Virus record (IMG/VR): IMGVR_UViG_3300027971_002619
Coordinates: 1 to 22,991 of that record
Length of the DNA: 22,991 nucleotides
Source: a virus
Reading direction: 5' to 3' (one strand)
The position numbers and the translations under genes were made by a program. How positions within the stretch are numbered: position 1 is the first letter of the stretch; each line of letters starts with the position of its first letter. Below the pieces are notes generated by a model. The model was not told the DNA's origin, made no database searches, and saw only the letters and a program-made list of their open reading frames with translations. Shown here piece after piece: positions 1-22,991 of the stretch.

Positions 1-60
1 CGCAACCCCTAACAATCGCCGGAAGAACCTAATTTTTTTGCCACTTTGGCATGCCTTCAA

Positions 61-471
61 TCACTGCACCCGCACCGTTGTTCTCGCCTCATCGCCGTAC
101 GATTTCTCAACGACAAGCCGCTGCACCATGGTGTCATCCAGCCACACGATGAGAGCCAACGCATCAAGCACGCCCTTTGCGATGTTGTCGCAGTCAGGTC
201 GTGGTAGCTTCGGTGCTGTCGCCTTCACTCCACGCTTCGTCATGTGTGACTTTGGTCGTGCGAAGACAGCGTCAATCACAACGCTAACGCACTCTGTAGT
301 TGGCTCTGCGTCGCCCATCGCTTCTATCGCAGCCTGCGATATAGCGTTCCTGTAGTCATTGATCGGGTGCTTCTTCGGCGTGTACGCATGAGCGAACTTG
401 CCGCGTGTTGTGATGCGTGCCCGAGGCTGTGGCACTGGATCCCCTGGAACGCTGAACGTGATCGGCTTCAT
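61..471 (-). CDS. rusA: RusA-family Holliday junction resolvase
   Basis: A 136-residue protein of the size and layout of RusA crossover-junction endodeoxyribonucleases, metal-dependent dimers that cut four-way DNA junctions. The N-terminus has the basic PQPRARI segment. The acidic catalytic motif appears as PDCDNIAKGVLDAL (D93, D95), followed by WLDD (D112/D113) and a conserved lysine near residue 123 in VVEKSYG. In phages RusA resolves recombination or replication intermediates before packaging. It is the last recognisable gene of the leftward replication block, which fits that role. ATG start at 471. The family call is strong; the cleavage preference is not readable from sequence. Confidence 0.93.
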   Translation of the reverse strand: MKPITFSVPGDPVPQPRARITTRGKFAHAYTPKKHPINDYRNAISQAAIEAMGDAEPTTECVSVVIDAVFARPKSHMTKRGVKATAPKLPRPDCDNIAKGVLDALALIVWLDDTMVQRLVVEKSYGDEARTTVRVQ

Positions 472-492
472 GCACCGAGCATCGCAGCAGCG

Positions 493-699
493 TCAAGCAA
501 ACCAGTGCGACACGTTCAAGCACTCAAAGTGCCGCATCACCTGTCGCACGTAGTGCCCTTCGTGAATCTCATCCAGCACATACGCATGGATGACAAGTCC
601 ATTGGCAAGATAGAAAACCTCGACGCCCACTTGGACGGGCCGCAAAGCGCCGTCCAGTGGGCCGCCAAGGAACTCGACTGTTATCCATCCTCTCGCCAT
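493..699 (-). CDS. small phage protein with GGPLDG motif, unknown function
   Basis: A 68-residue protein. The open frame extends to 750, but the upstream part is Cys-rich and unlikely. I chose the ATG at 699, which starts MARGWITVEFLGGPLDG two bases after the stop of the upstream gene, consistent with translational coupling. The motif VEFxGGPLDGAxxxV near the N-terminus is typical of small conserved phage proteins of unknown function. The rest is a predicted beta-rich segment with no membrane span. I do not recognise a function. Confidence 0.7.
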   Translation of the reverse strand: MARGWITVEFLGGPLDGALRPVQVGVEVFYLANGLVIHAYVLDEIHEGHYVRQVMRHFECLNVSHWFA

Positions 700-701
700 G
701 T

Positions 702-1028
702 TCACTCGTAGCGAATGACAGCAAACCACGCACGGCGAACAGGAGACCACGCTACGCCTTTCTCAACGATGCGATAGCGTCCACGCATGGCGTCGGAATA
801 GAAACAACACGCACGTTCAGCAGCCAGAGGCGACGACGACGACATACCGATGCCCTCTCGCCTGCCTCCAGCAGTGCCGCAGTGACGCAACACGCCTGAT
901 CGTGCCATTGACTCAGCGTCCTGCTGGGCTGAAGTGATGTTCACACGTCTGGCGTGAATCACCACGCCGTCAGCCTGGGCCACAACGCCACAGAACGCCA
1001 GAGCCATCACCATTGCAATCCTTCGCAT
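702..1028 (-). CDS. small exported protein of unknown function
   Basis: A 108-residue protein with a signal-peptide-like N-terminus: MRRIAMVMALAFCGVV with a likely cut after AQA near residue 19. The mature part contains SAQQDAESMARSG, GGRREGIGMSSSS, a CCFY pair and a C-terminal AWFAVIRYE. It has a strong ribosome site (AAAGGA, 8 bases before the ATG at 1028). It lies between the HTH gene at 1409 and the GGPLDG gene. An exported protein inside a replication operon is unusual. It might act on the cell envelope, for example in superinfection control, but nothing in the sequence proves this. Confidence 0.75.
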   Translation of the reverse strand: MRRIAMVMALAFCGVVAQADGVVIHARRVNITSAQQDAESMARSGVLRHCGTAGGRREGIGMSSSSPLAAERACCFYSDAMRGRYRIVEKGVAWSPVRRAWFAVIRYE

Positions 1029-1094
1029 ATCGTCCGTCCTTTCGACAGTTGGAAAGCCGCTCCGTGCGGCTCTGGTTACACCGTAGACGGCGTG

Positions 1095-1409
1095 TCAAGC
1101 AATACCGTTGAATCGGTAGCCATCCCACGTATACCGAGGCACAGAGAACCGTTCCTCCTTCGGCGTCGCCACCACTCGCCGCGCTCGACACTCAGCCGCA
1201 CGCTCTGCAATCTGCTCTGGCGTCGGGTCATCCTCAAAGATTTCCCGCGTGCCCTTCTGGCGGTTCGGCAGCTTGTGCCGCGTCTTCAGCCTATGCACGT
1301 AAGACTGCGAACAGCCGAGGGCGGCGGCGATCTCCTGGTAGGAGTCGCCGCGCGCCCACAGCCGATGCAGTGTGGCCGCGCAGTAGTTCACCTCGCGTCC
1401 TTGCGGCAT
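1095..1409 (-). CDS. helix-turn-helix DNA-binding protein
   Basis: A 104-residue protein with an N-terminal helix-turn-helix: LHRLWARGDSYQEIAAALG then CSQSYVHRLKTRHKLP, roughly residues 14-46. The spacing resembles GcrA-like and sigma-region-4-like HTHs. The C-terminal half is charged and ends with a compact aromatic segment (VPRYTWDGYRFNG). The start codon lies one base beyond the dnaN stop (TGACATG), so it is almost certainly translationally coupled to the clamp gene. It is likely a phage regulator or a replication accessory factor. The target is unknown. Confidence 0.82.
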   Translation of the reverse strand: MPQGREVNYCAATLHRLWARGDSYQEIAAALGCSQSYVHRLKTRHKLPNRQKGTREIFEDDPTPEQIAERAAECRARRVVATPKEERFSVPRYTWDGYRFNGIA

Positions 1410-1410
1410 G

Positions 1411-2529
1411 TCAGTCCACCGCCAGTGGCATTATCACGCCCGTGTTGTCGCCGCATCGCAGGATCACCGCAGATTGTGCGTCAACGGCTTCGACTTCAAC
1501 TTCCGGCTCTGCTTCACTGTCGATGCCGCCCAGCCATTGCTGGACGAACAACGGGTCAAGCTTCACCGTCGCCTTGTCACCGGCTTCCACGACGTCGCAG
1601 GTGACGCTGGATTCGCCTTTCTCGGCAGACTGCCCGTGCAGCCAGATGCCGTCGCCGGAAAACACGAACTGCACGCCTTTGCTTTCCTCGCTGGTGACGA
1701 TGGCAGCCGCTCGAGTAGCCGCCAACAGATCCGCACGGCTGACCGTCGTGGCCTTGGCGTCACGTTCCGGCAGCGTGTCACGCCACCGAGGGTAGCGACC
1801 GTCAAGCAGACGAGCCGTGACGGTAGCGTTACCAACCGTGGCAACGATTTCACGCCCCGTTGACTCAAGCTGCACGCTGGCGTCACCAGCTGACGCAGCA
1901 AGCCGAGCGATGATTGCCATCGCACGAGCCGGGACGAGCGTCTGCGAGTCGTCCACCGCCAGGTCGTGCTCGCAGTTCACGCACGAGAGCCTTCGCCCGT
2001 CCGTGGCAACGAAAGTGACAACCTCGCCTTTGACTTCCACCAGCACCGCACCGAGAGCGTAGCGGCTTGACTCATCGTCCACGGCAAAGACGACGCCTTT
2101 GACGGCACGGCAGAACTGGTCAACCGGAAGCCGTGTGACCGGCTTCCCACCGTCCACGTTCCACGCCGGGTACTCGCCAGCGTCCTCAGTCGGCAGCGTC
2201 CATTCGCCACGACCGGCCTTGATGACGCACGACGACTCGTCAGGCGTGATCGTGATTTCATCGCCCGAGTGCGAGCCGAGGATTGCAGACAGTCTGTCCT
2301 TCGGCAGCAGCAGACTCACGTCGCTCGGAACCGTCTCAAGCGTCACGTCGATGCGGACATCGCCGTCACTCCCAGAAAGCACCCCGTCCGAAAGCAGCAC
2401 GTTCTGCAATACGGGCCGCACGCTTTTCGTTGGCACTGCTGCCGCCACGGCGTTCAGCGCCGCCTTGAGTGCTGGTGCCGACAGGGTCGTGCCAGCCCTT
2501 GTCTTCTTTCGTTCCTTCGTTGCTGTCAT
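1411..2529 (-). CDS. dnaN: DNA polymerase III beta sliding clamp (DnaN)
   Basis: A full-length beta clamp of 372 residues (bacterial DnaN is usually about 366-380). It has three clamp-fold repeats with recognisable landmarks: SVRPVLQNVLLS and DVRIDV in domain 1, FAVDDESSRYALGAVLVEV with VTFVATDGRRLS in domain 2, and ATVTARLLDGRYPRW and a final VIMPLAVD comparable to the MPM-type end of DnaN. The frame is open to 2604, but I chose the ATG at 2529, where AAAGGA lies 8 bases upstream. The clamp tethers polymerase to DNA. No polymerase gene is visible here, so it presumably loads on the host replisome or serves other clamp-binding partners. Confidence 0.93.
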   Translation of the reverse strand: MTATKERKKTRAGTTLSAPALKAALNAVAAAVPTKSVRPVLQNVLLSDGVLSGSDGDVRIDVTLETVPSDVSLLLPKDRLSAILGSHSGDEITITPDESSCVIKAGRGEWTLPTEDAGEYPAWNVDGGKPVTRLPVDQFCRAVKGVVFAVDDESSRYALGAVLVEVKGEVVTFVATDGRRLSCVNCEHDLAVDDSQTLVPARAMAIIARLAASAGDASVQLESTGREIVATVGNATVTARLLDGRYPRWRDTLPERDAKATTVSRADLLAATRAAAIVTSEESKGVQFVFSGDGIWLHGQSAEKGESSVTCDVVEAGDKATVKLDPLFVQQWLGGIDSEAEPEVEVEAVDAQSAVILRCGDNTGVIMPLAVD

Positions 2530-2635
2530 CCTTTGCATCCTTTCGTAGAGAACTTCCAACCAACACGCCGAGGGAAAACATTCCCGCAGCGATGATTTGT
2601 CCAACGGCGAGCATGGCGAGGTTTTCGGTGGTCAC
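2366..2635 (-). CDS. small membrane protein overlapping the start of dnaN
   Basis: The frame starts with GTG at 2635 inside the stop of the previous gene (GTGA overlap). It begins TTENLAMLAVGQIIAAGMF and continues SLGVLVGSSLRKD, a typical single membrane helix followed by basic residues. After about residue 35 the frame runs 164 bases into dnaN, and its low-complexity charged tail (about residues 35-89) may be a by-product of the overlap. I believe the N-terminal membrane segment is real because it fills the 106 bases before dnaN and is coupled. Function unknown. Confidence 0.55.
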   Translation of the reverse strand: MTTENLAMLAVGQIIAAGMFSLGVLVGSSLRKDAKDDSNEGTKEDKGWHDPVGTSTQGGAERRGGSSANEKRAARIAERAAFGRGAFWE

Positions 2636-2817
2636 AGCCCAACCTCCGTGCGCTCAATCACGCTTGCCAGCCTGATGCAACGGTCAAGCGTGACTTCAAG
2701 AGTCTTCGCAGCCGTCTCAAGCAGAATCCTGTCGTCGTCGCTGATGTCGTCGTCCCATGCACGATCCATGAGCGCCTGCACGACGTCGGACGGTGGCGGA
2801 AGGTGAACGAAGCTCAT
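2632..2817 (-). CDS. small acidic hypothetical protein
   Basis: A 61-residue protein (MSFVHLPPPSDVVQALMDR...). The middle is acidic and helical (WDDDISDDDRILLETAAKTLE). It starts within the stop codon of the LexA-like gene (ATGA at 2817) and its own stop overlaps the GTG of the next gene, so it is locked into the operon. No known domain is recognised. Confidence 0.65.
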   Translation of the reverse strand: MSFVHLPPPSDVVQALMDRAWDDDISDDDRILLETAAKTLEVTLDRCIRLASVIERTEVGL

Positions 2818-3056
2818 GCGTCACCGCCAATCACTCGGATGGTGCGAGCCTCTCCGTCCTGCCAAGTGATCCAGCCCTTACGCCGCATGGGCCGCAAGTG
2901 GCACATGACGCCGTTGGTCGTCCACCCAAATGCCTGGCCGATCTGGCGAATCGTCGGGCTGTACCCGTGGACGTTGATGTAGCCGGAAATCCAGTTGAGG
3001 ACGTCCTGCTGGCGTGGCGTTAGGGGCTGGCGTTCTGTTGCTGTTGCTGCTTCCAT
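2814..3056 (-). CDS. LexA-type winged-helix DNA-binding protein without peptidase domain
   Basis: An 80-residue protein that corresponds only to the N-terminal DNA-binding domain of LexA. It has LTPRQQDVLNWISGY, then YSPTIRQIGQAFGWTT (first two helices and turn), then NGVMCHLRPMRRKGWITW (recognition helix and wing). The usual LexA Ser/Lys self-cleavage domain is absent, so it cannot be inactivated by RecA-stimulated autoproteolysis. It starts 4 bases after the stop of the candidate initiator, very near the putative origin. Probable regulator of phage replication or lysogeny; the operator is unknown. Confidence 0.85.
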   Translation of the reverse strand: MEAATATERQPLTPRQQDVLNWISGYINVHGYSPTIRQIGQAFGWTTNGVMCHLRPMRRKGWITWQDGEARTIRVIGGDA

Positions 3057-3060
3057 GCGT

Positions 3061-3615
3061 CTACTCGCCTCCTAGAGCCCGTTCGGCAGGTTTCCTACCT
3101 GCCGAATCGGGCGGTGTGTCTTCATTGAATTCCCCATTGGTAAATTGGTTACCAATGGGAATTACTTGTAAGGGGCCACGTAGCGTGTGCGCGCCGTCCA
3201 CGCCTTGTGTACGCGCTGTCCACGCCTCGTGTGCGCTCTGTACACGCCTCGTGTACGGGGCGCTCACGCTACGTGTACAGGGTGTACACGCTACGTGTGC
3301 GCCCCCATCGGTGGGGATCACAAGCTCGTACACAGACCTGCCACCGCCAGTCGCCTTGTCAGCGAGCATCAAAACAGATGCGTCAAGCAGTTGGTGAATG
3401 CCCCGATGTACAGATGTCGGGCGTACCCCAAGGAATTTGGCGGCACCCCTGACGCTCATTCTGAGTGTGCACTTCTCGTAATCCGCGAAATGGAGTGCGT
3501 AGCACAGCATTAGACGCCCCTCGCTGCCGAGTGCGGCCATGCGCCCGCTTTCCAGAATCGCCCTGTGGCGACGCCGTAGCTCGCCTCTGGCGTTCTTTGC
3601 CTTTTCATCTGCCAT
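3061..3615 (-). CDS. winged-helix candidate replication initiator (lambda O-like arrangement)
   Basis: A 184-residue protein. I chose the ATG at 3615 (starts MADEKAKN), with GGAG 8 bases upstream and an 11-base overlap with the primase-helicase gene; the frame is open to 3702. Residues about 30-100 form a winged-helix-like unit (LMLCYALHFADYEKCTLRMS, then GAAKFLGVRPTSVHRGIHQL, then a basic GGGRSVYELVI strand). The C-terminal third has low-complexity Thr/Arg/Val/Ala composition because it is encoded by five 22-bp tandem repeats and an AT-rich palindrome. A DNA-binding N-terminus, iterons in its own gene and an adjacent helicase gene match lambda O. That function is inference. Confidence 0.72.
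   Translation of the reverse strand: MADEKAKNARGELRRRHRAILESGRMAALGSEGRLMLCYALHFADYEKCTLRMSVRGAAKFLGVRPTSVHRGIHQLLDASVLMLADKATGGGRSVYELVIPTDGGAHVACTPCTRSVSAPYTRRVQSAHEAWTARTQGVDGAHTLRGPLQVIPIGNQFTNGEFNEDTPPDSAGRKPAERALGGE
3121..3171. other. AT-rich segment beside the iterons, candidate DNA unwinding element
   Basis: A stretch clearly richer in A+T than its surroundings, including ATTGAATTCCCC, TAAATTGGTTA and GGGAATTACTTG. It sits immediately beside the tandem repeats at 3185-3294 and inside the C-terminal coding part of the candidate initiator. In lambda-type origins an AT-rich region next to the iterons is where the strands open. The assignment here rests on position and composition only. 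Confidence 0.5.
3133..3159. repeat. perfect 11-bp-arm palindrome in the AT-rich segment
   Basis: CCCATTGGTAA (3133-3143) and its exact reverse complement TTACCAATGGG (3149-3159) are separated by 5 bases. With one extra C on the left side the pairing continues outward through AATTCC/GGAATT. It is a protein-binding dyad or hairpin in the proposed origin. There is no T-run beside it, so it is not a simple terminator. Confidence 0.8.
3185..3294. repeat. five 22-bp dyad-symmetric tandem repeats (iterons), putative replication origin
   Basis: Five head-to-tail units start at 3185, 3207, 3229, 3251 and 3273, each exactly 22 bp, with a partial sixth from 3295. Each begins GTGTRC, carries TGTMCACG or a close variant in the middle and ends CYTY or CTAC. 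Several units are near-palindromes: unit 5 has GTGTAC and GTACAC around a 5-base centre. Since 22 is not a multiple of 3, the encoded peptide changes frame at each unit, which argues that the DNA rather than the peptide is selected. The units lie in the candidate initiator gene next to an AT-rich region, as in the lambda O-gene origin. Confidence 0.75.
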
Positions 3616-5428
3616 CCTTCGTGCTCCAAGCGGCGAAGTCGGCAATCTCGCCAACGGAGGTGTCTTCAAACGTCTGGAACTTCCCGTGGAACCAAAGCTC
3701 AACGTCGCGGCGCTCGCCCTGCCGCAGCTTCTTGCAGTGCCACAGCACTTTGATTTCGCCGTCTTGGCCTACTTCCTCGGTCCTCTGGCCGAAAAGGAAG
3801 TTGTCCACGTCAAAGTCGATCTGGTTTGACCCCTTCCCGATGTTGCCGATCTCGGTGTTGTGATCGACCCCCTTGGCGACGTTCGTCACCAGCAGCGTGG
3901 CGACGTTCATCGTGCTGGTGATTTCACGCAGCTTGAGCAGACACTCGTTGATTTCGCCTGTCTTGTCCGTGAAAGCCCGAGAACTACGCACAAGCTGGAG
4001 GTAGTCAACGACCAACAGTTTGATGCCGTCCTTTGCGACTGCCCGCTCAATCCTGTCAATGATCAGCGGAGGTTCAATCAGCTTGAGCCTGTCGCCAACG
4101 GCTGCGGCAAGAGCGGCAGCGTACTTGCGGGAATCGCCTTCCTTTCGGATGACGTCTTGAAGCGTCAGGCCAGCAGAGTTTCCTCCCCAGTGCGTCACGG
4201 CCCGCGCGGCCAAGGCGGCGCGTGTCATCTCGCCCAAGCACCAAGCCGCGTTCATGGTCTGGTCGTTAGAAAGGCAGGCAATCGCCAACTGGAGGGCTAG
4301 GGCAGACTTTCCAACGCCCGGTGCAGCTGCGACAGCAGTCATCTGCCCGAGGGGCAGACCACCGTCAAACAGCCTGTCTAGCGATGGAATGCCGGTCGGG
4401 ATCGCCGGCGTCTCCTCCTGCCGAATCCAATCTTCAATCGCGTCAACGAGGGTGGGGGATGGGCGGTCATCGACGGCGACAAGCGGGGCGCTCAGAGATG
4501 AAATTCGACCAAGCCGAACGCATGCCTCCCGCCTCAGTTGCGTTGACGGCGTTCCACTGTCGGAAACAGCCATGTAGACAAGCGTCCCGACGCCACTGCG
4601 AGAGTCAAACCTCGACCACCTGTCAAGGCACTCCTCACGGCTGAAATCGTGCCACTGGGAAGACCATGTAATCCAATCATCACGAAGAGACTCAGACGTC
4701 CCTTTGCATGCGTACCCAACAGCACGCCAATCGTCTCCGATGCTGGCCCTGTTTCTGCCGATGCTTTCTAGGCAAACACGAGCAAGCTCGATATCAAGCT
4801 CGACATCCGTCTCAAATGACTTTTCGCTGTGGAGCGTCGGCTCCTGCTTGGGGAAATACTGCCGTTCAAGCCATTCCATCGGCAGCGATATGTCGATTAC
4901 ATCGCCATCGCATATCGGGTTGCCAGTGAACGTGAACCATCTGTTTTCGCTGTACCGCTCAACGGCACCAATTCCGCCTGGGAGTTCGATCCGCGTGCGG
5001 CCTACGATGCGAGGTGATTTTCCGATGAAGTGCAGGCCCATGCCGGATGGCGTGAGTTCGCAGAAGGCACCAGAAAAGACATTGCACACGTCTGCCGCCC
5101 ACGGCTTGATCCACTGCTGCTCGTCATAGCAGTTGTCGAGGTCAACGCCGACGATGTCGTCCTCGTCGCTGAACACAAAGCCGACGCCCAGGCCGCCACG
5201 GTCGTTGGCTTCACGCATTACGGCATCAAAAGACCGCCACGCGGATGGGTCGTTGTAGTTCGTTCCGTAATCGCCGCCGGCACTGATGGGCACCTTGCGA
5301 GCTTTCTTGCCGTCGCCGTAGTCCATGTAGTCCCAGCAGATCCACCTTGGAATGTCACGCAGCGACTGCGGAATTGCACTCGGAGAGATCGGCGGCTCGG
5401 CTGTCCGCATTCTTTTTGAAGATGTCAT
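3605..5428 (-). CDS. primase-polymerase / PriCT / DnaB-type helicase fusion
   Basis: A 607-residue protein. The ATG at 5428 has AAGGA 7 bases upstream and lies in an ATGA overlap with the preceding gene. Residues about 25-175 look like an archaeo-eukaryotic primase (PrimPol) domain: GVDLDN with metal-binding D96/D98, SGMGLHF (H133) and ENRWFTFTGNP. Residues about 212-290 match a PriCT-2-type region (WRAVGYACKG, DRWSRFDSRSG). Residues about 345-595 are a RecA-fold DnaB-type helicase: TGIPSLDRLFDGGLP, Walker A APGVGKSA (369-376) and Walker B LLVVDYLQL (D475). It would unwind and prime phage DNA at the origin encoded in the next gene. Confidence 0.88.
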   Translation of the reverse strand: MTSSKRMRTAEPPISPSAIPQSLRDIPRWICWDYMDYGDGKKARKVPISAGGDYGTNYNDPSAWRSFDAVMREANDRGGLGVGFVFSDEDDIVGVDLDNCYDEQQWIKPWAADVCNVFSGAFCELTPSGMGLHFIGKSPRIVGRTRIELPGGIGAVERYSENRWFTFTGNPICDGDVIDISLPMEWLERQYFPKQEPTLHSEKSFETDVELDIELARVCLESIGRNRASIGDDWRAVGYACKGTSESLRDDWITWSSQWHDFSREECLDRWSRFDSRSGVGTLVYMAVSDSGTPSTQLRREACVRLGRISSLSAPLVAVDDRPSPTLVDAIEDWIRQEETPAIPTGIPSLDRLFDGGLPLGQMTAVAAAPGVGKSALALQLAIACLSNDQTMNAAWCLGEMTRAALAARAVTHWGGNSAGLTLQDVIRKEGDSRKYAAALAAAVGDRLKLIEPPLIIDRIERAVAKDGIKLLVVDYLQLVRSSRAFTDKTGEINECLLKLREITSTMNVATLLVTNVAKGVDHNTEIGNIGKGSNQIDFDVDNFLFGQRTEEVGQDGEIKVLWHCKKLRQGERRDVELWFHGKFQTFEDTSVGEIADFAAWSTKDGR

Positions 5429-6099
5429 CCGGCGTTCCTTTTCTTTGTCGCTCGCTCTTGAGCGTGGTGCTCGATGTGCCACTGCTGCGAAACGACGACA
5501 AGCGTCGCGTGCCTCTTGTGAAACTCCCGCCACGACTCACGCAGCGGGCCAGGGGCAAGCGTGTAGCCGCCGCCGTCAAACAAATCCATCAGCGGCAACT
5601 GCTCTGGCGTCGCGCCAACCTCACGGAGCCAGAGTTCCGCAATTGCTGAAAATGGCATGCCGTCGTGATGAACAACGGCATCGGCACCAACGGAACCGCA
5701 GCCGGCGATATAAGCCTCTTGCATCTGCTGCCTAATGGCTTCGCGCATGGCGTTAATGGCGACGCCCCGAGATGCAGGACGACCTCCACACATCTTGCTC
5801 CAGCCGATCATGTCTCTGGAGCCATCTCCGTATTGAAAAACTACGTGACGCCCAATCTGTCCATCGCGTGTAGATCGCAAGACGTTCCGAACGTAGGTGC
5901 TGGCAGGAATCCTTGAGCCATCACGAAGACGAACAAGCTCAACGAAAAAGGCAGCGTCGTCTACGGACATCTCTAACTCTTCTGCGCAGCCTTCAAAAAG
6001 GTATTTGTCGATGATCTCTCGACACCTCATGCGGAGCGATGTCGCGTTGGCGAAATACTCGCCGAGGATGTCGCACGCATATTCAGTTGTCTTTGCCAC
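5425..6099 (-). CDS. hypothetical protein upstream of the primase-helicase
   Basis: A 224-residue protein. I chose the GTG at 6099 (starts with KTTEYACDILGEYF after the initiator), preceded by AAAGGA at 6 bases. The open frame reaches 6267, but that extension is Arg/Ser-rich and overlaps another gene. It is mostly soluble and helical, with segments such as CREIIDKYLFEGCAEELEMS, LRDGSRIPASTYVRNVL, and a C-terminal FHKRHATLVVVSQQWHIEHH that is His-rich. It is translationally coupled to the primase-helicase (ATGA). It may be a replication accessory factor, but I do not recognise a family. Confidence 0.75.
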   Translation of the reverse strand: MAKTTEYACDILGEYFANATSLRMRCREIIDKYLFEGCAEELEMSVDDAAFFVELVRLRDGSRIPASTYVRNVLRSTRDGQIGRHVVFQYGDGSRDMIGWSKMCGGRPASRGVAINAMREAIRQQMQEAYIAGCGSVGADAVVHHDGMPFSAIAELWLREVGATPEQLPLMDLFDGGGYTLAPGPLRESWREFHKRHATLVVVSQQWHIEHHAQERATKKRNAG

Positions 6100-6131
6100 A
6101 GGCAGTCCTTTGCCTCTAGTCGCCGCCGTGC

Positions 6132-6452
6132 CTACCGAGCCGCCACCATCCACTCTCGCTCGCCTCGTCCACTCGCGCTGGTCACTACTCGCCCCGTCTG
6201 CACAATTCGCCCTTCGCGTTCCAGCTTTGCGAGACGCTTGCCGACTTGGTGCGGAAGAAGCCCGCATAGCTTTGCTATGCCACTGGCCCCCAACCGGCCT
6301 TCAAGAAGTGCAGCTACGATCTGCCGCTCGTGTCGCTCTGCCAGTGGCCCAGCATGGGCTGCGGCGTCGTGCGATGTCGCGGGGTCGGATTGACGGGCCG
6401 CTGCAAAGAGCGGCAGCGTGTTGATCGCGTCCTGTGTTGTCCTGAGCACCAT
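6132..6452 (-). CDS. winged-helix protein with phage DPATSHDAA motif
   Basis: A 106-residue protein with a strong ribosome site (GGAGG, 6 bases before the ATG at 6452). After an N-terminal LPLFAAARQSDPATSHDAAA motif, shared by many phage and prophage proteins, comes a winged-helix-like domain: ERHERQIVAALLEGRLGAS, then IAKLCGLLPHQVGKRLAKLE, then REGRIVQTGRVV. It probably binds DNA as a regulator in the early region. The specific target cannot be read. Confidence 0.8.
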   Translation of the reverse strand: MVLRTTQDAINTLPLFAAARQSDPATSHDAAAHAGPLAERHERQIVAALLEGRLGASGIAKLCGLLPHQVGKRLAKLEREGRIVQTGRVVTSASGRGEREWMVAAR

Positions 6453-6623
6453 CTGTCCCTCCGTGTGTATTGGCCCGGTTACGCCGGGCAGGCGGTCGCA
6501 TCACGTCATGTGGCGCGGAGAATTCGCTAACGCTGCGGCTGCACTGATACGACGCCTCTAGAGTGCCCCTGGCGGCCAATGGTGCTGTGAATTGCGGCAC
6601 CTGCGGCTATGGCGAGCCGGTCG
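6453..6623. other. 171-base gap between early genes
   Basis: No convincing gene here. One minus-strand frame starting at 6600 runs through it, but it has no ribosome site and becomes a shadow of the winged-helix gene below 6452. The ribosome site of that gene (GGAGG) is at the left edge. I see no clear terminator or sigma70 promoter. Confidence 0.4.
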
Positions 6624-6869
6624 CTAATTCCCTTCTCTGTCTGCGTGAAAAATCTGCTCGTCTGTCATCCTGTGCGTGCGAGTCCCGTGCGGTGCTTGAG
6701 TCGGCGGCAAGTTCCGCCACCGCTCTGACGCTGCTCGTCGCTCGGCCTCTTCGGCCTGGTACTCGGCGCTGCTCGTTTCCTTGATGTCACGATCAAGGCT
6801 GTCGATCAGTTGCCGATGCCTTCGGTTGGACTTCAGCCTGTCTTCGTCTGGTTCGTAGTCGTCGTCCAT
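6624..6869 (-). CDS. charged helical hypothetical protein
   Basis: An 81-residue, very hydrophilic protein (MDDDYEPDEDRLKSNRRHRQ...) with a predicted long helix or coiled coil in the middle (EYQAEEAERRAASERWRNL). The ATG at 6869 is preceded by AGGAG at 9 bases; that site sits at the stop codon of the SSB-like gene just upstream. No domain is recognised. Its place directly after the SSB-like gene suggests a minor replication or recombination factor. Confidence 0.68.
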   Translation of the reverse strand: MDDDYEPDEDRLKSNRRHRQLIDSLDRDIKETSSAEYQAEEAERRAASERWRNLPPTQAPHGTRTHRMTDEQIFHADREGN

Positions 6870-6881
6870 GACTGCGTGCTC

Positions 6882-7373
6882 CTAGAACGGGATGTCATCG
6901 GAGCCAGCAGACGCCTTGAACGCAGCGCCAGCCTTCTGAGGAAGCGTCTGGCGCTTCGCAGGGGCAGCAGCGGTTGGCGTTGCCGTCGCCTGCACGTACC
7001 GCTTGACCACTGCCGAGACCTTTCCAGCCTTCGACGTGTAGTGGCTGACCTCGACCGTGACGGTCTTGTCAGCCAAGTCATCGGGCGACAGCGACAGCTT
7101 GCCGCCGACCGGCAGGATGCCCACAGCCTCGGCCAGTTGCTTCGCACGCCACCCAAGGTGCTTCGGGATGTCATCGAAGACGAACTTGTACGCCCCTGTT
7201 GAGAGCCGCAGCTTGATGCACAGCCCGTCAGGGTTGGCATCCGACCGCTTGTACTCGTTTGGCCCCTCTTCGACGTTCACAATCGTCATCGTGTGGATGC
7301 CAGCCGGAACAATCTCGCGGTCCTGCATCGTCTGGGTTGCCGTGGAAACATCGTCATCAAGCATGAAGTCCAT
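6882..7373 (-). CDS. SSB-like single-stranded DNA-binding protein (DUF669-like)
   Basis: A 163-residue protein with a beta-rich body of OB-fold type (GIHTMTIVNVEEGPNEYKRS, LCIKLRLSTGAYKFVFDDI, VTVEVSHYTSKAGKVSAVV). An Ala/Pro-rich linker leads to the acidic tip SDDIPF. A terminal DDIPF is the hallmark of bacterial SSB proteins, where it recruits repair and replication partners. Phage DUF669-type proteins next to Sak4-like recombinases have the same role. AAGGA lies about 10 bases before the ATG at 7373. It follows the recombinase gene by 19 bases, consistent with a recombination pair. Confidence 0.85.
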   Translation of the reverse strand: MDFMLDDDVSTATQTMQDREIVPAGIHTMTIVNVEEGPNEYKRSDANPDGLCIKLRLSTGAYKFVFDDIPKHLGWRAKQLAEAVGILPVGGKLSLSPDDLADKTVTVEVSHYTSKAGKVSAVVKRYVQATATPTAAAPAKRQTLPQKAGAAFKASAGSDDIPF

Positions 7374-7392
7374 GTGAGTCCATTCCTTTCTG

Positions 7393-8283
7393 TCAGGCCG
7401 TAGCCGTGGTGAGGTTCAGTCCGTTCCGCTTGTCCGTGATCGCTGCCGCCAGCGATTCAGCCGTTGCCTGCGAGATACGCCCTTCGGTCAATCGCTGGGC
7501 AATCCGCTGGTTCAATCTGTCGAGCGTGTCAACGCTGGTGGCGTCGTTGATCGCCTTCCTCGCACCGTCAATGACCGCTTGGTCTTCCACTGCCTTGCCG
7601 CCGGCCAGCCATTCAGCGATCCGCTCGCCGGTCTGGACGTTGATGGGCTTGGGATCGCCAGAAAAAAGGCCCGTGCGGTCCTTGCTGACGGTCGCGTAGT
7701 GCCCGTCGTGGATGAGGTCAAGCACGCAAGTGAACTCAAACTCAAGCCCGTCTCTGGCTTCCAACTTCATCCCCAGCTTGGCGACCTTCTTCTTGCCGTG
7801 GTCGTCCACCTGGGCGGTCTCAGTCTTTGACCGGCCCGAGCAAATGACGTGGGCAGGCGACCGCAGCAGCTTGTCAACGAACGCCCGCCAGCGTGGCGTG
7901 ATGACGCTGAACGCCGACCACGTATTCCCACGAAACTGCGCCTTGGCTACGTCTTCGAGCAGCTCCAAGCATCCGCCAGCACCGCTCCAACAGTGCGTCA
8001 CCGAGTCCACGACGATGACTTCGTACCCAGCCTCTTCGGCTGCGGTGATGGCTTCGATGTAACGCTCTGGCGAGAACGGGGGGCGAAGGTCAATCACGTC
8101 GAATTCGTGCAGCGTGTCGTACAAATCGCTGCTGCCTTCCTCCGTGTCGATGACCACCGTCTTGCCGCCAAGTCCCTTGGCGATTTGCAGAGCGCCCCAA
8201 GTCTTCCCCGAGCCGCTCGGTCCTGTGAGAAGCAGCCGCAGCTTGGTTGCCGACCGCTTCGCCTTTCTGATTGCTACTGACAT
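7393..8283 (-). CDS. Sak4-like RecA-family ATPase (phage single-strand annealing/recombination)
   Basis: A 296-residue protein. The ATG at 8283 is preceded by AAAGGA at 7 bases; the frame is open to 8457, but that extension is low-complexity Arg/Gly. It has Walker A GPSGSGKT (residues 21-28), an acidic TVVIDTEEGSS strand, and Walker B EVIVVDSVTH (D93), followed by RWRAFVDKLLRSPAHVICSGRSKTE. This is the AAA_24/Sak4 pattern of phage RecA-like proteins that work with a phage SSB in recombination. The neighbouring SSB-like gene strongly supports the call. The C-terminal 90 residues are helical. Confidence 0.88.
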   Translation of the reverse strand: MSVAIRKAKRSATKLRLLLTGPSGSGKTWGALQIAKGLGGKTVVIDTEEGSSDLYDTLHEFDVIDLRPPFSPERYIEAITAAEEAGYEVIVVDSVTHCWSGAGGCLELLEDVAKAQFRGNTWSAFSVITPRWRAFVDKLLRSPAHVICSGRSKTETAQVDDHGKKKVAKLGMKLEARDGLEFEFTCVLDLIHDGHYATVSKDRTGLFSGDPKPINVQTGERIAEWLAGGKAVEDQAVIDGARKAINDATSVDTLDRLNQRIAQRLTEGRISQATAESLAAAITDKRNGLNLTTATA

Positions 8284-8534
8284 TTCCGTGTCCTTTCGTG
8301 TCTGCCCGTCATGAAAAAGCCGCTTCAGCATCCTGCTTGGCGGCACGTTGTTGCGTCCTTGCTGCTGGCGACTCCGTCGCCCTCCTTTCCGCTCGCTGCG
8401 TCCTGCTGGCGAGCGGTCCTGTCCCTCTCTGTGCTGTCCTTCGTGCGGGTTAGCCACTGTTGGGGGGATGTGATATTCCGTTCACCACCAAAGCCACCCC
8501 CCCCCCCCCCGAGGGGCGCTTTGTGTTTTGCCCG
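8284..8534. other. 251-base gap with a C14 homopolymer
   Basis: No supported gene. The minus-strand frame that continues the Sak4-like gene upstream to 8457 is Arg/Gly/Gln-rich and lacks a ribosome site. The notable content is a run of 14 cytosines at 8497-8510 (G14 on the transcribed-sense strand), a shorter G6 run at 8462-8467, and the AAAGGA ribosome site of the Sak4-like gene at the left edge. Confidence 0.5.
8497..8510. repeat. homopolymer of 14 C (G14 on the minus strand)
   Basis: Fourteen consecutive C residues between a CCA and GAGGGG. It lies in the untranslated leader between the 8535-8747 gene and the Sak4-like ATPase. Such tracts are prone to slippage in vivo and to length errors in sequencing. 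Confidence 0.9.
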
Positions 8535-8747
8535 CTAGTGCGTGATGTCTGCGACGCTGACCGACAGCCAAGCACCGTCAACGTCCACAACCATGCGGTC
8601 GCCTTCGACTGCCTGGACGTGACCGCTCCAACGTCGTCCTGCGGTCAAGCCAGAGACGAAATCGCCAACGGCGACGTCGTGCTTTCGTCCGTAGGTTTCG
8701 GCCATTCCGGCGATTGCTCCTGCGTACTCTCGTGCGTGTGCGTCCAT
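8535..8747 (-). CDS. small hypothetical protein, beta-rich
   Basis: A 70-residue protein. The frame opens at 8756, where AGGAG would abut the ATG. The ATG at 8747 (MDAHAREYAG) has AGGAG 9 bases upstream and is preferred. The C-terminal part looks like a small beta-barrel: GDFVSGLTAGRRWSGHVQAV, DRMVVDVDGAWLSVSVADI. That could be a nucleic-acid-binding SH3/KOW-like fold, but this is a guess from pattern only. Two promoter-like sequences lie upstream. Confidence 0.68.
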   Translation of the reverse strand: MDAHAREYAGAIAGMAETYGRKHDVAVGDFVSGLTAGRRWSGHVQAVEGDRMVVDVDGAWLSVSVADITH

Positions 8748-8775
8748 GTTGGTCATCTCCTTCGATGTTGGGGCA

Positions 8776-8803
8776 AAGATATACGTCTGTCCAGTGGTGT
8801 CAA
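8776..8803 (-). promoter_or_regulatory. sigma70-like promoter for the 8747 gene
   Basis: On the minus strand TTGACA (8803-8798) is followed after 16 bases by TATCTT (8781-8776). Transcription would start near 8769, about 20 bases before the ATG at 8747, just upstream of its ribosome site. Prediction by eye. Confidence 0.5.
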
Positions 8804-8887
8804 CTTAGTGGTCAGGCATTCCAGTTCGTCGTTTGGGGATTGGAAACTGCGTTCATTAGTTCGTTTGTTTCGTACGATTCGTGCATA

Positions 8888-8915
8888 TGTATAGCGAGGT
8901 CTTTGCATATGTCAA
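8888..8915 (-). promoter_or_regulatory. sigma70-like promoter at the end of the 47-residue gene
   Basis: On the minus strand TTGACA (8915-8910) and TATACA (8893-8888) are separated by 16 bases, close to the consensus. The TGA stop of the upstream 47-residue gene lies within the -35 box. The -35 region is part of an element TTGACATATGCAAAG that recurs at 10496-10509. Confidence 0.6.
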
Positions 8916-9055
8916 CCAAGAAAACGAGCAAGCGTTCCAAGCACAAAATCAATGCTGTGAGCGACCGCCTGGGCGAGGTCAGAGTCAGTGCCAAGTTGCT
9001 GCCCGAGGCGGACGAACACCAACGCTTGAATTAACTTGTCGAGGTGGCGTTTCAT
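8912..9055 (-). CDS. 47-residue hypothetical protein coupled to the methyltransferase
   Basis: Starts at the ATG at 9055, overlapping the methyltransferase stop (ATGA), with AAGGA 8 bases upstream. The protein is MKRHLDKLIQALVFVRLGQQ followed by a helical, mildly hydrophobic remainder ending LGTLARFLG. The coupling and ribosome site support it. A 41-residue plus-strand frame (8909-9034) covers the same DNA, so the coding strand is not beyond doubt. Function unknown. Confidence 0.55.
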   Translation of the reverse strand: MKRHLDKLIQALVFVRLGQQLGTDSDLAQAVAHSIDFVLGTLARFLG

Positions 9056-9945
9056 GGCGTCATTCCTTGGGCTTGCAGGATGGCTCGCCCGATGAGTTCT
9101 GCGACCTGTGGCACAACGGCGTTTCCGAGGCATCGCAATCGGTCCACCCGATTGGGAACCCCATGAGCCACTCTACAAACGCCGGATTCAGACGACCACC
9201 AGTTTTCGGTGGTGCTGGATACGTCTTCGACTTGGTCGCTCCACGCTCCACTGCGAAGTCTAGGCAATCCCTCGCTGGCGTATTGACTGACGGCCCCTTC
9301 CAATCCCTCGCCGCTGGTGTCGGCCATATCACACGGGCGAAGTACGGGTTGTATTTCCACTCCTCCAGAGGAGGGCAGTCGCAGTCGTGTGCATGCGTTC
9401 TGTGTATCGTGCAGATGTAGTCCTCGCAGCTGTCGCACTTGATCCATGCGGCTGTCCTGCCTTGCCACCAACCAGACTCGCTCCCTTCGGTGTGGGGCAC
9501 CGCAATCCGCAGCTGACACGATGTGCCACTCGCACTCGTACCCGACCGCCCCCAACGCCGCGATGATTGCGCCAAACGTGCGCCCTCCATCATCGTAAAG
9601 AAGTCCGGTGGGATTCTCAGCCACAAACATTGCTGGCTTGAGAGTCGCAACAACTCGTAGACATTCGCCCCACATCCATCGGTCATCGCCTGCTCCCTTG
9701 CGTTTTCCTGCAATGCTCACCGGCTGGCACGGCGGGCCAGCACAGATAACGTCAGCAGACCAATGCAATCCGTCGTCTGGCGGGAAAGTGGCAACGTCGC
9801 CCCAACGGGTGACGCCGGGCCAATGGCGTGCCAGCACGTCCTGTGCGTATTGGTCAACCTCGACTTGCCACCGGCACTCCATGCCAGCACGCTCAAGCCC
9901 GAGGTCAAAGCCGCCAATCCCAGAGAACAGAGATCCGAATGTCAT
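9052..9945 (-). CDS. DNA (cytosine-5-) methyltransferase
   Basis: About 297 residues; the ATG at 9945 has AAGG 9 bases upstream, and another ATG at 9954 abuts it. The C5-methyltransferase motifs are in order: motif I FGSLFSGIGGFDLG, motif IV AGPPCQPVS with the catalytic Cys near residue 73, motif VI as VAENPTG, motif VIII as APHRRERVWLVA, and motifs IX/X as RVDRLRCLGNAVVPQVAEL. The target-recognition region between VIII and IX is short. No restriction enzyme is next to it, so it is an orphan phage methylase, probably protecting phage DNA or altering regulation. A second frame in the 3' half also resembles methylase C-termini. Confidence 0.94.
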   Translation of the reverse strand: MTFGSLFSGIGGFDLGLERAGMECRWQVEVDQYAQDVLARHWPGVTRWGDVATFPPDDGLHWSADVICAGPPCQPVSIAGKRKGAGDDRWMWGECLRVVATLKPAMFVAENPTGLLYDDGGRTFGAIIAALGAVGYECEWHIVSAADCGAPHRRERVWLVARQDSRMDQVRQLRGLHLHDTQNACTRLRLPSSGGVEIQPVLRPCDMADTSGEGLEGAVSQYASEGLPRLRSGAWSDQVEDVSSTTENWWSSESGVCRVAHGVPNRVDRLRCLGNAVVPQVAELIGRAILQAQGMTP

Positions 9946-9975
9946 CTTCTGCATCCTTGCAGTGTGGAGAGTTCG

Positions 9976-10191
9976 TCAAGCGATCCTGCCGTCGTCCTCG
10001 CAAGTCACGCCAGCCTTGCGGGCAAGGTCAATGGCGTCGTCGTCCGTGACCATGTAGCGGCTCCTAGCGGCTGCAAGCTGGGCGACCGGATCGCTGACGA
10101 TGTACGAGACGCCAGCATCCTGCTGGATCGTCCAGAACTGTTTGACGCCTACCGTGGCTGCGAGTCGCTGTGCGTTTTCAAGGGCTGTCAT
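9976..10191 (-). CDS. small hypothetical protein
   Basis: A 71-residue protein starting at the ATG at 10191 (MTALENAQRLAATVGVKQFW). The frame is open to 10392, but that part is a shadow of the next gene. The visible pattern is a mixed alpha/beta small domain ending DDDAIDLARKAGVTCEDDGRI. Only a weak ribosome site (GAG) precedes it. It sits 30 bases before the methyltransferase start. No family recognised. Confidence 0.62.
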   Translation of the reverse strand: MTALENAQRLAATVGVKQFWTIQQDAGVSYIVSDPVAQLAAARSRYMVTDDDAIDLARKAGVTCEDDGRIA

Positions 10192-10237
10192 GTTGATCTC
10201 GGTGTGTGTTGGTGGTGACGATTGGCGACGATGAATC

Positions 10238-10429
10238 TCAGCCCCACGCCCCGTAGAGTTCGTCGCACAGCGAGACGTAGAACTCCTCGCTGCATGCACG
10301 GTAGAGGCGAGACAGGCCAACGTCGGTGATCCGTGCAGCCTCGTCGCTGCAATCAGTCGCCAACGCACGCAGCACGGCAACCACCTCGTCAATCGTCATC
10401 GCGGCAACCTTGGCTTCCAGAGCGTTCAT
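10238..10429 (-). CDS. small acidic helical protein
   Basis: A 63-residue protein starting at the ATG at 10429 (MNALEAKVAAMTIDEVVAVL), with GGGAG 8 bases upstream; the longer frame to 10474 is not needed. It is helical and acidic, with two cysteines and a C-terminal EEFYVSLCDELYG. A good sigma70-like promoter lies at 10481-10509, so this is probably the first gene of the transcript that includes the methyltransferase. Function unknown. Confidence 0.68.
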   Translation of the reverse strand: MNALEAKVAAMTIDEVVAVLRALATDCSDEAARITDVGLSRLYRACSEEFYVSLCDELYGAWG

Positions 10430-10480
10430 CGTTTCGTCTCCCGTTTGGTGGCTGCGAGTCTCAATCGCTCGCATGCCCTA

Positions 10481-10509
10481 ATCATATCGACTGATCTTTG
10501 CATATTCAA
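10481..10509 (-). promoter_or_regulatory. sigma70-like promoter for the early operon with the methyltransferase
   Basis: On the minus strand TTGAAT (10509-10504) and TATGAT (10486-10481) are separated by exactly 17 bases. The expected start near 10474 leaves a 45-base leader before the ATG at 10429. The -35 lies in TTGAATATGCAAAG, also found in variant form at 8901-8915. Confidence 0.65.
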
Positions 10510-10554
10510 TAGGGGCAAATCACGGGGAAAACCACATTTCTGGAAAAAATCTTT

Positions 10555-10893
10555 TCAGCCCCTGCCCTTTTTGGCCGGTCGTGCTGACTTTGCGGACGGC
10601 TTCTTGGGCTTTTGCGGCTCGTCCCGCTCTGGCTTGACGGGCTGGCTGCGGTCACGACCACGAGGAAAGCCGACGCCAGTTGGCTTCGCCGCCTCGTCTT
10701 CCAAGAACTTCTCGACGCTCTTGCGCTGGATCATCCAGCCGTGGCCGGGAATCAATGTGCCAGCCAGCCGCTTGCCGTTTGGCCTGGGCTTGTCCTCGTC
10801 GTAGACGATGCGCGTGACGGTGCTGGCAGATCGAGCACCGATCTCATCCATCACCTGCCGCACGGTCATGTATCCCGCGAACGGGTTTGCCAT
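10555..10893 (-). CDS. excisionase/MerR-like small DNA-binding protein
   Basis: A 112-residue protein; the ATG at 10893 has AAAGGA 8 bases upstream (another ATG at 10902 abuts it). The N-terminal MTVRQVMDEIGARSASTVTR, then GKRLAGTLIPGHGWMIQRKS and VEKFLED, has the layout of excisionase-like HTH proteins: helix-turn-helix, wing, and a residue pattern close to WxIxRxxVExF. The C-terminal 40 residues are Lys/Pro/Arg-rich, a likely nonspecific DNA-binding tail. It lies divergently beside the integrase, which supports an Xis or regulator role. Confidence 0.75.
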   Translation of the reverse strand: MANPFAGYMTVRQVMDEIGARSASTVTRIVYDEDKPRPNGKRLAGTLIPGHGWMIQRKSVEKFLEDEAAKPTGVGFPRGRDRSQPVKPERDEPQKPKKPSAKSARPAKKGRG

Positions 10894-11061
10894 CGCTATC
10901 ATCCTTTGAGCATATCAACGAATCGTTGCAAAGCAAATCTACGCATTTGCCCAGTCGCTGTATTTCACGACGCAGTCATCGTCATTGCATGGACAACCTT
11001 GGTCCGTGCCGTCTCGAGACGACCGCCATCGCCATCTTTCTTGTCTAAGAAACTCGAAACC

Positions 11062-11187
11062 CTGTACACTATCAACCGACCCAAAACGGGGCGATTGTTC
11101 TAGCGGATGGGGTGGCGTTCAAAACGCTGTCCATCAGTGTGCAGTGTTTAGAGCGGACAGACCGCAAACTTGAACGTCTGTACACTA
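11062..11187 (+). repeat. two direct copies of CTGTACACTA
   Basis: Exact 10-base copies lie at 11062-11071 and 11178-11187, 116 bases apart. The second is inside the spacer of the integrase promoter, where a bound protein would block transcription. The core CTGTACAC also occurs in iteron 3 (3238-3245) of the putative origin. Confidence 0.6.
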
Positions 11188-11198
11188 CCGCCTACAAT
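11170..11198 (+). promoter_or_regulatory. sigma70-like promoter for the integrase
   Basis: TTGAAC (11170-11175), a 17-base spacer and TACAAT (11193-11198). The expected start near 11205 gives a short leader with AGGAG at 11213-11217. The spacer carries one CTGTACACTA copy. Confidence 0.65.
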
Positions 11199-11226
11199 CG
11201 CCTCCAAACCAAAGGAGACGATGAAA

Positions 11227-12147
11227 ATGACCTTACGAGAGTTGCTGATTGACCGTGTCGCACCGTTGAAGAATCTGTCGGACAGGACCGTTGTGATGTA
11301 TGTGAGCACCCTAGACCGCTTCCGAGATTTCCTCGGGCATGAGCCGACAGTGGATGACCTCGATGATCTGGTGGTGAGCAAGTTCCTGCGGTGGCGTCAG
11401 GTGACGCAACACAGCAAGTTCAAGCTGATTTCCCCTGCCTCGCTGGCGAAAGATTCCGCTCACATCCGCTCGCTATGGGGCTGGCTGGCAAAGAAGCGCT
11501 GGAAGAAATCCAGCGGCGAACTGCTGGAGTTCCCAGACTATGCCCGCCCTCGCGTCCCAAAGTGCGTACCGAAGGCGTACAAGGCCGAGGAACTAGCCAC
11601 GCTTGTCGAGACAGCCCGACGACGCAAAGGGGCTGTAGCGGGCAAGCCAGCCGCCTGGTACTGGACGACCAAAATCCAAGCACTTTTCCAGACTGGCGAA
11701 CGCATTGGAGCGATTATGCAAATCCGCTGGTCGGAAGTGGATCTTGAGCGGAACACGCTCACGTTCCTCGCAGCCACTCGAAAAGGGCACAGGGAGACGA
11801 TTACACGCCCGATCACGCCGCAGCTGTCCAAGATGCTGGCGGCGCAGAAAGGCCCGCCAGAGGCTCGCGTATGGGCTTGGCTGGATGACCGGGAAATGCT
11901 GTCGTGTTACGCCTCGTTACGGGTGCTGTGCCGGTGTGCTGGCGTCCCGTACAAGCCGTTCCATGCCATCAGAAAAAGCACAGCGAGTTATCTAAAACGT
12001 GCTGGAATTTCAGCCAAAAAACAGCTTGGTCACAGCTCGGAAGAAATGGCCGAAAACCATTATTACGATGAGGAGATCACCGGGCGAGAAAGCAATCTGG
12101 ACTACTTGCCAGACATCGACAAACCCCACGAGCCGCCAGCGGCGTGA
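11227..12147 (+). CDS. int: tyrosine recombinase / phage integrase
   Basis: About 306 residues. The ATG at 11227 has GGAG 9 bases upstream; an in-frame ATG at 11221 is only 3 bases from it. An N-terminal SAM-like core-binding domain (residues about 1-105: LKNLSDRTVVMYVSTLDRFR) is followed by a catalytic domain with the full set of residues: R159 in TGERIGA, K186 in TRKGHRE, H246 and R249 in FHAIRKS, H269 in LGHSS, and the tyrosine at about 280 in ENHYYDEE. It would catalyse site-specific integration and excision. It runs opposite to all flanking modules and is followed by a long hairpin that may be its core site. Confidence 0.95.
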   Translation: MTLRELLIDRVAPLKNLSDRTVVMYVSTLDRFRDFLGHEPTVDDLDDLVVSKFLRWRQVTQHSKFKLISPASLAKDSAHIRSLWGWLAKKRWKKSSGELLEFPDYARPRVPKCVPKAYKAEELATLVETARRRKGAVAGKPAAWYWTTKIQALFQTGERIGAIMQIRWSEVDLERNTLTFLAATRKGHRETITRPITPQLSKMLAAQKGPPEARVWAWLDDREMLSCYASLRVLCRCAGVPYKPFHAIRKSTASYLKRAGISAKKQLGHSSEEMAENHYYDEEITGRESNLDYLPDIDKPHEPPAA

Positions 12148-12170
12148 CGCCTTGACCAACTCTGTCAAAG

Positions 12171-12225
12171 GGTACGGCATTTCCGGTAGATTGCCTGACA
12201 CGCAATAACCGTGAAATGCCGTACC
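12171..12225. repeat. long near-perfect hairpin downstream of integrase, candidate attP core
   Basis: Outer arms GGTACGGCATTTC (12171-12183) and GAAATGCCGTACC (12213-12225) are exact inverse complements. Inside them CGGT..ATTGC pairs with GCAAT.ACCG around a 7-base centre CTGACAC, giving a stem of about 22 bp with small internal mismatches. TGTCA is also repeated in inverted form outside the arms. There is no T-run on either side, so a rho-independent terminator is unlikely. Position 24 bases after the integrase stop and inverted arms around a 7-bp centre fit a tyrosine recombinase core site. Confidence 0.6.
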
Positions 12226-12383
12226 AGTGACAAAACCTCGGCTCTTATTTCTTTCGACCTAGGTTCCGTCACACTTGACGCCCCTGCCACAATGAATCGA
12301 CGTCGCCCGGCTGGACGGCAGCGCACTGATAAAGCGTGTCGCCAACCCAGCCGGGCGGCGTTCCATATTCTGGAATCTGGAAC

Positions 12384-12596
12384 ATGCCACACGTCATCAT
12401 CCGCTTCCGCTTGCCGGAAGAGCAGCCTGAGTTTGACGCTGCCATGCAGGGGCGCGACGCCAAGGCGGTGATCTGGGCCGTTGACCAGCACTGCCGCTCG
12501 ATCCTCAAGCACGGCGAGCCCAGCGAGGAGACGAGGCAGCAGATCGAGCAGATCCGCGAGATGCTCAGAGAAAGTCCGGGGCTGCTTGATGACTGA
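12384..12596 (+). CDS. small hypothetical protein downstream of integrase
   Basis: A 70-residue protein starting at the ATG at 12384 (MPHVIIRFRLPEEQPEFDAA). The longer frame from 12336 lacks support. It has a beta strand followed by helices, with DQHCRSILKHGEPSEETRQQ in the middle, a pattern seen in small phage proteins of unknown role. The ribosome site is weak (GGAA). The gene is overlapped by the next one by 8 bases (ATGACTGA), so the two are coupled. An inverted repeat GTTCCA/TGGAAC lies just before the start. Confidence 0.68.
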   Translation: MPHVIIRFRLPEEQPEFDAAMQGRDAKAVIWAVDQHCRSILKHGEPSEETRQQIEQIREMLRESPGLLDD

Positions 12597-12867
12597 CATC
12601 GTGGAATCTACACCGCAGACGCACGCTACACCCAGCGAGGGTAGTGTGCCGCGAAACGGTAGCGCAGAGAGCCGCGAAACGGTGTGCCCGCACGTTCGCG
12701 GCAAGGTGACGCAGCATTGCAGTTTGAACTTCACGCTCACTGACGAGGAGCGGTCGGCGATTCTCACTGCCGCTGACCTGCTCATTGGCAGCAAGCCTGG
12801 GGCCACGCTCCGTTTGCTACTGGATCGACTGCACAGCACACCGCAGACGCACCCTACACTTAGCTAG
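12589..12867 (+). CDS. small protein bounded by 38-bp direct repeats
   Basis: A 92-residue protein; its ATG at 12589 overlaps the previous gene's stop. The N-terminal 40 residues are low complexity, with STPQTHATPSEGS. The C-terminal half is a helical segment LNFTLTDEERSAILTAADLL followed by PGATLRLLLDRL, then STPQTHPTLS. The two STPQTH segments are the translated form of a 38-bp DNA repeat at each end of the gene. The central helices resemble ribbon-helix-helix or small regulator segments, but no family is certain. Confidence 0.62.
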   Translation: MTDIVESTPQTHATPSEGSVPRNGSAESRETVCPHVRGKVTQHCSLNFTLTDEERSAILTAADLLIGSKPGATLRLLLDRLHSTPQTHPTLS

Positions 12868-12875
12868 GGTAGTGT
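12610..12875 (+). repeat. pair of 38-bp direct repeats (12610-12647 and 12838-12875)
   Basis: Both copies start ACACCGCAGACGCAC and end AGGGTAGTGT, with 34 of 38 positions identical by my count. The starts are 228 bases apart, exactly 76 codons. Each copy contains partial dyads (ACCCT/AGGGT and ACACT/AGTGT in the second). The second copy spans the stop codon of the gene. They may be integrase arm sites, regulator sites or a segmental duplication. Confidence 0.75.
12648..12683 (+). repeat. 13-bp direct repeat GCCGCGAAACGGT, two copies
   Basis: Copies at 12648-12660 and 12671-12683, 23 bases apart, directly after the first 38-bp repeat and inside the low-complexity part of the 12589 gene. Possible protein-binding sites. 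Confidence 0.6.
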
Positions 12876-12942
12876 CGCGTGCAGCGCCACGTTCCCAAAA
12901 CGTATCCCAAAAGCGACGGAAAAGCGACGTTTGCCAATACGA

Positions 12943-13332
12943 TCAGTCAAAGATGTGCATCTTCGCCGCCTGCCGCCTCGCCATCGCTTCGACTCGCAGC
13001 GGATGCCCTGGCTCTGCGGGCAACTTCTGCGGCGGCGTCATAAACACTTCAATGTCGTCAGCCAGCGATGCCGCTCTGTGCTCAACCTCGCGCACTGTGT
13101 CAAGGACTAGCGTGTGATCGCCTGCCGTGGCTCTGTCGCACAGTTCTCCCTGCCCGCCCTTGCTGGGATCGTAGAGCAATTCAATCGTCCACGTAATTCG
13201 GGCACCGACTCGAGCAAGTTGCGTCAACCATTTCCGCAGCTGCGGCGAAAGCCTTTCAGGCATGCGGCGACGCTTGCCCTTCGGTGGTGGCAGTTCATCG
13301 TCGCCAAGTAGTGACCGCTGCACGTCGCCCAT
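12943..13332 (-). CDS. hypothetical protein at the end of the late operon
   Basis: About 129 residues if started at the ATG at 13332 (MGDVQRSLLGDDELPPPKGK). The frame is open to 13458, but the extra 42 residues overlap and mirror the upstream gene, and no ribosome site is seen at either ATG. A basic linker KGKRRRMPERLSPQLRKWL is followed by a probable beta segment ARVGARITWTIELLYD and an acidic helix. It is the last gene before the convergent integrase block. Function unknown; the start is uncertain. Confidence 0.65.
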   Translation of the reverse strand: MGDVQRSLLGDDELPPPKGKRRRMPERLSPQLRKWLTQLARVGARITWTIELLYDPSKGGQGELCDRATAGDHTLVLDTVREVEHRAASLADDIEVFMTPPQKLPAEPGHPLRVEAMARRQAAKMHIFD

Positions 13333-13354
13333 GCGGGCGAGTCTGGCGAACGTG

Positions 13355-13732
13355 TCAAGTCTTTCGGGCTTCTCGGCACGCCTGACGCATCCATGTGCGA
13401 TTTGCCATGCTCTCAAACCACAGGCGAGCGAACGACTCAACAGCGTCTGTGCCGACATCCGAGTAGAGCGATTTCAATTCCGGCGAGTCTCCCCACATGG
13501 CTTCTACGTCCTCTCGCACCTTTGCGATCAGCACTTTGGCGTCACGCACAGCCGCCATCTCGCTCTCTGGCTGCGCCCGTGCGAGCTTCGTCCAGTGTTC
13601 GCAGTTCCAGCACCGGCATACGGCGTCCACGAACTCGTCAAACGCACGCCCAGCCTTGACGGCTCGCGGGCCGACTTCGGCACGCAACCGGCTGCGCAGA
13701 TGCGGCAGCATCCCAGCCGGCGCGTCACTCAC
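13355..13732 (-). CDS. hypothetical helical protein
   Basis: A 125-residue protein with GTG start at 13732 and AGGAGG 5 bases upstream, two bases after the stop of the preceding gene. It is mostly helical, with a CRCWNCEHW cysteine cluster near residue 40 and KVLIAKVREDVEAMWGDS in the middle. A single CxxC is too little to call a zinc site. No family recognised. Confidence 0.7.
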   Translation of the reverse strand: MSDAPAGMLPHLRSRLRAEVGPRAVKAGRAFDEFVDAVCRCWNCEHWTKLARAQPESEMAAVRDAKVLIAKVREDVEAMWGDSPELKSLYSDVGTDAVESFARLWFESMANRTWMRQACREARKT

Positions 13733-13734
13733 CG

Positions 13735-14043
13735 CTACCTCCTGCCCGCAGGCACGGCAGGTAGATCAGGCGTGAGCGACGCGCCGGTTGGGGCTTTGCA
13801 CTTGCAAGTCGATGGGCACGGGCAAGCCGTACGGTGCCCGTCGCCGTGGACGATGTATCCCTTGCCGCCGCAGTCGGTGCAGCAGGAAGGCTTGGGCGGC
13901 TCTGGCGTGGGCTGTGGAGCCTTTTCGACAGCCGTCACGGCATATGCTGCCGAGACTGCTGCCGAGGCTCTGGGAGCCTCTAGGTCAATCTGTGCAGGGT
14001 CAGCAGACATGGCGGCAAGGATGGAAAGCAGATACTTCCACAT
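13735..14043 (-). CDS. Cys-rich zinc-ribbon-like protein with hydrophobic N-terminus
   Basis: A 102-residue protein. The N-terminus MWKYLLSILAAMSA is short and hydrophobic. The middle is Pro-rich (EKAPQPTPEPPKPS). The C-terminal half has CCTDCGGKGYIVHGDGHRT then CPCPSTCKC, a DnaJ-like CxxCxGxG zinc-ribbon arrangement. It starts 3 bases after the stop of the upstream membrane protein (TGACGCATG). A metal-binding, possibly membrane-associated phage protein of unknown role. Confidence 0.72.
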   Translation of the reverse strand: MWKYLLSILAAMSADPAQIDLEAPRASAAVSAAYAVTAVEKAPQPTPEPPKPSCCTDCGGKGYIVHGDGHRTACPCPSTCKCKAPTGASLTPDLPAVPAGRR

Positions 14044-14046
14044 GCG

Positions 14047-14307
14047 TCACCATCCTTGTCCGTGGTTGAGGACTCGGTGCCCATCGGCATCAACGCGGGC
14101 ATGCACGACGTACGCCTGCTCTGCTGGCGGCTGCTCGGCAAACATCATCGCCCACAGCCCGAGGCGGGCGAGCCGCTGGATAAGCCGCAGGACGGGACGC
14201 TGTGGCTCGGGCTTGACCGGGCTGTAGTCGCTGGTGGCGGCCCACCAAGTGAGCATGACGGCGACCAGGCCCACGACGACTGCGGATTGAATCTCTCTCT
14301 GTGTCAT
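14047..14307 (-). CDS. small single-span membrane protein
   Basis: An 86-residue protein. I chose the ATG at 14307 (MTQREIQSAVVVGLVAVMLT), which overlaps the stop of the GlsB-like gene as ATGA; the frame opens at 14322. One N-terminal membrane helix is followed by a basic region (RLIQRLARLGLWAMMF) and a soluble tail. Position in the membrane-protein cluster with the peptidase suggests an accessory lysis or envelope role, such as spanin or holin partner, unproven. Confidence 0.68.
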   Translation of the reverse strand: MTQREIQSAVVVGLVAVMLTWWAATSDYSPVKPEPQRPVLRLIQRLARLGLWAMMFAEQPPAEQAYVVHARVDADGHRVLNHGQGW

Positions 14308-14531
14308 CGGTCTACGCTCCACAGCGAATAGAGGAACATGACGACGCAGGCACCGATGACGCTGCCGATCAGCCCTGCTGGTGCGTCGCCAAACGGCAGA
14401 CCGCCCGCGAGAGAACCTACGATGCCAAGTCCGATGGTTGGCACCCAGCCGTCAGGGCAGCGCCCAGGCATCACCCATTTGGCGATACCACCAGCGACGG
14501 CACCGAATACGAGCCACAACAGCAAACCCAT
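14304..14531 (-). CDS. GlsB/YeaQ/YmgE-family (transglycosylase-associated) membrane protein
   Basis: A 75-residue protein with three hydrophobic spans and the family pattern: VFGAVAGGIAKWVMPG, then TIGLGIVGSLAGG, then AGLIGSVIGACVVMFLYSLW. The family is common as small bacterial membrane proteins induced by stress; its function is poorly known. In this phage it follows the papain-like peptidase gene by 9 bases. Three-span small membrane proteins next to a lytic enzyme can act as holins, so a holin-like role is a fair guess. Confidence 0.85.
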   Translation of the reverse strand: MGLLLWLVFGAVAGGIAKWVMPGRCPDGWVPTIGLGIVGSLAGGLPFGDAPAGLIGSVIGACVVMFLYSLWSVDR

Positions 14532-14540
14532 GAGCGTCTC

Positions 14541-15680
14541 CTACTGTGCGAGGTGGAACGTGTCTGCGATGAGTCGAGCAGCCGACGGCGTGCGAGCCTG
14601 CTTCTCAGGCGGAGCAGGTGCGAGCCAGTTGCCGTGGTCGAGGTTGCGATACTTGAAATTGATGCCGCTGATGCTGAAGGAATCTTGACCAGAGAGCATC
14701 GCGTCAACCGTCTCACGGCTCACCCAGAACGAGCCATCTGGTTGGTCCGCCGGCCACTTCGGGCCAGCATTGAACGAGCCCCAGCTGTTCATGCACAGCA
14801 AGCCGTCACGCTTGCCTTCGTTCTTGGCGTACCGCACTGCGATAAAGCACATGCAGTGAGCCCACGAGCCGCTGCGAGGTGCGAAGCCATCGGCATCACG
14901 CTGCGATGAAAAACCAACCCCGCTGCAAACTGGCACGCAGAAACCGCTTTCCAAACTTGCAGCCGCTTCGTCAAAGTTCCGTACGAGTGCCACGTTGGTG
15001 GCTGTGTTCTTGTTGGCTAGCTTGGCAAGGGAAATTCCCACTTGCCCACCACCGCACAGCAGGTTGCCCCACTCCTTAGCTCGGCTTGGGTTGTACGTGG
15101 TCAGGTCGGCGCCTGGATACGTCTGGCGAAAGAGGATGCCGCCGACAGACTGATCCTTGCACTTGCCTGCCACCCAGCGTGCAGCTGCACCGCCATAGCT
15201 TCCATCGCTATAGCCAGCCTGACTGACCGGCGGCAGTCTTCCAGCCGTGCGACTTCCAGAGTAAATGCTTTCCGTGGCGACGAGTTTCGGTGGCTCTGGC
15301 AATTCTCCTTCCGCCCAATCGACGCACTGGCCGACATAGCTGCCCATAGCCCAGCCGAAACTCACGCAGTCACCGATGCCCTGCCGCCACGGCCCAAACG
15401 GCTTGCCGTAGACCTGGCGGTGAGCACGATCCGCGAAGCGATACAGAAACGTGTCCTTCTGCTTGGCGTTCTTGATGACGTCCTTGGCAGCGTCAGAGAA
15501 AAGCGGCTGGTCAAGTTCCGCCAGAAACTGTCGCGTTCCGACAGGATCTGGCACGTAGCCGAACTGCCCGTCAATGCGTGCAGCGACTCGTTTGGTGGCT
15601 CGCTCGACGAGCGTGCCCAAGATTGCCATCACGATGACGAACGTGACAGCACCGACAGACCAGCTGTTAGCGCGTGACAT
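14541..15680 (-). CDS. membrane-anchored papain-like (C1-type) cysteine peptidase
   Basis: A 379-residue protein with ATG at 15680 (MSRANSWSVG) overlapping the upstream gene; GAGGG lies 9 bases before. Residues about 5-25 form a membrane or signal-anchor helix (SVGAVTFVIVMAILGTLV). The papain-like catalytic layout is clear: Q100 and C105 in RQGIGDCVSFGWAMGSYVGQ, H275 in GSWAHCMCFIAV and N298 in LLCMNSWGS. Such peptidases cut proteins or, in NlpC-like cousins, peptidoglycan peptides. Lying in a run of small membrane proteins, it may be the lytic enzyme or a maturation protease. Substrate unknown. Confidence 0.82.
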   Translation of the reverse strand: MSRANSWSVGAVTFVIVMAILGTLVERATKRVAARIDGQFGYVPDPVGTRQFLAELDQPLFSDAAKDVIKNAKQKDTFLYRFADRAHRQVYGKPFGPWRQGIGDCVSFGWAMGSYVGQCVDWAEGELPEPPKLVATESIYSGSRTAGRLPPVSQAGYSDGSYGGAAARWVAGKCKDQSVGGILFRQTYPGADLTTYNPSRAKEWGNLLCGGGQVGISLAKLANKNTATNVALVRNFDEAAASLESGFCVPVCSGVGFSSQRDADGFAPRSGSWAHCMCFIAVRYAKNEGKRDGLLCMNSWGSFNAGPKWPADQPDGSFWVSRETVDAMLSGQDSFSISGINFKYRNLDHGNWLAPAPPEKQARTPSAARLIADTFHLAQ

Positions 15681-16221
15681 GAGCGGCAGCCCTCGAAAGG
15701 TCACGGAGCGCCGACACCCACGCCGCTCGGCTCTCTGGCGTCACTGGACCGCCAGACGAGCCAACTGCGTCGTCCAAGAACTTGTGTACGGCATCCCGCA
15801 CTTGCGGCTGGCGAGCACCGATGCTCTCGCCTTTGCACCGCATCTCACGGGCAGCGATTCGCAAGTCGTCAAACGCCACGCCTGTTTTGAGCCTCTGGTC
15901 GTGTTGCCCGTCGTACTCAATACAATCTGCGAGAGAGCCGCAGAGTTCTGCCATGATCGAAGAATCTTCTGCGGCAGTGGGTCCGATGAACTTTCCGCGA
16001 AGCGAGAACGCATCCGGCGGCACGGGCGACGGGCTTGGCACTGGTGCCTGCCGGCTCGGCGCAAACGCAATTACCGCAGCAACCAGCAACGCCACAGCTG
16101 CGACGTATTGACCGTCGATGGTCGGTGCTTTCGCAGTGGCATACCACGCCTGCACACGTTCTGTTATTTGCTTTCCTGCAAGCACGTAGACAGCGAAGGC
16201 AATGAGTAACGCTGTGATCAC
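15667..16221 (-). CDS. two-span membrane protein of unknown function
   Basis: A 184-residue protein with GTG start at 16221 in a GTGA overlap with the upstream gene. Two hydrophobic helices (MITALLIAFAVYVLAG and YVAAVALLVAAVIAFAP) are followed by a Pro-rich linker and a soluble helical domain with three cysteines (MAELCGSLADC, REMRCKGESIG). It is coupled upstream to a holin-like gene and downstream to the papain-like peptidase. Likely an envelope or lysis accessory protein. No family recognised. Confidence 0.7.
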   Translation of the reverse strand: MITALLIAFAVYVLAGKQITERVQAWYATAKAPTIDGQYVAAVALLVAAVIAFAPSRQAPVPSPSPVPPDAFSLRGKFIGPTAAEDSSIMAELCGSLADCIEYDGQHDQRLKTGVAFDDLRIAAREMRCKGESIGARQPQVRDAVHKFLDDAVGSSGGPVTPESRAAWVSALRDLSRAAAHVTR

Positions 16222-16589
16222 GACTTCCTCACGAGTGGCAGGATTGTTTCAATGGTCCCGGCAGCGATGGCGACGACCAGTGCTCGAGCTGCTGGGCGCA
16301 CGATGTACCAAAACGGGTACGTGGCATATGGCACGCACATCACTGCTAGCGAGTCAAACAGCACGCCGACCGCCTCAAGCACGATGGCTCGCTTCTCGTC
16401 GCCCGTCAGCGTCTTCGTTGCGTCCAGCGTCTCAACTGAAAGCCTGACGAGCGCAGCGACAAGCATCCCGAACTCTGACCATGTGATGCCGTTCTTGGCG
16501 GACACGCGAGCGGTCACAAGGAACGCGCTGACCTTTGACGCGATGTCGTTGAAAGGCGCAGCGGCAGCGAGTGGAGCGTCGGCAACCAT
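16218..16589 (-). CDS. holin-like small protein (candidate)
   Basis: A 123-residue protein, ATG at 16589, weak ribosome site. The middle segment SAKNGITWSEFGMLVAALVR...LTGDEKRAIVLEAV resembles the soluble part of LLH-type phage holins (ITW..., G-x-x-KR-x-x-V). Hydrophobic segments are around FDSLAVMCVPYATYPFWYIV and ALVVAIAAGTIETIL. It is the first gene of the membrane cluster ahead of the peptidase. The holin reading rests on pattern memory and context, so it is tentative. Confidence 0.6.
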   Translation of the reverse strand: MVADAPLAAAAPFNDIASKVSAFLVTARVSAKNGITWSEFGMLVAALVRLSVETLDATKTLTGDEKRAIVLEAVGVLFDSLAVMCVPYATYPFWYIVRPAARALVVAIAAGTIETILPLVRKS

Positions 16590-16619
16590 GCCGCCAGACT
16601 AGGGCGGCTGGGACGCAGA

Positions 16620-17351
16620 CTAGACCGGCTCTGCCTGCCCTTGCTCGCGGTGAAGAACCAGCGCAATTGCCGCATAGCAGGCAATGTCTTTTAGCGTGTC
16701 CTCAACGCCGTCGAACTCGCATTTCCCACGGCGGAAATACGCCTTGAGTCTGTGCATCTTGTCCGAGATCCGCAGGATGCAGCCTGCCCACGCTGGCATA
16801 TTCACAACGTCGGCACTGCTGCGGATGTTGCTCAGTGCGTCCTCGTCTACGCCGTAGTCCATCGTTTTGCGCAGGTGAAGCGTCCGCAGTTCATCAAGCA
16901 CGGCAAGGAACTCCCGCGAACCCGGGCGGATATCGTCGCCATGCTCGGCAAGGATGCTGTCTCCGCTCCACCGGATGTCGTCCGTCGAGGCTTCCATCTC
17001 CTTCTGTCCTTGCAGAATCCAATCAACCGGCACCGACTCGTCACGCTCTGCGGCGTACTTCTCGGCGCTGGCCTTCGTGATTTCCTTCCACCGATCTGGT
17101 GCTTCGTCTGCCGGTGCATGACACTTTCCGCCATCGCAGCAACCGCCAGCCAGGCGAGTCTCTACGGCTGCTCGCAGCTGTGCGTTTGTGTCTTCCAGGT
17201 CCGTGATGATTCCTTGCATGCGTTTCCTTTCAATGAGAAGGCGAGCGACGTCCGCTGCCAGTGATCCACTTGTGCCGCACCATTGACCTTGAAACCGATA
17301 CGCTCGCTGGCGGGCTTCTGCGATGTAGTCGTCAGTCAATTCGTATTGCAT
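16620..17351 (-). CDS. coiled-coil protein with C-terminal Nmad1/DUF1599-like nucleotide-modification domain
   Basis: A 243-residue protein, ATG at 17351 three bases after the upstream stop. The N-terminal part has helical segments (IERKRMQGIITDLEDTNAQL) and a CCDGGKC cluster (71-77). Residues about 146-235 carry the all-alpha signature: RKTMDYG (161-167), a buried SNIRSSA, AGCILRISDKMHRL with RxxDK (194-198) and EDTLKDIACYAAIAL (217-231). This matches the nucleotide modification associated domain 1, related to MazG/dUTPase-type pyrophosphatases. It may sanitise or channel modified nucleotides. No base-modifying synthase is visible here. Confidence 0.75.
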   Translation of the reverse strand: MQYELTDDYIAEARQRAYRFQGQWCGTSGSLAADVARLLIERKRMQGIITDLEDTNAQLRAAVETRLAGGCCDGGKCHAPADEAPDRWKEITKASAEKYAAERDESVPVDWILQGQKEMEASTDDIRWSGDSILAEHGDDIRPGSREFLAVLDELRTLHLRKTMDYGVDEDALSNIRSSADVVNMPAWAGCILRISDKMHRLKAYFRRGKCEFDGVEDTLKDIACYAAIALVLHREQGQAEPV

Positions 17352-17354
17352 GCG

Positions 17355-18431
17355 TCAAGCCTTCTGCGTCCGTAGGTCACGGTCGCAATAGATCGGCATG
17401 GCTTTCGTCACCTCGTTGCGTCCGTGGTCAATGACGATGCACGCCTGGCACGGTGGCTCATATGCCGCCTTTATCCTTGTGGCGTATGCCGAGTGCCCGA
17501 TCACGCTTCCGTTGGCAACGTAGCGACCGGCTCGCAGCCATTGGAACTGGTGCCAGTGACCGAAGCACGTAAGGTCCGCCCGTTTCACAGCGTCCCACGC
17601 TGCGATAGCCTTGTTGGTCGGTATCGTGATGCCGCCGATTCCGCCTCCGTACTTGATGGCGTGACCGTGGTGGAAGCGAACAATGAATCCATCAAGGTCA
17701 ACGTAGTTGAGATAGCCAGTGCCAACCTGCCACTGCACGTTCTTCCGCTTTTCGCTGCTGGCGAGCGTGAGATAGAGGTGCTGCTCAAAAGAGTGCTCCA
17801 TCTCGGTGCCGATGCGTAGCTTTTCGGTGCTTCGCCCGTGGTTGCCGCTGTTGGTGGCGACGACGACAGACTTTGCGCTATCAGCAACGGCGTCAATGAA
17901 CGCACGCAGTCGCTCACCTATCCAGCGGGTAGCCGCCAGCGGTGCGAGTTGAGCCAATTCGGCAGTGTCGTCGTGGATGTGACCACTCAGGAAGTCACCT
18001 CCGAGCCAGACCACGACACGGTCAATCTTTGCCAGTTGGCGTTCGTGCTCAAGGAGCCGGAAGAAACGCTCGTGGAGTTCGTTCAAGCGAAGCTGACATA
18101 CGTCAAGTGAGTAGTCGTTCAGCCCGTTCACTGTCTCGGGATTGACACGCTCTTCGCAGTGGATGTCGGACAGCAGCACGACCATCGTGGCGGCGTGTTT
18201 CGGGCCTTTGACAGATTTGGTCAAGGACGGCTTCACGGCCTCAATCCCGTGCAGCTGCACCAAAGCGTCACCACGCTCACGCTCAAGGTCAATCTGAGCC
18301 AGGGCAGCCTTGTACCTATTTCGGTACGTCGCTAACTCTGACCGCAGCCGTGCCAGTTCAGCGTCAGCGGCAAGCTGCTGCGAGTGGCTCACGTCCTCGG
18401 CTACTGCGTCCTTCAGGCTTTTTCGAGCCAT
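17355..18431 (-). CDS. phage metallophosphoesterase
   Basis: A 358-residue protein with ATG at 18431 (MARKSLKDAVAEDV); the frame opens at 18539, but that part is a shadow. An N-terminal coiled coil (ELARLRSELATYRNRYKAAL) precedes a calcineurin-like phosphoesterase with the metal motifs in order: SDIHCE (D89, H91), WLGGDFLSG, NSGNHGR, FHHGHAIKYG and CFGHWHQFQ. Members hydrolyse phosphoesters in nucleotides, nucleic acids or proteins. Phage versions of this coiled-coil type are common but mostly uncharacterised. It lies between tail genes and the Nmad1-like gene. Confidence 0.9.
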   Translation of the reverse strand: MARKSLKDAVAEDVSHSQQLAADAELARLRSELATYRNRYKAALAQIDLERERGDALVQLHGIEAVKPSLTKSVKGPKHAATMVVLLSDIHCEERVNPETVNGLNDYSLDVCQLRLNELHERFFRLLEHERQLAKIDRVVVWLGGDFLSGHIHDDTAELAQLAPLAATRWIGERLRAFIDAVADSAKSVVVATNSGNHGRSTEKLRIGTEMEHSFEQHLYLTLASSEKRKNVQWQVGTGYLNYVDLDGFIVRFHHGHAIKYGGGIGGITIPTNKAIAAWDAVKRADLTCFGHWHQFQWLRAGRYVANGSVIGHSAYATRIKAAYEPPCQACIVIDHGRNEVTKAMPIYCDRDLRTQKA

Positions 18432-18685
18432 GAGAGCACCCCCTGTGTGCCAACGTCTGAGATGCCACGGACACGCATGTTCTCGGCGATTGCACGCGCC
18501 AGCGTCTTCTTGCGGCTTCCGAGTTCTCCAGCCGCCCACTCAGCTTTGATGGCGTCAAGTTCATCGCGGTGCTCTGGTGCCAGACGCTCGTACCAAGTTC
18601 CCGGTCCTTGGCGAGCGTTACTCACTGCCTTTCGCACGTCCTCGAGCAGACCGCCGCTTCGGCTTTTCGTCGTCACGATTGGCAT
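18413..18685 (-). CDS. small helical protein, unknown function
   Basis: A 90-residue protein with ATG at 18685 (MPIVTTKSRSGGLLEDVRKA) and AAGGA four bases from it; the frame opens at 18832. The C-terminal half ARAIAENMRVRGISDVGTQG VLSWLEKA looks like a helix-turn-helix. A WYERLAPEHRDELDAIKAEW segment lies in the middle. It overlaps the upstream acidic gene by 68 bases and the phosphoesterase by 19. A DNA-binding role is possible. Confidence 0.7.
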   Translation of the reverse strand: MPIVTTKSRSGGLLEDVRKAVSNARQGPGTWYERLAPEHRDELDAIKAEWAAGELGSRKKTLARAIAENMRVRGISDVGTQGVLSWLEKA

Positions 18686-18827
18686 CCTTTCCTTGAAGGT
18701 GAATCCAGCCGTCGTCGTCTGGGATTCCGCCGCCAGCGACATCGTCCTCGTCGTCGTCAGAATCAAACGGCGAGAGGTCGGCAGGCGGCTGCGTATTAGG
18801 CTTCGGCTTGGCTCGCTGGCGTCCCAT
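18618..18827 (-). CDS. small hydrophilic protein with acidic centre
   Basis: A 69-residue protein (ATG at 18827, MGRQRAKPKPNTQPPADLSP). A basic N-terminus, an Asp-run (FDSDDDEDDVAGGG) and a Lys/Arg-rich C-terminus indicate a disordered polypeptide. It overlaps the next gene by 68 bases in another frame, and no clear ribosome site is seen. It fills the space after the structural gene, so I keep it with moderate confidence. Confidence 0.55.
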   Translation of the reverse strand: MGRQRAKPKPNTQPPADLSPFDSDDDEDDVAGGGIPDDDGWIHLQGKDANRDDEKPKRRSARGRAKGSE

Positions 18828-18865
18828 GCCAACAGCGTGGCAGGCGTGTCAAGCGGAAGGAGTTG

Positions 18866-19675
18866 CTACTGCTGACCATCAATTGCAATCAACTCAAACT
18901 CGCCGCTGGATTGCTGAAGGACATAAGCCCTAGCGTCGTAGTAGATGTAGACCGACCGGAGTTTATTGATAACTCCTACTACTGAAGAAGTTAGCCCAGA
19001 AGCATCATCTAGCATCACGTTCTTGTAGGTGCCTTTGTCCCATGATCCTGGCCCGGTGAGGCTCGCCACCGTTCCAGATCGAATCTGATTAGCAACCGCA
19101 CCGATTCTTACCAAGCAAAGCCCTCCGCTGGGCGTTGAAGGCTTCCAAACAATTTGCGTTCCACCGATATAGGCAGACTGTAGCAGCGGCGAATCACCAT
19201 TTCCGTAGTTGCCAAAGTTGGCGAACTGGTGGTTTGCGTTAGATACATTGACGGTTGCGGCAACGACTCCAGCAATGGCAACCCTGCCAACGGACCCGTT
19301 GGCGATTGGCTCAAGGGCAACGCAATATGAAAAAGTCGATCCGCCTCGGTAAGGCGTCGTCGTCTTCACAACAGGGGACGACATGAATGAGCTTGTCGCA
19401 GAGTTATCAATGCCGCCAATGGTTGAGCCGCTTGGTTCAATCGCAACGCCTTTGATGGAGTATGCGTAGCCCATCACCATGTCTAGCCCAGGCTCGTCAG
19501 TTGTCGCCAGCACGGACGTGAACGGCCCCCATCCGTACGATGGACCGACTCCCGAAGTGGCTGCGTGAGCACCAAACACGAGATCGGCGGCGTCCTGCGC
19601 GCGATTCCACGCACGGGCTGAAATCGCCCCGCGTAGCGGCTGGCCCTGCTCAATGCGTCCGTCTGGACGTGCCAT
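18866..19675 (-). CDS. putative phage structural (tail-associated) protein
   Basis: A 269-residue protein that starts at an ATG overlapping the previous stop (TGATG). The N-terminus ARPDGRIEQGQPLRGAISAR AWNRAQDAADLVFG is helical. The rest is beta-rich, Gly/Ser/Thr/Asn-heavy (SSPVVKTTTPYRGGSTFSYC, VSNANHQFANFGNYGNGDSP), as in tail fibres and tail-tip proteins. Position after the tape measure and another structural gene supports a distal tail or decoration protein. The precise part of the virion is unknown. Confidence 0.72.
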   Translation of the reverse strand: MARPDGRIEQGQPLRGAISARAWNRAQDAADLVFGAHAATSGVGPSYGWGPFTSVLATTDEPGLDMVMGYAYSIKGVAIEPSGSTIGGIDNSATSSFMSSPVVKTTTPYRGGSTFSYCVALEPIANGSVGRVAIAGVVAATVNVSNANHQFANFGNYGNGDSPLLQSAYIGGTQIVWKPSTPSGGLCLVRIGAVANQIRSGTVASLTGPGSWDKGTYKNVMLDDASGLTSSVVGVINKLRSVYIYYDARAYVLQQSSGEFELIAIDGQQ

Positions 19676-20562
19676 CAGACATACCCCGTGCCAAGACCAA
19701 GCGCCGAGAAATCGCTGTCCTTGTAGACCTTGGACACGTACACAGCCTTTGGCTGTTTGATGAGCGAACTACCCGACACGGCATCCTCATACCGCACCCA
19801 CAGGTATTCGTGCCCGTTCTTCTGAATCCCTGTGATGCTGCCAATGGTCTGTCCTGTGACGTTCTTCGACGCCACGAAGCGATACGACAGCGACCACGGG
19901 CCACGCCCTTTTTGGTCGTCCCATTCCTGCGAGCCGCTGCACCCAAGGAAAAGAACCTCGCCAGCATCAAACCCGCGAAAGCTGGCGTTGTTTGTTGTGC
20001 CGGTAATCCCGGCCATGCCACGCACATACGCAGCCGTCACGTACGCATTTGGCACGTCGTAGCTTTCCTGCCACTGAAGCTGCGGCACGACAATGTCAAC
20101 GCCGTTGACGCCGTTTGAATCGACGCCGATAGCACCTGACATATTCGTGGCAGACGACGGGTATCGCTTCTCAAAGTCCAGCGTGCCGCCAGAGCCGACA
20201 GAACACGCCTGCGTAATGTGCTGCGTGCCGCCGGTCGTGTCAAAGCTGCGAGCACGTTTCAACGGGTCAGACGTTGAAGGCTCTGCACCCGCCTTCTCGT
20301 AGTTGATTGTGACTTGCCACGCATTGTCGCCAAGATACGCGACGCTGTATTGCTCTACCCACAACTGAGCGTCAGACACGCCAGGATACTGCCATCCGTA
20401 GCCGCCGCTGCTGATTTGTGCGTTGATTTCCGCGTGCAGCACCGTATCGTCTGCTGTGCCAAAAACCTTATACGACTTCGTGTAGGACGACGTCGCCTTC
20501 TTGCCGCGACGCACAATCGTGGCCTGACGCGAATCGCCGTCTTCAATCCATGTCAGTGCCAT
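19675..20562 (-). CDS. putative phage tail structural protein
   Basis: A 295-residue, beta-rich protein starting at the ATG that overlaps the tape measure stop (TAATG). Features are an N-terminal ALTWIEDGDSRQATIVRRGK, many short beta strands, and the late segment FRGFDAGEVLFLGCSGSQEW with GPWSLSYRFVASKN, a pattern known from distal tail or baseplate-type proteins encoded after tape measures. Only one cysteine pair region is visible and there is no signal peptide. Its place suggests tail-tip assembly. The exact role is not readable. Confidence 0.72.
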   Translation of the reverse strand: MALTWIEDGDSRQATIVRRGKKATSSYTKSYKVFGTADDTVLHAEINAQISSGGYGWQYPGVSDAQLWVEQYSVAYLGDNAWQVTINYEKAGAEPSTSDPLKRARSFDTTGGTQHITQACSVGSGGTLDFEKRYPSSATNMSGAIGVDSNGVNGVDIVVPQLQWQESYDVPNAYVTAAYVRGMAGITGTTNNASFRGFDAGEVLFLGCSGSQEWDDQKGRGPWSLSYRFVASKNVTGQTIGSITGIQKNGHEYLWVRYEDAVSGSSLIKQPKAVYVSKVYKDSDFSALGLGTGYV

Positions 20563-22718
20563 TACGCTGCCACCTTTCCGCCGTCGTCGATCTTGCGGGT
20601 ATTCTTCGCCGTCTCTTCTGCCGCCTTTGCAGTCCGCTCTGCAAAAGATGATCCGCCAAATATCTGCCCGAGATTAGTTGACGAGAACGTGCCTGCGACT
20701 TCGGCCTTGCTGGTGGCTGACTGATCGCCTGCTGCTGTCGCACCAGCCTGCGCAGCCGTCGCTGTGCCTGTCAGACCTTCCGCTGCCTTGTCGAGTGCGT
20801 CTGACAGCATCTTCTCCTGCTCGCTTGTGAGCCTCCCGAGATCGCGTAGCGTCATAAACTGATCGCCAAGCCCGCCGACTCCAGCAAGCTGGTCAACTGA
20901 TGTGGCAGACTTTATCTGCCATAGGAGGTCATCGGCCTGCGCGTTCCTGGCTCGCATCTCTGCCTTGCCTCCAACGAGCGACTTCAGCGCCCCCTCTGCT
21001 GCGACTGTTGCAGCACGACGGTCGGCTGCCCGCTGCTGGTTGTTTGCCTGCCTGCCTTCCTTCGTCGCCTGCGCATCGCCTTGGATTGCTTTTGCTCTTT
21101 CTTTCCGATCAGACTCTGCCTGCTGATTTTTCCGATACGTGCTTAGGATTCGACTTTCAACGCCTGGACGCTCCTGCTGCCGCTGCTCGGCTCGAGCGGC
21201 TTTCTTGTCCTTTATCTTCTGCACTCGCTCCTTTGTGTCCCTTGCCCCAGTGATGAAACCTTGCACTCTCGTCCATGCGATCTGAATGCTAGCCACAAGG
21301 TTGTCAAACGTCGCCATGACTGCATTGGCAATGTTGTCAAAGAACCCCATGATGAAGGCACCCATCGTGTTGAGCAGCGCCGCCGAGTCTGTGTAGATTT
21401 TGTCCCACGCGATGAAGATGCTTGAGCCGATGTCCGTGAACACATCCTGAAACGCTGCGACCCACGGGTCAACGTAGGACATCAACGCTTCAGTGCCGCG
21501 CAGCCATCCTGCCAGCAGGCCAGCCCACAGAACATCCATCGCACCAGATAGATCGCCCACTGCGACTGCGTCGTAGATTGCGCTAAATGTGGTGGTAGCA
21601 GTCTGCGCTAGGTCGCCAAATACGGCGATGCCGTCAGAGACAGCAGGCTTAAACCCTTCGCTGATAGCACTAGCTGCCTGCTTGACTAGACCAGCAACAG
21701 GTCCGAGGGCCGCACCTATCTGGTCTCTGAACTTGTAGAGAGCAAAGACAGCCGCACCGATGCCAGCCGCAACCAGCAGCACCGGGCTAGCAAGGGCAGA
21801 AAAGAGACCGAAGCCCTTCACTATCAAGGTGATTCCTTCACTCAACCCCTTCAGTGATTGACCGATACCAGTGATGGCACCGCCAACGATAAACAGTGCA
21901 GCGCCACCCTTCAGTACAGTTGAAATGAACTGCTGGTTTTTAGCAATGAACCTCCCAGCATCGGCAGCGATGAGAGCAAGCCCATGCGCCAACTCAGTCA
22001 GCATTGGAGCGACAGCCGCACCAATCTGAATAAATGCCATCTTCATTGACGCGCTAACTGCATCGATTGCATCGCCAAGCGAGTCCGCTTTTGCAGCAGT
22101 CTCGGAATCCATTACCAATCCGAGCCGATTGGCTTCAGCAGCAAACGCCTCCATACCAGCGGACCCGCCTTCAAGCATTGGCAGTATGTCAGTGCCAGCC
22201 TTGCCAAAAATCTGCATGGCAACAGCGGCTCTTGCGCCTGGATCTTTGATTGCCATCAATCCATCGGAAATTTTTCCAAGCTGTTTGTCAGCAGATAGGC
22301 CAGCGAGATCACCAGCAGATAGCCCGACCATAGCAAGAGCGTCGGCGGCTTCTTTGCTGCCGCTGCCAGCGTCAAAGATTGCTTTTTGCGTTTTCTTTAG
22401 TGCAGTCTCGACACCAGCCATGTCGGTGCCTGTCTGCTCGGCAGCAAACTTCAGGACAGAAAGCGACTCAGCAGCAACGCCGGTTCGCTTGCTCATATCG
22501 CTCAACGTGCTGCCTACACTCGCAAACGCTGCCGCAGACGCAAAAATCGGACCAACGGCACCAGCACCAATAGCCGACAGCTTTATGCCGGCGGACGACA
22601 TCGCACTCCCAATTGAAGCGATGCTCTTGTTGACGCCCTTCAATGCGGCGAAGAACTTTGTCGGATCGGCACCGATCTCGACAAATACGCCACCGGCTTT
22701 GACTGCTGCGGAACTCAT
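20562..22718 (-). CDS. phage tail tape measure protein
   Basis: A 718-residue protein, ATG at 22718 in an ATGA overlap with the preceding gene. The N-terminal 250 residues are the typical tape-measure region, Ala/Gly/Ser-rich helices (GVNKSIASIGSAMSSAGIKL, DMSKRTGVAAESLSVLKFAA, ARAAVAMQIFGKAGTDILPM). Hydrophobic segments follow (about 270-345, VLLVAAGIGAAVFALYKF), then a charged coiled-coil region at about 500-590 (KIKDKKAARAEQRQQERPG). It sets tail length and helps DNA passage. 718 residues would suggest a tail of roughly 100 nm by the usual 1.5 Å per residue rule. It defines the neighbours as tail genes. Confidence 0.95.
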   Translation of the reverse strand: MSSAAVKAGGVFVEIGADPTKFFAALKGVNKSIASIGSAMSSAGIKLSAIGAGAVGPIFASAAAFASVGSTLSDMSKRTGVAAESLSVLKFAAEQTGTDMAGVETALKKTQKAIFDAGSGSKEAADALAMVGLSAGDLAGLSADKQLGKISDGLMAIKDPGARAAVAMQIFGKAGTDILPMLEGGSAGMEAFAAEANRLGLVMDSETAAKADSLGDAIDAVSASMKMAFIQIGAAVAPMLTELAHGLALIAADAGRFIAKNQQFISTVLKGGAALFIVGGAITGIGQSLKGLSEGITLIVKGFGLFSALASPVLLVAAGIGAAVFALYKFRDQIGAALGPVAGLVKQAASAISEGFKPAVSDGIAVFGDLAQTATTTFSAIYDAVAVGDLSGAMDVLWAGLLAGWLRGTEALMSYVDPWVAAFQDVFTDIGSSIFIAWDKIYTDSAALLNTMGAFIMGFFDNIANAVMATFDNLVASIQIAWTRVQGFITGARDTKERVQKIKDKKAARAEQRQQERPGVESRILSTYRKNQQAESDRKERAKAIQGDAQATKEGRQANNQQRAADRRAATVAAEGALKSLVGGKAEMRARNAQADDLLWQIKSATSVDQLAGVGGLGDQFMTLRDLGRLTSEQEKMLSDALDKAAEGLTGTATAAQAGATAAGDQSATSKAEVAGTFSSTNLGQIFGGSSFAERTAKAAEETAKNTRKIDDGGKVAA

Positions 22719-22991
22719 ACGTGTTTCTGCCAGTCCTTGCCAAACAGCCTAGCCAGGTCTTCCGGCGTGGCCTGCCGTGGCTTGGGCTGCTTGGCGTATG
22801 GGTTGAGTTTTCGCGGGTCTACTCTCGGGCTGTGCTTGTCTCTGTTTATATTCGCGGCCTGCGCTAACAGGTTGGCGGTGTGCCACCAATCATGCTCTAG
22901 GCGGCTGTCGCGTGCGGCGAAGAGTTGTCTGCAAGTCCACTCGCCTGGATAGACTCCGAGGATTCCTGCGGCTTCCCAGATGGCATCCCAG
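22715..22991 (-). CDS. tail-assembly-type protein upstream of the tape measure (5' end outside window)
   Basis: An open minus-strand frame enters at the right edge and ends TGA at 22715, overlapping the tape measure start. The visible 91 residues include GILGVYPGEWTCRQLFAARD, LEHDWWHTANLLAQAANIN, then RDKHSPRVDPRKLNPYAKQP and a final LARLFGKDWQKHV. Small proteins with a LxxRxxxxxWxHTAxLLAxxAN pattern just before the tape measure act in tail assembly, like the gpG-type chaperones. No frameshift site can be assessed because the start is missing. Confidence 0.7.
   Translation of the reverse strand, partial: WDAIWEAAGILGVYPGEWTCRQLFAARDSRLEHDWWHTANLLAQAANINRDKHSPRVDPRKLNPYAKQPKPRQATPEDLARLFGKDWQKHV

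Follow-up and report, generated by a model that had tools for sequence, protein, structure and literature searches.

What does a regular array of DNA dyads do inside a protein-coding gene of a virus? The question is raised by the window analysed here, a stretch of 22,991 nt that comprises positions 1 to 22,991 of IMG/VR virus record IMGVR_UViG_3300027971_002619. A sequence-only reading of this stretch had proposed that the repeats and an AT-rich segment next to them are the replication origin of the element. Our comparative data, among them the conservation of the array and its linkage to a helicase gene, point the same way: the array and its AT-rich hairpin very likely serve a temperate phage as its origin of theta replication, which would start here, within the gene of the phage's own initiator. 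Coordinates of the features discussed are given in Table 1.

Table 1. Features of the putative origin region and its replication genes (positions are those of the window)
Feature	Position	Strand	Description
DnaN-like DNA polymerase sliding clamp	1411–2529	-	PHROG_947 (4e-58), Pfam DNA_pol3_beta domains
Putative initiator gene	3061–3615	-	184-aa ORF, ATG at 3615; winged-helix domain and predicted disordered C-terminal part carrying the putative origin DNA
Inverted repeat IR2	3082–3106		GC-rich, 10-nt arms, 5-nt loop, close to gene end
AT-rich segment, candidate DNA unwinding element	3128–3167		35% GC vs 59% for the gene; lowest-GC 40-nt stretch of the gene
Inverted repeat IR1	3133–3159		11-nt arms, 5-nt loop (CCCATTGGTAA-5-TTACCAATGGG), within the AT-rich segment
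Six dyad iterons, 22-bp steps	3177–3297		CAC-N5-GTG cores start at 3177, 3199, 3221, 3243, 3265 and 3287
Primase-helicase gene	3605–5434	-	609 aa: PrimPol-like domain, PriCT-2, DnaB_C

A tandem dyad array within a winged-helix gene

Residues ~6–100 of the putative initiator were modelled confidently as a winged helix (AF2 pLDDT 84–95 for most of residues 11–100), and residues 113–184, which are coded by the repeat region, were predicted to be disordered (AF2 pLDDT below 50). The reading frame and the model agree with the earlier placement of the repeats in the C-terminal coding part of a winged-helix gene, and the overlap with a PrimPol-helicase gene described at the same time was found to be 11 nt long. 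The window protein has no PHROG or Pfam match, and no replication-initiator family was matched; initiators of some relatives match replication-initiation or O-like PHROGs, and there was no match to a Rep_3-type initiator among 35 family members. Foldseek retrieved viral HTH and replication proteins, the N-terminal domain of GpO among them. Since sequence and fold searches of the PDB returned generic winged-helix regulators only, the fold alone cannot tell an initiator from a repressor.

Each repeat unit in the window is a dyad, GTACACG-nnn-CGTGTAC, with a dyad score of 0.60 vs 0.43 ± 0.04 for shuffled columns. The 22-bp period and the internal dyads reported from the sequence alone were borne out, but the number of units had to be corrected from five to six. 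Self-match at offset 22 reached 78% in the best 88-nt stretch of the array; in 1000 synonymous-codon shuffles, which preserved the protein, it averaged 51% and never exceeded 68%, and codon-order shuffles reached 46% at most.

Conservation of the array among relatives

We sought relatives by scanning viral contigs with the initiator and helicase proteins and with an alignment of initiators, and selected them by protein only. Protein similarity yielded 27 distinct initiators, the window's included, most of them 30–95% identical to the latter, and a 22-bp-step array was present at the same place of the gene in all 27. In nearly all relatives an AT-rich hairpin follows the array, and in most a GC-rich hairpin comes next. 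The array of one relative (L016) consists of half-sites only, with 21–23-bp steps. Across the 45 distinct homologous genes collected in total the array was kept in some form in every case, with at least five tandem dyads in 41; because 18 of the 45 were found through the repeat pattern itself, 27/27 is the unbiased figure. Homologs without repeats at this place, which the sequence-only reading had singled out as evidence against an origin, therefore did not turn up in this set.

Repeat number in the family varies from five to seven, and some relatives have one step of 23–24 bp. The sequence of the unit is lineage-specific (GTACACG.., GTGCGCAC.., GGTCACcactcGTGACC, TTGGGACgaactGTTCCAA), with a CAC-N5-GTG core and variable outer bases in most lineages. 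Units of L018 and L020 read GGRAC-N5-GTTCC, and the recognition helix of these two proteins also differs, carrying GVGTSS instead of GVxPTx. A two-dyad motif was found in 11 of 13 larger contigs (the 11 are 29–49 kb long), at one array only in each; the two contigs without it are of the GGRAC type.

We also scanned 2.9 million viral contigs at the DNA level only, using three tandem CAC-N5-GTG dyads. This gave 61 contigs, 47 of which encode an initiator overlapping the array, and in 45 of these 47 a helicase gene adjoins. The other 14 contain no run of at least four regular units, and their single, irregular or widely separated matches look as chance would give. The same scan revealed a sister clade whose helicases are 38–44% identical to that of the window; it has the same array together with an AT-rich hairpin that is unrelated in sequence. 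L114, a contig of 12,957 bp, matched the three-dyad pattern at each of its ends and also showed a remote DnaB-like match (24%).

A tyrosine integrase is encoded in all 12 larger contigs tested, and the phages of this family are therefore probably temperate. No relative of the initiator family was found in the cultured-phage collection that we searched.

AT-rich segment and hairpins next to the array

The AT-rich segment with a palindrome that had been noticed beside the repeats is the lowest-GC 40-nt stretch of the gene and contains IR1; a GC minimum lies beside the array there, as it does in the 16 genes that were measured. IR2, which was absent from the earlier description and is new here, lies at the same place in most relatives and is weaker in the sister clade. 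The single-strand fold of IR1 has a z of about –8 to –9. Arms of both hairpins covary: those of IR1 pair to 94% with their own partner vs 42% with arms of other phages (27 distinct hairpins), with at least three pair types at each position, and those of IR2 to 99% vs 52% (18 hairpins). In many members (e.g. L017, L050, L098, L065 and L079) the AT-rich segment also contains short CAGT/CAAT/CCTCAA-like repeats in ~10-bp steps.

Conceivably, IR1 and IR2 act in mRNA, through pausing, termination or translation of the next gene, and not in replication, a role that would be compatible with the origin reading and that we hold to be possible rather than probable. Their location at the gene end, their strong folding on either strand and a weak terminator score of IR1 on the strand opposite to the operon would fit such a role; on the operon's own strand, however, no T-run follows IR1 or IR2, and the two hairpins adjoin the iterons in a fixed order, as in lambda ori.

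The heptamer TTGGTTA occurs once in the window, at 3145–3151 inside IR1, and covers 7 of the 8 bases of the NrS-1 primase site, TTTGGTTA (PMC8718748). That this heptamer makes IR1 a specific start site for PrimPol was considered and dropped, since L008, which has the same primase, is without TTGGTTA.

Replication genes around the array

Every relative checked has a helicase or primase-helicase gene that lies next to the initiator gene or overlaps it. The protein encoded by the window's overlapping gene matches the DNA primase (1e-35) and DnaB (3e-30) PHROGs and the Pfam domains PriCT_2 and DnaB_C, and its primase domain matches PDB primase entries, including 7ola (8e-17) and 6a9w (5e-15), among which we take NrS-1 to be represented. 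A PrimPol with PriCT-2 precedes DnaB_C in the window and also in L008 and L010. In most relatives the N-terminal domain of the helicase is another one, which matched RepB_primase (PF16793) in 4/4 scanned (L015, L018, L031, L039); no RepB-type primase was found in the window protein, which has PriCT_2 instead. Both helicases scanned in the sister clade (L065, L097) gave a DnaB_C match only, with no primase domain. The best reading of this pattern is that the N-terminal module of the helicase has been swapped (PrimPol, RepB-type or no primase) while the origin and the initiator stayed constant.

The sliding-clamp gene lies close to the initiator gene and belongs to the same replication module. 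No helicase loader was identified in the window by PHROG or Pfam searches. The gene upstream of the helicase (5425–6102) encodes a 225-aa protein with no convincing PHROG or Pfam family match, which could be a candidate helicase loader.

Two other functions of the array can be considered. It could be an operator, bound by a winged-helix repressor that controls its own operon and has no part in replication. The fold is common in repressors, tandem dyads are typical of operators, and the array does lie within the operon. Yet the sites are at the 3′ end of the gene and not at a promoter (a search of the vicinity gave no sigma-70-like promoter), they are followed in nearly all relatives by an AT-rich hairpin under strong constraint, the constant neighbour is a replicative helicase, and several relatives match replication-initiation families; we regard an operator as improbable. 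Although parS and pac sites can also have tandem repeats, a partition (centromere-like) or packaging site that lies in an initiator gene by chance is a highly improbable explanation. The neighbours examined included no ParA/ParB-type gene, the gene that invariably harbours the array is the winged-helix gene linked to a helicase and not a terminase gene, and the AT-rich stretch and hairpins fit an origin better.

The GC-skew check suggested with the first description was run on seven larger contigs (37–49 kb), and in none of them does the skew switch at the array. Since skew follows gene orientation in these contigs, and in lambda too, it carries no weight for or against an origin.

Selection on the DNA of the array

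In close pairs, which are partly non-independent (the window, for example, was used twice), pS was 0.023 in the array and 0.020 in the AT-rich segment with IR1, whereas the winged-helix codons reached 0.228 and the helicase 0.356; pN in the array (0.030) was not below its pS. Because synonymous changes are ~10-fold fewer in the array than in the winged-helix part of the same gene, the array is selected as DNA and not as peptide, a conclusion that had been drawn before from the repeat period. In L111 the reading frame stops within the array while the array and hairpin continue, and in L087 and L115 it stops at the right arm of IR1 and the DNA elements continue intact. The notion that the DNA repeat merely reflects a functional, repetitive C-terminal peptide is rejected by the synonymous-site test: although the region is translated in nearly all relatives, the 22-bp period is not divisible by three, the array shows no deficit of amino-acid changes, the encoded peptide is predicted to be disordered, and frame loss in L111 and L087 left the DNA in place.

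Comparison with lambda and other replicons

The lambda O gene was subjected to the same analysis. Its iterons occupy nt 349–433 with steps of 20, 24 and 23, an AT-rich 40-mer (20% GC) begins at nt 436, and at nt 477 comes the inverted repeat GTCAGAGAATTC-tggc-GAATCCTCTGAC; in the window's initiator gene the array is at gene nt ~313–441 and IR1 at 457–483. Both origins, the known and the putative one, are thus nested directly after the N-terminal DNA-binding domain of the initiator, with dyad iterons, AT-rich stretch and inverted repeat in the same order and at nearly equal gene positions. This fits the lambda-O-style design proposed at the outset, and it also means that a nested origin of this design was already known. 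In lambda ori, 19-bp inverted-repeat iterons bind O dimers and the opening region is a 40-bp A+T-rich segment (PMC5043065).

Several differences set the two apart. The present family has five to seven iterons at a 22-bp step, whereas lambda has four at 20, 24 and 23 bp, and it has a second, GC-rich hairpin. O continues after the origin into a C-terminal domain, to residue 299, whereas the window protein has none and ends shortly after the hairpins. The helicase gene is upstream in the window, whereas the gene for the loader P is downstream in lambda. The initiator may be a remote O or of independent descent: its comparison with lambda-type O by hhalign gave a probability of only 9% (E 0.0035), while the relative L016 matches the O-like PHROG phrog_678 at 4.7e-8. 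The locus is best read as a nested origin of the lambda type whose initiator belongs to a distinct family, with coevolving iterons and, as partner, a DnaB-type helicase with an exchangeable N-terminal module.

A similar arrangement is known from Bacillus phage SPP1, where the origin-binding protein binds repeats within its own gene (oriL in gene 38) beside an AT-rich DUE and a DnaB-type helicase is phage-encoded (PMC6316719). SPP1 differs in its separate loader gp39, its second origin oriR and its direct repeats. Iterons of plasmids such as P1, F and R6K are likewise direct repeats, bound by monomers, and their initiators are of the Rep_3 type, whereas the units described here are dyads.

Other parallels involve a primase. 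In IncQ RSF1010, RepC binds iterons, RepA unwinds, and RepB′ primes at the ssiA/ssiB hairpins (PMC4234260, PMC4434180). Its oriV and the phage module have in common their own initiator with iterons, their own helicase, their own archaeo-eukaryotic-type primase and origin hairpins, and the four RepB-clade relatives scanned carry the RepB_primase domain, fused to DnaB_C. The window family departs from RSF1010 in that its iterons are dyads and lie within the initiator gene, and in that a single polypeptide combines primase and helicase. In addition, another PrimPol is present in the window's own clade, and no primase domain was found in the sister clade. Since both of these clades keep the hairpins, these are not simply RepB sites, and their interpretation as RepB-type ssi sites is weakened; the analogy is attractive for the RepB-type clade and does not account for the hairpins of phages in which no primase domain was found. 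A PrimPol-helicase with a hairpin origin is also found in pRN1 (PMC4234260). The window shares the PrimPol-helicase with pRN1 and NrS-1, and the 6a9w and 7ola matches of its primase domain belong to this likeness. It differs from both in its DnaB-type helicase domain and in having a separate winged-helix initiator gene with an iteron array inside it, an arrangement that is not described for them.

A model of initiation

On the reading of the array as a nested origin, the winged-helix protein, probably as a dimer, would bind the six dyads, spaced at roughly two helical turns on one face of the DNA. The bound array may strain the neighbouring AT-rich segment, which would open, and the helicase encoded by the overlapping upstream gene would be loaded onto the opened strand. 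Primers would then be made by the fused primase or, where a clade shows none, by that of the host; this may happen near the hairpins, whose role is the least certain part of this mechanism.

A bolder proposal, which we consider rather unlikely although worth stating, is a self-contained module in which the small winged-helix initiator, coevolving with its dyad iterons, loads the DnaB-type helicase directly, with no separate loader, the two hairpins within and next to the melting region serve as loading or priming sites, and PrimPol, RepB-type and host primases are exchangeable under an unchanged origin design. If true, it would combine a lambda-type origin with an RSF1010-type start.

Uses of the family and searches for prophage relatives

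The locus introduces a previously unannotated family of phage initiators with predicted binding sites in their own genes. As initiator and sites share one gene, dozens of initiator/iteron pairs can be read directly; they make up a natural data set on the joint change of a winged helix and its DNA site under constant 22-bp phasing and a constant dyad, the origin design staying fixed as its letters change from phage to phage. The module swap beside a constant origin turns helicase loading and the start of the first primer into a testable question. The bare pattern, CAC-N5-GTG every 22 bp, could be used as an origin marker in viral metagenomes.

Searches for prophages of the family in GTDB genomes with a peptide pattern revealed no relative, and a profile search of about 790 genomes of two phyla revealed no convincing one. 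A four-dyad DNA pattern gave 105 stretches in GTDB genomes (four tandem CAC-N5-GTG dyads at 22 bp; L125–L229), none with a convincing initiator or helicase match. These stretches are unrelated to the initiator, and many are copies spread over many contigs of single Prevotella, Nocardioides and Tannerellaceae genomes.

A separate locus was noticed in a genome of the Croceicoccus phylum (L260), where a 283-aa winged-helix gene (1072–1923, minus strand) lies beside an apparent MobC-type gene. At 1513–1570 this gene contains ~22-bp repeats with CTGTCC/GGACAG dyads, alongside an AT-rich stretch, and it may be a further example of a nested origin with this design.
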